Below are positions 1 through 64,000 of a stretch of DNA of 64,000 nucleotides, in pieces. The DNA lies in the NCBI GenBank assembly GCA_013373205.1, contig JABXIG010000015.1, forward strand, positions 62,001 through 126,000, in the 5' to 3' direction. Made by a program: the position numbers and the translations under genes. The notes beneath the pieces are model-generated. The model was not told the origin of the DNA, did no database searches, and worked only from the letters and a program-made list of their open reading frames with translations. Every line of letters starts with the position of its first letter. The first letter of the stretch is position 1. The DNA comes from Methylocystaceae bacterium. Its GTDB lineage: Bacteria > Pseudomonadota > Alphaproteobacteria > Rhodospirillales > Terasakiellaceae.

Positions 1-1
1 T

Positions 2-610
2 GATCAGATCGTCATGCGACTTGATACCAACAAGCTCAGCCCGACATCAGTGTACCCAATGATGTTGAAAGTGTTTGCAACCATTTTTATTTCCCTCTTA
101 ACCGGACTGATCTGCTTGTGGACTATGGGGCGTGGGGTTTGGCGTCCCCTTGAAAAGCTGAATGATTATTTTAAGGATCACAACGCCAAATACGCGACCA
201 CGGCTTTACCACAGGACCTTTTTAAAAAATATCCGGATTACAAACTGCTGGGTGAACAGATTGAAACCTTGCGCACCGAAATTTTGAAAGCAAAGGAAAA
301 GGCTGAATTTCAGGCACGCTTTCTGCAAGAAACACCTTATCCGCTGATCCGTTGTTCTGTTAACCGCAAAGTTATGTATGCCAATGGCCCCGCGCGAAGC
401 TTAAGTCCGCTTTTCGGCGATGACACTCGGGAATTCGTTTCACCTGCTGTATCAGAACTGATCCGTAAATCTTTTCAGGATGCCAAACAGATTTATGGGG
501 ATGTGCGTTGTGGCGACAAGATTATCACCTTCCGCGCCATCCCGATCTTAGAAACCGGCTATGTCAATTTATATGGCGAAGTTAGCCGTGGTCTGGATGA
601 AGAGATTTAA
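2..610 (+). CDS. PAS-containing membrane sensor, C-terminal part (cut by window edge)
   Basis: The reading frame is open to the left edge (codons for D-Q-I-V precede the first ATG at 14), so this is the 3' part of a longer gene. What remains has one hydrophobic membrane segment (about residues 20-42 from position 2), a short HAMP-like linker containing W-R-P-L-E-K-L, a charged helix, then a PAS-like fold with PYPLIRCSVNRKVMYANGPA, typical of a PAS core start. The protein ends after the PAS with no kinase, GGDEF or methyl-accepting domain. The missing N-terminus probably carries a periplasmic sensor region. The output is unknown; it may signal through a partner. The next gene (GAF/HD-GYP) lies 32 bp away and convergent. 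Confidence 0.6.
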   Translation, partial: DQIVMRLDTNKLSPTSVYPMMLKVFATIFISLLTGLICLWTMGRGVWRPLEKLNDYFKDHNAKYATTALPQDLFKKYPDYKLLGEQIETLRTEILKAKEKAEFQARFLQETPYPLIRCSVNRKVMYANGPARSLSPLFGDDTREFVSPAVSELIRKSFQDAKQIYGDVRCGDKIITFRAIPILETGYVNLYGEVSRGLDEEI

Positions 611-642
611 GACCCCGACTTTGCCAGAATGACAGTTAAAGC

Positions 643-2586
643 TTACAGATAAGCCGAAATATCAACCTCATCAATCTGATCGGGGCGAAGGAACATTTCA
701 CCATACCTCTGATGTAAGCCTGCCTTTAAGAACAGCTCAAACAGGTCTTTATCCAAATGCTGATCTTTCACCATAAAGCCCATAATCCTGACTGCCTCGC
801 TTAAAGTCTTGGCTTTTTTGTAGGGTCGATCCGCAGCTGTCAAAGCTTCAAACACATCCGCAACAGCCATAATGCGCGCCGGAATCGACATTTGTTCTTT
901 ACCGATTTTACGCGGATAACCCGTGCCGATCATGGTTTCGTGATGGGCACCTGCATATTCAGGGATACGTTCCATATGTTTGGGGAAGGGAAGACGTTCC
1001 AGCATCAAAATGGTCTGAATAATATGTTCATTAATCTTGAAGCGTTCTTCCTCGCTTAAAGTGCCACGGCTGATCTGTAGATTATAAAGTTCGCCGCGAT
1101 CATAAAGCGCATCAGGGACGGGCATTTTAAAGCCATGATCGCGCAAAAATTCCGCCATACCGGGCTGACGGGCAATCACATGTTCAGGCTTATTGGCTAA
1201 CAGCTTTTCTTCAACTGGCAGCGGCTTTGGATCAATATCAACCAGCGCCAGTTCTTCTTGCTGGGACAAACCCAACCGATCATCGAAATAGCGCATCCAT
1301 TTAATGTCCGCAATCTCAGCCAGACGCGCAATGCGCTCCTCGGACATAAATTCACCGCCCACATTGCTTTCTGCAACAAATGCATAGTCGTCTTCCAGTC
1401 GGGCAACTGCTTTTTGAAACTGTTCTATCGCCCTATTTTCATCTTCGCCATTTAACAAAGATTTTAAATGACTGATTTCTGCGTCCCGGCGCAACACTTC
1501 AAAACGGGTACGGACCTCGTGAATACGGTTATAGATGGTTTCCAGTTTCGTCGCTTTATCGACCACATATTCCGGTGTGGTGACTTTACCGCAATCGTGA
1601 AGCCAAGCTGCGATTTTGAATTCGCGCCATTCATCTTCTGTATCAAAATGGAAATCCGCAAAAATGCCTTCGGTACTGTCACTGGCAGCTTCACACAGCA
1701 TCTGTGATAATTCCGGCACCCGCGCACAGTGACCGCCCGTATATGGGGATTTGGCGTCAATCGCGCTTGCAATCAATTCGATGAAACTATCCATCAAGAT
1801 GCGTTGAGCTTCCATCAAACGTTGGTTATCCAGCGCAACGGCAGCCTGCGACGCCATCGCTTCAACGAAACTGACAATCTCTTCTGAAAAAGGCACGACC
1901 TTGCCCTCTTCATCCTGTGAATTGATCAGTTGAAGCGCGCCAATCACTTCGCCCCCGCGCGGGATCAACGGTACAGTCAAAAAGGAGGTGGAGCGATAAT
2001 GGTTGGCTTCATCAAAAAAGCGTGTGCCCGAAAAATCAAACCCGCAATCGTCCGTCGAACAGGGGTCATATGCATCATCAATGCGTACAGTCTCGCGTGT
2101 CAGCACTGAATGACTGACAACATTGGAATGATTTTCCATCCCATTTTGGGTATTATACATGTAAACGGGTGGAATGGTGACATCGCCGCCTTCTGCCCCA
2201 CCCATATAAAAGCCAAGACTGTCCGTTTTGACAATTTCAAAGGTTAGTTTGTCTTCCCCATCGCGCAGGTACAAAGACCCGCCGTCCGCATTGGCAAGAC
2301 GTTTGGCCCCGTCTAAAATCATTTCCAAAAGACGGGCTTCTTCGCGTTCTGCCGCCATCGCAATGCCAAGGGTGACAAGCCGTTCGAGCTTGGCTTTTTC
2401 GAAATCCAGCTCTTTTGTGCGTTCTTCAATCAGATGCCTAGTGTCACTGCGTTTTTTTTCAAAACAAGACTTAAGCTTATCCAGTTGAGTACATAATTCT
2501 TCTTTGGAAAACTCATCCTGACGCGCCAGCATGTCTTCTGTCTCTTTTAAGAGAAGTTCTTCCTTTTTCAAAAGCCCGTCAGCCAT
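643..2586 (-). CDS. GAF/HD-GYP domain protein, probable cyclic-di-GMP phosphodiesterase
   Basis: This 647-residue soluble protein probably hydrolyses cyclic-di-GMP. Residues 1-75 are a charged coiled coil, about 80-260 a GAF sensor domain, and 265-625 an HD-GYP domain. Visible catalytic features are H330-D331 in LHDCGK, H521 in NEHIIQT, H548-H549-E550, the GTGYP motif at 554-558 and D577 in VADVFEAL. The canonical domain puts only a few tens of residues between HD and the next histidine; here there are about 190, so an insertion of roughly 150 mostly helical, charged residues (about 345-500) splits the domain. No transmembrane segment is present. HD-GYP assignment is sure; activity and substrate are inferred from conserved residues. 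Confidence 0.92.
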   Translation of the reverse strand: MADGLLKKEELLLKETEDMLARQDEFSKEELCTQLDKLKSCFEKKRSDTRHLIEERTKELDFEKAKLERLVTLGIAMAAEREEARLLEMILDGAKRLANADGGSLYLRDGEDKLTFEIVKTDSLGFYMGGAEGGDVTIPPVYMYNTQNGMENHSNVVSHSVLTRETVRIDDAYDPCSTDDCGFDFSGTRFFDEANHYRSTSFLTVPLIPRGGEVIGALQLINSQDEEGKVVPFSEEIVSFVEAMASQAAVALDNQRLMEAQRILMDSFIELIASAIDAKSPYTGGHCARVPELSQMLCEAASDSTEGIFADFHFDTEDEWREFKIAAWLHDCGKVTTPEYVVDKATKLETIYNRIHEVRTRFEVLRRDAEISHLKSLLNGEDENRAIEQFQKAVARLEDDYAFVAESNVGGEFMSEERIARLAEIADIKWMRYFDDRLGLSQQEELALVDIDPKPLPVEEKLLANKPEHVIARQPGMAEFLRDHGFKMPVPDALYDRGELYNLQISRGTLSEEERFKINEHIIQTILMLERLPFPKHMERIPEYAGAHHETMIGTGYPRKIGKEQMSIPARIMAVADVFEALTAADRPYKKAKTLSEAVRIMGFMVKDQHLDKDLFELFLKAGLHQRYGEMFLRPDQIDEVDISAYL

Positions 2587-2662
2587 AGCAAGATATCCAG
2601 ATCGTCGCGTTTGTAGACGCCATTATGGCGTTATTCCCTAAATACACAAACAAAAAGTGCTT

Positions 2663-5653
2663 TTACTTCAATAGCTCCACCAACACTTCAACCGGATGAC
2701 GGGGTTTGAAGTTGCCATAGCGTTTGGTCTGACAGCGACACGAAAAGCCAGTTGCCAACATTTGTTCTGGCCCAGCTTGTTCCACCTTGTCTTTCCAGCT
2801 CATGTCATAAAGCTGTTTTGAAGTCGCTTCATTTTCAACCTCATGACCATACATCCCGGCCATACCACAACACCCTGTGTCTTCGATGCGCAGGTTCTGA
2901 GAAAAGGCTTTAAAGATCGCCGTCCATTGCTTTGGCGTTGTAGGTAAAGAGGTTTTTTCCGTACAGTGCGCAAACAAAGCATAATCTTGGGTAGATCTTT
3001 TTACCGAGATTTCCAATCCTTCCAGTTTGTCAAAAAGCCATTCATTGAACTGATGGATCACATAAACCGGGCGATTATCCAATCGTTGATCGTATTCCTG
3101 ACGTAACATCAAGGTCACGGCAGCTTCAATGCCGACCATATCCACACCGTAGGTCGCAATTTCCTGATAATAGGCATCATTGCTGCGAGCCAGCTCATCA
3201 AATTCTTTAAGGAAGCCTTTAACATGCAACGGTTTGCCATTGGGACGATAAGGTGCGACATAGACATCGTACCCAAGGGCGACCAGCAGATCATAATGAG
3301 CAAGCACAACCCCACTGTCATAATGGGTGGTGAACGTATCTTGAATCAAAATGACCGATTTTTCTTTTTGTTTGTCGCGCAGGCTTTTGATGTAAGCCAG
3401 ATCAAAAGCTGGGGCAGCACGTTCTTTCAACCCCTTGGCAACCGTCTTTGAACTAACCTTGGGCAGGTCAATCAGACCAAAACCGTGACGCATAAAAGAT
3501 TTCACAGGCGGCAGCGACTGCACCACATTCGTCAAGGCAGGCCAGATCACGGTCCAAGGGGCAATGGCTTCCAACTTTGCCACCAAATGGTCGCGTTTCG
3601 GGCGATCATAACGTTCATGATAAGCTTCCAGAAACTGGGCTTTCATTTCAGGGATATCAACCTTGACCGGACATTGGGTTGCACATGTCTTACATGACAG
3701 GCATGTTTTCATCGCCTCATAAACATCAATGTTAAAATCTTTGCCTTCCGTCAGGGCTTTTGGTGCATCCGCTTTTTCAGCAATGGTGCGCAGACGCAGC
3801 CATTCGCGCAACATACCTGCCCGACCTTTCGGGGACTGGATACGATCACGGCTGGCTTTATAGCTCGGACACATAGGATCAAAGACATCCCAGGAAAAAC
3901 ACGCCCCGTTCCCATTACACAATGTTGCTTTAGGGAAAGCGTCTTTCAAAACTTGATCCAGTGTGCGATCCAATTGGCCACGCATCTGGACTTTATCAAT
4001 CGCGGTCAGTTCGACTTCTGGCATGGTATAAGGTGTTGCGATCTTACCTGGGTTAAATAGATTGTACGGATCAAAGGCCGATTTAATTTTGCGCAGCTCG
4101 TCATAAAGTTCGGGACCGAAGAATTTTGGTGAATATTCCCCCCTAAATCCCTTGCCATGTTCGCCCCACAACAACCCGCCATATTTTAGCGTTAGGTCCG
4201 CAACCCCGTCCGAAATTTCGCGTAGTTTTGGTTCGTCCATCACATCTGTGAGATCAAGGGTCGGGCGCACATGAAGACAGCCCACATCCGCATGACCAAA
4301 CATGCCGTAATCCACCCCATGTCCATCTAAAAGGGAGCGAAACTCGCGGATGTAAGGTGCAAGGTTTTCCGGTGGCACGGCGGTATCTTCTACAAACGGA
4401 ATAGCACGACGTTTGCCTTGTAAAGCTCCTAATAAGCCAACAGATTTTTTGCGCATTTCCCACAGGGCTGAAATTTGCGCCGGATCCGATGTCGAACGCC
4501 AGCCCGTAGCTTGACCATCTAGATTGCGGACCTCATTTAACACGGTTTCAAGTTTAGCGATCTGAGCATCGACTTCTTCGCGCGTATTGCCAACAAATTC
4601 TACGAAGTTCATGCCGAGGATTTCCGGTTCACCTTCTTCACCGCCGAGCATGTCCCCGACTTGATCCCAGATAATATCATTCTGCGCGAGCGTCATGATC
4701 TTATCATCTACGACCTCAACCGCAGCCGGGTCCGCTTTCAGGATCAGCTGCACCCCTTCCAATGCCTGATTAAAGGTCGCATAACGCACCGTGACCAACC
4801 CCTTGCATTTGGGCAGATCAATAACGCGGAAGGTCAATTTTTGGGTAAAACAGAGCGAGCCTTCCGACCCGGCAAGCAGATAAGACAGATTAAAGGTACC
4901 GTTATTATCCAGCGCATGTTGGAGGTTGTAGCCGGTCAGCCCCCGGTTCATCTTGGGGAAGGTCTTTTCGATCAGTTCTTCATTTTCTATGATGGAATTA
5001 TAGGCCTGACGGTGAATATCGCCGACAATATCCTCTCGTCCCATCACCTCTTTCATTTCATTGGCTGACAAAGGCTTGGAGGTCCAGCTTTGACCGCCGG
5101 ACAGGACCACATCCATCTCTTCAATATAATCGGATGTCTTGCCGTAAATGCGCGATCCTTTCCCCGAGGCATCCGTCCCCGTCATGCCGCCCAATGTGGC
5201 GCGTGACGACGTTGAAACCGCAGGCGGAAAGAAGAAGCCCTTTTCTTTCAAAAAGGCATTCAGTTGATCCAGAACCACACCGGGCTGGATCGTGACCAGT
5301 TTTTTCTCTGCATCGAAATCCAGAATTTTATTCATATGTTTGGAGGTATCAACCACCACGCCAGAATTCAATGATTGCCCATTGGTTCCGGTCCCACCGC
5401 CACGTGGCGCAAATGAAATGCCGCGATGCTCCTCTTGGACACCCAGTTCGGCAATAATGTTTAAATCTTCTTCACAGACCGGATAAACAACGGCTTGAGG
5501 CATCACCTGATACACCGAATTATCAGTCGCACTCAACAAACGCGTGGGATAATCAGCGTATATCTCCCCCTTAAAAGAACTATCTTCCAGTGCTTTTAAA
5601 AAACGAACGCTAACATCATCGAGTGAGCGATCCGGCGTCAAAATCGGGAGCAT
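2663..5653 (-). CDS. ydiJ: FAD/Fe-S D-2-hydroxyglutarate dehydrogenase-like protein, YdiJ family
   Basis: A 996-residue flavin and iron-sulfur oxidoreductase of the YdiJ family (E. coli YdiJ about 1018 residues), whose members oxidise D-2-hydroxyglutarate. The N-terminal half is an FAD-binding type 4 domain with APRGGGTGTNGQ and the C-terminal FAD-oxidase lobe. Near residues 580-600 lies a cysteine set (CNGNGACFSWDVFDPMC), near 650 a ferredoxin-like CLSCKTCATQCPVKVDIP, and near 925 the Cys-rich DTGCCGMAGMYG motif. The start is placed at M-L-P-I-L-T-P (position 5653) because it lines up with the start of E. coli YdiJ as I recall it (M-I-P-Q-I). The frame runs on upstream to 5716, but those 21 codons translate a palindromic repeat. 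Apparently a single-gene unit. Confidence 0.93.
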   Translation of the reverse strand: MLPILTPDRSLDDVSVRFLKALEDSSFKGEIYADYPTRLLSATDNSVYQVMPQAVVYPVCEEDLNIIAELGVQEEHRGISFAPRGGGTGTNGQSLNSGVVVDTSKHMNKILDFDAEKKLVTIQPGVVLDQLNAFLKEKGFFFPPAVSTSSRATLGGMTGTDASGKGSRIYGKTSDYIEEMDVVLSGGQSWTSKPLSANEMKEVMGREDIVGDIHRQAYNSIIENEELIEKTFPKMNRGLTGYNLQHALDNNGTFNLSYLLAGSEGSLCFTQKLTFRVIDLPKCKGLVTVRYATFNQALEGVQLILKADPAAVEVVDDKIMTLAQNDIIWDQVGDMLGGEEGEPEILGMNFVEFVGNTREEVDAQIAKLETVLNEVRNLDGQATGWRSTSDPAQISALWEMRKKSVGLLGALQGKRRAIPFVEDTAVPPENLAPYIREFRSLLDGHGVDYGMFGHADVGCLHVRPTLDLTDVMDEPKLREISDGVADLTLKYGGLLWGEHGKGFRGEYSPKFFGPELYDELRKIKSAFDPYNLFNPGKIATPYTMPEVELTAIDKVQMRGQLDRTLDQVLKDAFPKATLCNGNGACFSWDVFDPMCPSYKASRDRIQSPKGRAGMLREWLRLRTIAEKADAPKALTEGKDFNIDVYEAMKTCLSCKTCATQCPVKVDIPEMKAQFLEAYHERYDRPKRDHLVAKLEAIAPWTVIWPALTNVVQSLPPVKSFMRHGFGLIDLPKVSSKTVAKGLKERAAPAFDLAYIKSLRDKQKEKSVILIQDTFTTHYDSGVVLAHYDLLVALGYDVYVAPYRPNGKPLHVKGFLKEFDELARSNDAYYQEIATYGVDMVGIEAAVTLMLRQEYDQRLDNRPVYVIHQFNEWLFDKLEGLEISVKRSTQDYALFAHCTEKTSLPTTPKQWTAIFKAFSQNLRIEDTGCCGMAGMYGHEVENEATSKQLYDMSWKDKVEQAGPEQMLATGFSCRCQTKRYGNFKPRHPVEVLVELLK

Positions 5654-5654
5654 A

Positions 5655-5806
5655 TTTTCACTTTCGTCATTCCTGCCAAGGCAGATATCATTTAAATCAC
5701 GCATAAAAGAGCCCAAGAGACCCCTGCCTTCGCAGGGGAACGCAAGCCCTACTGTATCCCTGCAAAGGCAAGGACCTTTGATCTCGTATCAAGTACGGGA
5801 TGACGA
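5655..5806. repeat. Composite palindromic repeat cluster at the 5' end of ydiJ
   Basis: Three short palindromes follow one another: CCTGCCaaGGCAG-type at about 5671-5684, CCCCTGCcttcGCAGGGG at 5721-5738, and a unit at 5757-5806 that on the minus strand reads TCATCCCGTACTTGATACGA followed by a TGCCTTTGCAGGG half. They belong to the same family as the repeats at 14.2, 32.9, 55.2, 58.2 and 59.5 kb. The first copy falls inside the upstream open part of the ydiJ frame. Confidence 0.75.
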
Positions 5807-5963
5807 TAGTGATATAGCCTTCTTCGCAGTTTTTTTAAACAAGAAAAAGGCACCAACACTCCCCAAGATAGATTAATAAAGGGAACAAGGGTGGACTTAG
5901 ACAACATCGATGAGCAGATGCTCTGTTCTTTCCTCCCATTTCGTTCTGCCGTATAAGGAAAAG

Positions 5964-7406
5964 ATGAAACGTGTATTCCAACCTGACGAATCGAATCCTG
6001 GTTTATGGATGACAAAGCGCTATAGCTTTGCCCTTGTCGCCATTGCCCTGATCGCGGTTTGTGCCTTTGGGACCGTTGGTCTTTTAATCGCTGAACATAA
6101 AAGCACACTGTCCGTCGTCAATATCTCCGGGCGCCAACGTATGTTATCGCAACGCACCGCCCTATATGTTTCACAACTGATCCATACCAAAGATAGAGCG
6201 GCACAAAAGATTTATCGTGAAGAATTACAAAAAGCCACCCAACTGCTGGAACAGGCCCATCTTGCGCTGACGGGGCAGAACAATACAATCAATGTGTCGA
6301 TTAAAATGTCACCCCAAGCCCAAAAACGTTATTTTCAAGGGGCCAATCCATTAAACGAACAGATGCAAGATTATCTCAGAACACTGCATCAAATCCTTAA
6401 TCTAACCGATGGCGAACTCACGCCGGATCATCCACTGGTACACTCTGTTTTAACGACAGCGCCTGGTGAATTACTGGACGCATTGGATGCCATGGTCGAA
6501 TTTTACCAGCACGACGGTGAAAGCGCCTTTGCTTTTTTACAAAAACTCGAAGCCATCTTCTTAAGCCTGACAATTTTCATTCTGGCAATGGAGGTGATCT
6601 TTATCTTCCGCCCCATGGTCTATCATGTCTCGACCCAGATGCAGCGGATCAAAGATTTTTCCAAGGAACTGGAAGCACGTGTCATTAGACGTACCGCACA
6701 GCTCGACGAAGCACGTAAAATTGCAGAAGACGCCAACAAGGCCAAGTCCACCTTTCTTGCTTCTGCCGGACATGATCTGAAACAGCCACTAGAAGCCATC
6801 GGCATGTTTTCAGGAATGCTAGAAAAACGCATGCCTGATGATTTAAGCCGCGCCATTATGAAAGACATGCATAATGCGCAACGGTCCATGCGATCCTTGC
6901 TAGATTCCATCCTCTCCCTGTCTAAACTGGAAGCCGGCGTCATTGAACCCATCCCAACGACATTTGCGTTGCAACCCCTGTTTGACCAACTCACACAAGA
7001 ATATCGCGCCATCGCCCAGCAAAAAGGGCTGGCCTTTATCATGGTGCCGACCCGCCTGAACGTCACAACCGACCCCTTACTGCTGGAACGCATTTTACGC
7101 AACATTCTATCCAATGCGGTCCGCTATACCAAAGAAGGGCGCATTCTTATGGGATGTCGTCGCAAAGGCGGTCATATTGCTATTGACATATTAGACACGG
7201 GTTTAGGCATCCCCCAAGACAGTATGGAAAATATCTTCACCGAATTTTCTCAACTAGATGACCCCGAACGTGACCGCAGTGAAGGCATCGGACTGGGACT
7301 AGCGATCGTAAAACGCTTGTGCAAACTCTTAAACCTGGACGTGCATTGCCAATCAAACGTTGATAAAGGGTCTCGCTTTACAATTTTACTACAAATAGAT
7401 ACGTAG
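5964..7406 (+). CDS. Membrane histidine kinase with PilJ-type N-terminal sensor domain
   Basis: A 480-residue sensor kinase. It has a membrane helix at about 20-43, a PilJ-N/NarX-like periplasmic region starting with VVNISGRQRMLSQRTALYVS, a second membrane helix near 195-215, a coiled coil, a HisKA domain with the H-box ASAGHDLKQPLEA, and an HATPase domain with NILSNAVRYT (N box), ILDTGLGIP (G1) and EGIGLGLAIVKRL (G2). It has no receiver domain. The ATG at 5964 is preferred because it has an AAGGAA Shine-Dalgarno sequence and leads straight into the membrane segment; the frame also opens at 5910. The PilJ-N motif is shared with nitrate sensors and pilus chemoreceptors, but the ligand is not known. 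The NarL-type regulator at 7784-8443 is a plausible partner. Confidence 0.88.
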   Translation: MKRVFQPDESNPGLWMTKRYSFALVAIALIAVCAFGTVGLLIAEHKSTLSVVNISGRQRMLSQRTALYVSQLIHTKDRAAQKIYREELQKATQLLEQAHLALTGQNNTINVSIKMSPQAQKRYFQGANPLNEQMQDYLRTLHQILNLTDGELTPDHPLVHSVLTTAPGELLDALDAMVEFYQHDGESAFAFLQKLEAIFLSLTIFILAMEVIFIFRPMVYHVSTQMQRIKDFSKELEARVIRRTAQLDEARKIAEDANKAKSTFLASAGHDLKQPLEAIGMFSGMLEKRMPDDLSRAIMKDMHNAQRSMRSLLDSILSLSKLEAGVIEPIPTTFALQPLFDQLTQEYRAIAQQKGLAFIMVPTRLNVTTDPLLLERILRNILSNAVRYTKEGRILMGCRRKGGHIAIDILDTGLGIPQDSMENIFTEFSQLDDPERDRSEGIGLGLAIVKRLCKLLNLDVHCQSNVDKGSRFTILLQIDT

Positions 7407-7475
7407 ATTACCGAATTGTATTATTATTAGAAGCGGTGTAGGTTCAACTTCAGATAGGAACAAGGGGTCATTAAA

Positions 7476-7787
7476 ATGTATTTCAAACATTCCTGGACGG
7501 ACAACGCCGAAAAAAATTTACTGATTGAAATGGATGGCAAACTTCTCTTTGGTAATTTTCAAGAATTACAAAGTTTTATATTCGATTTAAAAAAACAGCC
7601 ACCACAAACCATCACGTTTGACCTGTCGAATGTTTCCTTGATAGACAGTTCAGGTCTGGGGCTTTTGATCGTTGCGAATGAAATCACCGGGGAAAATAGA
7701 AACGTCACTCTGAAAAACCCGAATGAACAAATCAGTCAATTATTTGACGTTTGTAAATTATCAGAACTGATGGAAATTTGCGCTTAA
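7476..7787 (+). CDS. STAS-domain protein, anti-sigma factor antagonist-like
   Basis: A 103-residue single STAS domain. The core DLSNVSLIDSSGLGLLIVAN matches the SpoIIAA/RsbV phosphorylation loop, with S58 or S59 as the candidate phosphoserine. Such proteins bind or release switch kinases and anti-sigma factors, or take part in STAS/HPT-type signalling. The gene begins 69 bp after the PilJ-N kinase and is probably cotranscribed with it. No RsbW-like kinase or PP2C phosphatase is in view, so the partner lies elsewhere. Its stop codon shares the TTAA tetranucleotide with the stop of the convergent regulator. Confidence 0.85.
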   Translation: MYFKHSWTDNAEKNLLIEMDGKLLFGNFQELQSFIFDLKKQPPQTITFDLSNVSLIDSSGLGLLIVANEITGENRNVTLKNPNEQISQLFDVCKLSELMEICA

Positions 7788-8443
7788 ACCAATGCGCGTT
7801 GAAATTTCAACACGGCTTGCGTACGGTTTTCAACATTCAAGGAACGTAAAATCGCCGTAACGTGACTTTTGACGGTGCTCAAGTTCAAGTCCAGCCTTTG
7901 CCCAATTTCCTGGTTGGACAAACCTTCTGCCAACAGGGCCAGGACCTCACGTTGACGACGGGTTAATTGCGGGAACATTTCTTTTGTCGCAACAGATGTA
8001 CTGGCTTGAGTAACAGCAGATGAAAAGTTATGTTCTGTCTCCATCCCTCCCAGTACAGGCGGAACATAGGACCCCCCGGATAAAACCAATTTCAAGATAG
8101 TTGCGATCAACGCATCATCGGTTGTTTTGGGGATATAGGCACGCACCCCAACAGCCAGCACGGCGCGCATTTCGTTGGGGTCTTCAGATACACTAAACAC
8201 GCAAACGGGTGTGGCATTAACCTGTTCGACGATATGCGCAATGCCTTCAACAGGGTTCACCATGCCGGGCATACGTAAATCAAGAATGATAAGATCAAAC
8301 CCCGATGCATCTGCATTGATAGCGGTCTGAATTTCGACACTGTTACGCGCTTCCACCACATTTAGTTCGGGAGAAAGTTCACGAAGTATATATTTCAAGG
8401 CTGTGCGTACAATCGAATGATCGTCAGCCAGTAATACTTTCAC
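7784..8443 (-). CDS. NarL/LuxR-family response regulator
   Basis: A 219-residue two-domain regulator. The receiver has D7-D8, phospho-acceptor D55 in ILDLRMPG, and K106. The C-terminal GerE/LuxR helix-turn-helix spans about 155-215, with LTRRQREVLALLAEGLSNQE and STVKSHVTAIL. Phosphorylation is expected to drive dimerisation and DNA binding. It is convergent with the STAS gene (4 bp overlap) and divergent from the solute-binding protein at 8672, which may be a target. The cognate kinase is probably the PilJ-N kinase two genes away, by proximity and by the NarX/NarL-type match; that pairing is inference. Confidence 0.9.
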   Translation of the reverse strand: MKVLLADDHSIVRTALKYILRELSPELNVVEARNSVEIQTAINADASGFDLIILDLRMPGMVNPVEGIAHIVEQVNATPVCVFSVSEDPNEMRAVLAVGVRAYIPKTTDDALIATILKLVLSGGSYVPPVLGGMETEHNFSSAVTQASTSVATKEMFPQLTRRQREVLALLAEGLSNQEIGQRLDLNLSTVKSHVTAILRSLNVENRTQAVLKFQRALV

Positions 8444-8671
8444 GGATCAAACCTTTATCATCAAAAAGAATCGCCACTTTTTTACCATCCCTGCTTGGAG
8501 GCAGAAAAGTCTTTATAAGTGGCAACTCATACGTTCTTTTGCATTAGGTACATTACCTTAAACTTAAAGATTTAAAAACAATACTTTTTATTGATTTACA
8601 GGGCCTACGACTTAACTACAAGCTATTTCTATGAAATAGTTTACCTTCTATGAAACTTATTGGATAATTTT

Positions 8672-9412
8672 ATGCGCCTTCGCACCATCATCATTTGCTT
8701 TGCATCTTATCTTTCCTGCCTGTTGCCACAAGCATCTGCTGATGGATCTGTAATTTTATTGGGCTATGGCCCACATTTCGGTGTGCCTTACACCATTATG
8801 GTAGACGGAAAACTGTCTGGTGGGTGGGTCGTTGATACGGCTAAAGCGCTTGAACAAAAAATAAATAAAACTGTCATCACCATTCCAGTCGCACGCAAGC
8901 GTCAAACATCTTATCTCAATAACGCCAAGATAGACGTATATTGTTTTTCCAATCCGGCCTGGAGCGAGAAAAGCGAGGTTATCAAATGGACCCAAAAACT
9001 TTTCAGCGTTCAAAACGTCATTATTTCAAAAAAAGAAATCAGCCCAACTCTAAAAAATGCTGAAGACCTGAAAGGCTTTCGTATCGGCACGATTTTAGGA
9101 TATTCATATCAAACAATAGACTATTTGTTCGAACAGAACCTTGCAATCCGCCACGACATTACGTCAGCCAAACAAAATTTTAGAATGCTAAAAGCTGGTC
9201 GCGTGGATGCTATTATTGCATCCAGATCAACGGCTCTGGACATTATGGCCTCTTTAGACATGTCAGAGGAATTCAGCATTGCCCCATTCATTGTGGAAGA
9301 ACGCGACCTGCACTGCGCACTAAGCACAAGATCGCAAACCTCGGTGGATATTCTTTCCAAAGCGTTTGCACAAATGATCCAGGAAGGCTTTTTTAAACGC
9401 CCTAAGATGTAA
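8672..9412 (+). CDS. Periplasmic amino-acid-type solute-binding protein (SBP family 3)
   Basis: A 246-residue exported protein with a signal peptide of about 23 residues (hydrophobic core IIICFASYLSCLLPQ, cut after A-S-A). The mature part fits the bacterial extracellular solute-binding family 3: GWVVDTAKALEQKI, AEDLKGFRIGTILGYS, and the late MLKAGRVDAIIASRST. It lacks permease and ATPase neighbours, as is common for orphan binding proteins that feed sensors or unlinked transporters. The ATG at 8672 is preferred over the in-frame TTG at 8660 because the signal peptide starts cleanly there; neither has a strong ribosome-binding site. The last 11 bp overlap the convergent glycosyltransferase gene. 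The ligand is unknown. Confidence 0.85.
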   Translation: MRLRTIIICFASYLSCLLPQASADGSVILLGYGPHFGVPYTIMVDGKLSGGWVVDTAKALEQKINKTVITIPVARKRQTSYLNNAKIDVYCFSNPAWSEKSEVIKWTQKLFSVQNVIISKKEISPTLKNAEDLKGFRIGTILGYSYQTIDYLFEQNLAIRHDITSAKQNFRMLKAGRVDAIIASRSTALDIMASLDMSEEFSIAPFIVEERDLHCALSTRSQTSVDILSKAFAQMIQEGFFKRPKM

Positions 9413-10427
9413 AACAGGCGTATTCTTTTGGTTCAAAAGGTGACAGGTTATCTAAAAACATCTGCGTACATGCATCCCAGGAAAATTTAAGCGCATATTC
9501 ACGACAGACTTTCGGATCATGACCCAACGCATCCAGACAAGCCTGCTTCAAGTCTTCATGTAACTTACCCACGGGCGCATCACCGATCACATCAATGGGT
9601 CCTGTGACCGGATAAGCCGCAACCGGCACCCCACTTGCCAGCGCCTCTAATAAAACAAGACCAAAAGTATCGGTCAGGCTCGGGAAGACAAACACATCGG
9701 CCGAGGCATAATGCTGGGCCAGTTCTTCGCCTTCTTTCATGCCCACAAAACGGCTTTGCGGATACTCTTTCTTCAACTGTTCCAGCTGTGGTCCCCCGCC
9801 GACAACGACTTTTGATCCGGGTAGATCCAAATCCAGAAAGGCCTTGATGTTTTTTTCAATCGCAACCCGGCCAACATACATAAACAAAGGACGAGGCAGA
9901 TCGGCGAACATTTTTTCACGGGGGTGAAACAGTTCCGTATCGATCCCGCGCGTCCATGTCACCACATTGTTAAAACCTTGGGATCGCAACTCATCACGTA
10001 AAGATTTTGTCGCCGTCATGATCGCCCGGCTCGGCCCATGGAACCATTTCATAATCAGATTGGTATATCGAGCCGGAATTTTGGTGCGTGCTTCCACATA
10101 TTCCGGGAAACGGGTATGAAAGGCTGTGGTAAAAGGCAGTTTGTGTTTCATGCAGAATTTACGTGCCGCAATTCCCAACGGACCTTCGGTCGAAATATGA
10201 ATCGCCGTTGGTTTAAAGTCTTGGATCAAACGCGCAACCTTACGGTTTGGAAACAGCGAAAGGCGAATTTCAGGATAGGACGGACAGGGGATTGTCTTAA
10301 AATCCGACGGTGTAACCAGCTTGATCTCTATACCTTGGCGTTCGAGGTTCGCTTTAAGGGATTGATGCGTTCTAACAACGCCATTGATTTGCGGGAGCCA
10401 CGCGTCGGTGACGATGAGGAGTCGCAT
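9402..10427 (-). CDS. GT4-family glycosyltransferase, probable glycolipid mannosyl/glycosyltransferase
   Basis: A 341-residue GT-B enzyme of the GT4 family. The acceptor-side N-terminus MRLLIVTDAWLPQINGVVR and the donor-side FPSLTDTFGLVLLEALASG resemble the MgtA/PimB/SQD2 type of lipid glycosyltransferases, in which TDTFG replaces the usual first Glu of the EX7E motif. It is expected to transfer a sugar from a nucleotide donor to a membrane lipid at the cytoplasmic face. The first 100 bp overlap, in another frame, the 3' end of the upstream LpxH-like gene, so the two are translationally linked. A lipid kinase gene lies just beyond. The sugar and acceptor cannot be told from sequence. Confidence 0.88.
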   Translation of the reverse strand: MRLLIVTDAWLPQINGVVRTHQSLKANLERQGIEIKLVTPSDFKTIPCPSYPEIRLSLFPNRKVARLIQDFKPTAIHISTEGPLGIAARKFCMKHKLPFTTAFHTRFPEYVEARTKIPARYTNLIMKWFHGPSRAIMTATKSLRDELRSQGFNNVVTWTRGIDTELFHPREKMFADLPRPLFMYVGRVAIEKNIKAFLDLDLPGSKVVVGGGPQLEQLKKEYPQSRFVGMKEGEELAQHYASADVFVFPSLTDTFGLVLLEALASGVPVAAYPVTGPIDVIGDAPVGKLHEDLKQACLDALGHDPKVCREYALKFSWDACTQMFLDNLSPFEPKEYACFTS

Positions 10428-11233
10428 TTTTCTGCCTCTTTTGACTTGGCCAAATAAGAAGGTTGGCCCATCCAGTAAATAATTTCCAAACGACCATCGA
10501 GATGTTCAACAAGGGCTGAACAGCTTTCTACCCAATCCCCGTCATTACAATAAAGCGTGCCGTCGATATCTCGGATTTCCGGGTGGTGAATATGCCCGCA
10601 GATGATCCCGTCGACTTCACGTTTTTTCGCAACCTCAGCCAGCGCCGTTTCAAAATCAGCAATGAACTGCACAGCATTTTTGACTTTAAATTTCAGATAA
10701 GCTGATAAAGACCAGTAGCCATAGCCAAATTTGGTCCGTACCCAGTTGAAATAATCGTTGATTTTTAAAGCAACGCTATAGGCGCCATCCCCGAGAACGG
10801 CCAGCCATTTAGCGTATTTCACCACCACATCAAATTCATCGCCATGGATCACCAGAAACTTCTTGCCATCCACTGTTTCATGGACAAATTCGTCGTGAAC
10901 CTGAATGTCGCCAAAGTCATGTTCCACATAGGGACGAATGAAAGCATCATGGTTGCCCGGGATAAAGATGACATTGGTACCTTTGCGTGCCTTTCTCAAG
11001 ACCTTCTGCACCACATCATTATGAGCCTGCGGCCAATACCATGACCGACGAAGACGCCAGCCATCAATGATATCCCCAACAAGAAAAAGATTGTCAGATT
11101 CTGTCTCTTTCAAAAAATCCAACAAATAATCTGCCTTGCAGCCAGCCGTCCCCAAATGGATATCGGAGATAAAAATCGATTTAAATTTTCGGGGATTTAC
11201 GCCAGCATCCATATCAGCCGTCACATTTTCCAT
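10328..11233 (-). CDS. LpxH-like metallophosphoesterase (UDP-2,3-diacylglucosamine diphosphatase family)
   Basis: A 301-residue calcineurin-type phosphoesterase. All five metal-binding blocks are visible: FISDIHLGT, LVGDIIDGW, FIPGNHDAF, VIHGDEFD and ICGHIHHPEI. The layout and the RRSWYWP segment match the LpxH-like family, common in Alphaproteobacteria, that hydrolyses UDP-2,3-diacylglucosamine or related nucleotide lipids. Pairing with a GT4 glycosyltransferase fits a glycolipid or lipid A role. The last 33 codons (after about residue 268; Ser/Arg-rich, ending in NPLKRTSNAKV) lie over the start of the glycosyltransferase in another frame and look unlike the folded part, so the overlap probably arose by loss of an earlier stop. 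Confidence 0.88.
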   Translation of the reverse strand: MENVTADMDAGVNPRKFKSIFISDIHLGTAGCKADYLLDFLKETESDNLFLVGDIIDGWRLRRSWYWPQAHNDVVQKVLRKARKGTNVIFIPGNHDAFIRPYVEHDFGDIQVHDEFVHETVDGKKFLVIHGDEFDVVVKYAKWLAVLGDGAYSVALKINDYFNWVRTKFGYGYWSLSAYLKFKVKNAVQFIADFETALAEVAKKREVDGIICGHIHHPEIRDIDGTLYCNDGDWVESCSALVEHLDGRLEIIYWMGQPSYLAKSKEAEKCDSSSSPTRGSRKSMALLERINPLKRTSNAKV

Positions 11234-11350
11234 TATCGCAATAAAACCGCATTAAAAGCGAAACAATTAGCTGGCAATTTTTGTACGCGCAAAGGCTTAC
11301 CGCTTTATGTCGTAAATTTTAATTTTTTGTTGCAGTTGCGAAGGTTGACG

Positions 11351-12250
11351 ATGGGTATTTCAGAAAGACGCATTAAAATCATCCATAACCCGGTTGCGGG
11401 TGGGTCAAAAAGAAAACGCCTTGCAATTGCGCTTAGAGCCTTAAAAAAACACGCAAAAAAAGTCAAAGTCAGCCCGACTAAATATGCAGGTCACGGGGTT
11501 AAACGCGCCGACAAGGCCCTTAACCGTAAAAAGAAGAAACCCTACGATATCGTCTGTGCGGCGGGCGGTGATGGCACAATAGCCGAGGTCGCAAATGGCA
11601 TGCGCGGCAGCGATAATCCGCTATTGGTTCTCCCGCTTGGTACAGCAAATGTTTTTGCCCGCGAAATTGGTCTGGGTACCAACATGCGTAAAATCGCTGC
11701 CATGGTTGAAACGTTAAAAGTCAAAACCGTCTATCCCGGCATAATCAATGAACGCCGCTTCATTATGATGGTTGGGGTCGGCATTGACTCGCTGGCCGTC
11801 GCCGCCCTTGATTCTAAACTGAAACGCCAAATTGGTGCGGCCGCTTATATAATTGCAGCTTTCAAAGCGGTAAAGCGCATGCAGGATTTGGATCTCTTGG
11901 TCACAGTCGACGGGGATGAATATCAAGCGTCCCAAGTCGTTGTCACCTTAGGGCGGCTTTATGGCGGACCATTTGTGATTTCCCCCAATGCCAGTTTGGA
12001 AGATAAAAACTTTCATGTGATCCTAATGAAGAAAAAAGGCTTTTGGGCCGCGATGAAATACGGTATCGCCCTTGCCACCGGGCGGCTTCCCTATTTAAAA
12101 GACGTGATTATCACCAGTGCGCAGCATGTTAAAATTGACAGCCCCAACAGCCTGCCCATTCAGGCAGATGGTGATCTGGCGGGAATGGTTCCGGTGGAAC
12201 TGAGCTTAGATGAACACCCGTTACAGGTTCTCGCGCCAACGGCGAAATGA
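11351..12250 (+). CDS. Diacylglycerol kinase-family lipid kinase (DagK/YegS-like)
   Basis: A 299-residue kinase of the diacylglycerol/sphingosine kinase family. The N-terminal motif IIHNPVAGGSKRKRL and the nucleotide-binding AAGGDGTIAEVANGM are clear, followed by LPLGTANVFAREIGL and a C-terminal beta-sandwich with IQADGDLAG. It phosphorylates a lipid such as diacylglycerol at the inner membrane. The ATG at 11351 is chosen because AAGG precedes it and homology begins there; the frame opens at 11156, but that extension is the antisense of the LpxH-like gene. It is divergent from the LpxH-like/glycosyltransferase pair, suggesting a shared lipid-remodelling role. The final 30 bp overlap the convergent TIGR04282 gene. 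Confidence 0.9.
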   Translation: MGISERRIKIIHNPVAGGSKRKRLAIALRALKKHAKKVKVSPTKYAGHGVKRADKALNRKKKKPYDIVCAAGGDGTIAEVANGMRGSDNPLLVLPLGTANVFAREIGLGTNMRKIAAMVETLKVKTVYPGIINERRFIMMVGVGIDSLAVAALDSKLKRQIGAAAYIIAAFKAVKRMQDLDLLVTVDGDEYQASQVVVTLGRLYGGPFVISPNASLEDKNFHVILMKKKGFWAAMKYGIALATGRLPYLKDVIITSAQHVKIDSPNSLPIQADGDLAGMVPVELSLDEHPLQVLAPTAK

Positions 12251-12811
12251 GGGACCGTCATCCACGTCTGTTAGAGTCTCTAAAAATGCGACCTTCTTGC
12301 CTTTCAAGTTTCGCACGCAATCCTCTAGCGTTTCAGGGTGGGACCATCTCACCGTCTTATTGTATGGGTTGCTTAAAATCGGATGTCGTTTCAAGCCAAC
12401 CAGCCAGAAGCCCCCATCATCAGCCGGACCAAACACTGCATCATTATGACCTAACAGCTTAAAAGCCTTTCTAATATGGGCGGGGGTAATATGCGGAATA
12501 TCGCTTCCGATCACGACAAAAGAACCAGCTGGTAATGTGCGGGCTGGACGGTACATCCGTTCCCCTAAATCACCTGAACCTTGCGCCATATAACTATCTG
12601 CGCGCGCCTGCAACAGACCCGGCTTCAACCCGTCAGGACTATATGAAATGACCGTGTACCATGGCCCCTTACCTTTCAGCCGTGCAGGGATTGTCCCCAA
12701 CATCTGACGATAAAACCGCCACGCCGGAACTTTTCCAATATCACGGGCAAGACGGGTCTTAACCCGACCAATGCGGGGTTCTTTGACAAAAATAACAAGG
12801 TGATTGCGCAC
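12221..12811 (-). CDS. TIGR04282-family (DUF2064) glycosyltransferase
   Basis: A 196-residue GT-A-like protein of the DUF2064/TIGR04282 family: VKEPRIGRVKTRLARDIGK near the start, VIGSDIPHIT and FGPADDGGFWLVGL in the middle. Members are often found beside radical-SAM or arsenosugar genes and are annotated as arsenosugar-type glycosyltransferases, but direct biochemistry is limited. It lies 3 bp downstream of its usual partner (TIGR04283) on the same strand, so the two form an operon. No radical-SAM or arsenic methyltransferase gene is in this window. Its 3' end overlaps the lipid kinase gene by 30 bp. Confidence 0.85.
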   Translation of the reverse strand: MRNHLVIFVKEPRIGRVKTRLARDIGKVPAWRFYRQMLGTIPARLKGKGPWYTVISYSPDGLKPGLLQARADSYMAQGSGDLGERMYRPARTLPAGSFVVIGSDIPHITPAHIRKAFKLLGHNDAVFGPADDGGFWLVGLKRHPILSNPYNKTVRWSHPETLEDCVRNLKGKKVAFLETLTDVDDGPSFRRWRENL

Positions 12812-12814
12812 GTT

Positions 12815-13489
12815 TTATCCATAAAGTTTGACGATCCGTTCCGGGGATACTCCCAAGAAATAGAGCGTCAAACAAGTCACATTACGTAACATTCTCTTGA
12901 TGTAGCCATTTTGTCGATACCGCACAGAAGATGTCACCGCGCGTGTTGGTAACTGACACAGCCGGTCTTTCCCAATACGGCGCACAATATCAACATCTTC
13001 CATCAAAGGGATTTCACGAAAGCCGCCGACTTCTTCATATAATTTACGGCTGATCAACAAGCCCTGATCCCCATAGGGAAGGCCGAGCAAACGACAGCGC
13101 CAGGACACAATCTTTTCCAGCCGTTCGGCCCTTTCATCTTCATCATCCAGCGCAAACGTAAAATATGCGGCTTCTTCCTGCCCCGCCCCATGGGCCAAGA
13201 TAAAGGAACAGACTTCTTGCCCCCAATTTTCTGGCAAAACCGTATCGGCATGGAGAAACAAAAGCCAGTCCCCCACAGCTGCTTGTGCCCCTGCTGCGAG
13301 CTGATGCCCCCGACCCTTTGGTGATTTTACAATCCGCACATCAAGACTTTGTGCAACCGCCAAGGTGTCATCTGTTGAACCACCATCGACCACCACAATC
13401 TCACGCGCATAAGGCGGTGGGACAAGACTATCCACCGTCTGTTTTAATCCAACAGAACTGTTGTAGGTCGGGATCACAATGCTTAACAT
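12815..13489 (-). CDS. TIGR04283-family GT2 glycosyltransferase
   Basis: A 224-residue family 2 glycosyltransferase. It has the GT-A start SIVIPTYNSSVGLKQTVDSL, the nucleotide-binding VVVDGGSTDDT, a DXD-like LFLHADTVLP, and the acceptor-side MEDVDIVRRIGK. This is the TIGR04283 pattern, the usual companion of TIGR04282. It is the first gene of a two-gene minus-strand operon. The C-terminus (ITCLTLYFLGVSP-like region) may touch the membrane. The sugar acceptor is unknown; a link to arsenosugar or to the adjacent lipid genes is possible but not shown. Confidence 0.87.
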   Translation of the reverse strand: MLSIVIPTYNSSVGLKQTVDSLVPPPYAREIVVVDGGSTDDTLAVAQSLDVRIVKSPKGRGHQLAAGAQAAVGDWLLFLHADTVLPENWGQEVCSFILAHGAGQEEAAYFTFALDDEDERAERLEKIVSWRCRLLGLPYGDQGLLISRKLYEEVGGFREIPLMEDVDIVRRIGKDRLCQLPTRAVTSSVRYRQNGYIKRMLRNVTCLTLYFLGVSPERIVKLYG

Positions 13490-13570
13490 GGCCTCTGCCT
13501 TTTATTATTTTTCTACGCTGGCACTTAGCCTGACAAAATGCAAGACACAAGGCTGTGAGCGTGAACACAC

Positions 13571-14194
13571 ATGAGTATGAATATGCCAGACTTTTCATTG
13601 GAAAACGAGCATGCGGGCCAAGTTTGCGGGATTGATGAGGCCGGACGTGGCCCATGGGCCGGACCTGTGACAGCTGCGGCGGTTATTTTCGACCAATCCA
13701 CTTTGTCACCGGTGCTGGCCCAAAGCCTTAATGATTCAAAGAAGCTGTCAGCTAAAAAACGCGAAGCTTTAATTGACCAGATCAAGGCCGAAAGTATCTG
13801 GGCGGTGGGCGAAGCCAGCGTTGAAGAAATTGATGAACTGAACATCCTGCAAGCCACCTTCCTCGCCATGCGCCGCGCGGTAGCTGGGTTATCAACAAAA
13901 CCGGATTACGCCTTAATCGACGGCAATAAACTCCCGCCCGAACTCGGCGTGCCCGGCCATCCGGTGGTCAAAGGCGACGGCCTCTCCTGTTCCATCGCGG
14001 CGGCTTCCATCATCGCCAAAGTCACCCGCGATCAGCAAATGGCAAAACTGGCTGAACAGTTTCCGGGTTATGGCTGGGAGAAAAACGCCGGCTACGGCGT
14101 GAAACTGCATCAAGAAGGCCTCGCCCAGCACGGCGTCTGCCCCCATCACCGCAAAAGCTTTAAACCGATTAAGAAGATTATGGGGATTGAGTAA
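13571..14194 (+). CDS. rnhB: Ribonuclease HII
   Basis: A 207-residue RNase HII, which cuts the RNA strand of RNA-DNA hybrids and removes single ribonucleotides from DNA. Conserved blocks are CGIDEAGRGPWAGPV (catalytic Asp-Glu), LNDSKKLSAKKRE, ALIDGNKLP (third Asp), KGDGLSCSIAAASIIAKVTRD and the late YGVKLHQEGL. The length is normal for the family. The start at 13571 is one of two close methionines (also M at 13577). It is divergent from the TIGR04283 operon and is followed by a repeat copy and the aap terminator. Confidence 0.95.
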   Translation: MSMNMPDFSLENEHAGQVCGIDEAGRGPWAGPVTAAAVIFDQSTLSPVLAQSLNDSKKLSAKKREALIDQIKAESIWAVGEASVEEIDELNILQATFLAMRRAVAGLSTKPDYALIDGNKLPPELGVPGHPVVKGDGLSCSIAAASIIAKVTRDQQMAKLAEQFPGYGWEKNAGYGVKLHQEGLAQHGVCPHHRKSFKPIKKIMGIE

Positions 14195-14197
14195 AAA

Positions 14198-14223
14198 CTG
14201 TGCGCCTGTGAAAACAGGAGCCT
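14198..14223. repeat. Palindromic repeat copy, single stem
   Basis: A CTGTGCGCCTGTGAAAACAGG unit just after rnhB, with the stem CCTGT (14205-14209) pairing with ACAGG (14214-14218) across a GAAA loop. It matches the CTGTGCCCCTGCGAAAGCAGG unit at 32.87 kb, including the flanking CTGTG. Confidence 0.65.
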
Positions 14224-14290
14224 CCTTGGTCTCAAAAGTCCTTGTTTTATCTTACGTTGGCCTTCGGTTTACAAGGACACGGGCAGACAT

Positions 14291-14330
14291 AAAAAAGCCG
14301 TCACCCCAGGTTAACTGGGGATGACGGCTT
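14291..14330 (-). terminator. Rho-independent terminator of the aapJQMP operon
   Basis: AGCCGTCA (14296-14303) pairs with TGACGGCT (14322-14329) and CCCCAG (14304-14309) with CTGGGG (14315-14320), with one bulged base. On the minus strand the stem is followed by a run of six T. It lies 22 bp beyond the aapP stop codon. Confidence 0.88.
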
Positions 14331-14351
14331 CAATATTCGCTTTAAGTCTTC

Positions 14352-15173
14352 TTAATGCCCGATGATTTGGCTCAAGAAGTCTTGTGTTCTGGCTTCTTGC
14401 GGGTTGTTGAAGAACTCATGCGGTTCGTTTTGCTCAATAATCTGACCATCAGCCATGAAGATCACACGGTCCGCCACGGTTTTGGCAAAGCCCATTTCGT
14501 GTGTGACGCACAGCATGGTCATGCCTTCTTCGGCCAGTTGCACCATGGTATCGAGTACCTCTTTAATCATTTCTGGATCAAGCGCAGAGGTCGGTTCGTC
14601 AAACAACATGATTTTTGGTTCCATGCAGAGCGAGCGTGCAATCGCCACACGTTGTTGCTGACCACCAGACAATTGGCCGGGGTATTTATTGGCCTGTTCA
14701 GGGATTTTAACCCGTTCCAGGTAATGCATGGCGCGTTCTTCAGCGACTTTGCGCGGTTCTTTTCGCACCCACATAGGGGCGAGCACACAGTTTTCCAAAA
14801 TGGTTAAATGCGGGAACAGGTTAAAGTGCTGGAAGCACATGCCCACTTCGCGACGAATGGTATCGATGTTTTTCAGATCATTGGTCAGTTCCACACCATC
14901 GACGATGATTTGGCCTTGTTGATGTTCTTCCAAACGGTTGATACAGCGGATCATGGTGGATTTACCCGAACCCGAAGGTCCGCAAATCACGATCCGTTCG
15001 CCCTTATGGACGTTTAAGTTAATGTCACGCAGCACATGGAAATCGCCGTACCATTTGTTCATACCAATCAATTGGATGACGTCTTCTTTGGCTACTTCAT
15101 GGTCCAGATTGTGACCGGCACGCAATTCGGCCTCGGTCACGGTATCTGTAATTGCATCAGGATCTTTCGTCAT
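14352..15173 (-). CDS. aapP: General L-amino acid ABC transporter ATP-binding protein
   Basis: A 273-residue ATPase that powers the AapJQMP uptake system. Walker A is GPSGSGKST, the signature [15 protein letters not shown], Walker [16 protein letters not shown], and the switch His is in [10 protein letters not shown]. The N-terminal 30 residues before [12 protein letters not shown] are an acidic extension rich in Asp/Glu, longer than in many homologues. It is the last gene of the operon, 68 bp after aapM, and is followed by a strong terminator. Family assignment rests on gene order as well as sequence. Confidence 0.94.
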
Positions 15174-15241
15174 TTCTCATTACTCTTTATCTCTGTCGTA
15201 AATGCGTCGTCACAATCGAAAATCGATTGCTCGGGATTTAC

Positions 15242-16339
15242 TTAGCGTTTGTGTCCGGTGTGAAGTTTGCGTTCCAGTGCTTGGCTGTATCGCGACATGC
15301 CGAAACAGAAAACCCAGAAACAAAATGCTGCAAAAATATAGCCCTCGGTCGCAACGCCGCCCCATTTCGGGTCAACGATGGATGATTGGACGGTTGCCAG
15401 AATATCCAGCAGGCCGATAATCAACACCAGTGTGGTGTCCTTAAACAAAGCGATGAAGGTGTTTACGATCCCGGGGATCACCAGCTTCAAAGCTTGTGGC
15501 AAAATAATCAGCCCCATGGAGCGCCAGTAACCGAGCCCCAAAGCGGCTGCGGCTTCAAACTGACCTTTCGGGATGGCTTGCAAGCCCCCACGAATAACCT
15601 CAGCCATGTAGGCTGATTGGAACATGGTAATTCCGATCAAGGCCCGAAGCAGCTTTTCAAAGTCCCAACCTTCCGGCAGAAACAAAGGCAACATCACAGA
15701 CGCCATAAACAGAACCGAGATCAACGGCACACCACGCCACAGTTCAATAAAGGCCACACAGACCAAGCGCACCGTCGGCATTTCAGAACGACGGCCCAAG
15801 GCCAAGATCACGCCAAAAGGCAAGGCTGCAACAATCCCCACGTAGGACAAAACCAACGTCAGCATCAGTCCACCCCATTGGTGCGTTTCCACATGGTTCA
15901 GGCCAAACATACCACCGACCAACAAGATACCAACGATAACAGGCAAGATGGTCAAACCGGCAACACCGATCCAGGCTTTATAAGGGAAGCCTTTGATAAA
16001 TTGCGGCACAATGACAAGAGCCAGCAGCAGGAAGCTGATATCCACACGCCATCTTTCTGGATCCGGATAAAAACCGTAAGTGAAGAACCCAAGTCGTGTT
16101 TTGATAAAGACCCAGCACGCCCCTGCCCCACTACAGGCAGATACGTCATCACCGATAAAGTTTGCTTCAAAAAAAGCCCAATTTAAAATGGGTGGAAGCA
16201 GTTCCCATATCAAATACAGAGCAAATAATGTCAATACCGTGTTTAATGGTGTTGAAACCAGGTTTTGACGCACCCACGCAACAGGCCCCGTGGTTGAAAC
16301 GGGTGGCGGGAGCGCCTCTTTTTCTACATATTTTCCCAT
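15242..16339 (-). CDS. aapM: General L-amino acid ABC transporter permease AapM
   Basis: A 365-residue inner-membrane permease. It has a membrane helix near 35-50, a loop with paired cysteines (DVSACSGAGACW), further helices, and the binding-protein-dependent transport domain in the C-terminal half with the EAA loop QAIPKGQFEAAAALGLGYWR that contacts AapP. Length and the Cys-containing N-terminal loop fit the HisM-like AapM rather than the shorter HisQ/HisM proteins. It starts one base after aapQ ends, so translation is probably coupled. Confidence 0.94.
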   Translation of the reverse strand: MGKYVEKEALPPPVSTTGPVAWVRQNLVSTPLNTVLTLFALYLIWELLPPILNWAFFEANFIGDDVSACSGAGACWVFIKTRLGFFTYGFYPDPERWRVDISFLLLALVIVPQFIKGFPYKAWIGVAGLTILPVIVGILLVGGMFGLNHVETHQWGGLMLTLVLSYVGIVAALPFGVILALGRRSEMPTVRLVCVAFIELWRGVPLISVLFMASVMLPLFLPEGWDFEKLLRALIGITMFQSAYMAEVIRGGLQAIPKGQFEAAAALGLGYWRSMGLIILPQALKLVIPGIVNTFIALFKDTTLVLIIGLLDILATVQSSIVDPKWGGVATEGYIFAAFCFWVFCFGMSRYSQALERKLHTGHKR

Positions 16340-16340
16340 C

Positions 16341-17537
16341 TTAACGCTCCTTCAAGGCCATTGATTTGTTATACCAGTTCATCAAAACCGACAAAGTCAG
16401 ACTGATGGTCAGGTAAACGGCCATTGTCATCGCAACGATTTCCACAGCTTGTCCGGTCTGGTTCAGGGTTGTTCCCATAAAGACCGACACGATATCAGGA
16501 TAACCGATGGCGGTAGCCAACGATGAGTTTTTAGCCAAGTTCAAATACTGGCTCGTCAGCGGCGGGATCACAACGCGCATGGCTTGCGGGATAATGATCA
16601 AGCGCAAAGTTACACTTTTCTTGATCCCCAGCGATTCAGCGGCTTCGGTTTGACCATGCGGTACGGCCATAATACCTGAACGCACGATCTCGGCAATAAA
16701 GGCTGCCGTATAAGTCGTTAACGCCAACAACAAGGCGATAAACTCAGGGATAATTTGTACACCGCCACGGAAGTTAAAGCCTTTCAAAGCTGGCAAATCC
16801 CAGCTTAGCGGGGCCCCTAGCACGGCAAAAACAACCAATGGCAAACCAATAATAAGACCGATACTTGCATAAAATGTCGGGAAAGTTTGCCCTGTTGCTT
16901 CAAAGCGTTTAAAGGCCCATTTACCCATAACGACTGAGGCAATAATGCCGATAAAAAAGGTCACGACAACAGCTGTAAACCCATCACCAAATACAGGGGC
17001 CGGGACATAAAGACCACGGTTGTTCACGAAAAAGGTTTCAGCCAGTTCCAGGCTTTTTCTGGGCGATGGCAAAGGTTGTAAAACGGCAAAATACCAAAAG
17101 AAAATCTGCAACAGTAACGGGATATTACGCAACGTTTCCACATATACGGTGGCAACCTTGGCGATCAACCAGTTTTGGGACAAGCGGGCCACGCCCATAA
17201 TAAAACCCAAAATCGTTGCTAAAACGATCCCTACAAATGAGACCAGAACCGTGTTCAACAGACCGACGATAAAGGTGCGGCCATAAGTATCACTGGAGTC
17301 AAAAGGGACGAGGCTCATAAGAATTTCAAAGCCTGCGGGATTACTTAAAAAATCAAAGCCCGTGGTAATGCCACGACTTTCCATATTCTGCAGCGTGTTC
17401 TGGAATATTGTCCAGCCGAACCAGACCAAAAAACCAACCAGAAGAACCTGAAAGACTGCCCCGCGTACACGCGGATCATTGAAAGCCGATGACGATTGCT
17501 TGGGCTTGGTGGTGATGTCGGATTGATTTTGCGACAT
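16341..17537 (-). CDS. aapQ: General L-amino acid ABC transporter permease AapQ
   Basis: A 398-residue permease with about eight predicted membrane helices, a periplasmic loop near 135-160, and the EAA loop MAVPHGQTEAAESLGIKKSV near residue 300. It pairs with AapM to form the channel. The start at 17537 is chosen because GGAG lies seven bases upstream; an in-frame GTG at 17543 also exists. It lies downstream of aapJ with a hairpin between them, which may lower its level relative to the binding protein. Confidence 0.94.
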   Translation of the reverse strand: MSQNQSDITTKPKQSSSAFNDPRVRGAVFQVLLVGFLVWFGWTIFQNTLQNMESRGITTGFDFLSNPAGFEILMSLVPFDSSDTYGRTFIVGLLNTVLVSFVGIVLATILGFIMGVARLSQNWLIAKVATVYVETLRNIPLLLQIFFWYFAVLQPLPSPRKSLELAETFFVNNRGLYVPAPVFGDGFTAVVVTFFIGIIASVVMGKWAFKRFEATGQTFPTFYASIGLIIGLPLVVFAVLGAPLSWDLPALKGFNFRGGVQIIPEFIALLLALTTYTAAFIAEIVRSGIMAVPHGQTEAAESLGIKKSVTLRLIIIPQAMRVVIPPLTSQYLNLAKNSSLATAIGYPDIVSVFMGTTLNQTGQAVEIVAMTMAVYLTISLTLSVLMNWYNKSMALKER

Positions 17538-17560
17538 ATACACACTCCAAACTTAATTAT

Positions 17561-17611
17561 AAAAAAAGTGAGCGTGCCTTATGAAGAAACCTTCTTCAAA
17601 AACACGCTCAC
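17561..17611 (-). terminator. Intercistronic hairpin with T-tract between aapJ and aapQ
   Basis: GTGAGCGTG (17568-17576) pairs with CACGCTCAC (17603-17611), and the inner TGAAGAA (17582-17588) with TTCTTCA (17592-17598). Read on the minus strand, the stem is followed by seven T (17567-17561). It lies inside the operon, so it probably acts as a leaky terminator and a 3' stabiliser of aapJ mRNA. This is inference from position and structure. Confidence 0.8.
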
Positions 17612-17638
17612 TCATCATTCGCAATACACTATATCAGC

Positions 17639-18661
17639 TTAGCGTACTGGCGGTGCGTACATGAAGCCACCTTTGTTCCACAGCGCATTGGCGCCACGTG
17701 GGATTTGCAGAGGTGTTTTCGGACCAACGTTTCTTTCAAACATTTCGCCATAGTTACCAACTTGTTTGATGGCATTGTATGCCCAGTTAGAACCAAGACC
17801 AAGTTTTTCACCCAAATCACCGTTCGTACCCAACAGACGCTGAATAGAAGCATTTTCGCTTTTCAGCATGTCATCAGCATTTGCAGAGGTAACGCCCAGT
17901 TCTTCAGCGTTCAATTGTGCAAACAATGTCCATTTAACAATATTGAACCAAACGTCATCAGCTTGACGTACAACCGGACCCAAAGGCTCTTTAGAAATTA
18001 CTTCTGGCAGGATCTCAGCTGCATCAGGGTTGTCCAGCTTAGAACGCAGCGCAGCCAATTGGGACGTATCAGATGTCAAGATATCACAACGACCAGCAGC
18101 AAAACCTTGAACCGTCTGGTCAGATGTATCGTATACAACCGGGCTGAAAGACATGTTGTTGGCTTTAAAATAATCAGCCAGGTTCAATTCAGTCGTTGTA
18201 CCAGACTGGATACATACGGATGCACCGTCAAGTTCAGTCGCAGACTTAACACCCAGTTCTTTTTGAACAAGGAAACCTTGACCGTCGTAGAAGTTAACGC
18301 CAGCAAAGTTCAGGCCCAGGGACGTGTCGCGGGTATGTGTCCATGTGGTGTTACGTGACAGCATGTCAATTTCACCAGATTGCAACGCTGTGAAACGCTC
18401 TTTCGCAGTCAGCGGAATGAATTTAACTTTTGTTGCATCACCCAGAACCGCAGCAGCAACACCACGGCAAGTGTCAACATCCAAGCCAGTCCAGTTGCCT
18501 TTTTCGTCTGGCAAAGAGAAGCCCGGCAGGCCTGTAGACACGCCACAGATCAGCTCACCACGTGCTTTTACTGTCTCAAGAGTATCTGCTGCAGAGGCAG
18601 CACCAGCTGTAACGGCTGTTGCAACGAGTGCGCCAGTCAGGACAGACATTGTTTTCTTCAT
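17639..18661 (-). CDS. aapJ: General L-amino acid-binding periplasmic protein AapJ
   Basis: A 340-residue exported binding protein with broad L-amino acid specificity in characterised relatives. The signal peptide covers residues 1-24 (cut after A-S-A). The mature start ETVKARGELICGVSTGLPGF, LDVDTCRGVAAAVLGD and MLSRNTTWTHTRD are typical of AapJ. The ATG at 18661 has a GGGAG Shine-Dalgarno sequence; the frame opens earlier at 18703 but without a signal-like start. It is the first gene of aapJQMP and is expected to be the most abundant product. Regulation (often by nitrogen status in relatives) cannot be read from the upstream DNA. Confidence 0.95.
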   Translation of the reverse strand: MKKTMSVLTGALVATAVTAGAASAADTLETVKARGELICGVSTGLPGFSLPDEKGNWTGLDVDTCRGVAAAVLGDATKVKFIPLTAKERFTALQSGEIDMLSRNTTWTHTRDTSLGLNFAGVNFYDGQGFLVQKELGVKSATELDGASVCIQSGTTTELNLADYFKANNMSFSPVVYDTSDQTVQGFAAGRCDILTSDTSQLAALRSKLDNPDAAEILPEVISKEPLGPVVRQADDVWFNIVKWTLFAQLNAEELGVTSANADDMLKSENASIQRLLGTNGDLGEKLGLGSNWAYNAIKQVGNYGEMFERNVGPKTPLQIPRGANALWNKGGFMYAPPVR

Positions 18662-19172
18662 TTTATAAATCTCCCGTAAATTGAAGAATAAATAAAAACA
18701 CAAAACTCTATTGCTAGAATGATGCGTTCTTATGTTTTCGATACCAAAGAATCCCTAACATCGTTTTTGAATAATTCATTCTCTGGCTCGAAATGTTTAT
18801 GTGACACAAGATTTCGCCTGTGTGTTAACCCGTGTGTACAAATGAACCAAAAGGTTAATTTCATTTGCACATGTTTCAGCTTTACCCGTATTGCCCCGCT
18901 TGGCAAGACCAAATTCATGGTCAAATTCAATTTTTTGACTGTAAACATAAGAAAACTGCGTAGTAGTAGGTATTTTTTATCGATGATGAATATATTTAAG
19001 GCGTGATGGTGCGTTGCACTGTGGGAAAGGGCTATTTTTTGTGCGTTGCATGATTATTTTTTGACCAGAAGGACAAGTTTGTAATTTTTTTTCATTTCCT
19101 TTGGATTTCTTGACCAAACCGTGGCAAAAAACAATCGAATCATAGTTCTTTGAGTTTGGAGAATCTAAAATT
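18662..19172. other. 511-bp divergent intergenic region between aapJ and mtnP
   Basis: This AT-rich stretch should hold the promoters of both aapJ and mtnP. An inverted repeat TTGCC-N6-GGCAA lies near 18891-18906, and a 10-bp direct repeat GTGCGTTGCA occurs at 19009 and 19041. The 95-codon open frame at 18719-19006 has no credible start signal or recognisable content and is not called. No clear sigma-54 or riboswitch pattern was found. Confidence 0.6.
19009..19050. promoter_or_regulatory. Direct repeat GTGCGTTGCA upstream of mtnP, possible operator
   Basis: Two identical 10-mers at 19009-19018 and 19041-19050 are 32 bp apart start to start, close to three helical turns, on the same face of DNA. 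Each contains the small inverted motif TGCgttGCA. They lie 120-165 bp upstream of mtnP. A regulator site is suggested by spacing only. Confidence 0.35.
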
Positions 19173-20048
19173 ATGTCAGAAACGATCATCGGCATCATCG
19201 GCGGCAGTGGCATTTATGAAATCGACGGACTGGAAAATGTGCGTTGGGAAACCATGACCTCCCCCTTCGGCACAGTCTCAGATGATATTTTGTTTGGTGA
19301 ACTGGACGGGGTGCAAATGCGCTTTCTGCCGCGCCATGCCCGCGGTCACAAAATTTCACCAAGTGAAGTCAACTACCGCGCCAATATCGATGCGATGAAG
19401 CGTGCAGGCGTCACCGACATTGTTTCTGTCTCAGCTTGTGGGTCGTTAAAAGAAGAATTGCCACCAGGGCATTTTGTTTTAGCAGATGATTATATCGACC
19501 GGACCTTTGCACGTGAAAAATCGTTCTTTGGCTCAGGCTGCGTTGCCCATGTCGCCTTTGGGGAACCGGTTTCCAAACGTTTGGTCGATTGTTTGGAAGA
19601 GGCTTTAAAAGAAGTCGGCATCGACTATACCCGCGGCGGCACCTATCTAGCTATGGAAGGCCCGCAGTTTTCCACCAAAGCAGAAAGCAACCTGTACCGC
19701 AGCTGGGGCTGTTCCGTCATCGGCATGACCAACATGCCCGAAGCCAAGCTCGCGCGCGAAGCCGAAATGGGTTATGCCACCGTTGCCATGGTCACAGATT
19801 ATGATTGCTGGCACGAAGACCATGATGATGTCACCGTTGAACAGGTCATTCAGGTTCTCATCGGTAATGCCGAAAAAGGTCGCGCCCTTGTCAAAGCTGC
19901 GGCACCCAAAATCGCCGCTGCCCCCCTGCCCTGCCCCTCCGGCTGCCACACCGCCCTTGAACACGCCCTGATCACCGCGCCAGACGCGCGTGACCCGGAA
20001 GTCTTAAAGAAACTGGATGCGGTCGCAGGCCGTGTGTTGAAAGGTTAA
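19173..20048 (+). CDS. mtnP: S-methyl-5'-thioadenosine phosphorylase
   Basis: A 291-residue purine nucleoside phosphorylase-type enzyme. It splits 5'-methylthioadenosine (a polyamine/SAM by-product) with phosphate into adenine and methylthioribose-1-phosphate. The phosphate-binding start [35 protein letters not shown], and the substrate loop [20 protein letters not shown] with [15 protein letters not shown] are diagnostic of MtnP. It is the first gene of mtnP-mtnA-aldolase, 5 bp before mtnA. The length is normal. Confidence 0.96.
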
Positions 20049-20053
20049 TCCCC

Positions 20054-21148
20054 ATGAAAGTAAACGGCACCCCGACACGCACGATCTGGCTGAATGATAA
20101 CGGCTGGGCGGTTGATATTATTGATCAGACGAAACTGCCACATCTCTATGAGATTGTGACATTGAATGATTTGAATGATGCTTGTGTTGCGATTAAAGAC
20201 ATGCTGGTACGGGGGGCCCCCTTGATCGGGGCGACGGCGGCCTATGGGATGGCGTTGGCACTTTATCATGATGCAACGGATGCAGGCTTTGAAAAGGCCT
20301 ATGCAGACCTTTATGCCACCCGTCCGACAGCAGTCAATCTGCGTTGGGCCTTGGATGAGATGAAGACGAAAATCTTTCCACTTCCAGAAGGTGAACGGAT
20401 GGCAGCGGCCTATAAGTTGGCTGCGGATATCTGTGATGAAGATGTGGCGCAGAATTCATCCATTGGCGATCATGGTTTGAAGATCATTGAAGAAATTTGG
20501 GAGAAAAAGGGCAAAAAAGGCGTGGTCAATATCCTGACACACTGTAACGCCGGATGGCTGGCGACCGTGGATTGGGGCACCGCGACAGCGCCCATGTATA
20601 AAGCCTTTGAAGCTGGCATTCCCATCCATGTGTGGGTGGATGAAACACGCCCGCGCAACCAAGGGGCTTCGCTAACGGCGTGGGAGCTTGGCAACCATGG
20701 CGTTCCACATACGTTGATCGTGGATAATGCTGGCGGTCACTTGATGCAGCATGGCGAGGTGGACCTATGTATCGTCGGAACAGACCGCACCACGGCAAGT
20801 GGGGATGTGTGCAACAAGATCGGCACCTACCTGAAAGCGCTCGCCGCCCATGATAACGACGTGCCGTTTTATGTCGGCCTGCCTTCGCCCACCATTGACT
20901 GGACGGTGGATGACGGGGTGAAGGATATCCCCATCGAAGAACGTGACGCCACTGAAGTGACCGAAATGACCGGACGCACCAAGGATGGCAAGATCGAAAC
21001 CATCACCATCACGCCTGAAAACTGCAAGGCTGGAAACTATGCCTTTGATGTCACGCCTCGTAAATATGTCACAGGCTTGATCACAGAACGCGGTGTGGCG
21101 CCTGCAAGCAAAGAAGGTCTGGCCGCTTTATTTCCGGATAAAGTCTGA
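20054..21148 (+). CDS. mtnA: Methylthioribose-1-phosphate isomerase
   Basis: A 364-residue member of the eIF2B-like isomerase family that converts methylthioribose-1-phosphate to methylthioribulose-1-phosphate. [37 protein letters not shown] (catalytic Cys), [17 protein letters not shown] and [20 protein letters not shown] (catalytic Asp) are all present. It is in the operon with mtnP upstream; its stop overlaps the start of the aldolase gene (TGATG), indicating coupling. Confidence 0.96.
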
Positions 21149-21795
21149 TGCTGCGTCAGGATGTTATAGATATCGCGCTGAAAATGAATGCCTTGGGGAT
21201 TAACCAGGGCACCAGCGGAAATGTGTCTGCACGTCATGAAGGTAGCTTTCTCATCACCCCTTCCGGGGTGGAATATGACAAGCTGGAATCTCAAGATATT
21301 GTCAATCTACAAATGGACGGCAGCTATCAGGGTAATCTGAAACCATCCAGCGAATGGCGCTTTCATCGCGATATTTATGAAGCACGCGCAGACGTTCAGG
21401 CGATCATCCATACCCATTCAAAATTTGCAACGACCCTTGCCTGTTTGCGCCGTGAATTACCGCCCTTTCATTATATGATCGCGGTGGCAGGGGGCAAGAA
21501 TGTGCGATGCGCGCCCTATGCGACGTTTGGCACGCAAGAACTGTCTAATCATGCAATCGATGCCTTGCAAAATCGAAAAGCATGTTTGCTGGCAAATCAC
21601 GGGATGATCGTTGCGGCTGAAAGCCTTAAAAAAGCACTGGCTATTGCCCATGAGATTGAATTGTTGTGTGAACAATATCTCACCGCCCTTCAAGTCGGGG
21701 TACCGCATATCCTGTCCGATGAAGAAATGGACGAAGTGATGGAAAAATTCAAAACTTACGGTAAACAGGACGTGTTAGACAAAGTCGCAACGTGA
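21148..21795 (+). CDS. ald2: Class II aldolase, probable 5-methylthioribulose-1-phosphate aldolase (Ald2-like)
   Basis: A 215-residue class II aldolase very close in pattern to fuculose-1-phosphate aldolase: GTSGNVSARHEGSFLITPSG, SEWRFHRDIYEA, zinc ligands in HTHSKF and LANHGM, and FHYMIAVAGG. It follows mtnA without a gap. In Rhodospirillum rubrum and others, MtnP, MtnA and a FucA-like aldolase (Ald2) form the DHAP shunt, making DHAP and methylthioacetaldehyde. Placement here supports that role over the dehydratase MtnB, whose universal-pathway partners mtnC/mtnD/mtnE are absent nearby. The substrate is inferred from context; plain FucA function is the main alternative. Confidence 0.85.
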   Translation: MLRQDVIDIALKMNALGINQGTSGNVSARHEGSFLITPSGVEYDKLESQDIVNLQMDGSYQGNLKPSSEWRFHRDIYEARADVQAIIHTHSKFATTLACLRRELPPFHYMIAVAGGKNVRCAPYATFGTQELSNHAIDALQNRKACLLANHGMIVAAESLKKALAIAHEIELLCEQYLTALQVGVPHILSDEEMDEVMEKFKTYGKQDVLDKVAT

Positions 21796-21895
21796 TATAT
21801 GATTTTCAGGGATTGAAGAATATCCATAAAGCACCTTTAGATTTTTAAAAGTCACCCTACATCTATAAGAATACAAGATGCTAAAGGGGATTTTA

Positions 21896-23017
21896 ATGTT
21901 TCAGTTTGCGGCCCTTTTCACCGTTCTTTTTTTCAGCCTTTCACCTGTCCAAGCAGATGAAGTTTATCGTTCACAGGAACATGACTTCAAACTGGTCCCC
22001 ATAACAGAGGACTTAAGCCATCCATGGGGCCTTGCGTTTCTCCCCAACGGGGACATGCTGATTACGGAACGTGACAAACCCGCTTTAAGACTGCTCTCAA
22101 ACGGACAGCTTCATCCAAAGCCGATTATAGGATTGCCGGATCATATCAAAACGTCCGGGCAAGGGGGATTGCTGGATGTCACCCTTCACCCTGACTTTGA
22201 ACAAAATCGCCTAATTTATTTTTCGTATGCAGGCAGTCAACAAGGTCGGGCTGGAACAGAAGTCGCCCGCGCCAAACTAGTGAATCACAGACTAGAACAT
22301 CTGGAAACGATTTTTAGCGTCACACCCAAGACAGGGGGGAGCGCCCACTACGGCTCGCGCCTGCAATTTGACAAAAACGGGCTGCTTTATATCACGGTGG
22401 GAGATCGCTATAATCTCATGAATGAAGCACAAAATCCGGCCAATCATCTCGGCAGCATTATGCGGATCACCGATGACGGTGGCGCGCCGATGGATAACCC
22501 TTTTGCCAAACACCCCACCTATCGCCCTGAAATTTTTTCCTTTGGACACCGCAACCCGCAAGGCCTGACGATGCGCCCATCTGATGGCACTATATGGGCA
22601 CATGAACACGGACCCCGTGGCGGCGATGAGGTTAATAAACTAAAGGCCGGAGCCAACTACGGCTGGCCTGCCATCACCTATGGCATCGATTACAGCGGGG
22701 CCACCATTTCAGATAAAACGCATCTGCAGGGAATGGAGCAGCCCATCGTCTATTGGGATCCGTCCATCGCGCCAAGCGGCATGGAATTTTACGACGCCAC
22801 TGCCTTTCCCAACTGGCAAGGCAACCTGTTTGTCGGTGCGCTTGCCCAACGTCATTTAAGACGCCTTGTTATGCAAGGTGATCAAGTTGTAGAGCAAGAG
22901 GTTTTATTGAAAGGTTTCGCGCGCATCCGGGACATTAAAACCGGTCCAGATGGTTTTATCTATATTTTGACAGACCATGATAATGGTGGGCTCTATCGTC
23001 TGGAGCCACTATCTTAA
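21896..23017 (+). CDS. Exported PQQ-type soluble aldose sugar dehydrogenase (YliI family)
   Basis: A 373-residue beta-propeller protein with a signal peptide (about 1-20, ending P-V-Q-A). The fold markers of the glucose/sorbosone dehydrogenase family are SHPWGLAFLPNGDMLITERD, GQGGLLDVTLHP, GSAHYGSRLQFDKNGLLYIT, FSFGHRNPQGLTM and HEHGPRGGDEVN. Relatives use pyrroloquinoline quinone and calcium to oxidise aldoses in the periplasm. The ATG at 21896 is favoured by AAAGGGG upstream; an in-frame ATG at 21878 would add six residues. It is monocistronic and overlaps the convergent receiver gene by 9 bp. Confidence 0.9.
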   Translation: MFQFAALFTVLFFSLSPVQADEVYRSQEHDFKLVPITEDLSHPWGLAFLPNGDMLITERDKPALRLLSNGQLHPKPIIGLPDHIKTSGQGGLLDVTLHPDFEQNRLIYFSYAGSQQGRAGTEVARAKLVNHRLEHLETIFSVTPKTGGSAHYGSRLQFDKNGLLYITVGDRYNLMNEAQNPANHLGSIMRITDDGGAPMDNPFAKHPTYRPEIFSFGHRNPQGLTMRPSDGTIWAHEHGPRGGDEVNKLKAGANYGWPAITYGIDYSGATISDKTHLQGMEQPIVYWDPSIAPSGMEFYDATAFPNWQGNLFVGALAQRHLRRLVMQGDQVVEQEVLLKGFARIRDIKTGPDGFIYILTDHDNGGLYRLEPLS

Positions 23018-23377
23018 AATAGCGCGAACCGTGCGCACCAGTTCATCCGGGCGAAACGGTTTTTGCAAAATCGCATCGGCCCCGCTCGTCAGCGCCGCAT
23101 CCAGCAAATCGCCACCATCTTTATCTGCCCCACCCCCTGAAATGGCGAGAATACTAATATCGGGGTTTTTTGCAATCGCCTTATCGATCACCGCCAAACC
23201 ATCGATTTCCGGCATCAAAATATCTGTGATTAACAAGTCATACTTGCTTTGTTTCAACATACCGAGCGCATCATGACCATTTTCAGCACTTTGCACCTGA
23301 AAACCCGCCTCGATCAGAGAGGTTTTCATAATCAGCAAAATCGCAATGTCGTCATCGACGATTAATAAATTGGCCAC
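23009..23377 (-). CDS. Stand-alone CheY-like receiver protein
   Basis: A 122-residue single receiver domain with D8-D9-D10, phospho-acceptor D52 in ITDILMPEIDG, S80 in AISGGGADKDGGD, and K106 in LQKPF. No output domain is present, so it acts by protein-protein contact or as a phosphate sink. The Gly/Asp-rich beta4-alpha4 loop resembles that of receivers attached to hybrid kinases. No kinase is adjacent; the 3' end overlaps the sugar dehydrogenase by 9 bp. The partner is unknown. Confidence 0.9.
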   Translation of the reverse strand: MANLLIVDDDIAILLIMKTSLIEAGFQVQSAENGHDALGMLKQSKYDLLITDILMPEIDGLAVIDKAIAKNPDISILAISGGGADKDGGDLLDAALTSGADAILQKPFRPDELVRTVRAILR

Positions 23378-23510
23378 AGCAAGGACTCCAATTCCCAGAA
23401 TTTTGGTTGCAACCTAACCATAGGGACAAATAATAAACAAACCGTAAAATTTAATTTTGCATTTATTGTTCGTCACCCCTACAGTATTTAAAATTGTAAG
23501 GATTAATGAT

Positions 23511-23960
23511 GTGCAAGATATTCTATCTTATATTGCCGAAACGGTTCAGAACCTGCCCCATTGCAAGAAGCTGGGCCTGGAAATCACCCGGTTAAATCAA
23601 GGTTCCGGCGCGACCATGTTACGGCCCAACCCGGCTTTTATCGGTAATCCAAAACGGCTATTTTTTCACAGTGCCATTGCCACGACTGTGCTGGATACAT
23701 TATGCGGTGCCGTGGCCTCCAGTGCCTATGACGGCGGGCGGACTGTTGCGACCCTTGACCTGCGACTGGACCATTTAACCACCATGGCCGGGGATAAACC
23801 GCTTTATGGACAAGCCGAATGTTTTCACAAAAATGATGATGTGGCCTATGTGCGTGGCTGGGCCTGGCAAGATAATCCGGACGAACCTGTTGCCAAGGCC
23901 ACAGGCACTTTCATGGTGAATGGGCCCTTCCAGCTGATCGTTCAAAAGGATCCGTCATGA
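23511..23960 (+). CDS. PaaI-like hotdog thioesterase, first of a tandem pair
   Basis: A 149-residue hotdog-fold protein of the PaaI/DUF4442 thioesterase group, with FFHSAIATTVLDTLCGAVASS as the central helix and VATLDLRLDHLTTMAGDKPL, GQAECFHKNDDVAYVRGWAW as the sheet. Start GTG at 23511 is chosen because AAGGA lies 8 bp upstream; the open frame begins at 23457 without a site. The usual catalytic HGG is replaced by HSA, so activity is uncertain. It overlaps the next thioesterase gene by 4 bp (ATGA), so the two subunits may form a hetero-oligomer. Confidence 0.82.
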   Translation: MQDILSYIAETVQNLPHCKKLGLEITRLNQGSGATMLRPNPAFIGNPKRLFFHSAIATTVLDTLCGAVASSAYDGGRTVATLDLRLDHLTTMAGDKPLYGQAECFHKNDDVAYVRGWAWQDNPDEPVAKATGTFMVNGPFQLIVQKDPS

Positions 23961-24367
23961 CAACGTCACTCAAAAAACTACAGGACTTTAACGAACTGAT
24001 CGCCTATGCTGATCTGGTGGGCTTGCATATTGAAGAAGACGATCAAGGTATAATCACACGCCTTGCCGCCCAACAAGATAATATCGGTAATGAAATCATT
24101 GGAGCCATTCATGGTGGCGTGGTTGGTGGTCTTTTAGAACATGCCGCCTCGTTTCACCTGCTTTACGAATTGGAAGATTTGAAAGTAACATCGCGGATCA
24201 TCAACCTGTCTATCGACTATCTTCGTCCGGCCCTTCTAAAAGATACCTTTGCCCGTGCCCATGTTTATAAACAGGGAAAACGGGTGGTTAATGTACGTAT
24301 TCAGGCTTGGCAAGATGATGAAAATCGCCCGGTTGCCTGTGGACATGCACATTTCCTTATTGCGTAA
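23957..24367 (+). CDS. PaaI-like hotdog thioesterase, second of a tandem pair
   Basis: A 136-residue hotdog thioesterase with the classical GAIHGGVVGGLLEHAASF helix (catalytic HGG motif intact) and SIDYLRPALLKDTFARAHVY. It likely hydrolyses an acyl- or aryl-CoA thioester. It is translationally coupled to the preceding paralogue, which lacks HGG; a catalytic plus non-catalytic pair is plausible. The substrate is unknown; no phenylacetate or fatty-acid genes are adjacent. Confidence 0.87.
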   Translation: MTTSLKKLQDFNELIAYADLVGLHIEEDDQGIITRLAAQQDNIGNEIIGAIHGGVVGGLLEHAASFHLLYELEDLKVTSRIINLSIDYLRPALLKDTFARAHVYKQGKRVVNVRIQAWQDDENRPVACGHAHFLIA

Positions 24368-24428
24368 ATGGCCCCATCGCCCCATGTTATAATTCTAGAA
24401 TCATCCTAAAAAAGAGGACATGGGCAAC

Positions 24429-24824
24429 ATGCAATTTTCAGAGACAACCCGTATGGTCACCGTCACGGTCAACCCTATCTTTTTAGAAGAGGAGTCTGAG
24501 CCGACAGAAAACACATTTATGTGGGCTTATCAGATCCGTATCGATAATGAAGGTGAAGACGCCGTACAGTTGATCTCGCGCTATTGGAAAATTACCGATG
24601 GGCTGGGTCGTGTACAGGAAGTCCGCGGCGAAGGCGTGGTCGGGGAACAACCCCTTTTGGAACCGGGCGGATCATATGAATATACCAGTGGCGTACCGTT
24701 ACAGACACCCAGTGGCTTTATGGGCGGGTCCTATGAAATGATTAGCGAAGTCGGAGAACGGCTTCATGTTGTGGTGCCGACTTTCTCCCTTGATAGTCCC
24801 TTTGAGGCGCGCACGGTTAATTAA
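24429..24824 (+). CDS. apaG: ApaG protein
   Basis: A 131-residue ApaG/FBXO3-type immunoglobulin-like fold: VTVNPIFLEEESEP, FMWAYQIRIDNEGEDAVQLI, SRYWKITDGLGRVQEVRGEG, VVGEQPLLEPGGSYEYTSG and GFMGGSYEM are all family features. The biochemical role is still uncertain; in E. coli it is linked to ApaH, cobalt resistance and nucleotide binding. The start is the ATG at 24429, 11 bp from GAGG; the ATG at 24420 is also in frame but sits almost on the ribosome site. It stands alone between the thioesterases and the rim genes. Confidence 0.93.
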   Translation: MQFSETTRMVTVTVNPIFLEEESEPTENTFMWAYQIRIDNEGEDAVQLISRYWKITDGLGRVQEVRGEGVVGEQPLLEPGGSYEYTSGVPLQTPSGFMGGSYEMISEVGERLHVVVPTFSLDSPFEARTVN

Positions 24825-24889
24825 TTTGCCCAAGCCCTAAACTTATGAAAAGATAAGACAGTTTTTCACAAGATACAGGGATTATTGCT

Positions 24890-25324
24890 TTGAAAACCCC
24901 ATTTGCAATAATTGGATGGTGCGAACATGTTCATTTCCCCGAATTGGGCGGATGCACCATCAAAGCCAAAGTCGATACCGGGGCAGACACATCTGCGCTA
25001 CATGCATGGAAAATAACGCCATTTGAAAAAGAGGGTGAAGACTGGGTGTCTTTTGAAATCCATCCCAATCAAAAGACAAAAGAAGGCAAACAGCAATGTG
25101 AAGCCAAGGTTGTGACCAAAAAAGATATTAAAAGTTCAAATGGTCAGATCGAATCGCGCTATACTATCCGCACAACAGGAATTATCGGTCAACATGATTA
25201 TCCTATTGACTTAACCCTCACAAACCGCGATGAAATGGGTTTTAGAATGTTGCTTGGGCGAAAAGCAATCAAAGGCCGTTTCCTTGTTGATTGTGCCCAT
25301 TCTTACATCCAATCCCAATCATAA
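24890..25324 (+). CDS. rimB: RimB-like retropepsin-type protease (ATP-dependent zinc protease family)
   Basis: A 144-residue protease-fold protein. IGWCEHVHFPELG leads to KAKVDTGADTSALHAW, the retropepsin-like DTGA active-site motif, and the C-terminal MLLGRKAIKGRFLVDCAHSY matches the family called ATP-dependent zinc protease (DUF785). In Pseudomonas a protein of this kind (RimB) works with RimK to trim poly-glutamate from ribosomal protein S6. The start is TTG at 24890. It lies 39 bp upstream of rimK, with a small GGCGC/GCGCC hairpin between. Confidence 0.85.
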   Translation: MKTPFAIIGWCEHVHFPELGGCTIKAKVDTGADTSALHAWKITPFEKEGEDWVSFEIHPNQKTKEGKQQCEAKVVTKKDIKSSNGQIESRYTIRTTGIIGQHDYPIDLTLTNRDEMGFRMLLGRKAIKGRFLVDCAHSYIQSQS

Positions 25325-25363
25325 AACCCCCGTGGCGCTTTTGGCGCCTTACAGGAGATGCTC

Positions 25364-26269
25364 ATGAAAATCCTTATGCTTGCAAGGAACCAAAACCTTT
25401 ATTCCCATAAGCGCTTAAAAGAAGCCGCGGAAGCTAGAGGTCATGAGCTGAATATGTATGATCCGCTGAAATGCTATATGGATATTGCCGCCCATCGCCC
25501 GAAACTGTTTTTTGGATCAACCGAGATCAAAGGCTATGATGCTGTGGTGCCGCGCATTGGCGCTTCCGTGACTTTTTATGGGTTAGCTGTGTTGCGGCAA
25601 TTGGAAACCATGGGCGTCTATCCGGTTAACGAGTCTGTTGCGATTGAACGATCACGCGACAAGCTACGTTCTATGCAGTTGTTGGCCCGCGATGGCATTG
25701 GTTTGCCCGTCACCATGTTTGCCCATGACACAAAAATGACGGAAGAAGTTATTTCACGTGCAGGCGGTGCCCCGGTGGTGATCAAACTGTTAGAAGGCAC
25801 CCAAGGCGTCGGGGTTGTTTTGGGGGAAACTCACAAAGCCGCCAAGTCGGTTATTGAAGCTTTCCGCGGCGCCAACGTAAACATTCTGGTACAGGAATTT
25901 ATTAAAGAAGCAGGTGCAACTGACATTCGTTGCCTTGTGGTCGGGGGCAAGGTTGTCGCGACCATGCAGCGCACAGGTGCCGAAGGTGACTTTCGATCTA
26001 ACCTGCATCGCGGTGGCTCGGCCAGCAAGATTAAGATCACCCCGGAAGAACGCAGCACAGCCATTCGCGCCGCCAAAACCATGGGGTTAAATGTCTGTGG
26101 TGTAGATATGCTCCGCTCCAATCATGGCCCAGTGGTAATGGAGGTCAATTCCTCCCCCGGTTTGGAAGGGGTGGAAACCGCAACAAATATTGATGTGGCG
26201 ACCAAAATCATTGAATTTATTGAAAAAAGTGCAGTTGCCGGAAAAACAAAAACCAAGGGTAAAGGATAA
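25364..26269 (+). CDS. rimK: RimK-type ATP-grasp glutamate ligase
   Basis: A 301-residue ATP-grasp ligase matching E. coli RimK in length (300). It starts [20 protein letters not shown]; the ATP-binding loop is [18 protein letters not shown], followed by [20 protein letters not shown] and the metal-binding [13 protein letters not shown]. It adds glutamates to the C-terminus of ribosomal protein S6 (RpsF). Start chosen at 25364 because AGGAG is 6 bp upstream; the ATG at 25358 is too close. It is the centre of rimB-rimK-AstE-like. Confidence 0.94.
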
Positions 26270-26274
26270 CGTCT

Positions 26275-27315
26275 ATGGTACGGGCACCCTTTGTTATCAG
26301 TGACATTTCAATTGCACCGGGTACCCGCCAGACCGTCGATATTAGTGTCGGGTCTTTCAGCAACCATATGCCTGCCAATATCCCTGTACAGGTCATCCAT
26401 GGCCGCCGCGAAGGCCCGACCATGTTCGTCAGCGGTGTTGTTCATGGTGATGAAATCATTGGGGTCGAGATCGTGCGCCGCCTGCTTGTCAGTCGGGAGC
26501 TCTCTCACTTAAAAGGCACCTTAATTTGCATCCCCGTGGTCAATACCTTTGGCTTCATCAGCCACAGTCGCTATCTGCCGGACAGACGCGATTTAAACCG
26601 ATCCTTCCCGGGTGCGGACAATGGCTCACTGGCCGGACAGCTCGCCCATGTTTTCATGACTGAAATTGTCAAACGGTGTGATTACGGGATTGACCTGCAC
26701 TCCGCCGCCACCCATCGGGTGAACCTGCCGCAAATCCGCTATAATGCCGATACCCCCGAAGTCGCCGAACTGGCCAGTATCTTTGGTGCCCCGGTTGCAC
26801 TGGAAGCTCCTTTGCGAGAAAACTCCCTGCGGGCCGAAGCCGCCAAAGTTGGCGTCAATGTCTTACTTTATGAATCCGGTGAGGCTTTGCGCTTTGATGA
26901 ATATGCCGTGCGTGTTGGCGTTCGTGGCATCTTAAACGTCATGGCCCATCTTGACATGATCAAGCAACGAAAGAAAAACGGGACACGTGCAAAATCTGTT
27001 CTCGCCCATCGCAGCAAATGGTCACGTTCCCCTGTCGGGGGCATTTTCCGCGCGGTAAAAACCATTGGCGATGTTGTCACAAAAGGCGATACTCTCGGCT
27101 ATATCTGTGACCCCTTCGGCCAAAAAGAAGAGCTGGTGCTCAGCACTTTGGATGGCGTCATTATCGGGCGCACCAACCTGCCGATCGTCAACCCCGGTGA
27201 TGCCCTATTCCATATTGCCCTTCTGAAAAAAGTCAGCCTCGCCGAGGAAAAACTCACCCTGATGGAAGAAGACGTCGAAGCCGATCCACTGTTTGATGAA
27301 GACGAGATTATTTAA
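26275..27315 (+). CDS. Succinylglutamate desuccinylase/aspartoacylase-family zinc hydrolase
   Basis: A 346-residue M14-like metallohydrolase. Zinc ligands are H57 and E60 in VVHGDEIIG and H142 in GIDLHSAATH; VVNTFGFISHSRYLPDRRDLN and the late PVGGIFRAVKTIGDVVTKGD (lipoyl-like C-terminal barrel) are typical. This family often sits next to RimK genes and may remove or process N-acyl or glutamate groups. It begins 5 bp after rimK and is the last gene of the operon. The exact substrate is unknown. It ends 10 bp before the convergent GGDEF gene. Confidence 0.9.
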   Translation: MVRAPFVISDISIAPGTRQTVDISVGSFSNHMPANIPVQVIHGRREGPTMFVSGVVHGDEIIGVEIVRRLLVSRELSHLKGTLICIPVVNTFGFISHSRYLPDRRDLNRSFPGADNGSLAGQLAHVFMTEIVKRCDYGIDLHSAATHRVNLPQIRYNADTPEVAELASIFGAPVALEAPLRENSLRAEAAKVGVNVLLYESGEALRFDEYAVRVGVRGILNVMAHLDMIKQRKKNGTRAKSVLAHRSKWSRSPVGGIFRAVKTIGDVVTKGDTLGYICDPFGQKEELVLSTLDGVIIGRTNLPIVNPGDALFHIALLKKVSLAEEKLTLMEEDVEADPLFDEDEII

Positions 27316-27325
27316 GCCAACAAGG

Positions 27326-28324
27326 TCATGGCACGGCAAAACGGTAATTATTTTTACCGCCAAACTTCACTTCATACATGACCTGATCTGCGGCCTTGAT
27401 AAGTTCAGCAGGGGTCTTTCCATCATCTGGATAAATTGCAATCCCGATGCTGACACCAATTGTCGCCACATCATTTAGTGTGTCAAACGGGCGCGATAGT
27501 TCTGCAATAATTTTTTCAGCCACGTCTGTGCAGTCTTCCTGCTTATGCACTTCATTCTGGATGACCAGAAATTCATCCCCGCCAATACGTGCAACCAGAT
27601 CAGATTGACGCAAACAATGGCTCAGACGATCTGCCACCTGTTTTAAAACATGATCACCACACTGATGACCGAACTGATCATTGATGGATTTAAACCCATC
27701 CAGATCAATAAAGAACACCGCAAATTTCCACTTGTGCCGATCTGCTAACTTAAGTGTACTCAGCAGACTTTCTTCAGCCAGACGCAGGCTGGGCAGCCCC
27801 GTCAGGCGGTCATGATTTGCCATATGACGGATACATTCTTCGGCTTTTTTACGTTCTGTAATATCCAGACGCAGACACACCCGCCCCCCATCATCGGTGG
27901 GATGGTCTCGGGCCAGAACCCAACTGCCATCATCATATTCTTCTTCCCATTCCAGCTTGCCACTGCGGAAAGTCGCCACCCGTTTTGCGATATATTCTTC
28001 TTGTGTCAAACCGTCTTTATCCCCCTGCCAATCACGCATGACTTTACCACGGGCCAGTTCTTCAAACGAGGTTCCAGGAATACAGAGGTCTTCAATGACG
28101 GTATTTAAAGCGCGATAGGTCGCATTACAGTAAACCAGTTTTTCATCCTTGTTGAAACGCGCCACCCCATCAGGCAAACGGTCAACAGAATCGATAATAA
28201 ATTCAATCAATTCACGATCTTCGGTAAACGGCAGCTTGTCATATTTTCGACGCGCCAGCAGCCATCCCGCGCAAAACGCAAGACAGATCAAAACAAACCC
28301 AATCAGAAGAAAAACAGAATTCAA
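27326..28324 (-). CDS. Membrane-anchored PAS-GGDEF diguanylate cyclase
   Basis: A 332-residue protein. One N-terminal membrane helix (about 3-25), a PAS/PAC region (40-160) ending in RLDITERKKAEE, then a GGDEF domain (165-332) with DLDGFKSINDQFGH, the active motif GGDEF at 248-252, and an RQSD inhibitory site at 239-242. It should make cyclic-di-GMP from GTP with product inhibition. No EAL domain. It is convergent with the AstE-like gene (10-bp gap) and is probably monocistronic. Confidence 0.93.
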   Translation of the reverse strand: MNSVFLLIGFVLICLAFCAGWLLARRKYDKLPFTEDRELIEFIIDSVDRLPDGVARFNKDEKLVYCNATYRALNTVIEDLCIPGTSFEELARGKVMRDWQGDKDGLTQEEYIAKRVATFRSGKLEWEEEYDDGSWVLARDHPTDDGGRVCLRLDITERKKAEECIRHMANHDRLTGLPSLRLAEESLLSTLKLADRHKWKFAVFFIDLDGFKSINDQFGHQCGDHVLKQVADRLSHCLRQSDLVARIGGDEFLVIQNEVHKQEDCTDVAEKIIAELSRPFDTLNDVATIGVSIGIAIYPDDGKTPAELIKAADQVMYEVKFGGKNNYRFAVP

Positions 28325-28678
28325 AACAAATCATCCAATTTTATGCACTTATTGACTTCTATCGTTTCAGAGCCTTTGAAGCCAGAACATTCCTTCATTT
28401 TAGTTGAACTAACTTTTCAAATTGCACCAAACACCGTTCCATCATTATAAAGCCTACAACACAAACGCCTCATCGCAGTGGCACACATGATCGAAAATTA
28501 TCAGACTCTCCAAAGAATCTTCTTGAAAGGACGATCACATGAGTCTATAACCCGCTACCTCGTCACCGACATATTTTCGTCTGTGGCGCTTATTTTGTTA
28601 AAGGCATTAAATGATGACGCGTATGGCTAAGGCATGCCTCTCCGTCGGGTTTAATGTAGATATCTAAAGGATAATGAA
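28325..28678 (+). promoter_or_regulatory. Promoter and leader of rpmI-rplT in a 354-bp intergenic region
   Basis: A good sigma-70-type promoter is visible: TTGAAA at 28523-28528, 17-bp spacer, TATAAC at 28546-28551. Transcription would begin near 28558, giving a leader of about 120 nt before rpmI. AAGGATAAT precedes the rpmI start. The leader could hold the L20 autoregulatory site known from other bacteria, but I cannot confirm its fold by eye. 28325-28520 shows nothing else, and infC is not present. Confidence 0.7.
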
Positions 28679-28876
28679 ATGCCTAAAATGAAAACAAAAT
28701 CTGGTGCTAAGAAGCGCTTTAAACTCACTGCCACTGGTAAAGTGCGCGGTGCTTACGCCTTTAAATCTCACAACCTGCGCAAACGTTCTCAAAAAATGAA
28801 ACGTCAAGCACGTGGTACATTCATTCTGCATGCTGCTGATGCACGCACTGCAAAACGTATGTTGCCCTACGTTTAA
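28679..28876 (+). CDS. rpmI: Ribosomal protein L35 (bL35)
   Basis: A 65-residue basic protein of the large subunit: [36 protein letters not shown] and the late [10 protein letters not shown] are the full bL35 pattern. It is first in rpmI-rplT, 32 bp before rplT. The more general gene order infC-rpmI-rplT is broken here, as is often the case in Alphaproteobacteria. Confidence 0.98.
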
Positions 28877-28908
28877 GTCCCGCACAGTTTAGATAAAGGT
28901 ATATAGAA

Positions 28909-29265
28909 ATGCGTTCTACAGTAGCAGTTGCCTCACGCGCACGTCGCAAGAAAATTTTCAAACAAGCCAAAGGTTATCGTGGTCGTAATAAAAACGTCCT
29001 GCGCGTAACTATGGAGAAGGTCGACAAAGGCCTTCAGTATCAGTACCGCGACCGTCGCAACAAAAAGCGTAACTTCCGTTCGCTTTGGATCCAACGTATC
29101 AACGCCGGTGCGCGTCAGTACGGTGTTTCTTACTCACAATTCATGAACGGCCTGAAGCTGGCTGGTATCGAGCTGGATCGTAAAGTTCTGGCTGATCTGG
29201 CTGCACGCGAGCCGGAAGCGTTTAAATCTTTGGTAGACCAGGCTCAGGCCGCTCTTGCCAAGTAA
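28909..29265 (+). CDS. rplT: Ribosomal protein L20 (bL20)
   Basis: A 118-residue 23S rRNA-binding assembly protein. [40 protein letters not shown] and [20 protein letters not shown] are diagnostic. In other bacteria L20 represses its own operon by binding the leader. It is followed by a strong terminator before pheS. Confidence 0.98.
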
Positions 29266-29311
29266 TAAAACGCTCATGTAAAGCCACTTGCTTTACGTTA
29301 GAATATCTTGG

Positions 29312-29349
29312 AAAAGGGGACTGAAGCCTTATGGCTTTAGTCCCCTTTT
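29312..29349 (+). terminator. Terminator between rplT and pheS
   Basis: AAAAGGGGACT (29312-29322) pairs perfectly with AGTCCCCTTTT (29339-29349), with an inner GAAGCC/GGCTTT stem and a TTAT loop. T-tract TTTT follows. The stem is symmetric, so it could also act as an attenuator ahead of pheST. No phenylalanine-rich leader peptide is visible upstream. Confidence 0.9.
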
Positions 29350-29385
29350 GCTTGCCCACCCACATTTCCATTTTAGGAACGGATT

Positions 29386-30462
29386 ATGGAAAACCTCGAT
29401 CAGATTAAAGAAGATGTCTTAAGCGCCGTTGCGGCCGCTACAGACTCCAAAGCCCTAGACGACATTCGCGTTGGCGCGCTCGGCAAAAAAGGCTCTATCA
29501 CCTCCATGATGAAAAACATGAAGGATCTAAGCCCGGAAGAACGCAAAGAAACAGGCCAAAAGCTCAACCTTGTCAAAGGTGAAGTCGCCCAAGCGATTGA
29601 AGCACGTAAAACAGAACTGGCTGATGCGGAACTGAACGCACGCCTGATGGCGGAAAAAGTCGATGTGACCCTGTCTACACGTCCTGAAAGCCAAGGCACC
29701 GTCCACCCGGTCAGTCAAACCATTGACGAAGCCGTTGCGATCTTTGGGGAAATGGGCTTTACAGTGGCTGAAGGTCCAAACATTGAAGATGACTGGCGTA
29801 ACTTCGGGGCACTGAACATTGGACCTGAGCACCCGGCCCGTCAGGATCATGACACCTTCTATCTGCCGCGCGAACAAGATGGCAACCGTATGGTGTTGCG
29901 CACACACACTTCACCTGTACAAATCCGTTCCATGCAGGAAAAAGGCGCACCGATCCGTATCGTCTGTCCGGGTCGCACATATCGTTGTGACTATGATGCG
30001 ACTCACACCCCGATGTTCCACCAGATCGAAGGTCTGGTCATCGATGAGAAGACTCATTTCGGTCACCTTAAAGGCTGCCTGATTGATTTTTGTAAAGCTT
30101 ACTTTGGTGTGGATGACCTTCCCGTTCGTTTCCGACCAAGTTATTTTCCGTTCACAGAACCAAGCGCCGAAGTGGATATCGGCTGTACCCGTGAAGGTGG
30201 CGAATTCAAAATCGGCGCCGGCGATGACTGGCTCGAAATTTTAGGCTGCGGCATGGTGCACCCAAAAGTATTGGAAAACTGCGGTATCGATTCTTCCAAA
30301 TACCAAGGCTTTGCCTTCGGTATGGGGATTGAACGCATTGCGATGCTGAAATACGGCATCCCCGATCTACGCACATTCTATGAATCAGATTTACGATGGT
30401 TACGTCACTACGGCTTTAAAGCTCTGGATGTGCCATCCATGGTGGGAGGGCTGACCCGATGA
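29386..30462 (+). CDS. pheS: Phenylalanyl-tRNA synthetase alpha subunit
   Basis: A 358-residue class II synthetase subunit. A coiled N-terminal arm (about 1-90, binds tRNA) is followed by the catalytic core with [53 protein letters not shown] and the motif 3 region [14 protein letters not shown]. It charges tRNA-Phe as an alpha2beta2 enzyme. Its stop overlaps pheT by 4 bp (ATGA). The ATG follows AGGAA by a normal distance. Confidence 0.98.
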
Positions 30463-32858
30463 AATTCACTTATAGCTGGCTGCTTGAGCACCTCGACACA
30501 GATAAAACCTTTGACGAAATCGTTGATAAACTCTCCATGATCGGCCTTGAGGTCGAAGGCGTGGAAGACCGTTCCAAAGGTCTGGAAACGTTCAAGATCG
30601 CGGAAATCGTTTCTGCTGAAAAACACCCGGATGCCGACAAGCTGAAAGTCTTGAAAGTAAACGACGGGGAAAAAGAATATGATGTGGTCTGCGGTGCGCC
30701 CAATGCACGCGCCGGACTCAAAGGTGTATTTGCCACATCCGGTTCTTACATCCCCGGTCTGGACGTAACCCTTAAGCCCACAAAAATCCGGGGCGTTCCC
30801 TCTGAAGGCATGATGATGTCCGAAGCAGAAATGAACCTGTCTGAAGATCACGACGGGATCGTTGATCTGCCTGCGGATGTGGAAGTTGGCGCACGCGCTG
30901 TAGACGTGATGGGCTTAACCGATCCGATCGTCGAAATCGCCATCACCCCCAATCGTGGGGATTGTGCAGGCGTGCGTGGTATTGCACGTGATCTGGCTGC
31001 GGCTGGATATGGCACGCTAAAATCTATCAATACTGATCCGGTTGCGGGTGCTTATGAAAGCCCGATCAAGGTCAATATTGCCGATACAAAAGCCTGTCCG
31101 CAGTTTGCCGGGCGCTATATCCGTGGTGTAAAAAATGGCCCATCCCCCAAATGGCTGCAAGAAAAGCTATTGGCCGTGGGCTTGCGTCCCATCTCTGCCC
31201 TTGTGGATGTAACTAACTATTTCTCCCAAGGTCTGTGCCGCCCCTTGCACGTGTTTGATGCGGATAAACTGAACGGTAACATCAATGTACGTCTGGCAAC
31301 AGAAGGCGAAACCCTTCTCGCGTTGGATGAAAAAGAATACACACTCGACAGCGAAATGACCGTGGTTTGTGATGACACCACACCGCACGCGCTTGGTGGT
31401 ATCATGGGCGGTGAAAATTCCGGCTGTACGGATGACACAACCAACGTCTTCCTCGAATGTGCCTTGTTTGATCCTATCCGCACCGCCATGACAGGTCGCA
31501 AACTGGATATCTTATCCGATGCGCGTTACCGCTTTGAACGTGGTGTGGATGAAGCTGGTGTGGTCGAGATGACCGAAATGGCAACACGGCTGATCCTTGA
31601 TCTGTGTGGCGGTGAACCCTCTGAACTTGTTGTCGCTGGTGAAGAGCCCAAATGGCAACGCACCATCACCCTGCGCAAAGCCCGCGTCAAGCAATTGACA
31701 GGCGTGGATGTGCCGGAAAGTGAAATGGTTCGCATTCTTGAGGTTCTTGGCTGCGAGCTTACCGATAAAGGCGATGCGTTTGACGTGCAACCACCCAGCT
31801 GGCGTTCTGACATTGAACTGGAAGCCTGCTTAGTCGAAGAAGTCATCCGTGTTTATGGCTATGAACATATCGAAGAAGTCTCTTTGGTACGTGAAACCAA
31901 CCTGCCACAAGTCGCTTTGACGCCTATGCAGCAAAAACGCGATGCGGCACGCCGCACACTGGTTGCACGTGGCGTTTCCGAAGCCGTGACTTACGCCTTC
32001 TTGCCAGAAAAACAAGCCAAGCTGTTCGGTTGGACAGACGAAAACCTACGCCTGACAAATCCAATCAGTACTGATCTTGAAATTATGCGCCCCAGCCTGC
32101 TGCCAAACCTTCTGGCGGCTTGTCAGCGCAACAATGATCGTAACATGCCAAACGGCTGCCTGTTCGAGGTTGGGCCACAGTTTGATGGCGATGAAGCCGA
32201 CAAACAGCCCGTCGTGGTTGGTGGTGTGCGCACAGGTCAAACAGGCCCGCGCAACTGGGCGCAAGGACCACGCCGTGTCGATGTGTTTGACGCCAAAGCC
32301 GATGTTCTCGCCGTGCTGGAAGCCGCTGGTGCCAAGGTTGATAGCCTGCAAGTTGATCCGGAAGGCGCACCTGCGCACTATCACCCGGGTCGCTCGGGTG
32401 CTTTGAAACTGGGTCCGAAAAATACGCTGGCTTACTTTGGTGAACTGCACCCCGGTGTTCTGGCCAAGATGGGCTATAAGGGGATTGCGGTTGGGTTTGA
32501 GATTTATATCGATAACATCCCGGCGCCGAAAGCCAAGAAAACGGGGGCCTTGCGTCCACTTCTGGTCCTGTCCCAATTCCAGTCTGTCGAACGCGACTTC
32601 GCCTTTGTGGTCGATAGTGACGTGCCTGCCGCCAAAATCATTCAATCTGCCAAAACCGCAGACAAAAAACTGATCACCGATGCGGCTGTGTTTGATGTTT
32701 ATGAAGGGGATAATATGGAAGAGGGTAAAAAATCCGTCGCCATCACCATCACCCTGCAACCGACCAAAGACACTCTGACGGACGACGAAATCCAAGCCGT
32801 CAGCGACAAGGTCGTCGCAAGCGTTGCCAAAAATACAGGCGGCGAACTCCGCGCTTAA
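30459..32858 (+). CDS. pheT: Phenylalanyl-tRNA synthetase beta subunit
   Basis: A 799-residue partner of PheS. The N-terminal tRNA-binding (EMAP-like) domain contains [16 protein letters not shown] and [17 protein letters not shown]; the B3/B4 editing region holds [19 protein letters not shown]; the B5 domain, a catalytic-like core with [12 protein letters not shown], and a C-terminal FDX-ACB anticodon-binding domain (about 705-799, [18 protein letters not shown]) complete it. The length is normal. It is the end of the operon; a repeat cluster follows. Confidence 0.98.
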
Positions 32859-32867
32859 GGAAAGACA

Positions 32868-32980
32868 CTGTGCCCCTGCGAAAGCAGGGGCCTTTTTACG
32901 ATTGAGTATAATGTTTATAAGATTCCTGCTTCCGCAGGAAAACAGGTCTCACTTTGTCACCCCGCAACATGTGCGGGTTA
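32868..32980. repeat. Three-hairpin composite palindromic repeat after pheT
   Basis: CCCCTGCgaaaGCAGGGG (32873-32890), TTCCTGCttccGCAGGAA (32923-32940) and CCCGCA/TGCGGG (32961-32977) follow one another. The first two stems carry GAAA and TTCC loops, that is, they lie in opposite orientation, like paired REP units. The first stem may also serve as a terminator for pheT because CTTTTT follows it. Confidence 0.8.
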
Positions 32981-32995
32981 CGAATCTATAAACAC

Positions 32996-33036
32996 AAAAA
33001 AGGCCCTTCGCCGGGAGAGAGCGAAGAGCCTTTTTT
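32996..33036. terminator. Bidirectional terminator between pheT and the DUF1127 gene
   Basis: AAAAAAGGC (32996-33004) pairs with GCCTTTTTT (33028-33036), and CTTCGC (33006-33011) with GCGAAG (33021-33026). T-tracts are present on both strands. It lies 33 bp past the DUF1127 stop codon. Confidence 0.88.
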
Positions 33037-33068
33037 GTTGTTTCTTGGAGGAAACGAAAATCTATATC

Positions 33069-33299
33069 TTAACGACCGCAACGTGCAGCGTGTTCGATTT
33101 CTGAACGGGTCAGACCGATGTCATGCAATTGGGCGTTTGTAAGTGCGCTCAGCTCACGGATTGCTTTGCGTGCAGCGAGTTCTTGCTTAATGCCAGACAC
33201 AATCGCCTTAATCAGCATATTGAAGAAGTTTTTAGGGGCTTTAAAGCCTGAGCCAGTGTTGTGACCGGCGGGCATATGGTTTAGTGTAACAGCGGTCAT
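33069..33299 (-). CDS. DUF1127 small protein
   Basis: A 76-residue protein with the DUF1127 signature ELSALTNAQLHDIGLTRSEI at the C-terminal end, after a basic amphipathic helix. The N-terminal 25 residues (with HMPAGHNTGSG) are poorly conserved in type. Some DUF1127 proteins in Alphaproteobacteria are arginine-rich RNA-linked regulators of phosphate or carbon metabolism, but this one's role is unknown. It stands alone with its own terminator, consistent with a highly expressed small gene. Confidence 0.88.
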   Translation of the reverse strand: MTAVTLNHMPAGHNTGSGFKAPKNFFNMLIKAIVSGIKQELAARKAIRELSALTNAQLHDIGLTRSEIEHAARCGR

Positions 33300-33546
33300 A
33301 ATGATTATCCTTAATCTCTCTAGTTCCCATGAGCATTTCGGCTCGGGAGGGGCTTATACGCCTGCCCAAGTTAGAAAAGGAGCACTGTTTTTCCCTACCA
33401 GATATGCAAAAAATGCATATATTTTTATGTCGCGAAGTTACGCTGATGCAAAAATATAGTTACCGTATTTTCTTATATTCCTTTCTTGATAAAAGCTTGA
33501 TTAACATCTCTTAAAAACTTTAACGCCATCTCATTCGTTCAAGCCA

Positions 33547-33816
33547 TTGTTTTTCAAAGACAACATATATTTATTGATAGCTTTAATCCTTAGTCTTTTA
33601 TTATCAGCCTATGTTGCCCTGCATTTTGCTGGAGAAGCTTTCAAGATACGCAACGCAATGTCATTAATCATAAAAGATTCGGCACAAGCACCGACTTTTC
33701 AGAAGCCATGTGTAAATGGTTGGGCAATCCGTTCACAGCCCTCCTACCTAGGCCATTACACAATACCTACATCAACCAAAGAAACATTGGCCGACAGACT
33801 ATTCCACCTTCTTTAG
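33547..33816 (+). CDS. Possible small membrane protein, unrecognised
   Basis: An 89-codon frame starting with TTG at 33547 and no convincing ribosome site. Residues 8-28 form a clean membrane helix (LLIALILSLLLSAYVALHFA), followed by a short polar region with one cysteine. It ends by overlapping the convergent lipoprotein gene by 18 bp, as many convergent pairs in this window do, which weakly favours it being real. No family is recognised; it may be chance. Confidence 0.35.
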   Translation: MFFKDNIYLLIALILSLLLSAYVALHFAGEAFKIRNAMSLIIKDSAQAPTFQKPCVNGWAIRSQPSYLGHYTIPTSTKETLADRLFHLL

Positions 33817-34410
33817 CTGGAGTGTGATATTCCCTTCTGCCCCATAATGAAATGAAGCCGGAATTCGAATTGAATTCGATTGATTCGCAGGAAAGACAAG
33901 GTGCGACCCGCCATCAAACCTATTATCCGAAGTCACAATAATTTTCACGGACTGTGGCGTCATCACATTAAAATACTGTGTGAAATTCAAACTCGAAAAA
34001 ACGCCATTTCCTTCTGCCATCGTTGGAATTTCCACCCCATCCTGGTCAAACAAGATCAATCGCGGCACGGCAATGTTTTTATGCAAACCAATACAACTGA
34101 AACAGCGGCTTGTGACCTCAATCCCATAGGTCGCACGATCAAGCACACTCGTTTCATAGAGGGAAAAAGTACTCAAGAAACCTTGAGATTTCATAACCGG
34201 ACCAGTCACCCTCAGCTCGGCAACTTGCAGCGTCTGTGGTTCCAGTGTCTGAACATTCTCAAAACCAAGGGCCTCTTGTTCATTTTGAAAGAAAGGCCCT
34301 TTTGAGTGGGAAAGTAAATCTTGATAATTAACATAGTCGGTGGCTGTTTGACAGCCACCAAGCAAAAGGCAAAGCGCCAGGAATAATCCTTTTTGTTGAT
34401 TAAAAAGCAT
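33799..34410 (-). CDS. Putative lipoprotein, unrecognised family
   Basis: A 203-residue protein with a lipoprotein signal: a basic start (residues 1-7), hydrophobic core LFLALCLLLGG and lipidated cysteine C20 in GGCQTA. The rest is predicted mainly beta strand, with two cysteines in RCFSCIG near residue 115. No family is recognised. It begins 4 bp after the preceding lipoprotein gene ends, so the two form an operon and probably act together in the envelope. Confidence 0.72.
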   Translation of the reverse strand: MLFNQQKGLFLALCLLLGGCQTATDYVNYQDLLSHSKGPFFQNEQEALGFENVQTLEPQTLQVAELRVTGPVMKSQGFLSTFSLYETSVLDRATYGIEVTSRCFSCIGLHKNIAVPRLILFDQDGVEIPTMAEGNGVFSSLNFTQYFNVMTPQSVKIIVTSDNRFDGGSHLVFPANQSNSIRIPASFHYGAEGNITLQLKKVE

Positions 34411-34414
34411 CAGA

Positions 34415-35338
34415 TCAATGAGCCTTTGTCGCCGATTTTGTTTGCGCGCTCTTCATCTCGTTGGGAAACATTACAACCAAAGTTGTTTTCAATTGTTGAC
34501 TGAGTTTTTCTGTTGCTTCCTTCAACGCTCTTTTTATTTCCTGCCCGTCATTTTCAGCCCAAATTTTGGCATTTTCCGGTTTACGTTTACCCCGAATCTT
34601 GCGCTTCTCATCATTGATCATTTTATTGATCTGAGAGGGATAGGCAAACAACAGCTTTTCTTGAATGTTTTCTTTAGCTTCTGCTGCCAGGGCTTTGCTG
34701 CGTGGCAAGGCTGCCTTCGTCTTTTCCGGCTTATAAAAATGCTTTAGTTCCGTATCCACAACTGTGCCTTCAAAATCTTCGCTCACGCCTAGGGCTGTTT
34801 TAAAGCTAGGCGATGTCGGCATAAATCGAACTTTCAAGCTTGTTTGCAGGCTCGCAAAATCTTCGGAGAAACGAAATTCTGGTATCAGCACGCCTATACC
34901 GTCAAATTCATCGGCATGGACTTTGACATAATCGTTAAACGCAGCACTATGGACATCTTGATCAGCGAGTTGGAATTTTTGCATTTCAGCAATGACTGGA
35001 CTGATTTTATCTTTTGTGTAACTCAGCAGATTAATGGACTTCACTTTTTCTTTAATCGGTTCCATCAAATCTTCTTGATCACTTTCTTGCTTGGCCATAA
35101 TGGCCACATCCGCCATGGCGAACAAAAGGCCCCCCATGACTTGGCCAGAATTTGCTCCTTCGATATCAGCGCTAAGTTCCGGATGATCATTTGACATCAC
35201 AAGTTGACCCGATTTCATAACTTGCTTTGCGTTGAGCGTTAACACAGCTTTCTGCTTTGTAACACAACCGCTCAAAACAACAGAAAAGGCCAAAAGGCAT
35301 ACAGGCAACATGCTTCTACGGTTAATTGATTTTAACAT
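34415..35338 (-). CDS. Putative lipoprotein with C-terminal charged helix, unrecognised
   Basis: A 307-residue protein with signal MLPVCLLAFSVVLSGC (lipidated C25, lipobox L-S-G-C). The mature part is mixed, with a long lysine/glutamate-rich helical C-terminus (about 215-307). No domain is recognised. It is the first gene of a two-lipoprotein operon and is divergent from the membrane zinc peptidase at 35458. A secreted or outer-membrane complex is possible but not supported by anything else. Confidence 0.72.
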   Translation of the reverse strand: MLKSINRRSMLPVCLLAFSVVLSGCVTKQKAVLTLNAKQVMKSGQLVMSNDHPELSADIEGANSGQVMGGLLFAMADVAIMAKQESDQEDLMEPIKEKVKSINLLSYTKDKISPVIAEMQKFQLADQDVHSAAFNDYVKVHADEFDGIGVLIPEFRFSEDFASLQTSLKVRFMPTSPSFKTALGVSEDFEGTVVDTELKHFYKPEKTKAALPRSKALAAEAKENIQEKLLFAYPSQINKMINDEKRKIRGKRKPENAKIWAENDGQEIKRALKEATEKLSQQLKTTLVVMFPNEMKSAQTKSATKAH

Positions 35339-35457
35339 TTTAATTCTATTCCTAACTTATTAGAGTATGAATTGAATAATACCTGCTAAAGTAGATCGCA
35401 ATTATAAAGAGCATCCTTTTAACGCTTAGCTCTTTCAATTAATCTTGGCTATTCAAG

Positions 35458-36153
35458 GTGCTCAACTCATTAAAGTCTGACCAGATCATGCATATTATCG
35501 CCATTCTCCTGTTTCTTCTGATTCTCTTTGGTCCCTCTCTCTGGGTTAAGATGGTTATCCGTAGCCACAGCACAGATCGGTCTGATTATCCCGGAACCGG
35601 TGGCGAATTTGCCCGTCACATTCTGGATCAACTGGGGCTACAGCATGTGAAAGTGGAAACGACCAGCAGGGGCGACCATTATGACCCGATTGATAAGGCT
35701 GTTCGGCTTTTACCGGATAGATATAACGGGCGTTCCCTCAGTGCCGTAACTATTGCCGCCCATGAGGTTGGTCACGCCATACAGGACCGCGATGGCTACC
35801 CACCCTTTGTGCGCAGACTGTCTTTGGTGAAGTTTGAACAAATCATGATCCGCATTGTTCAGGGGCTTGCTGTACTCACCTTATTCGGGTCAATCATGCA
35901 GGGCATCCCACTGTTAAGCGTTGTCATCTTTTTTCTGTTTATGTTTGCGGGCGTTCTGTCCTTTGCCGTACGGATGATTAATCTGAATGTAGAATTTGAT
36001 GCAAGCTTTTCAAAGGCCCTGCCGATTCTGGAAAATGGCTATTTGCCGCCAAGCGACATCGAACCCGCAAAATCGGTCTTGCGTGCCGCTGCCCTGACCT
36101 ATCTATCAGGGGCCCTGCTCACGGTATTACGGCTGGTGTTTTTACGTCGGTAA
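35458..36153 (+). CDS. Membrane zinc metallopeptidase (YugP/Zn_peptidase_2 family)
   Basis: A 231-residue integral membrane protease. Membrane helix at about 11-33, the zinc motif HEVGH at 102-106 in TIAAHEVGHAIQDR, further helices near 130-165, and the third-ligand region NVEFDASFSKAL near 175. It matches the Zn_peptidase_2 (YugP-like) family, whose substrates are not known. Start is GTG at 35458 by the frame; an ATG at 35488 directly before the first helix is a real alternative. Confidence 0.88.
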   Translation: MLNSLKSDQIMHIIAILLFLLILFGPSLWVKMVIRSHSTDRSDYPGTGGEFARHILDQLGLQHVKVETTSRGDHYDPIDKAVRLLPDRYNGRSLSAVTIAAHEVGHAIQDRDGYPPFVRRLSLVKFEQIMIRIVQGLAVLTLFGSIMQGIPLLSVVIFFLFMFAGVLSFAVRMINLNVEFDASFSKALPILENGYLPPSDIEPAKSVLRAAALTYLSGALLTVLRLVFLRR

Positions 36154-36312
36154 AAGACAATTTTTCTTTAGAAACAGCGTCCTCACGATTTGTTAACTTC
36201 TTTTGTACAGTATGGAAAAGTTAAGAAGTCTGAAAATCGCAAAAAAAATGTCTGCGACTCGCGATAAGCACTAGCATAAGCGTGCATGACTTCTTATAAA
36301 GGTTAATCGGTT

Positions 36313-36332
36313 TTTCGAATGAAGATTCGAAA
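36313..36332 (+). promoter_or_regulatory. Perfect hairpin in the mreB leader
   Basis: TTTCGAAT (36313-36320) and ATTCGAAA (36325-36332) form an 8-bp perfect inverted repeat with a GAAG loop, about 55 bp before mreB. It lacks a T-tract, so it is more likely a protein-binding site or mRNA structure than a terminator. Function unknown. Confidence 0.5.
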
Positions 36333-36381
36333 GGCTACTTGGTAAGGTACAGGCTTGGCCTATTTTTAACACAAGAGTTGA

Positions 36382-37428
<1,047 letters not shown>

Positions 37429-37434
37429 CACCCG

Positions 37435-37467
37435 CAAAACGCTCTGATCCACAGGGCGTTTTGGCCT
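37435..37467 (+). terminator. Weak terminator-like hairpin between mreB and mreC
   Basis: CAAAACGC (37435-37442) pairs with GCGTTTTG (37456-37463), extended by CTG/CAG, followed by GCCTTTT. The T-run is short, so it is probably leaky. It would give more mreB than mreCD mRNA, which fits the need for many MreB subunits. Inference. Confidence 0.55.
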
Positions 37468-37490
37468 TTTAAAGCAAGAGGACCAACTCG

Positions 37491-38465
37491 TTGGCTAAAC
37501 AAGGACACGGCACACCCACACGCGTTGATGCCATACGCCAATATCTTCAAAGGTTTGCGTATGTCGGGTTAGTTGTGGCCGCCTTTGGCCTGATGATGTT
37601 GGGAAAGGCCGAAACGGTTATTGTCGAAGAAGTCCGTGCGCGCATCAATGATGCCTTTGCCCCGATCCTTGAAGCTATTGCCGAACCCGCTGAAACCGTG
37701 CGCAGCTATCTAGATGAAGGGCGTAAACTTTTAGACCTCCATCAGGAAAACCTGCGCCTGAGCGAAGAAAACAAGCGCCTGTTGAAATGGCAGACCGTTG
37801 CCCGCAAGGTGGAAGCTGAAAATGTTGTATTGCGTGATCTCCTGAATTTCCAGACAGGGCCCGAAGCCAGCTATATTGCCGCACGTGTTATTTCCGATGA
37901 TGGCGGGACCTTTTCTGAAAGCCTTCTGATCTATGCCGGAAAACGCGAAGGCGTCAATAACGGTCAAGCGGTCACCACGGGCGAAGGTCTGGTGGGGCGC
38001 ATTGCAGGTGTGGCCTATCGATCTGCAAGGGTTCTGCTGATTACGGATTTAAACAGCCGCATCCCGGTAATGATTGAAAGTTCACGTGCCCGTGGCATTC
38101 TGGCTGGACGCAACGAAGAAAAACCGATTTTGACTAAATTACCACCGGGCACTATTGTCTCGCCCGGCGATCGGATCGTGACCTCGGGTCATGGCGGGGC
38201 CTTCCCACAAGGGATTCCGGTCGGGCGGATTACGGCTGTGAATGATGCACTTGTGGAAATCACCCCATTTGTGGATTCCCAACGTCTGGAAATCGTGCGC
38301 ATTGTTGACTATGGACTAGATGGCATTCTGGACCGTCATCGTCTGCGCACCGACCTGCCAAAAGATGATATCCCCCCTGCCCCATCACAAACGCAAGCCA
38401 CATCCGAACCCATGCGCACCGTTGTTCCCAAGCCGGGAACGGAAAGGAGACCGTCAGAACCATGA
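37491..38465 (+). CDS. mreC: Rod-shape determining protein MreC
   Basis: A 324-residue bitopic protein. A membrane helix at about 25-43, a periplasmic coiled coil (about 70-110, LHQENLRLSEENKRLL), and a beta-barrel pair with VTTGEGLVGRIAG and PGDRIVTSGHGGAFPQGIPV. The start is TTG at 37491 with AGAGGA eight bases upstream. The C-terminal tail is proline/threonine-rich. It overlaps mreD by 4 bp. MreC links MreB to PBP2. Confidence 0.96.
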   Translation: MAKQGHGTPTRVDAIRQYLQRFAYVGLVVAAFGLMMLGKAETVIVEEVRARINDAFAPILEAIAEPAETVRSYLDEGRKLLDLHQENLRLSEENKRLLKWQTVARKVEAENVVLRDLLNFQTGPEASYIAARVISDDGGTFSESLLIYAGKREGVNNGQAVTTGEGLVGRIAGVAYRSARVLLITDLNSRIPVMIESSRARGILAGRNEEKPILTKLPPGTIVSPGDRIVTSGHGGAFPQGIPVGRITAVNDALVEITPFVDSQRLEIVRIVDYGLDGILDRHRLRTDLPKDDIPPAPSQTQATSEPMRTVVPKPGTERRPSEP

Positions 38466-38971
38466 AACCGGCGTTTTGGCAGCGACTAGATCTTTGGGCG
38501 CGCAATATCTCACCGGTCGGTTTGACGATTGTTCTTATTCTTATCAGTGTCATACCGACCCATCTGCCGGGCTATGCCTCCATCGTGCCGCAACTGGCCT
38601 TGATGGGTGTCTTTCACTGGACGGTCTTTCGCCCTGATCTTTTTCCAATTCTCGCCGTCTTTGGGATCGGTATTTTGCAAGACAGCCTGTCTGGCGCACC
38701 GATGGGGCTGAACACACTCGTCTATCTGACCGTTTTTGGTGTTGTTCTCAGTCAGCGACGTTTCTTTCTTGGTAAAACCTTTTTGGTGGAATGGCTCGGC
38801 TTTAGCATCATTTGTTTAGGTGCGGCCTTACAGGCCTGGCTACTATTGTCAGCTTATCATGTCCATGTGCTGACCCCGGCCCCGGTCCTGTTTCAATATC
38901 TCATGAGCATTGGCTTTTATCCGGTTCTGGCCTGGATGATGGGCCACTGGCAGACATCAATCCTGAAATAA
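38462..38971 (+). CDS. mreD: Rod-shape determining protein MreD
   Basis: A 169-residue multi-spanning protein with about five membrane helices, including VLILISVIPTHLPGYASIVP and ILAVFGIGILQDSLSGAPMG, the latter the conserved MreD D-x-x-x-G region. Sequence identity is low across the family, but position between mreC and mrdA is decisive. Its start overlaps the mreC stop. Confidence 0.93.
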   Translation: MKPAFWQRLDLWARNISPVGLTIVLILISVIPTHLPGYASIVPQLALMGVFHWTVFRPDLFPILAVFGIGILQDSLSGAPMGLNTLVYLTVFGVVLSQRRFFLGKTFLVEWLGFSIICLGAALQAWLLLSAYHVHVLTPAPVLFQYLMSIGFYPVLAWMMGHWQTSILK

Positions 38972-38990
38972 AAAAGGTAATCATATTCTT

Positions 38991-40874
38991 ATGCATCGCA
39001 GTACGGACAGATCAAAACTTTTTAACCGGCGCGCCTTTGTTCTAGGCGGGGGTAAGCTTGTTTTGCTGTCAGCGTTGGCCGGACGAATGTATTACCTGCA
39101 AGTGGTCGAAGCCCCCCGCTATAAGACCATGGCGGAAGAAAACCGTATTTCCATTCGTCTGTTACCCCCACCACGCGGCAAGATCATTGATCGCTTTGGG
39201 GAAGAAATGGCGGTCAATGAACAAAACTACCGCGTTATCATCACTGCTGAAGACACCAACGGCAAGCCCAAAGAGACACTGGACACTTTGGGGCAGGTCA
39301 TTGAAATCAGCGAAAAAGAAAAAAAGAAAATCTTAAAAGAAATCAAGCGCAAGCGCAGCTTTGTTCCTGTCACCGTGCGTGAAAATTTAACATGGGAAGA
39401 AGTCGCACAGATCGAGGTCAATACACCTGACTTACCGGGCAGTGAAATTGATGTTGGGCAAACGCGCCATTACCCCAAGGGCAATTATTCTGCTCATGTA
39501 CTGGGCTATGTGGCTGCGGTGACGGAACGCGATGCCAAAGATGATCCTTTGTTAGAATTACCCGGTTTCAGAATCGGTAAATCCGGTATTGAAAAACTAC
39601 ATGACCTGAAACTACGCGGTACTGGTGGGACATCCCAAGTGGAAGTCAACGCCTTGGGCCGGGTCATTCAGGAAGTTGAAAGACAAGAAGGCGAACCTGG
39701 CGCAGAAATTATGCTGACACTGGATGCCGGCTTGCAGCAGATGGTCGCAGAACGTCTGGGCGAAGAAGCCGCAGCCGCCGTTGTCATGGATATCCACACC
39801 GGCGAAGTCCTGTCCATGGCATCCAGTCCGACCTTTAATCCCAATGCCTTTAACCGTGGCCTATCCCATAAAGAATGGCAAGACCTGATCACCAACCCAC
39901 GCGGTCCCTTAACCAACAAAACAATTGCCGGACAATATGCACCGGGTTCGACCTTTAAGATGGTCGTTGCTTTGGCCGCTTTGGAAAAAGGGGTCATCAC
40001 CCCGTCCCAAAAAGTCTTTTGTTCCGGCCATATGGAATTGGGCAATGCCCGCTTTCACTGCTGGAAACGCGGGGGTCACGGTCATATGAACATGGTCGAA
40101 GCCCATATGCATTCCTGCGATATTTATTTTTATGAAATCGCCAAACGAACAGGTATCAACCGTATCCATGACATGGCTAAACGCTTAGGTATCGGGGATC
40201 GAACCGGGCTTGACTTGCCGGGCGAGCGCACAGGTTTGATGCCATCGCGTGACTGGAAACTCGCGACCATCGGGGCGCCGTGGCAAGGTGGGGAAACGCT
40301 TATTACCGGGATCGGTCAAGGCTATGTCCTTGCAACCCCGTTACAGCTGGCCGTTATGACGTCGCGTCTGGTCAGTGGTAAAAAGGTTGTGCCGCACCTG
40401 ACCCGTAAAATCACCACGGCTGATGGGGTTGAAGTCCCGGTGCGCCCTGATTTTGAATCCCTCGGCATTTCCAACCATCATTTAAAAATTGTTCAAGAAG
40501 GCATGAACGCCGTGACCAATGTGGTCGGTGGTACCGCCTATCGTTCACGCATCAAAGAAGCCGGATTTGCCATGGCCGGAAAAACCGGAACAGCGCAAGT
40601 CCGACGTATTTCAAAGGCTGAACGTGACACACGCGTCTTGAAAAATTCAGAATTACCGTGGGAATTACGCGATCATGCATTATTTGTCGGTTTTGCCCCT
40701 TATGATAATCCGCGCTATGCGGCATCTGTGGTGGTGGAACATGGTGGGTCCGGGTCAAGAGCCGCAGCCCCCATTGTGCGTGATATCTTACTGGAAGCCC
40801 AGCGCCGGGAATCCGCTCGCGGGGAACCCGTTGTCCCGACCAAACCTGCCCCAACCACTGAGAAGGAGGCATAA
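38991..40874 (+). CDS. mrdA: Penicillin-binding protein 2, elongasome transpeptidase
   Basis: A 627-residue class B penicillin-binding protein. A membrane anchor at about 15-32, a dimerisation domain (60-230), and the transpeptidase domain with STFK at 320-323, SCD at 375-377 and KTG at 531-533. It crosslinks new peptidoglycan during elongation together with RodA, whose gene starts 3 bp later. Residues 105-125 are unusually lysine-rich. The C-terminal tail is proline-rich. Confidence 0.97.
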   Translation: MHRSTDRSKLFNRRAFVLGGGKLVLLSALAGRMYYLQVVEAPRYKTMAEENRISIRLLPPPRGKIIDRFGEEMAVNEQNYRVIITAEDTNGKPKETLDTLGQVIEISEKEKKKILKEIKRKRSFVPVTVRENLTWEEVAQIEVNTPDLPGSEIDVGQTRHYPKGNYSAHVLGYVAAVTERDAKDDPLLELPGFRIGKSGIEKLHDLKLRGTGGTSQVEVNALGRVIQEVERQEGEPGAEIMLTLDAGLQQMVAERLGEEAAAAVVMDIHTGEVLSMASSPTFNPNAFNRGLSHKEWQDLITNPRGPLTNKTIAGQYAPGSTFKMVVALAALEKGVITPSQKVFCSGHMELGNARFHCWKRGGHGHMNMVEAHMHSCDIYFYEIAKRTGINRIHDMAKRLGIGDRTGLDLPGERTGLMPSRDWKLATIGAPWQGGETLITGIGQGYVLATPLQLAVMTSRLVSGKKVVPHLTRKITTADGVEVPVRPDFESLGISNHHLKIVQEGMNAVTNVVGGTAYRSRIKEAGFAMAGKTGTAQVRRISKAERDTRVLKNSELPWELRDHALFVGFAPYDNPRYAASVVVEHGGSGSRAAAPIVRDILLEAQRRESARGEPVVPTKPAPTTEKEA

Positions 40875-40877
40875 GCC

Positions 40878-42056
40878 ATGATAACGCATTATCGCCTCGG
40901 TCAGGATAAATTAACCATTGGCCGCAAAATTCTGGAATTGAACTGGGGCTTCGTGCTGTTGCTGATCATAACCGCCAGCGTCGGTTTTGCCATGCTTTAT
41001 TCTGCAGCCCCCGGTGACCCTTCGATCCCCGGTTCCGTCGGCAGCTGGGATCCATGGGCAAAACGCCAGTTAATCCGTTTTGGGGGCGGGCTTGTCATTA
41101 TGTTCGTGGTGGCCCTGACTGATATTCGGATATGGCTACGCTATTCCTACATTCTATACTTTATCGCCCTTGGCCTGTTGGTCGGCGTAGAAGTCAAAGG
41201 TTCCATCGGGATGGGGGCGCAACGCTGGATCAGTTTGGGTTTTTTCCAATTGCAACCGTCTGAACTCATGAAAATCACCATCATTCTGGCTTTAGCGCGT
41301 TATTTTCATGGCCGATCCCTGGAAGAGATTCAAAGCATTCCTTACCTGTTTGTACCGCTTTTCATGGTGGCGGCCCCATCGGTCCTGATCCTGCGCCAAC
41401 CTGATCTGGGCACAACCTTGATGTTGATTTTGGGCAGTGGCGTCATCTTCTTTTTAGCAGGTGTGCGTTTATGGAAATTTGCCCTTGTCGGGGTGTCAGC
41501 CCTGGCCGCTATACCGGTAGCCTGGCAATTCCTGCACACCTATCAGAAAAAGCGGGTCCTGACCTTCCTGAACCCGGAAAACGACCCCTTGGGGGCTGGT
41601 TATCACATCATGCAATCCAAGATTGCGTTTGGGTCCGGCGGCATGATGGGCAAAGGTTTTGGACAAGGATCACAAAGTCACTTGAATTTTCTGCCAGAAA
41701 AACAAACCGACTTTATCTTTACCATGCTGGCCGAAGAACATGGGCTTGTTGGTGGATTGGCTGTCATCGGGCTTTATCTGTTACTGTTGATCTATGGCTA
41801 TGCCATCGCCATGCGTTCCAGAAGTCAATATGGCCGACTGGTTGCACTGGGTGTAACAACGACATTCTTCCTGTATATTTTCATCAATATTGGCATGGTC
41901 ATGGGTTTATTGCCCGTTGTCGGTGTGCCGTTGCCGCTAATTTCCTATGGTGGAACGGTGATGATTTCTATCCTGTTCAGCTTTGGTCTGTTGCTAAGTG
42001 TTTCCATTCACCGTGATATGACCATCGGTCGTAAGGGGGAACATGATGATTTTTAG
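40878..42056 (+). CDS. rodA: RodA peptidoglycan glycosyltransferase (SEDS family)
   Basis: A 392-residue SEDS polymerase with about ten membrane helices. Conserved loops include WISLGFFQLQPSELMKITII, RQPDLGTTLM and VVGVPLPLISYGGTVMI, and the functionally important Asp of SEDS proteins lies in the ENDPLGAGYH loop region. It forms the elongasome synthase with PBP2. Last gene of mreBCD-mrdA-rodA; its stop overlaps the convergent gene by 4 bp (TTAG), leaving no room for a terminator. Confidence 0.96.
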   Translation: MITHYRLGQDKLTIGRKILELNWGFVLLLIITASVGFAMLYSAAPGDPSIPGSVGSWDPWAKRQLIRFGGGLVIMFVVALTDIRIWLRYSYILYFIALGLLVGVEVKGSIGMGAQRWISLGFFQLQPSELMKITIILALARYFHGRSLEEIQSIPYLFVPLFMVAAPSVLILRQPDLGTTLMLILGSGVIFFLAGVRLWKFALVGVSALAAIPVAWQFLHTYQKKRVLTFLNPENDPLGAGYHIMQSKIAFGSGGMMGKGFGQGSQSHLNFLPEKQTDFIFTMLAEEHGLVGGLAVIGLYLLLLIYGYAIAMRSRSQYGRLVALGVTTTFFLYIFINIGMVMGLLPVVGVPLPLISYGGTVMISILFSFGLLLSVSIHRDMTIGRKGEHDDF

Positions 42057-43753
42057 AGGGTGATGAGTTTTTCCGGGGAAACAGGGATAACCTTGCCCGG
42101 ACGACGAACTTCTTTGGCCAACGCCCGACCATTAATCAAACTGGCCCCTTCACGTAAGGCATTCTGTAAATCGTTTTGGTCACGCAGGCCAAATGCATAA
42201 AAAGAGGCCCCGTGCTCGCCCGCGAACTGATGAAGATCAGCCAGATCCTGTTTCACTTTTCGTACCTGCAACCCTGTTGTCGCCGATGCCTGTACGTCAC
42301 AGCTTAAAAACTGTAATCCAGCATTGTTCACCAGAGATCGACTAAGGTCACCAAGCTCACATCGCAAACCAAAGACCTTGAACTTGTGTTGATGGGCCTT
42401 GATCGCAGACTTGATATGCTGAAGTGAAGTATTCGATCTAATCCCGATGATTTCAATCTGAACAGACTGCCTGAAATCACCCTGCAACTGACGCAATGGT
42501 TTTAAGGGCGAAGTTCGTTTTGGTGCGAGAAGACTATGCAGATGAAAGGGCAGGATAATCACTTTCTGCTCAATATCTTTTGTTGCCTGAATATGGCGGG
42601 CTGCTTGACTTGCAAGGATACCGTCCATTTCCTCAATCATAGGATCTGGACAACCCTCATAGATTTTGTCACCAAAACTGATTGTGCCATGCAGGTCTTT
42701 ACGATATGGACATCCCGCATAGCTATTGATAGCCCGGCTCGCACGATCCCAACAGGGTCGAAAAACCAGACTGAGCGTACCAACCGGATTGGGTTTCACT
42801 GCATCCGGTTCCTGGGCTTTTGCTTTTGGTTTGGGTTTTTCTCTGGTTTCGGCTGTTTTCCCTACAGCTTTATCGGTGATAAAATCCCCCCAGGCGACCT
42901 CAGTTACCCCATCATTTTTATGATCAACCCCATCATCTGATTTCCAGTCCTGCTGTTCCAGAACAGGTTTGGCTGGTTGTTCATGCTGCATAATTTTTTC
43001 TTTGATCGGGTTGTTATGTTCCAGTTTCTGCCATTGCCCTTGGGTTTGTTCTTTGCGTTGATGGACCTGTTCTTTCCAGTCCCCCAAGTCAACATCATCT
43101 TGATCGATATTTTGTTCAACCCATTCATCAGACCCTTGGGCTTGAACCACTTCGCCTTTTTCCCAATCCACATTAACCGGACCATGGATATTGGCTTCAC
43201 GCACGAATTTGATGGTTTTTTTGGCTTTGCTGAAATTAAAGCTGCCATCTTCATTAAACATCTCGTCCGGTTCAATTTGTGCAACGGGCACATTGATACG
43301 ACGTTCTCCGGTGATGTAGCGATCCCCGAGCAAACGTTCCCCAATATCATCAATAATATCCATGGCTGCGTTATATTCAGCCACGGGATCTTTGTTATAA
43401 ACGTGGAAAATATAAAGCGAACGCACACACATAAACCCCGTGCCCTTTTCCCCGCACCGGGTTTTTAAAATCCCTTCGCAAACCGGGGCGACACTATCGC
43501 GCAGTTCCGCCATGATGGCTTTTTTAAAATCGCTGGTGTCTAACAGGTAGGATTTCGAGCCATGCCGGCCCTGCTGCACACTTAAAACATTATCAGCTGA
43601 AACGGTTGGCCCTTTTCCGAACTGCTTTTCACGTTCCAACTGTTTTGCAAATTGTTTGGCAAATTCGCCTAAGCCACCGTCATCAGGCAACGTCTCTTCA
43701 TCTTCTTGATACCCGAATAATCGATCCGTAAGAGTTTTTAAAAAACTGGCCAT
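42053..43753 (-). CDS. Unrecognised two-part protein with a degenerate EAL-like C-terminal domain
   Basis: A 566-residue soluble protein. The N-terminal part (about 1-185) is a distinct fold with KSYLLDTSDFKKAIMAELRD and two cysteines (CEGILKTRC); I do not recognise it. Residues about 190-330 are low-complexity, acidic and glutamine/lysine-rich. The C-terminal 230 residues follow the EAL order, but every catalytic position is replaced: FRPCWD at the EAL site, ELGDLS in place of DDFG, LSCDV for the iKiD strand, FGLRDQNDLQNALREGASLI for the EGVET helix, and NGRALAKEVRRP for the GY strand. It could be a cyclic-di-GMP receptor or scaffold without hydrolysis. It is convergent with rodA and upstream of a PAS kinase on the opposite side. 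Confidence 0.7.
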   Translation of the reverse strand: MASFLKTLTDRLFGYQEDEETLPDDGGLGEFAKQFAKQLEREKQFGKGPTVSADNVLSVQQGRHGSKSYLLDTSDFKKAIMAELRDSVAPVCEGILKTRCGEKGTGFMCVRSLYIFHVYNKDPVAEYNAAMDIIDDIGERLLGDRYITGERRINVPVAQIEPDEMFNEDGSFNFSKAKKTIKFVREANIHGPVNVDWEKGEVVQAQGSDEWVEQNIDQDDVDLGDWKEQVHQRKEQTQGQWQKLEHNNPIKEKIMQHEQPAKPVLEQQDWKSDDGVDHKNDGVTEVAWGDFITDKAVGKTAETREKPKPKAKAQEPDAVKPNPVGTLSLVFRPCWDRASRAINSYAGCPYRKDLHGTISFGDKIYEGCPDPMIEEMDGILASQAARHIQATKDIEQKVIILPFHLHSLLAPKRTSPLKPLRQLQGDFRQSVQIEIIGIRSNTSLQHIKSAIKAHQHKFKVFGLRCELGDLSRSLVNNAGLQFLSCDVQASATTGLQVRKVKQDLADLHQFAGEHGASFYAFGLRDQNDLQNALREGASLINGRALAKEVRRPGKVIPVSPEKLITL

Positions 43754-43821
43754 AGCTGACAGCCCCTAATGTCGCGCACTACAATTCTGAAATTGATGGC
43801 GAACCTATTGATTTCAAGACA

Positions 43822-45636
43822 TTATGCGCTTGGGAAAGTCGCTGTAAAGGTGGAGCCTTTATCCAGTTCAGAACGTACACTGATAGTTCCGTTCATATTT
43901 TCAACCATAGCCTTAGAAATACTTAACCCCAGTCCGGTCCCCCCTTTACTGCGTTGATCGGAACTATCTGCCTGAATAAACTTGTCAAAAATCCGATTTT
44001 GCATTTCTTTAGCAATACCCCGCCCGGTATCAACGATTGAAATTTGCACTTTACCGCTGACTTGTTTGCAGCGAATTGTGACCGTATCATTTTCATTGGA
44101 AAACTTGATCGCGTTGGACAAAAGATTGGATATGACCTGCATTAAACGATCCGAATCGGCAATAACCGATAAATCATCGCCATCGTGATCGTAACTGAGC
44201 GTCACATTATACTGTTTTGCATAAGCTTGATGATTTTCTACAGCTTGGGGTAAAAATTCTCCCAACGCAATTGGGCGCAAGTCAAAATCCATCCGCCCGG
44301 ACTGCAGCTTTTCCATATCCAGAATATCATTTACCAATAAAACCAAACGATTGGAATTATTATTGGCCACCTGCACCAGTGACTTTGCCTGATCGGACAG
44401 TTCCCCACCGTAATGTCCATTCAGCAGCCCAATGGCACCATGAATTGCCGTTAAGGGGGTACGTAACTCATGGCTGACGATTGAGGTAAATTCTGATTTC
44501 GCCTGTTCCAAACGCTTTAGTTCGGTCACATCTGTATGGGCACCCACCAAACGTATGGCCTGCCCCTTTTCATCACGTAAAGCTTCTGCGCGAGCCAGCA
44601 CAAATACCGTATGACCGTCCTTATGGCGCATACGCTGCACCATTTCAAAACGATCCGTTTCCCCTCTGAAGTGACGCTCAATGCCATCCATGACTTTTAG
44701 GCGATCTTCTTCAAACACCAAGTCCGCCCAACTATCAAAACGATTAATAATCTCATCATCACCATAGCCCAACTGCGCTTTCCATTGCGGGGAAAACCAG
44801 ACTTGATCTGTACGTAAGTCCCAGTCCCAGATCCCGTCTGATGTCGCGCGAAACGCCATGGACATAATTTCTTCCTTACTGCGCAAACGTTCCTGATGCT
44901 GGCGTTCTATGGTGACATCCTGAATGATGCCAAATAATCCCTGCACGGCATTGATGTTATTTTTTTCACAGACCGCACGGATCACCACATTGCTGATGCC
45001 CCCATCACTACGCAGCAGGCGGGCTTCGGTATCAATTTCTTTTCCTTCCTGAATTGCTTCCTGAATCAGTTCCCAAAGACGGGTCTGGTCTTCGCCAAAA
45101 AAAGCATCGATAAAATCATCCAGCGTAATATGCGACTTATTTGGCTTGCGCCCATAAATATTGAACACTTCATTCGACCATTGCAAAAAGCCGCTGGAAA
45201 TATCCAGATGCCAATGCCCGACACGCGCAGTTGTTTCCGCCATTTCCAGTAACCGGATATCATTTTGCGCCCGGATTTCGCGGTTCTTTGCCTCTGTCAC
45301 ATCGCGTGCAACCGCATAAATCAAATCAGAATTTTCGTCGCTCACATGGGCGCGCCATTGCAGCCAAACATGATGCCCATCTTTTGTTTTATAGCGGTTT
45401 TCAAAATCGATCACCTTTTTCCCAAAGGCTAAATCCTCCAGCACCATCTGGGTGGCTGCACGGTCATCAGCATGAACCAAGTCAACAATGGGTATCGACA
45501 GAAGATAACTATCTTCATATCCAAGAGTCTTTTTCCAGGCCGGGTTGACCTGTTTAAAATAGCCATCTGTTCCGGCGACACATAACAGGTCGAGGGAATA
45601 TTGATCTAAAGCATCAAATGCGGTTTCTTTTGTCAC
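43822..45636 (-). CDS. Cytosolic triple-PAS sensor histidine kinase
   Basis: A 604-residue kinase with three PAS/PAC units (about 5-125, 130-250, 255-370), each ending in a DVTE-type linker (ARDVTEAKNRE, IQDVTIERQ, HTDVTELKRLEQ). HisKA follows with the H-box FTSIVSHELRTPLTAIHG near residue 380, then HATPase with LLSNAIKFSNEND, SIVDTGRGIA and RSKGGTGLGLSISKAMVE. No membrane helix or receiver domain, so it senses a cytoplasmic cue (redox, ligand or light are typical for PAS). No response regulator is adjacent. The dead-EAL gene is 68 bp downstream on the same strand and may be cotranscribed. Confidence 0.92.
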   Translation of the reverse strand: MTKETAFDALDQYSLDLLCVAGTDGYFKQVNPAWKKTLGYEDSYLLSIPIVDLVHADDRAATQMVLEDLAFGKKVIDFENRYKTKDGHHVWLQWRAHVSDENSDLIYAVARDVTEAKNREIRAQNDIRLLEMAETTARVGHWHLDISSGFLQWSNEVFNIYGRKPNKSHITLDDFIDAFFGEDQTRLWELIQEAIQEGKEIDTEARLLRSDGGISNVVIRAVCEKNNINAVQGLFGIIQDVTIERQHQERLRSKEEIMSMAFRATSDGIWDWDLRTDQVWFSPQWKAQLGYGDDEIINRFDSWADLVFEEDRLKVMDGIERHFRGETDRFEMVQRMRHKDGHTVFVLARAEALRDEKGQAIRLVGAHTDVTELKRLEQAKSEFTSIVSHELRTPLTAIHGAIGLLNGHYGGELSDQAKSLVQVANNNSNRLVLLVNDILDMEKLQSGRMDFDLRPIALGEFLPQAVENHQAYAKQYNVTLSYDHDGDDLSVIADSDRLMQVISNLLSNAIKFSNENDTVTIRCKQVSGKVQISIVDTGRGIAKEMQNRIFDKFIQADSSDQRSKGGTGLGLSISKAMVENMNGTISVRSELDKGSTFTATFPSA

Positions 45637-45767
45637 GGCATAACCAAATTTATATTTTTATGTCGTTAACATACCTGATAACAAAGAAAAAACCAATTCA
45701 CTGGTTGTGATTTATATGAACGCTCGGCTACACTGTGGGACCAATGAAGGATGAGGTTTCAAAAAAC

Positions 45768-47474
45768 ATGTCAGCACGCACACTTAAAAATACAATATTT
45801 AGTGCCTTTATCTGTGTCCCCCTGTTTGCCGCAGGCTGCACCACGGCCAATGAAACCTACACTCCACCAATCAAACCGGGGAGTTCAACCTATTCTAATT
45901 ACCTGATCGGCCAGTTTGCTGTACGTCATCGCCAAATGGACAAGGCTGCAGATTTCTTGTTAAAAGTCGATGAAGAGAAAAATCTGCCGGAAGTCTTGAA
46001 TAAAAGTCTGGAACGTCAACTTTTCACCATTCTGGCCGGTGAAGGGCGCATTGAAGAAGCCGCACGCATTGCTGCTAAAATAAACAGCAATGATCTAATG
46101 GGGCAATTGGTTCAGATTGTTCGTGATGTTCATCAAAAAAATGTCGAAGCTGCGTTAAAACATGTAAACGAGATGACAAGTCAAGGCCTCGGCGTCTACG
46201 TCAAACCCTTGGTTCGCGCCTGGATCATTGCCGCTAATCAAGGGGCAGAACCTGCGCTGAAATCTTTGGAAACCATGAAAAGCCAGAAAGGGCTGGAAGC
46301 GCTCTATCATTTACATAGTGCCTTGCTCCATCAATTTGGCGGCAATGAAAAAGCTGCTGAAACCCACTTCAAACAAGCGGCCCAAGGCCCCAACGGCATG
46401 TCCCTGCGACTGGCTGAACTTTATGGGACTTTACTGGTTAAGCAAAACCGTATGGCAGATGCACAAGACGTCTATCAGGGATATGTGACAGCCCACCCTG
46501 ATTCCCTGTACATTCAGGCCATGCTCGATGAACTGGACAATGGTGCCCTGAGCAAGCGCCCAGCCCTGACTATTCGCGACGGTTTGGCCGAAACACTTTT
46601 TGGACTGGCGTCTTCCTTGCGATCTCATAGCACCCGTCAGGCGGGTCTGATTATGGGACAGCTTGCCCTTCATATCAAACCGGACTTCCCCATCGCCCAA
46701 ATTTTAGTTGCTGAAATTTTAGAAACAGATCAACGCTTTGGCGATGCCAATAAAGTCTATGCCACTATCCCGGCGACAAACCCCTTTTCATGGTCGGCCC
46801 GTCTGCGCATGGCCTTAAACATGGATGATATGGATAGAACAGACGACGCTGTTGAGGTGCTGGAGAAAATGATCCAGCAACACCCCAAACGTCTGGAAGC
46901 CCATATCACGCTTGGTGATATCTTGCGTCACCGCGAACGCTTTGCCCCAGCCGCAAAAGCTTATGGCAAAGCACTGGACTTGATCGGTGATCAAGTCGGC
47001 GCACACCATTGGAACTTGTTTTATTCGCGTGCCATCACACTGGAACGCCTTAAACGTTGGGACGAAGCCGAACCACTTTTCCTAAAAGCCTTGGAACTGG
47101 AACCGGATCAACCGTTTGTGCTGAATTATCTCGGTTATTCATGGATTGAAAAAGGCATGCATATGGAGCGTGCCCAAAAAATGATTAAAGAGGCCGTCCG
47201 CCAACGCCCACGCGATGGTTATATCGTCGATAGTCTTGGCTGGGTGCTCTACCGCATTGGGGAGTACGAAAAAGCTGTCCCCCATCTGGAACGTGCTGTT
47301 GAGCTTCAACCCTCTGACCCGGTCATCAACGATCATTTAGGCGATGTCTACTGGAAAGTCGGGCGCAACCGCGAAGCACGCTTTCAGTGGAAACGGGCCA
47401 AAAGTCTGGAGCCCGATCAAGAGATATTGAACATCATTGAAGAAAAACTTGAAAACGGACTTATCGAAAACTGA
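45768..47474 (+). CDS. TPR-repeat lipoprotein
   Basis: A 568-residue protein with a lipoprotein signal ending LFAAGC (lipidated C about residue 24), followed by many tetratricopeptide repeats. The clearest repeats are in the second half: PKRLEAHITLGDILRHRERF, EAEPLFLKALELEPDQPFVL, YIVDSLGWVLYRIGEYEKAV and DPVINDHLGDVYWKVGRN. It is probably an envelope scaffold or assembly factor. The start is uncertain: GTG 45735, ATG 45744 and ATG 45768 are all in frame; the last gives the best signal peptide, with GAGG 11 bp upstream. It overlaps the ispE start by one base (TGATG). Confidence 0.88.
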   Translation: MSARTLKNTIFSAFICVPLFAAGCTTANETYTPPIKPGSSTYSNYLIGQFAVRHRQMDKAADFLLKVDEEKNLPEVLNKSLERQLFTILAGEGRIEEAARIAAKINSNDLMGQLVQIVRDVHQKNVEAALKHVNEMTSQGLGVYVKPLVRAWIIAANQGAEPALKSLETMKSQKGLEALYHLHSALLHQFGGNEKAAETHFKQAAQGPNGMSLRLAELYGTLLVKQNRMADAQDVYQGYVTAHPDSLYIQAMLDELDNGALSKRPALTIRDGLAETLFGLASSLRSHSTRQAGLIMGQLALHIKPDFPIAQILVAEILETDQRFGDANKVYATIPATNPFSWSARLRMALNMDDMDRTDDAVEVLEKMIQQHPKRLEAHITLGDILRHRERFAPAAKAYGKALDLIGDQVGAHHWNLFYSRAITLERLKRWDEAEPLFLKALELEPDQPFVLNYLGYSWIEKGMHMERAQKMIKEAVRQRPRDGYIVDSLGWVLYRIGEYEKAVPHLERAVELQPSDPVINDHLGDVYWKVGRNREARFQWKRAKSLEPDQEILNIIEEKLENGLIEN

Positions 47475-48325
47475 TGCCCATCACCTGCTCGGCATATGCC
47501 AAGGTCAACCTTTACCTTCATGTCACGAACAAGCGTGAAAATGGCTATCATGAACTGGACAGCCTGATCTGTTTTGCCCAATGTGGGGACATTCTATCCT
47601 TTGCAGACAGCGATGAAATCAGCCTTAAAATCATTGGCCCTATGGCCCGTTTTCTGGATGGGGAAGATGACAATCTGGTTCTCAAGGCTGCGCGTGGTTT
47701 ACAAAAACTCTGCAACGTCACAAAAGGCGCAACCATCACACTGGAAAAGCACTTGCCTGTTGCAGCAGGGATCGGCGGTGGCTCCGGTGATGCGGCTGCG
47801 ACATTAAAAGGTCTGTGTCAGCTCTGGAATGTTTTTCCCGATCCAAAAGGTCTGCAAGAACTGGCTTTATCATTAGGGGCCGACGTGCCCATCTGCTTAA
47901 AAGAACACGCCGCCCATGTCGGTGGCATTGGGGAAGTCATTACCCCGCTTGCCCCCTTGCCCGACTGCTGGATGGTTCTGGTCAATCCCATGGTCGCGGT
48001 TTCCACCCCTGCGGTCTTTAATAAACGCACAAGCGCCTTTCATACCCCTGATCCCATGATCGCTGAATATAGCTTTGACGATTTTATTGATGCCCTTAAG
48101 ATACGGACCAACGACCTGATGGCCCCTGCCTTGGAACTAGCCCCGGAAATTCAGACTGTGTTAAATGTCCTCAATCAGCAAACAGATGCTGCCCTTTGTC
48201 GCATGTCCGGTAGTGGGGCAACCTGCTATGCTATTTTTAAAGAGAAACAGGCTGCGGAACGGGCAATTAAGTGCATCAAAACAAGTCATTCTGACTGGTG
48301 GATTGACATGGGGAAAATTATTTAA
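47474..48325 (+). CDS. ispE: 4-diphosphocytidyl-2-C-methyl-D-erythritol kinase
   Basis: A 283-residue GHMP kinase of the non-mevalonate (MEP) isoprenoid pathway. AYAKVNLYLHVTNKRENGYH, the ATP loop LPVAAGIGGGSGDAAATLKG and MSGSGATCYAIF near the end are diagnostic. It is translationally coupled to the TPR lipoprotein gene. Its end lies 65 bp before a tRNA-Gln gene. Confidence 0.96.
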   Translation: MPITCSAYAKVNLYLHVTNKRENGYHELDSLICFAQCGDILSFADSDEISLKIIGPMARFLDGEDDNLVLKAARGLQKLCNVTKGATITLEKHLPVAAGIGGGSGDAAATLKGLCQLWNVFPDPKGLQELALSLGADVPICLKEHAAHVGGIGEVITPLAPLPDCWMVLVNPMVAVSTPAVFNKRTSAFHTPDPMIAEYSFDDFIDALKIRTNDLMAPALELAPEIQTVLNVLNQQTDAALCRMSGSGATCYAIFKEKQAAERAIKCIKTSHSDWWIDMGKII

Positions 48326-48344
48326 CTTTTTTGAAAATTCCCTC

Positions 48345-48373
48345 TTGCGCTTTGGAAAATTTCCTCGTATGTT
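48345..48373 (+). promoter_or_regulatory. Promoter of tRNA-Gln
   Basis: TTGCGC at 48345-48350 and TATGTT at 48368-48373 are separated by 17 bp and lie 17 bp upstream of the tRNA 5' end. The match to a sigma-70 promoter is moderate. A GC-rich stretch between the -10 and the tRNA (CCGCGCC) resembles a stringent discriminator. Confidence 0.55.
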
Positions 48374-48390
48374 CCGCGCCACAACACAAA

Positions 48391-48465
48391 TGGGGCGTCG
48401 CCAAGCGGTAAGGCACTGGTTTTTGGTATCAGTATGCGCAGGTTCGAATCCTGCCGCCCCAGCCA
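48391..48465 (+). tRNA. trnQ: tRNA-Gln (TTG anticodon)
   Basis: A full cloverleaf: acceptor TGGGGCG with CGCCCCA (48455-48461), D-stem GCC/GGC, anticodon stem CTGGT/ATCAG with loop TTTTGGT giving anticodon TTG (reads CAA), T-stem GCAGG/CCTGC with loop TTCGAAT, discriminator G and encoded CCA at 48463-48465. It stands alone between ispE and the Cache gene. Confidence 0.97.
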
Positions 48466-48470
48466 ACATT

Positions 48471-48509
48471 AAAAAGCCAGTTTCCTCATTTAAGGAACTG
48501 GCTTTTTCT
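48471..48509 (+). terminator. Terminator after tRNA-Gln
   Basis: AAAAAGCCAGTTTCC and GGAACTGGCTTTTT form a stem with one bulged T and a short AT loop, ending in CTTTTTC. It lies 5 bp after the CCA end of the tRNA. Confidence 0.85.
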
Positions 48510-48808
48510 TTTCTTACCCCACCTCTCCCTACACTCAAATATAGTTAAAATATTCTCGGATTTTTATTTATAAATTGATCGCATTTTGTATGCAAAACCT
48601 TAGGTAAATTTAATCTGTCTAAGTTAAATGAAAAGATACAAGAAAAGCATATAAATTAATCAATTTTCTATAATCGCTTATTTTATAGGCATATTTTGAT
48701 AAAGAAACCGTGATATTGTAATGAAACGTAAAATAATCACAACGCGTTGAAATCACATGTTATATACATTCCCTATAAAAATATAAGTTAGAACAGAGGA
48801 TCTTCACC
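48510..48808. other. AT-rich region upstream of the Cache gene
   Basis: About 300 bp, very AT-rich, with no credible frame. The ribosome site AGAGGA lies 8 bp before the ATG at 48809. A TTGAAA at 48747 and TATAAA at 48774 are 21 bp apart, too far for a clean sigma-70 promoter. No other signal seen. Confidence 0.5.
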
Positions 48809-49261
48809 ATGCTCCAAAAAGCGTCAAAATTTTTATTTGCCCTTCTTTGCATTACCTTTTTAAGCGTAAATGCACAGGCTACAGATCGTGCAACACCAGA
48901 TGAGGCAAAGCAACTTTGTGAAAAAGCGGCTGCCTTTCTAAAAGAAAACGGAATTGAAGCCTCTAAGGCTGCCTTCCACGCGCCGGGTGCCCCATGGCAT
49001 GATCGCGACCTTTATGTCTTTGTCTTTAACCCTGAAGGTATCACATTGATCCATGGCGCCAAAGACGCTTTGGTAGGTCGTGATTTGACCAAACTGCGTG
49101 ATGTGGATGGTAAACTCTTCCTGAAAGAAATCGTGTCCGTACAGGATAAAGGCTGGGTCGATTACAAATGGCAAAACCCTGTCACTAACAAGGTTGAAGC
49201 CAAAACAAGCTACGTCATCAATACAGGTGACTATGTTGTCGGTGTCGGCGCGTATAAATAA
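48809..49261 (+). CDS. Secreted single-Cache domain protein
   Basis: A 150-residue exported protein with a signal peptide (1-24, ending A-Q-A) and one Cache-type domain: [40 protein letters not shown] and the closing strand YVVGVGAYK. There is no membrane helix after the signal, so the protein is free in the periplasm. The next gene, 86 bp on, is a chemoreceptor whose own periplasmic part is a helical bundle rather than a Cache fold. The pair may work as a separate sensor and transducer. The ligand is unknown; the family includes small-molecule sensors. Confidence 0.85.
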
Positions 49262-49347
49262 GAAGCTATCGTGAGAACGCGCAAATCAAGTATTTGTGCG
49301 TTCTCATCAATAACAAAAAATTACTAGAACCGGGAAAAGGCTGGGTC

Positions 49348-51033
49348 ATGTTTAATAATATCTCCATTACCACAAAATCACTGATCGCCCCATTGGTAGC
49401 CTGTGCAATGTTGTTGGTTATCACATTTTCTGCGTTCATCAATTACACGACAAGCCAGAAACAGATAGAAAATTCATCCCATGCCACCCAGACTGTGAAT
49501 GATGCCAAAAGTCTGGTCATTACCATGGCGCAGGCTCATGCCTCCCTTTTTAGAACCGTAAGCTGGCAACAGGCCCAAGTGGATGGGGAAAAAGTGGCAG
49601 AATCCACAGAACAGGCCAAAACCAAAATTAAAAGTACCATAAACCAGTTCAAGAAACTGGACTTGTCTTTGATCCAGAAAGACCCAAAAGAAATTCAGAA
49701 AATTGAAGACGAAATTAAAAACTATCAAAAAATTTCCCTTGAAACTCTGGACACCATCGCTATCGACACCTTCTTGGCAACTATGTTGATGACCGATGCC
49801 CATTATGTATTTGAAGACCTGAGTGCTAAAATCGAAGGATTATCCAGCCTCATCCAACAAAAAAGTGCAGAGCTGAATGCGAAGATGATCGCAAATCAAA
49901 AGACAGCCTTTTTAACCTCACTGATCATATCTGCCTTTGCCATTGTCTTATCCATCGTCTTTGCCATTATGCTGTCCAAAGCCATCTCCAAACCGGTTAA
50001 TCAAATGACCGAAGTGATGACCCGTTTGGCAGAAGGAAATCTGGATGTGGACGTTGAAGGAACGACACGCGGAGATGAAGTCGGTCGTATCGCCCAAGCC
50101 GTTCTTGTCTTTAAAGAAAATGCCATTGAACGCGAGCGCATGCACGAAGAAGACCGCAAAAACCAGGAAGCCAATGCCCTTCGCCAACAGAAGTTGATTG
50201 AATTGACAAATGGTTTTGACAGCGCCATCACCAGCGTTATCGAAGCCGTGATGGGTGCCGTTCATGACCTGCATACAGCAGCCGATAACCTGTCCAGCAC
50301 GGCTGAAAAAACATCCGCACAAACAGCCAATGTATCAGAAGCCACCAACAGTGCCTCAGAAAATGTGCAGACGGTTTCTTCAGCAACGACCGAACTCAGC
50401 AGCTCTATTCAGGAAATCAGCTCACAAGTCTCGCGCGCCTCGCAAGTCTCCCAAGAAGCTGTGGGGGAGGCACGCGACACCAATGAGAATATAGGCCAGC
50501 TTGCCAATGCCGCTGACCGTATTGGCGAAGTCATCAACCTCATTCGTGACATTGCCGATCAAACCAACCTTCTGGCGCTAAACGCAACCATTGAATCAGC
50601 CCGTGCAGGGGAAGCTGGCAAAGGGTTTGCCGTTGTGGCAAGCGAAGTCAAAAACCTTGCTAACCAAACCGGACGCGCTACTGAAGAAATCGCCAGCCAG
50701 ATCGAAAGCATCCAAAGCGAAACACACCGCGCCGTCGATTCCATTCAAGGGATTTCCGGCACCATTTCATCTATCAGCGAGCTTTCCTTAAGCATTGCCG
50801 GGGCCATTGAACAACAAACCGCGGCCACAGATGAAATCGCGCGCAATGTGGAAAATGCATCCGATGGCACCAACCGGGTTTCCAGTAATATCTCGGGGGT
50901 TGCAAAAGCCGCAGAAGAAACCGGGGTCATGGCCTCGACCGTCTATAATTCTGCCACAGACCTGAAAGAACGTGCGGAACACTTGAAGCAAACTGTGGAA
51001 GATTTCTTAAACGCCGTGCGTGCGATCAGATAA
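49348..51033 (+). CDS. Methyl-accepting chemotaxis protein, helical-bundle type
   Basis: A 561-residue transmembrane chemoreceptor. TM1 at about 11-32, a helical periplasmic region (33-185), TM2 about 188-211, HAMP (212-265), then the signalling domain with the hairpin tip [20 protein letters not shown] (Ser where most have Ala). Start ATG at 49348 has AAAGG upstream; the frame opens at 49294. It sits directly downstream of the secreted Cache protein. Its last 8 bp overlap the cyuA-like gene. It should dock CheA/CheW, none of which is encoded here. Confidence 0.92.
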
Positions 51034-52342
51034 CCTGAGAATTTGATGCTGGTTCAACTTGATCGCCTTCCAGCATCATCTGCAAAATCTCTTTATCTGT
51101 CTCACGCATACCGATGCGGCCCAGACGGGCGATATTGTCAATCGTGGTTTCAATACTGCTATTGACGAGCCCATCTCCGCCTTTCAGATTATGTCCCTGC
51201 TGCGCCATATGGAAACCTAAAATCCCGGCTTCAACTGAAGCTGCGATTTTTGATGCACAAGCAGGTTTTGCCCCGTCGCAAACCATACCCGAAACGGACC
51301 CTAACGTATTTGCAATCGTATGGGAAATCACATCCGTTCGCCCCCCATGCAACCACGCAATCCCGGCGGCGGCCCCTGCCCCGGCACTGACGGCACCGCA
51401 AAAGGCCGATAACCAGCCGATCCCGCTTTTTAAATGAACCGCGACCAAATTGGCGACCACAAGCGCGCGGAACAAATCGTCCGGGCTGCTCTCCAATTCT
51501 TTAGCATATTCTACAACGGGCAAAGACGTTGTCATACCCTGATTACCACTGCCCGTTACAATAACAACAGGTAGCTCACATCCGCCCATGCGTGCATCTG
51601 ACCCAGCAGCTGCCATAGCCTTGGCACGAATCTTCACATCATTGCCCCAAGTCTTAAGCAAAACAGAACCAATATTGGCCCCCCATGCCCCTTTTAGACC
51701 TTCTCCAGCAATCCGGCTATTATAGGTAACTTGGCGCTCCAAAACGTCTTTAACATCTTCGACATTCAAATTTTCTGCGAAGTTCACAATGGAAGATATA
51801 GTCAAAGTCTCACGACTGTCTTTTGATGTACCTGCAGAGGCCTTCTGGATGTTTTTTTCGATCAGCGTATGACCATTTTTTTCCAGATAGACAATGTTTG
51901 TGTGAAAATGCGACAGACGGATTTTTACTTTCTGCGCACCGGCCCACAGGGTCAGGATTAAATCAAAAGTAAGATCACTTTCCAACGGCTCAACAGTGAT
52001 ACTGTCCAGTTCCAAAAAAGCCGTAATCTCTTTATATTGATCCTTATGAACTTGAGATAAAACTTCCAGACGGCGTTTTGAATCGCCGCAAACCAGACCT
52101 GCCGCAACCGCAGCCTTCATCCCTTTCAATCCCCCAGTATGAGGGACCACAACACTTTTGGCATTTTTAATGATATTTCCACTGACCTGTACCGAAACCT
52201 TGCTGGGTAAAACCCCTAAAACCGCCCGCGCTTTTGCAGCAGCATAAGCCAGTGCAATCGGTTCGGTACAGCCCATCGCCGGGACAAGTTCTTCACGCAA
52301 AATATCAAGATAAGTAAGAGAGGTGGTTTCAGTTCTCATCAT
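51026..52342 (-). CDS. cyuA: L-cysteine desulfidase-like protein (CyuA/YhaM, UPF0597 family)
   Basis: A 438-residue member of the UPF0597/CyuA family related to iron-sulfur L-serine dehydratases. [19 protein letters not shown] (C25), [23 protein letters not shown] and [16 protein letters not shown] provide cysteines suited to bind a 4Fe-4S cluster. E. coli CyuA (436 residues) degrades cysteine to pyruvate, ammonia and sulfide. No cysteine transporter (CyuP) is adjacent. A related serine or threonine substrate cannot be ruled out. Its start is divergent from the hemerythrin chemoreceptor. Confidence 0.85.
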
Positions 52343-52666
52343 GGCAGAAACTCATAATTTACATTCATAAAAGTTATAAACCATAATAGACTAATGTACG
52401 GGAATGATTATTTTATTATTTTGCTAAAATGACCATTTATTAGAAATTTATTCTAATTTAATCAAAATAAACAATAATTAATTTTTCAAAATGCTAGGTT
52501 CTAAAATATTCTATAATATATTGTAATTTATAAATAATAGACTGAAAAACGGGCACCTTTCTCTCAACCAGCGCTATCAACATTATAAATATGTATTTTA
52601 TATTTGAGCATAAATAGTATAAGGTCTTACCACTCAGAGACCATGGGGTTTAGAAGGAATTAATCC
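52343..52666. other. 324-bp AT-rich divergent region
   Basis: Between cyuA-like and the hemerythrin chemoreceptor. The middle (52430-52540) is almost all A and T with repeated TTTAT/ATAAA runs. GAAGGA at 52653-52658 precedes the GTG start at 52667 by 8 bp. No hairpin with a T-tract, no gene and no recognised regulator motif was seen; promoters of both genes must lie here. Confidence 0.55.
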
Positions 52667-55204
52667 GTGAATATGAAACTCTCAACCAAATTGCCACTGG
52701 TAATCATTGGCCTGTCCATCCTTGCCGTCTTGATTACCGGCGTCATCTCGTTCACACGCTCAGAGCACGCCTTGGAACAAGCTGCTTTCAGTAAACTCGA
52801 AGCCGTGCAGGAAGCCCGCATTGCAGAGCTTGAAAACAACCTTCATGCCATTCAGGAAGATTTACGCATCATTGCAACCAACGACATGGCCATTGATGCT
52901 GTCACGGAAATAGAAACAGCTTATGAAGAATTAGGCGATCAAGCTGATCAGACCGTACGTGAGCTCTATATTACCCAAAACCCCAACAAGGTCGGTGAAA
53001 AAGATAAACTGGTTGATGCTAAAGACGGATCGCACTACAGCAAAGCACATGCCCATTATCACCCTTGGTTTTCACAGCTGATGAAAAGCCGTGGTTATTA
53101 CGATATTTTCCTGGTCAATGAATTTGGCGAAGTGGTTTATACCGTCTTTAAAGAAGATGATTTCGGTACCAACCTAAAGGATGGGAAATGGTCCAAAACA
53201 GATTTGGCCGTCGTTTATAAACAGGTCGAAAACAAACCTTTAGGCACAGTCGCTTTTAGTGACTTTGCCCCTTACGGCCCAAGTCACAATGCGCCAGCAA
53301 GCTTTATGGCCACCCCGCTTTATGAACATGATGGGGAATTTCATGGTGCCCTTATCTTTCAGATGCCCATTCAAAAAATCAATGCGGTCATGCAAAATAG
53401 TATCGGCATGGGCGAAACGGGTGAAGCCTACCTTGTCGGTCAAGACCACTTCATGAGAAGTGATTCACGTTTTTCAAGCGAGAGCACAATCCTAAAACAA
53501 AAGGTCGAAACAGAAGCCGTCAAACTTGCCTTATCCGGTAAAGATGATGTTATCGACAGCACGGATTATCATGGCTCACACGTTCTTGCTGCCTATGGAC
53601 CAATCACCTTTAAAGGTGTCACCTGGGCCGTCATTGCAGAAATTGACATGGAAGAAGTCGACATTCCCGTCTTAGAACTGCGCACTGTTTTAATGATTGT
53701 CATTGTGTTAATCGCCGCAGGCGTCGGGCTTATTGGCTATTTCCTATCTCGTTCTATTTCCAAACCCATCAATGCCATGACCGATGTGATGGGGCAACTG
53801 GCTCAGGACAATCTGTCAGTTGATGTGCCTTATACAGACAAAAGCGACGAAATCGGTGAAATGGCCGGATCCGTCCATCACTTTAAAGACCAAATGATCA
53901 AAGTGAAAAAACTGGAAGAAGAACAGGAAGAACAAAAACGCAAAGCCGATGCCCAGCGTAAGGCCGCCATGATCCAGATGGCCGACTCGTTTGAAGCAAA
54001 TGTCGGACAAGTCGTGCAAACGGTAACGTCAGCTGCCACCGAACTACAAGCATCCTCCAGCCAGATGTCGGCAACTGCAACGGAAACAAGTTCGCAGGCT
54101 ACCACCGTCGCAGCAGCGGCAGAAGAAGCCTCAGCCAACGTCGAAACCGTGGCGTCTGCTGCCGAAGAACTGGCCAGTTCCGAAGGTGAAATTAGCCGCC
54201 ATGTCCATAAATCATCTGAAGTTGCCGATCACGCCGCCCATCAGGCAGAAGAAACAAAGGCCACTGTCGAAAATATGGTGCAACAAGTTGGTAAAATCGG
54301 CGCCGTTGTGAGCCTGATTTCCGATATTGCCGAACAGACCAACCTTCTGGCCCTGAACGCAACCATTGAAGCCGCGCGCGCAGGTGATGCGGGCAAAGGC
54401 TTTGCCGTTGTGGCAAGTGAAGTCAAGAACCTGGCAAACCAAACCGCCAAAGCTACTGATGAAATCGCCAAACAAATCGGTGAAGTTCAGTCTGTCACCC
54501 ATGAAGCGGCGACAGCCATTTCCAGCATTGGCGACACCATTACCGAGATCGACCAGATTGCCAATTCCATCGCTGTTGCTGTGGAAGAACAAACCGCAGC
54601 CACAGGTGAAATTGCCCGCAATGTGGAACAGGCATCTCAAGGAACATCCGAAGTTTCCATCAACATCCAGTCTGTTGAACAAGCTGCCGGTGAAACCGGA
54701 GCTGCCGCCACCCAGATTTCCAACGCCTCTTCTGACTTGTCACAGCAAGCTGAAATCTTACGCGAAGAAGTCAAACGCTTCCTTGATCAGGTGCGCAGCG
54801 ATAATTCAACCATGAAGCTTATGGAATGGGATAGCAGCCTTGAAACCGGCAATCCTACCATTGATACGGAACATCAGGAATTCATTAAGATGCTGAACAC
54901 TGCCTATTCGCAAATGATGTCCGGCAAAGGCACTGAAATGGTTGATGAAATGTTGGATAATTTCTTCACCTACATGCAAACCCACCTTGCCCATGAAGAA
55001 ACTGAAATGCAGAAAGTGGGCTATCCTGAATTTGCTGCCCATAAAAAATCCCACGATGACTTTATGGACAAGCTCACCGCCATCAAATCCCAGCATGATG
55101 CAGGAAACGACGTCAGCAGTGATCTATTAAACTATATGGCCAGCTGGGTGAAAGAACATACGATGCAATATGACAAACTGTTTGTCGAATTCATCTCTGA
55201 ATAA
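52667..55204 (+). CDS. Methyl-accepting chemotaxis protein fused to a C-terminal bacteriohemerythrin
   Basis: An 845-residue chemoreceptor. TM1 about 8-29, a long periplasmic Cache region (30-340) with [20 protein letters not shown] and the second half [22 protein letters not shown]2 about 342-362, HAMP, a signalling domain with [20 protein letters not shown], and from residue 716 a complete hemerythrin. Its diiron ligands are all visible: H736, H773, E777, H792, H796, H831, D836. Such domains bind O2, as in the DcrH chemoreceptor of Desulfovibrio. Aerotaxis or redox taxis is the probable role. GTG start with a good ribosome site. Followed by a strong terminator. Confidence 0.94.
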
Positions 55205-55212
55205 TCCAAGTC

Positions 55213-55229
55213 CCCCTGCTTACACAGGG
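55213..55229. repeat. Palindromic repeat copy, degenerate
   Basis: CCCTG-cttaca-CAGGG at 55214-55229 follows the hemerythrin receptor stop. It is a degenerate version of the CCTGCtttcGCAGG unit. Confidence 0.5.
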
Positions 55230-55242
55230 AATAGTATCCATA

Positions 55243-55279
55243 AAAAAGGGTGCCTCCCAACCAAGGAGGCACCCTTTTT
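55243..55279. terminator. Strong bidirectional terminator
   Basis: AAAAAGGGTGCCTCC (55243-55257) pairs perfectly over 15 bp with GGAGGCACCCTTTTT (55265-55279), with a 7-nt loop. It has T-tracts on both strands and lies between the convergent hemerythrin receptor and purL genes. Confidence 0.93.
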
Positions 55280-55298
55280 GTTTCTGTTAGATCAGAAC

Positions 55299-57491
55299 TT
55301 ACTCACCAGCAGCCATATAGTCCGGCATCCAGTTCTCATGCAGGTCTTTCAGTTCAGCAACGCCAATACCTTCACCGCCCAGAACAACGTCTGAACCACC
55401 TGTTTGACCGATGATGTTAGCTGTAACACCTGCTTCACCAGCTTTAACGACAAAGGCATCAGCTTTATCCGCATCCACCGTAACGATATATCGGCCTTGG
55501 TCTTCACCGAACAGCCATGCATAGGCCTGTTCAACATTAGCAGGAATATCAATGGAACAACCAATGTTGCCTGCCATGGCCATTTCAGCAACCGCAACTG
55601 CAATCCCGCCATCAGAGATATCATGGCAAGTATCAACGCCGCACAGAATTTCGGCACGCACAAAGTTACCAGTCTTGAGTTCAGCTTCAAGGTCCACAAG
55701 TGGTGGGGCACCTTCTTCACGACCGCAGATAATCTCGAGGTAGCGCGAGGCACCTAACCAACCCTTGGTTTCACCCAAAACGATGATCGCTTGACCGTCT
55801 TTCTTGAAAGCAACAGATGCCGCCTTGTCGATATCCTTGATCAAACCAACAGCCCCTAATGTCGGGGTTGGCAAGATGCCTTGACCATTGGTTTCGTTAT
55901 ACAAAGACACGTTACCAGACACGATCGGGTAATCCAATGCGCGGCACGCTTCACCGATCCCTTCGATACAGCCGACAATCTGACCCATAATCTCTGGGCG
56001 TTCCGGGTTACCGAAGTTCAAGTTATCGGTCACCGCCAATGGCGTTGCGCCAACGGCTGTGATGTTACGATAAGTTTCCGCAACGATCTGTTTACCGCCT
56101 TCATGCGGGTCTTGGTAACAATAACGCGGGGAACAATCAGATGTCACCGCAATGCCTTTGTTGGTTTCATGCACACGTACAATGGCGCTATCCCCACCGG
56201 GACGGCCCACTGTGTCGCCCATCACCATATGGTCATACTGTTCCCAGATCCACCGTTTGGAGGCAAAGTTCGGATGCGCGGTCAATGTTTTCAGCGCATC
56301 AATGCGGCCAACATTGCTTTCAACGCTTGCGGCGTCAATTTCGGCTGGACGTTCGGTTTTTACCCAAGGGCGATCATATTCGGGTGAGGCCAGCGCCAGC
56401 GGATCAATGGGCAGATCACCCACGACTTCGCCATGCCATTTCAGAACCATATTGCCTGTATCAGTCAGCTTCCCGATGACAGCAAATTCAAGGTCCCATT
56501 TGTCCATGATGGCTTTGGCTTCGGCTTCCATACCCGGTTTCAAAATCACCAGCATACGTTCTTGGGATTCTGACAACATCAGTTCATATGGCGTCATACC
56601 TTCTTCGCGCATAGGCACTTGATCAAGTTCAAGTTCCACACCAACGCCGCCTTTGGACGCCATTTCGAAGGAAGAAGAGGTCAAGCCCGCCGCACCCATA
56701 TCCTGGATCGCAACGATAGAGCCTGTTTGCATCAACTCAAGGGTGGCTTCGATCACCAGTTTTTCGGTGAACGGATCGCCCACTTGAACAGTAGGTCGTT
56801 TTTCTTCGCTATCTTCGGTAAATTCCGCCGATGCCATGGTCGCGCCGTGAATACCGTCGCGCCCTGTTTTGGAACCGAAGTAAACAACCGGGTTGCCCAC
56901 ACCAGCCGCAGCAGAATAGAAAATATTATCCGCATCGGCCAGACCAACAGCCATGGCATTTACAAGGTTGTTGCCGTTATAAGAACTGTGGAATTCACAT
57001 TCCCCAGCCACAGTCGGTACACCCACGCAGTTGCCGTAACCAGAAATACCAGACACAACGCCGGACACCAGATGGCGAGTCTTTTCATGATCCACATCGC
57101 CAAAACGCAGCGCGTTTAGGTTACAGATCGGACGCGCACCCATGGTAAAGACGTCACGCAAGATACCGCCGACACCGGTCGCCGCACCTTGGTACGGTTC
57201 GATGTAAGACGGGTGGTTGTGGCTTTCCATTTTGAAGATGATCGCTTGGTTATCTTCAATATCAATAACGCCAGCGTTTTCACCCGGACCACAGATCACC
57301 CATGGGGCTTCGGTCGGCAAGGTCTTCAACCATTTTTTGGAAGATTTATAAGAACAGTGCTCTGACCACATGACAGAGAAAATGCCAAGCTCATTCAGGT
57401 TTGGCTCACGCCCCATGATCTCAAGGCAAAGCTTCCATTCGTCTTCAGAAAGACCATGTTCAGCAACGATTTCAGGTGTAATCTCACTCAT
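55299..57491 (-). CDS. purL: Phosphoribosylformylglycinamidine synthase, large subunit (PurL)
   Basis: A 730-residue short-form PurL, which works with PurQ and PurS to turn FGAR into FGAM in purine synthesis. [40 protein letters not shown] and [19 protein letters not shown] are diagnostic. It is last in purC-purS-purQ-purL (minus strand), overlapping purQ by 4 bp. Confidence 0.97.
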
Positions 57492-58177
57492 GACAGCGCC
57501 TCCACCAGTGCGTCAAACAGGGGCTTGCCATCGGTCCCGCCGAGCTGTGCATCACACAGACGTTCCGGGTGCGGCATCATGCCCAATACATTTTTATTTT
57601 CGTTCAGGATGCCCGCAATGTTGTTGCGTGATCCATTGATGTTCGCTTCTTCAGAAACATTGCCTGCTTCGTCGCAATAGCGGAACGCCACCTGATTGTT
57701 GTCTTCGATAGATTTAAGAACATCGTCTGCGGCAAAATAGTTCCCATCATGATGCGCCACCGGAATGCGGATGGCCTGGCCTGCACTATATTTGCTAGTG
57801 AAATCGGTGGAGGCGTTTTCGACTTTCAAATGCACATCCTTACAGATGAATTTCAGCTTGGCATTGCGCATCAAAACACCCGGCAGCAAGCCTGCTTCTG
57901 TTAGGATTTGAAAACCGTTACACACACCAAGGACACGCACGCCTGCGTTGGCTTTTTTTACCACTTCGCGCATGATGGGGGAATGGGCAGACATCGCGCC
58001 ACAACGCAAGTAATCCCCGTATGAGAACCCGCCCGGTACAGCAATAAAATCAACGTCCGGCAGTTCGGTTTCTTTATGCCAGACCATTTCGGGCTTGCGG
58101 CCCAAAGAATGTTCAATCCCGACCATCATGTCACGGTCACAGTTTGAACCCGGAAAAACGATTACAGCGGCTTTCAT
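57488..58177 (-). CDS. purQ: FGAM synthase glutaminase subunit (PurQ)
   Basis: A 229-residue class I glutamine amidotransferase. The nucleophile is the Cys of [19 protein letters not shown]; the oxyanion region is [16 protein letters not shown]; the C-terminal [18 protein letters not shown] holds the His-Glu pair. It supplies ammonia to PurL. The gap to purS (85 bp) contains a two-stem palindromic repeat. Confidence 0.97.
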
Positions 58178-58200
58178 TGAAAGACCTCTTCCTTTACTTT

Positions 58201-58255
58201 GTGCACCTGTGAAAACAAGTGCCTCTGAGGTTCCGCATCAAGTGCGGAACACAAA
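58201..58255. repeat. Two-stem palindromic repeat inside the pur operon
   Basis: CACCTGTgaaaACAAGTG (58204-58221) and TTCCGCA-tcaag-TGCGGAA (58231-58249) lie between purS and purQ. It is the clearest copy with both modules of the family, and it is inserted within an operon. Confidence 0.8.
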
Positions 58256-58262
58256 CGTTCTA

Positions 58263-58502
58263 TTACTCGACGATTTCGACGTCAAAGTTTTCGATCACTG
58301 TGTTGGCCAGCAGTTGCTTACACATGTTTTCGATATTTTCTTTGGTCTTTTCAGCCGCGTCAGTCAGTTCCAGTTCGATATATTTACCGATACGAACTTC
58401 ACCAACACCATCAAAACCAAGGGTGCCAAGCGCATGTTCTACGGCTTTGCCTTGGGGGTCGAGTACGCCGTTTTTAAGGGTTACGTGGACTTTAGCTTTC
58501 AC
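58263..58502 (-). CDS. purS: FGAM synthase PurS subunit
   Basis: A 79-residue protein that bridges PurQ and PurL. KVHVTLKNGVLDPQGKAVEH and the late CKQLLANTVIENFDVEIVE match PurS. Its presence is why PurL here is the short form. It lies 73 bp after purC on the minus strand. Confidence 0.96.
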   Translation of the reverse strand: MKAKVHVTLKNGVLDPQGKAVEHALGTLGFDGVGEVRIGKYIELELTDAAEKTKENIENMCKQLLANTVIENFDVEIVE

Positions 58503-58534
58503 TGTTCGCTTCCTTCACATTTAAGTTAAAGCGC

Positions 58535-58566
58535 GAAAAAGGCCCCATGGAAGCGGGACCTTTTTC
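58535..58566 (-). terminator. Terminator-like hairpin between purC and purS
   Basis: GAAAAAGG (58535-58542) pairs with CCTTTTTC (58559-58566), and CCC with GGG inside, with an A-C mismatch. On the minus strand it ends in GGCCTTTTTC. It lies inside the purC-purSQL order and would be leaky if the genes share a transcript. Confidence 0.6.
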
Positions 58567-58575
58567 AAATCAAAA

Positions 58576-59343
58576 TTACTGTACGGTTTCAGAACCTTTG
58601 TGGTCGCCGGGCCCATCGCCTTCGGGCGTGATGCCCAGACGGCGCGCGACTTCCTGATAGGCTTCGCCCACCCCGCCAAGGTCTTGGCGGAAACGGTCCT
58701 TATCCATTTTCTCACCGGTTTCTGCATCCCACAAACGACAGTTATCGGGGCTGAATTCATCAGCCAACACCAGACGCATGCCGTCTTCATCAAAGATACG
58801 GCCAAATTCCAATTTAAAATCAACCAACTGAATGCCGATAGCGGCAAACAGACCAGACAGGAAGTCATTAATGCGCAGCGCCATGCCGGTCATTTCTTCC
58901 AGTTCCATCGGATTGGCCCAACCAAACGCGGTGATATGTTCTTCAGAAACAATCGGGTCACCCAACGCATCGTCTTTATAATAAAATTCCACCAACGCAC
59001 GGGGCAAACGGGTTCCGTCCTTAATGCCCAAACGTTTGGTCAAAGACCCGGTCGCGATGTTGCGGATCACAACTTCCAGCGGCACAATTTCACATTGGCG
59101 GCAAAGCTGTTCGCGCATATTCAAGCGACGGATAAAATGGGTCGGAATGCCAAGATCGGCAAGCTTGGTGAAGACATATTCGGTAATACGGTTGTTCAAC
59201 ACGCCCTTACCCGTGATGGTGCCTTTCTTTTCTGCGTTAAACGCAGTTGCATCATCTTTAAAATACTGAACAATGGTCCCCGGTTCAGGTCCTTCAAAAA
59301 GAACCTTTGCCTTGCCTTCATAAATCTGGCGACGACGTGCCAT
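58576..59343 (-). CDS. purC: SAICAR synthetase
   Basis: A 255-residue enzyme that joins CAIR and aspartate in purine synthesis. [56 protein letters not shown] and [16 protein letters not shown] are diagnostic. The ATG at 59343 is chosen: homologues start [10 protein letters not shown], and GCAGGA is 8 bp upstream. The frame opens at 59406. Confidence 0.97.
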
Positions 59344-59597
59344 GGCAATCATCCTGCTATATGGAAAAAGTGGCCTTCGTATAGCAGGAGTCCGGGTGCG
59401 TAGCAACGATTGATTTTAACCTTGGCTATATGGTGTTTTTATTATGATCCGGTTAGCAAAATCAGCTGGTAACAGTGTAAGACATCCACCCGTTCACCTG
59501 CGAAAGCAGGTGTCTCTTTTGAAACAGTCACTGTACCAATCAGATCCCTGCTTTCGCAGGGAAACAGGAGACAAAACCTTTTAGAATTTAATAAGGG
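59344..59597. repeat. Palindromic repeat pair upstream of purC, inverted arrangement
   Basis: CACCTGCgaaaGCAGGTG (59495-59512) and CCCTGCtttcGCAGGG (59546-59561) are in opposite orientation with about 33 bp between, then GAAACAGGAG. The arrangement equals that at 32.9 kb. The remainder of this gap shows no gene. Confidence 0.8.
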
Positions 59598-60038
59598 TCA
59601 ATAACTGTTAAAAATATCGCGCTGATTAAGCCCCAGTTCTTTGGCAATGGTTTCAATCATGACTTCTTCTTTGCGGTCCACATTACCATCTGCCCGGCTC
59701 ATGGCCCAACAGATTTTCAAGATCAGTTCCTTATCGCTTTTGCTTTTAATCGTGCCTTTGACTTTTTGCAGCACTGCCTTTTCGGCATCAGCTGCATTGT
59801 TCTTAATATTTTTCAGGTCCTGATTGAACTGATCCAGCACATCATCAGCTTCATAGCATTTCAAACGGCTCAGCAAACGGACGACTTCTTTAAATCGCGC
59901 ACGTTCCTGTGGACCGACATTACCATTAGAAGAAGAAACCAGCGCACAGACGCCTGTTACAGATTCAAGAAAATCCTGATGTTCATAACGTTCAATATGT
60001 TCGGCCAGTGACAGAAATAAATTTTCGATAAAAGCCAT
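59598..60038 (-). CDS. TerB-like tellurite-resistance/DnaJ-N domain protein
   Basis: A 146-residue helical protein of the TerB type: two similar halves with GVCALVSSSNGNVGPQERAR and KICWAMSRADGNVDRKEEVM, each carrying the acidic D/N-G-x-V loop that binds metal in TerB. No terC, terD or terZ genes are near. Instead a lipoprotein and a REC/HD-GYP gene lie directly upstream on the same strand (8 and about 370 bp), forming an apparent operon. Its role is unknown; TerB proteins link to membrane and metal-stress complexes. Confidence 0.85.
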   Translation of the reverse strand: MAFIENLFLSLAEHIERYEHQDFLESVTGVCALVSSSNGNVGPQERARFKEVVRLLSRLKCYEADDVLDQFNQDLKNIKNNAADAEKAVLQKVKGTIKSKSDKELILKICWAMSRADGNVDRKEEVMIETIAKELGLNQRDIFNSY

Positions 60039-60046
60039 GATACAGC

Positions 60047-60394
60047 CTAATACTGAACTTCAAACGAGTCTTGCTTCAAACCAGAAGGGGGCGTCACGTT
60101 GACTTTGAAGTTCGATTGTTTCTTGGGCTTTGTTTCTTTCGGAATATCATACATCTGTTTGGTGCGTTTTTCCCCGATCTGGCGTCCCGACATGCAGGCA
60201 TTCATCAACGCAGGCATCACTGCGATCTGTTGTTCCGGTCCAAAAAGGGCCAATTGATTTTTAACAATCGTCACACAGCCGGGATAATCATCTTTATATT
60301 TATCCAGATCCGTTTCAGCCTCTGCACACCCCATTAAAAACAGGCCGACACCCATTGACCCAGTTATTGTTTTTAGAATTTGCCTGATCTTCAT
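60047..60394 (-). CDS. Small putative lipoprotein
   Basis: A 115-residue protein with a basic start and hydrophobic core ending in LFLMGC (lipidated C23). The mature part has two more cysteines (YPGCVTIV and MNACMSG) and a Lys/Pro-rich tail. No family is recognised. The ATG at 60394 has AGGT 6 bp upstream; the frame opens at 60454 inside the HD-GYP gene. It lies 8 bp upstream of terB-like and 7 bp after the HD-GYP stop, so the three genes are probably one transcript. Confidence 0.72.
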   Translation of the reverse strand: MKIRQILKTITGSMGVGLFLMGCAEAETDLDKYKDDYPGCVTIVKNQLALFGPEQQIAVMPALMNACMSGRQIGEKRTKQMYDIPKETKPKKQSNFKVNVTPPSGLKQDSFEVQY

Positions 60395-60401
60395 TTCACA
60401 C

Positions 60402-61541
60402 CTAATGCATGTCTGCTTCAGATGTAGCATCCAGTAACAATTCTTTAAAGGCAAGCAGGAAATGTTGATCCAAATGCCCTGCCCCCATATCTTCCATGAT
60501 ATCCATCGCTTTGACCGGGGACATAGGGTCTTTGTAACAACGCCGATCCGTTAAAGCGCTGAACACATCAATGATAGCAGCCATACGGGCCAGCTCGTTC
60601 AACTCTTTCCCCTTCAGGCCATAGGGATAACCTGTCCCATCCAGTTTCTCATGATGTTGACCGGCAATAATCGTGACACCACGCGGCAAGCCCGGCGTAT
60701 TATTCAGAAAATCGATGGTTTCGGTGACGTGAGAACGCATGACCACCAGTTCATCATCATCCAGCTTGCCGGGTTTATTGAGCACCTGATGCGGGATCAT
60801 CATTTTCCCGACATCATGCAAGACCCCGCCTGTGGCAAGGATGCTCATATCATTGCCTTTGATGCCAAGATGATCCCCAAACAAAGACAGGAAAGTTGCC
60901 ACCCTTAAGGAATGCACATAGGAATAGTTGTCATGCCCTTTCACCCCTTGCAACAAGTCCTTGAAATTACCGCTTTGAACGGCCGTCACCAATGGCTCGC
61001 AGCTTTGCTGAATTTCATTATAAGGCAGTTCTTTACCTTCTGCGATCAGGTCAGCAACCGAGTTAAAAGACGACAATGTATTTTCCAAAGCCGTTTTCTG
61101 CGTGGTTTCCATCATCTCCCATTGGGCTTCCACATGGGCATTCACCTGATCGGAAATTGATTTCAACAAGGCGCTGAAACGATACGGTTTCACAAGCGTG
61201 CGCACCAAAGGCATAGCTTGTGACATGGTGACCTGTTCTAAACTCGTATTCTTTGCCGTAAAGACAATCGGGATCAGGTTCAAGCTGGGGGTTCGACGCA
61301 TTTTTTGAATAAGGTCAAGTCCGCCCATGCGCGACACCTCATCATCCACAATAATAGCTGTGGGATGAAAGGCACTTAGGGCCTCACTCAATTGACCAAC
61401 ATCATTAAAAGCATGGACAATATAAAACGACATCAACGCCTTGCTGATATCATGCAAATGTTTGGCATGACTAGAAATGACGAAGATGTCTGTTCTATTT
61501 GCAGTTTTGACCTCTGGGTCTGTTAAGACTGCTTTATCCAT
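60402..61541 (-). CDS. REC/HD-GYP response regulator, probable cyclic-di-GMP phosphodiesterase
   Basis: A 379-residue protein. Residues 15-130 are a receiver with candidate phospho-acceptor D66 (AIIVDDEVSRMGG) and K118, but the N-terminal acidic pair is missing (IFVISSHAKH), so phosphorylation may be weak or absent. Residues 180-370 form HD-GYP with YVHSLRVATFLSLFGDH, LHDVGK at 241-246, H271, HHE at 296-298, DGTGYP at 301-306 and D325. All catalytic residues are present and, unlike the 643-2586 protein, spacing is normal. First gene of the lipoprotein/TerB operon. Confidence 0.92.
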   Translation of the reverse strand: MDKAVLTDPEVKTANRTDIFVISSHAKHLHDISKALMSFYIVHAFNDVGQLSEALSAFHPTAIIVDDEVSRMGGLDLIQKMRRTPSLNLIPIVFTAKNTSLEQVTMSQAMPLVRTLVKPYRFSALLKSISDQVNAHVEAQWEMMETTQKTALENTLSSFNSVADLIAEGKELPYNEIQQSCEPLVTAVQSGNFKDLLQGVKGHDNYSYVHSLRVATFLSLFGDHLGIKGNDMSILATGGVLHDVGKMMIPHQVLNKPGKLDDDELVVMRSHVTETIDFLNNTPGLPRGVTIIAGQHHEKLDGTGYPYGLKGKELNELARMAAIIDVFSALTDRRCYKDPMSPVKAMDIMEDMGAGHLDQHFLLAFKELLLDATSEADMH

Positions 61542-61700
61542 ATGGTTCGAAATCCCGATATCTTAAGAGGAATGTTTGTACCATCTAATATATAAGTAAA
61601 GCGCCCCTCATTTGAATGAGATTTTTATCGAATCATATTTCAATATGTTTCTATCCACCTTGCATGCGTATTTAGTCAACCTACAAATTAGGGTCAGGAC

Positions 61701-63659
61701 CTAGTCTTCCTGCAATTCAGGAAGATCAATATAAAGATCCAATGCTTCCGGATTGGCCAAAGCCGTTTTGTTTTTCACCGCACGGCCATGAACCACATCA
61801 CGCACCGCAAGCTCAGTAATTTTACCGGATTTTGTGCGTGGAATGTCGGATACGGCAACGACTTTTGCAGGCACATGTCGGGGCGTACAGCCTGTGCGAA
61901 CTTTTGTCTTAATGGTTTTGATCAAATCTTCATCCAGTTTGTGATCGTCTTTCATCACCACAAACAAAACCACGCGGACATCATCTTTCCAGTCTTGACC
62001 AATGACGATACTTTCCTGAATTTCCGGCAAAGCTTCTACCTGACGATAGATTTCCGCTGTGCCGATTCGCACGCCACCGGGGTTCAAAGTCGCATCTGAT
62101 CGACCATAAATCACAATCCCGCCGGTTTCCTTGTCGATACTGATAAAATCCCCATGGCACCAAATATTGTCATATTCCTCAAAATAGGCAGCACGGTAGC
62201 GCGCATTATCCGGATCATTCCAGAATTTTACTGGCATAGATGGAAACGGCTTAAGACAGACCAACTCCCCTTTATCTCCACGGATCGGTTCGCCCTTATC
62301 ATCAAAGGTTTCCACCGCCATACCGAGGGCACGACATTGGATTTCACCACGATAAACCGGTGCGATTGGGTTGCCCAAAACAAAACAGCCCATAAGATCG
62401 GTCCCCCCGGAAATAGAGGCTAGATGCAGATCTTCCTTGATGTCGCGATAGACATAATCAAAAGATTCCGCAACCAAGGGCGATCCGGTTGATGTCATGG
62501 ACAGAACGCTGGATAGGTCGTGAGTCTCTTTGGGTTTCAAACCTGCTTTGTTCAAAGCATCAATATATTTGGCCGAAGTCCCGAACATGGTCATTTTTTC
62601 GGCATCTGCATAATCAAACAGAATGTTCCCATTGGGATAGAAAGGCGATCCATCATACAAAAGCAACGTCGACTTACAGGCCAGCGCAGACACCACCCAG
62701 TTCCACATCATCCAGCCGCAGGTGGTAAAGTAAAAGACGCGAGAATTTTCACCATTGTTACAATGCAACAGATGTTCGCCCACCTGTTTAAACAGGGTTC
62801 CGCCCGTCCCATGAACAATACATTTCGGCTTCCCCGTGGTCCCAGAAGAAAACATGATATAAAGCGGATGATTAAATTCCACATATTCAAATTCGATTTC
62901 TTTGGGATCAAAGGCCGCAACAAAATCATCCAGAAGAACGGCATTTTGAATCGGCGCAATATCCGGGTTTTCTCGGGTATAAGGAACAATGATCGTCTTT
63001 TCCAATGACGGCATCTGATCAACCACCGTTTTAATCTTTTCCAGGCAGTCATGTGACTTACCGTTATAGTGATACCCTTCTACTGCGATCAGAATTTTCG
63101 GTTCGATCTGACCAAAACGATCCAGCACCCCATTGGCCCCAAAATCAGGCGAGGTGGATGACCAGATCGCCCCAATGGAACTCACTGCCAGCATTGCTGT
63201 GATGGTTTCCGGCATGTTGGGCATAAAGGCACAGACGCGATCCCCTTTTGTAATGCCTTGGGCACGCAATGCCTGCGCCATAACGGAAACTTCTTCATGC
63301 AGACTTTTCCAGGACAAGGACCGCTTGACCTTATCTTCCCCCCAAAACACAAGAGCTTCGCTGTCGTCATTTTTCGACAACAGATTTTCTGCAAAATTTA
63401 ATTTTGCATCAGGATAAAATTTTGCGCCGGGCATTTTATCACCGTCAATCAAGACACGCTCCCCCCATGTCTGGGCTTTTAATCCGGCAAAATCCTTTAA
63501 CAGGGACCAGAATTTTTCAATTTCTGAAATCGAAAATTCATAAAGACCATTATAGTCCTGCACATCCAGACCGTATGCCTCATTCACCGCTTTGATAAAA
63601 GCTGCAATGTTGGAATTGGCAATACGCTCGGGGCTGGGGGTCCACAAACAACTATTCAT
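61701..63659 (-). CDS. aacS: Acetoacetyl-CoA synthetase
   Basis: A 652-residue adenylate-forming ligase that activates acetoacetate with CoA. LYIMFSSGTTGKPKCIVHG (AMP loop), ISGGTDLMGCFVLGNPIAP, VIYGRSDATLNPGGVRIGTA and the catalytic lysine region DIPRTKSGKITELAV are clear; the N-terminal AcsA-like cap and the length match AacS rather than acetyl-CoA synthetase. It links ketone bodies or PHB breakdown to acetoacetyl-CoA. Monocistronic; no PHB genes in view. Confidence 0.94.
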   Translation of the reverse strand: MNSCLWTPSPERIANSNIAAFIKAVNEAYGLDVQDYNGLYEFSISEIEKFWSLLKDFAGLKAQTWGERVLIDGDKMPGAKFYPDAKLNFAENLLSKNDDSEALVFWGEDKVKRSLSWKSLHEEVSVMAQALRAQGITKGDRVCAFMPNMPETITAMLAVSSIGAIWSSTSPDFGANGVLDRFGQIEPKILIAVEGYHYNGKSHDCLEKIKTVVDQMPSLEKTIIVPYTRENPDIAPIQNAVLLDDFVAAFDPKEIEFEYVEFNHPLYIMFSSGTTGKPKCIVHGTGGTLFKQVGEHLLHCNNGENSRVFYFTTCGWMMWNWVVSALACKSTLLLYDGSPFYPNGNILFDYADAEKMTMFGTSAKYIDALNKAGLKPKETHDLSSVLSMTSTGSPLVAESFDYVYRDIKEDLHLASISGGTDLMGCFVLGNPIAPVYRGEIQCRALGMAVETFDDKGEPIRGDKGELVCLKPFPSMPVKFWNDPDNARYRAAYFEEYDNIWCHGDFISIDKETGGIVIYGRSDATLNPGGVRIGTAEIYRQVEALPEIQESIVIGQDWKDDVRVVLFVVMKDDHKLDEDLIKTIKTKVRTGCTPRHVPAKVVAVSDIPRTKSGKITELAVRDVVHGRAVKNKTALANPEALDLYIDLPELQED

Positions 63660-63829
63660 TTTTAAAACTTCCCTGATACAAAATTATGTTGGCCATACCA
63701 TATCAAAAAAAGGCCGTATGAAAATTCAAGAAATGTAAAATACACAAATTTGTATCATATGAAACTATTTTTCCATCCTTGATCTTTCAAGCGCACAGGA
63801 TTAGACCTGTCCAAAAGAAGGTTTTACAG

Positions 63830-64000
63830 ATGAAAAATGCATTTTGGGTTTTTGGGTATGGATCGCTGATGTGGCGACCGGGCTTTGATTATATTGATGC
63901 CCAGCCCGCGACTCTGCATGGTTTTTCGCGCTCGTTTTGTATCTATTCCCACTATTACCGCGGCACACCTTCCAATCCCGGTCTTGTTCTCGGACTGGAC
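63830..64000 (+). CDS. ChaC-like gamma-glutamylcyclotransferase, N-terminal part (cut by window edge)
   Basis: The first 57 codons of a gene that runs off the window. The N-terminal FWVFGYGSLMWRPGFDYID and the following CIYSHYYRGTPSNPGLVLGL match the ChaC/GGCT fold, with the YGSL substrate loop. Members of this group degrade glutathione. The ATG at 63830 has AGAAGG 8 bp upstream. It is divergent from aacS with 170 bp between. Confidence 0.88.
   Translation, partial: MKNAFWVFGYGSLMWRPGFDYIDAQPATLHGFSRSFCIYSHYYRGTPSNPGLVLGLD

Follow-up and report, generated by a model that had tools for sequence, protein, structure and literature searches.

The stretch of DNA analysed here, 64,000 nucleotides in its full length and called the window below (G000:C24:62001-126000), comes from the genome of a marine bacterium that comprises 4,086,950 bases in 69 contigs. 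Within it, the gene pheT, identified by its domains, ends at 32858 and is followed by a pair of facing hairpin arms and a further, separate hairpin (Table 1). The nearest relatives of this pheT in the genome collection belong to Terasakiella pusilla (92%) and T. brassicae (88%), and the host is therefore a Terasakiella species. Behind pheT in T. pusilla and T. brassicae, no element is found. The MAG HF-Dia15 has a further palindrome pair downstream of pheT (L073, after 2322), whose stems read CTGGCGTAGGCCAG and whose tags are of the GTCA type.

Palindromic arms in the window

Arms of the same family recur elsewhere in the window. One follows the gene for RNase HII (13571-14191; Pfam PF01351), and two lie in the pur operon, in which purQ (57488-58177, minus strand), purC and purL are recognised by their Pfam domains and the translated open reading frame at 58263-58502 (minus strand) is one that we take to be purS. 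The left arm behind pheT is the best match to the covariance model R1 among the genome matches listed, and a separate terminator scan calls its positions 32872-32891 terminator-like on the plus strand. The degenerate arm near 55.2 kb is absent among the R1 matches listed. The window also holds a 184-nt direct repeat of 80% identity (50521-50704 and 54296-54479), the second copy of which lies within a chemotaxis-receptor gene.

Table 1. Arms and related palindromes in the window, in window coordinates.
Feature	Position	Strand	Basis
Arm of back-to-back (TT) pair	5714..5743	-	R1 match C24:67714-67743; PWM
Second arm of the back-to-back pair	5752..5781	+	R1 match C24:67752-67781; PWM
CGTC-REP-type palindrome (module 2), reads CGTCATCCCGTACTTGATACGAGAT on the minus strand	5783..5807	-	Sequence; type by comparison with PMC3733652
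Single arm directly past the RNase HII stop codon	14198..14227	+	R1 match C24:76198-76227
Facing (HH) pair, left arm, 9 nt past the pheT stop codon	32868..32897	+	R1 match
Right arm of the same pheT-side facing pair	32916..32945	-	R1 match C24:94916-94945
Separate hairpin GTCACCCCGCAACATGTGCGGGTTA (module 2), CGTC-REP type	32957..32981	.	Sequence, fold
Single arm, degenerate (core 55215-55228), behind an MCP-type gene that ends at 55204	55206..55236	-	Core match
Arm inside the pur operon, between purS and purQ	58199..58228	+	R1 match C24:120199-120228
Partner arm with another stem (CCGCACTTGATGCGG), tag and flanks unchanged	58230..58253	-	Six-species alignment
Facing pair in the gap from purC to a TerB-domain gene, left arm	59490..59519	+	R1 match C24:121490-121519
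Facing pair in the gap from purC to a TerB-domain gene, right arm	59538..59567	-	R1 match C24:121538-121567

The original prediction described these elements as a dispersed family of intergenic palindromes built from two modules. The first of these, CCTGCGAAAGCAGG, has 7 copies in the window at up to 2 mismatches, compared with 0.58 expected, and none of 100 shuffles of the window attains this count. The copies lie at 5723, 14205, 32875, 32925, 55215, 59497 and 59547, and those at 32.9 and 59.5 kb form opposite-facing pairs just as described. A partner arm at 5759-5772 had been overlooked, and it makes the 5.7 kb element a back-to-back pair. The second module gives a weaker signal than was believed, with 6 matches at 3 mismatches, compared with 2.08 expected, a count equalled by 3 of 100 shuffles, and it is a mixture of two things. 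At 58.2 kb it does belong to the family, as a partner arm with a different stem (tag TGTG, flanks TT/AA, tail CCTC), whereas the matches at 5.78 and 32.96 kb are palindromes in their own right, of the CGTC-REP type.

Structure, abundance and pairing of the arms

The consensus of the arm, taken from a gapless alignment of 74 hits with at most one mismatch, spans 30 nt and consists of a TGTK tag (TGTT or TGTG at -6 to -3), a stem of 7-8 bp in the form NNCCTGC-GAAA-GCAGGNN, and a T-rich tail, YCTCTTT. The conserved unit thus exceeds the first module, in that tag and tail are conserved as well. The loop is 4 nt long and mostly GAAA. At the foot of the stem, two variable bases pair with the two variable bases opposite, and the first stem pairs vary among TT/AA, TC/GA, CA/TG and CC/GG, with compensation at the base dinucleotide; self-pairing at these bases is complete in 144 of 158 arms. 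Among 43 arms chosen by hand from the outputs, the 7-bp stem is lengthened in 25 by an eighth basal pair (G-C, U-A, A-U or G-U), and 92.2% of stem cells are paired, compared with 80.9% after shuffling. Changes on both sides of a pair occupy 54 cells of this sample as opposed to 19.2 in shuffled arms, a value that none of 500 shuffles attains, and shifting the pairing register abolishes the signal.

The repeat family is real and genome-wide. The first module occurs in 74 copies with at most one mismatch, compared with 3 for the reversed-pattern control, and R1 finds at least 147 arms in the host genome at E ≤ 1, a lower bound from 150 scored candidates, 125 of them at E ≤ 0.001. A PWM built from the hits recognised 116 arms in 263,746 bases in an earlier pass, as against 8 in 20 shuffled copies combined (0.4 per copy), and, at a lower threshold, 158 arms in 313,184 bases of hit surroundings and samples. 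The shuffles, the reversed-pattern control and the covariance model all place the family far above chance and well beyond its copies in the window, which upholds the prediction of a dispersed family. At E ≤ 0.1, R1 finds 16, 3, 6, 1 and 15 arms in five congeners and none in 20 genomes of other families in the same order.

Among neighbours within 120 nt there are 55 facing pairs (HH), 11 back-to-back pairs (TT) and no tandem pairs (HT), so that the inverted pairing likened in advance to REPs and BIMEs is also found genome-wide. In facing pairs the tags lie outside and the cores are 18-42 nt apart, most often 35-36. Within such a pair the arms usually differ, since they have the variable dinucleotide in common in only 4 of 55 pairs, compared with 12.3 expected (p 0.002). 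Folded as RNA, 33 of the 55 dimers favour a single long hairpin, while 15 retain the two local ones; covariation between the two inner tails of the dimers is not significant (p 0.084). Spacers are weakly alike overall (0.38 identity, compared with a null of 0.32), and in the CA/TC subfamily of 12 dimers the spacers, once oriented, resemble each other more than shuffles do (z 5.1), the closest pair being 88% identical. The relatedness of these spacers indicates that the arms spread in pairs, at a time remote enough for the spacers to drift while the stems were kept. The spread is accordingly old, given that arms were kept by compensatory change and most spacers have drifted.

A different hairpin has multiplied in one congener. 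The genome G005 carries its own family, CGTC-GTCCTCGC-GAAN-GCGGGGAC, in 79 copies, which is represented once in the host and 0 to 5 times in the other four genomes. An example lies at C1:107254-107277; the tails read CTTTTT, and facing pairs often combine CGTCAT- and YGTCGT-type arms. The counts in the host and in G005 thus indicate that each species amplified a different hairpin.

Genomic placement, possible role in termination, and spread

The elements lie at a median distance of 11 nt from stop codons and 75.5 nt from starts. With gene contexts taken from a simple ORF caller rather than from annotation, 92 elements are divided into 44 between convergent genes, 42 between tandem genes, 2 between divergent genes, 3 at edges and one within a called ORF. 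The corresponding background figures (convergent/tandem/divergent) are 12/50/19 in 144 kb of the host and 54/247/87 in 800 kb of G005. With 44 of 88 elements between convergent genes and the median only 11 nt past the stop codon, the suggested link with mRNA ends is supported as regards placement. Many short convergent gaps contain little besides the element.

Intergenic DNA is mostly unalignable between congeners, which makes precise empty sites unreadable, and the comparison with the G005 sample yields 11 element sites with matching flanks. At two of these (C59:305186 and C59:952438), G005 has a classic hairpin and T-run where the host has an arm; the hairpins of the two genomes at C59:952438 can be aligned, and a compensatory change in the stem distinguishes them. 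One is the purS-purQ site, another carries a large insertion in G005, and the remaining 7 have no shared element or are unalignable. The gap between purS and purQ (58178-58262), aligned across six Terasakiella genomes, contains hairpin pairs with changing stems in G000, G005 and G001, a CGTC-type pair in G003, and no hairpin pair in G002 and G004. It is a recurrent palindrome-pair site inside an operon, occupied in 4 of 6 genomes. Here, at the sole operon-internal site inspected, the hairpins are followed on the operon sense strand by CCTC or CCTAGG and no T-run.

A GC hairpin followed by a T-run, as in an intrinsic terminator, is found in part of the arms. Under loose criteria, which also made false calls in 140 of 300 random slices, a terminator is called for 89 of 158 arms when the arm's own strand is read, compared with 17 on the opposite strand and 28 with shuffled tails; under stricter T criteria, 51 of 158 arms pass on their own strand as against 16 on the opposite one. 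Thirty element-holding convergent gaps of 30-130 bp were also searched with the arms masked. Another terminator was then found by strict criteria, which gave false calls in 39 of 300 random slices, in 3 of 30, compared with 26 of 33 G005 convergent gaps of the same size (Fisher p 3e-8), a difference to be read with the scant space that an element leaves in a short gap. Unmasked, 20 of the 30 gaps show a terminator, as do 3 of 5 host gaps that hold no element. In tandem contexts, the T-tails of sense arms (3.98 of 8) are no richer than those of antisense arms (3.70), with p 0.49, or p 0.70 in a paired comparison. Of 16 single arms between convergent genes, 8 point towards the nearer one. Since neither tail nor orientation is biased, selection for termination in one given direction is unsupported.

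The original prediction further noted that such elements are often moved by REP-associated tyrosine transposases (RAYT) and proposed to look for an IS200-like gene. The inverted hairpin pairs, the short unpaired tag and the lack of target duplication all resemble RAYT-moved REPs, and a RAYT-like Y1 protein of 224 aa is encoded in the congener G004 (L149, G004:C218, ORF 1447-2118). However, the host genome, which is 100% complete, has no match to PF01797, the Y1 transposase family to which IS200 and RAYT proteins belong (both of the 2 candidates failed on scoring), and the family is likewise absent from G001, G002 and G003, although the same search was positive in 5 of the 14 genomes used as controls, E. 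coli among them. Moreover, G004 carries the fewest arms among the congeners in spite of its RAYT-like gene, and the tag is TGTK instead of GTAG. Movement of BIME-type REPs by RAYT is therefore very unlikely as an explanation of this family. G005 has two PF01797 proteins, one of them of IS200 size (147 aa).

Other vehicles were considered as well. No target-site duplication was detected among the 55 HH dimers (best z 3.2 in 1,792 combinations of boundary and length), which speaks against a MITE derived from a DDE transposase. A transposon with the arms as its ends found no support when the R1 positions were inspected for arms around a gene-sized stretch, as only ordinary neighbours were seen. 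With regard to phages and plasmids, the 59.5 kb dimer is unmatched in the plasmid and phage collections, and the arm pattern has no match in viral contigs.

Taken together, we favour, with moderate confidence, an old and lineage-specific burst of non-autonomous REP-like dimers that now serve as mRNA 3'-end hairpins and probably as two-way terminators. The elements would have spread once, mainly in the host's species of Terasakiella, presumably in trans by some enzyme, and they have settled or survived just behind stop codons, where they are found. As each arm can fold into a hairpin with a T-rich tail after it on its own strand, a facing pair could act as a two-way intrinsic terminator, or as a 3'-end hairpin, for both flanking genes. 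Judging from anatomy and place, termination would be the likeliest present role. A bolder version, which we put forward tentatively, is that of a mobile two-way terminator: the pairs spread, displaced the native terminators of convergent genes and were kept by compensatory evolution, while in sister species another hairpin from that superfamily was amplified for like places. If the terminator reading is true, mobile DNA would be rewriting the sites where transcription stops, pair by pair among convergent genes.

An alternative possibility is that the elements are neutral or mildly parasitic REPs, whose hairpins serve their own spread and which pile up behind stop codons because they are purged from genes and promoters. 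Purging of insertions elsewhere can indeed produce a location at stop codons, and GTAG and CGTC REPs are placed alike according to PMC3733652. The equal tails of sense and antisense arms and the indifferent orientation of single arms agree with such neutrality, and the large differences in copy number between species, together with the other family amplified in G005, fit selfish bursts. On the other hand, the elements stand where the sole terminator would be in 27 of the 30 short gaps between convergent genes, an orthologous hairpin is retained between species through a compensatory change at C59:952438, and a hairpin pair with changing stems recurs between purS and purQ in 4 of 6 species. We regard this explanation as possible, if doubtful. 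It is quite improbable, by comparison, that the arms are ordinary intrinsic terminators that share a genus-wide CCCTG/CAGGG stem and form no dispersed family. The arm matrix does pick up some G005 terminators, in which the CCTGTGAAAACAGG core is present, yet the 30-nt arm, tag included, exists in more than 100 copies in one species and in only 1-16 in its congeners, the PWM finds 116 arms where shuffles give 0.4, pairing is always inverted, and the spacers of the CA/TC subfamily are related.

Relation to known repeat systems

As inverted pairs of short hairpins that are intergenic and present in many copies, the TGTK elements resemble the GTAG REPs, BIMEs and REPINs, but they differ from those with RAYT in that they have no GTAG tag and their host genome has no Y1 transposase. 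A second likeness is to the bidirectional terminators of Zymomonas mobilis, for which 34% of the ends matched to terminators are placed between genes that converge (PMC7566282); convergent placement and a GC hairpin with a T-rich tail are common to both. Ordinary bidirectional terminators, however, are single hairpins with A- and T-tracts that form no dispersed family, whereas the present element is made of two opposed hairpins that both carry their own T-rich tail. Among open-licence papers, no Terasakiella repeat and no mobile terminator was found.

The closest comparison is with the CGTC REP superfamily (CGTC-1 to CGTC-4), which includes dRS3 of Neisseria and RPE-4 and RPE-6 of Rickettsia (Di Nocera et al., 2013; PMC3733652). 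As described in that study, these REPs have an 8-9 bp stem that nearly always begins with AT, a loop of 4-5 nt, a tail that is mostly CCA, and a CGTC tag with TGTC or CCTC variants allowed, and no known transposase is given for them. HH dimers dominate, TT dimers are rare and HT dimers negligible, and the repeats lie near stop codons and between convergent or unidirectional genes (PMC3733652). Canonical CGTC palindromes are also present in the host, with 28 pattern matches at 24 places, at least 5 of which lie within 25 bp of TGTK arms when compared by eye with the R1 positions. Such clustering is seen, for example, at C19:12368, C53:36477, C56:202412, C59:448134 and C69:88946.

CGTC-type REPs are without a known mobiliser, and Terasakiella offers a clean system for finding one, in which one species has at least 147 arms, its sister has 79 copies of another family, their relatives are nearly free of each, and the first species has no Y1 transposase match. 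A comparison of strains in this genus could show what moves such repeats. Measured against the description of the CGTC REPs, the TGTK family is likewise alphaproteobacterial, with a GC stem, a 4-nt loop of the GAAA type and an unpaired tag at one end of the hairpin; it too forms mostly HH dimers near stop codons. Of transposases, the Y1 class (PF01797) was searched for in the host genome and gave no match. It departs from that description in its tag (TGTK and not CGTC), in its stem, the base of which varies instead of reading AT and which has 7 bp in many arms, and in its tail (YCTCTTT and not CCA). Ultimately, since it differs in tag, stem base and tail and agrees in the other features that could be compared, the family is best regarded as a variant that stands beside the CGTC superfamily rather than as a member of it.

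Follow-up and report, generated by a model that had tools for sequence, protein, structure and literature searches.

The window analysed here, a stretch of 64,000 nucleotides, comes from a marine alphaproteobacterium of the genus Terasakiella (Rhodospirillales, Terasakiellaceae), to which T. brassicae also belongs. Its minus strand carries an intact open reading frame of 566 codons which starts with ATG and lies between rodA and the gene of a PAS histidine kinase. The features of the locus are collected in Table 1.

Table 1. Features of the 566-aa gene and its neighbours (positions in the window; residues of the 566-aa protein)
Feature	Positions	Strand	Basis
566-aa coding sequence: degenerate GGDEF, Trp-array linker, degenerate EAL	42053..43753	-	open reading frame, intact in four congeners
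Shine-Dalgarno-like AGGGG, 9 nt upstream of the ATG	43763..43767	-	read directly
Residues 2-14 (ASFLKTLTDRLFG), short amphipathic segment, candidate membrane anchor	43712..43750	-	lead only
Degenerate GGDEF domain, residues 53-200	43154..43597	-	hhalign
Predicted-disordered linker, residues 190-321	42791..43186	-	Trp positions and pLDDT
Degenerate EAL barrel, residues 322-556	42086..42790	-	profile comparison, AlphaFold2, Foldseek, VIA, joint alignment
Triple-PAS HisKA/HATPase histidine kinase, 68 bp upstream, conserved neighbour	43822..45636	-	domain search and synteny
rodA, convergent to the 566-aa gene, stops overlapping by 4 bp; neighbourhood not kept in T. brassicae	40878..42056	+	

The first-pass annotation had placed the gene 68 bp downstream of a triple-PAS kinase on the same strand, and this pairing is conserved. 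Four congeners carry orthologues at 39-53% identity, every one beside the PAS kinase, which shows that the gene encodes a maintained protein. The order rodA, 566-aa gene, kinase, TPR gene and ispE is identical in the window and in G001, G004 and G005. In T. brassicae (G003), the block from the 566-aa gene through the kinase and TPR genes to ispE is located elsewhere in the genome, away from rodA; the kinase thus accompanies the gene in all four congeners, but rodA only in three of them. In G002 the kinase begins 10 bp after rodA and the 566-aa gene is absent between them; a search of this genome returned a paralogue only and no orthologue. Coupling to the kinase is therefore not obligatory. 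The PAS kinase is a constant neighbour of the gene, not an obligate partner, and the proximity to the elongasome is incidental.

The C-terminal part of the protein had been said to follow an EAL phosphodiesterase over some 230 residues, and structure prediction bears this out. The AlphaFold2 model rests on a three-sequence alignment, and its confident part is limited to about residues 322-541; the pLDDT of the EAL region is about 75-90. The top Foldseek matches are EAL domains (E 1.9e-9), and superposition by VIA on the EAL domain of BifA gives a Z score of 18.6 at 3.4 Å over 229 residues, which identifies an EAL-type TIM barrel fold. Profile-profile comparison agrees with the model: an alignment of 22 relatives matches the genuine EAL domains of the own genome at 95.6% over 219 columns, where cross-controls stay at 0.2-0.5% (0.2% against GGDEF) and shuffled EAL alignments at 2% or less. 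When the family profile is run against PDB sequences, the best matches are FimX of Pseudomonas and Xanthomonas (E 1e-7 to 3e-4); these are the only EAL structures below E 0.01. The Pfam EAL family (PF00563) does not match the 566-aa protein at E values up to 10 and finds only 6 of the 22 family members, weakly (best 2.9e-5). Searches of Pfam, NCBIfam and the PDB with the 566-aa sequence alone returned nothing relevant.

The residues that an EAL enzyme requires were located in an alignment that also included FimX and 11 canonical EAL domains. Replacements occur at the Gln of YQP (R332), the Glu and Leu of EAL (A346 and C348), the Arg of EALxR (Y350), the Asn of VNxS (P402), the catalytic Lys (S484) and the Gln of QGY (N541). 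The EGVET motif reads F-G-L-R-D (521-525), such that its first Glu becomes F521 and its second R524. DDFG corresponds to GDLS (468-471) in a register which is uncertain in detail: D469 is possibly retained, and the FimX profile alignment would instead put R464 in the place of the second Asp. The residues kept are D486, G522, G542 and E434, the first Glu of ExTE. The catalytic and metal-binding set (EAL, N, ExTE, DD, K, E and Q) is thus broken, and its replacement is common to the 22 family members. Since almost every catalytic and ligand position has been replaced, the main observation of the first-pass annotation, a catalytically dead EAL barrel, holds. Its statement that all positions had changed is accurate for the motifs it named, with the exception of G522 and possibly one Asp, and goes too far for E434 and D486, which remain. 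Loss of catalysis is strongly implied by these residues. The positions corresponding to the FimX ligand site (Q461, E475, L477, R479, K616, E653 and the Gln of QGY) are likewise all changed, which makes classical c-di-GMP binding unlikely. Judged from its residues, the protein would not turn over c-di-GMP in either direction and would probably not bind it classically.

Replacement in the altered pocket is not random. Across the 22 members, the 13 lost canonical positions have a lower mean entropy than columns drawn at random (P 0.004), also when only core columns serve as reference (P 0.02). The dominant replacements are specific: Asn to P402 and Ser to H404 in 21/22 members each, Lys to Gly or Ser at 484 in all 22, and Gln to R332 in 16/22. 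R464 is present in 20/22, and position 521 is aromatic or His. The EAL (β-2) and DD positions, on the other hand, have drifted freely in the family; the line between conserved and drifted positions was drawn post hoc. A re-conserved pocket would be accounted for by a new ligand or by salt bridges with a stabilising role.

The N-terminal domain had been described as an unrecognised fold; by profile homology it is a degenerate GGDEF domain. In hhalign, 37 aligned sequences of the domain match 30 genuine GGDEF domains of the own genome with a probability of 94.2% (score 49.2 over 78 columns; E 1.2e-7, a single-pair E-value), and the same comparison with the 22-sequence alignment gives 85.2%. Control alignments (EAL, reversed GGDEF and 100 column-shuffled GGDEF) reach a score of at most 16.8 and a probability of at most 1.1%. 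In the family profile search, the FimX structure 4j40 aligns weakly across its own degenerate GGDEF domain. Structure prediction did not confirm the fold. The full-length model shows, at low confidence, an order of secondary structures compatible with a GGDEF fold; folded alone, the domain has a pLDDT of 53 and no significant fold match, with LapD and PleD among weak matches only. The GG(D/E)EF signature is absent: it reads CVRSL (109-113) in the 566-aa protein and is GTDFF-like in some relatives. Pfam GGDEF (PF00990) does not match the protein, and it finds 2 of 22 relatives with a best E of only 0.13. With the N-terminal domain assigned in this way, the 566-aa protein becomes a dead GGDEF-EAL tandem. 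Its N-terminal half is the better conserved, the closest orthologue (G004) sharing 66% identity there versus 43% in the C-terminal part. Ahead of the domain, the amphipathic segment at the extreme N-terminus constitutes a possible membrane tether, a lead. Amphipathic scores of 18 selected family members exceed those of 116 control open reading frames (Mann-Whitney p 1.7e-5), a p value which is optimistic since the members are related and selected.

Between the two domains lies a charged linker rich in Q, K, E and D, predicted to be disordered (pLDDT about 20-45). It had been characterised before as glutamine/lysine-rich, which is correct but misses a periodic series of tryptophans at 197, 211, 226, 241, 270 and 288 (spacings 14, 15, 15, 29 and 18). 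Such linkers are otherwise hard to align across the family. In 29 proteins, Trp makes up 3.8% of linker residues versus 0.9% elsewhere, about a fourfold difference; an enrichment of this kind is unusual for disordered regions. Successive tryptophans are 14-16 residues apart in 41 of 69 cases. A hydrophobic residue (L, I, V, M or F) follows at +3 in 48 of 89 cases, against 12.6 ± 3.2 expected; none of 1000 shuffles reaches 48, although this test overstates independence because the proteins are related. No other offset stands out. The window copy has the regular spacing, but the +3 hydrophobic residue is clear in only two of its six units. Some EAL-bearing members with short linkers (e.g. L016, L019 and L025) lack linker tryptophans. 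Among the loci examined, arrays of three units are confined to family members, except for one 106-residue frame without family similarity.

The family is widespread across the class and largely missed by Pfam. At E 1e-8 it is present in 58 of 289 sampled alphaproteobacterial genomes (about 20%). Three loci outside the alphaproteobacteria (L108-L110, E 1e-7 to 2e-8) have canonical GGDEF/EAL-type domains and were not counted. Domain content varies between members. L028 (527 aa) fuses a receiver domain to the pseudo-GGDEF and pseudo-EAL domains, a FimX-like layout without PAS; L099 has a clear PAS fusion, L100 a weak one that stays under Pfam's cut-offs. Six pseudo-GGDEF proteins of about 260-330 aa (L026, L029, L030, L031, L034 and L035) have no EAL domain, and in these Trp-rich repeats, mostly of the W-x-x-hydrophobic type, form a C-terminal tail. 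The gene of L031 adjoins an apparent fabZ-lpxA-lpxB cluster. The own genome also encodes a paralogue, L039 (C59:88208-89797), of 530 aa and 24% identity, which the kinase does not adjoin. Its linker contains five tryptophans, some of them in units of the 'DWQKN' type, and its N-terminus (MFNWIKKAKTLFS) is basic and amphipathic; G001 and G002 have related copies. The literature searched, which is only part of the whole, contains no paper on the family.

Several known proteins resemble this arrangement in part. FimX (Pseudomonas, Xanthomonas) is a degenerate REC-PAS-GGDEF-EAL regulator of type IV pili. Though catalytically dead, it binds c-di-GMP through its EAL domain (PMC8389850). The 566-aa protein shares with FimX the succession of a degenerate GGDEF and a degenerate EAL domain and has in it the best PDB sequence match of its family (E 1e-7), and relatives resemble FimX further in bearing an N-terminal PAS or REC domain. 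The 566-aa protein differs in that its own chain contains neither REC nor PAS, in its long Trp-repeat linker and in the loss of the residues of the c-di-GMP site. A search for type IVa pilus partners in the genome revealed neither a clear PilB nor a small PilZ protein: T2SSE gave a single partial match, in a 350-aa frame, and the one PilZ match lies within a frame of 804 aa; a FimX-type pilus link was rejected for want of a clear PilB/PilZ partner set. As REC-PAS, ligand residues and PilB/PilZ partners are lacking, we do not file the protein as a FimX. LapD (Pseudomonas, Vibrio) is an inside-out c-di-GMP receptor, a transmembrane protein with a degenerate GGDEF-EAL tandem and a periplasmic output. 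It too is a degenerate tandem devoid of catalysis, and its EAL domain superimposes on the 566-aa model with a Z score of 16.3; however, no transmembrane or periplasmic part is apparent in the 566-aa sequence, and the ligand residues are lost. YdiV and CsrD are EAL-type proteins which work by protein binding. They offer an analogy of protein-protein contacts in place of c-di-GMP turnover, but their domain layout is other and they are likened by function, not by sequence.

The origin of the domains, the loss of the catalytic residues, the periodicity of the tryptophans and the synteny with the kinase are demonstrated. From these we lean, with modest assurance, towards a double pseudo-enzyme derived from a FimX-kind tandem GGDEF-EAL protein, that is, a non-catalytic adaptor with a Trp docking array, an optional pseudo-EAL module and a likely kinase input. 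Both the cyclase and the phosphodiesterase site of the ancestor have disappeared, as homology and the residue tables show, and the present protein would act as a cytoplasmic adaptor, possibly tethered to the membrane. The pseudo-GGDEF domain would be its conserved core, and the W-x-x-hydrophobic motifs, about 15 residues apart on a flexible linker, could serve as multivalent docking sites. The pseudo-EAL barrel would add a second, optional interaction module with a re-specified mouth. In Terasakiella the adjacent triple-PAS kinase is the likely source of input, which in relatives would be supplied by PAS or receiver domains fused directly to the same module. Points against the adaptor include G002, which has the kinase without the gene, the C59 paralogue, which has no kinase beside it, the window copy, in which just two of six Trp units have a clear +3 hydrophobic residue, and the pLDDT of 53 for the N-terminal domain. 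In a bolder form that we advance tentatively and regard as doubtful, a dead cyclase with its Trp docking array and a dead phosphodiesterase rebuilt around a new, conserved pocket for some ligand besides c-di-GMP would make up a class-wide multivalent hub, fed by PAS or receiver domains.

Other explanations attribute a ligand to the barrel. It might be a receptor for some other anionic ligand, whose binding switches the adaptor. The mouth does present a new conserved set (R332, P402, H404, E434, R464, G/S484, an aromatic residue at 521, R524 and N/D541), and the low entropy and specific replacements of the lost positions point the same way. Yet the conserved Arg, Glu and His may be salt bridges replacing the metal centre, the set was picked post hoc, the β-2 EAL and DD positions drifted and no ligand is seen, which leaves this reading rather unlikely. 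A FimX/LapD-kind receptor, which performs no catalysis but still binds c-di-GMP through its EAL domain and relays the signal, had been proposed at the outset. FimX is the closest solved relative and binds c-di-GMP despite its dead EAL domain (PMC8389850), and the own genome is rich in c-di-GMP enzymes, in which 44 regions pass the cut-off for GGDEF and 22 that for EAL. The proposal is weakened because the ligand-site residues that FimX keeps are all changed here: Q461 to R332, E475 to A346, L477 to C348, R479 to Y350 and K616 to S484, together with a Glu of the loop-7 pair to R524 and the Gln of QGY to N541. We consider such a receptor distinctly improbable.

The remaining explanations turn on genomic context and divergence. 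A link to cell elongation had been suggested, in which the protein would be an elongasome scaffold, co-regulated with or bound to RodA/MreB. Apart from its adjoining rodA in the window and three congeners (G001, G004 and G005), the evidence runs against it: the gene lies on the opposite strand and is convergent, the T. brassicae pair sits away from rodA, the rodA neighbourhood of G002 is the same but lacks the gene, and rodA is 92-95% identical in the genus versus 39-53% for the 566-aa protein. Such a scaffold is barely credible. That the protein is a decaying relic under relaxed selection would fit its rapid divergence (39-53% identity within the genus) and its being missing in G002. But the frames are intact in four other species, many residues are invariant, the N-terminal part retains 66-73% identity with the closest orthologue, the pocket is re-conserved and the family is long-lived across the class, all of which renders decay very unlikely. 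The non-catalytic adaptor is the reading we consider most likely.

Surveys count degenerate GGDEF-EAL proteins by means of Pfam, and among such proteins FimX and LapD are important regulators. A family largely invisible to Pfam yet present in about one fifth of the sampled genomes is therefore likely to be missing from c-di-GMP censuses. The Trp array, common to EAL-bearing and EAL-less members, provides a concrete experimental handle, and the re-conserved pocket makes it possible to test whether a signalling barrel has switched its ligand. Lastly, the own genome apparently holds a second, separate lineage of degenerate EAL proteins. At C56 (L090:8962-11519, about 168961-171518), two adjacent proteins of 433 and 419 aa carry EAL matches below Pfam's cut-off (29.5 and 26.6 bits); an N-terminal region precedes the EAL part in this pair, which the family profile does not reach.
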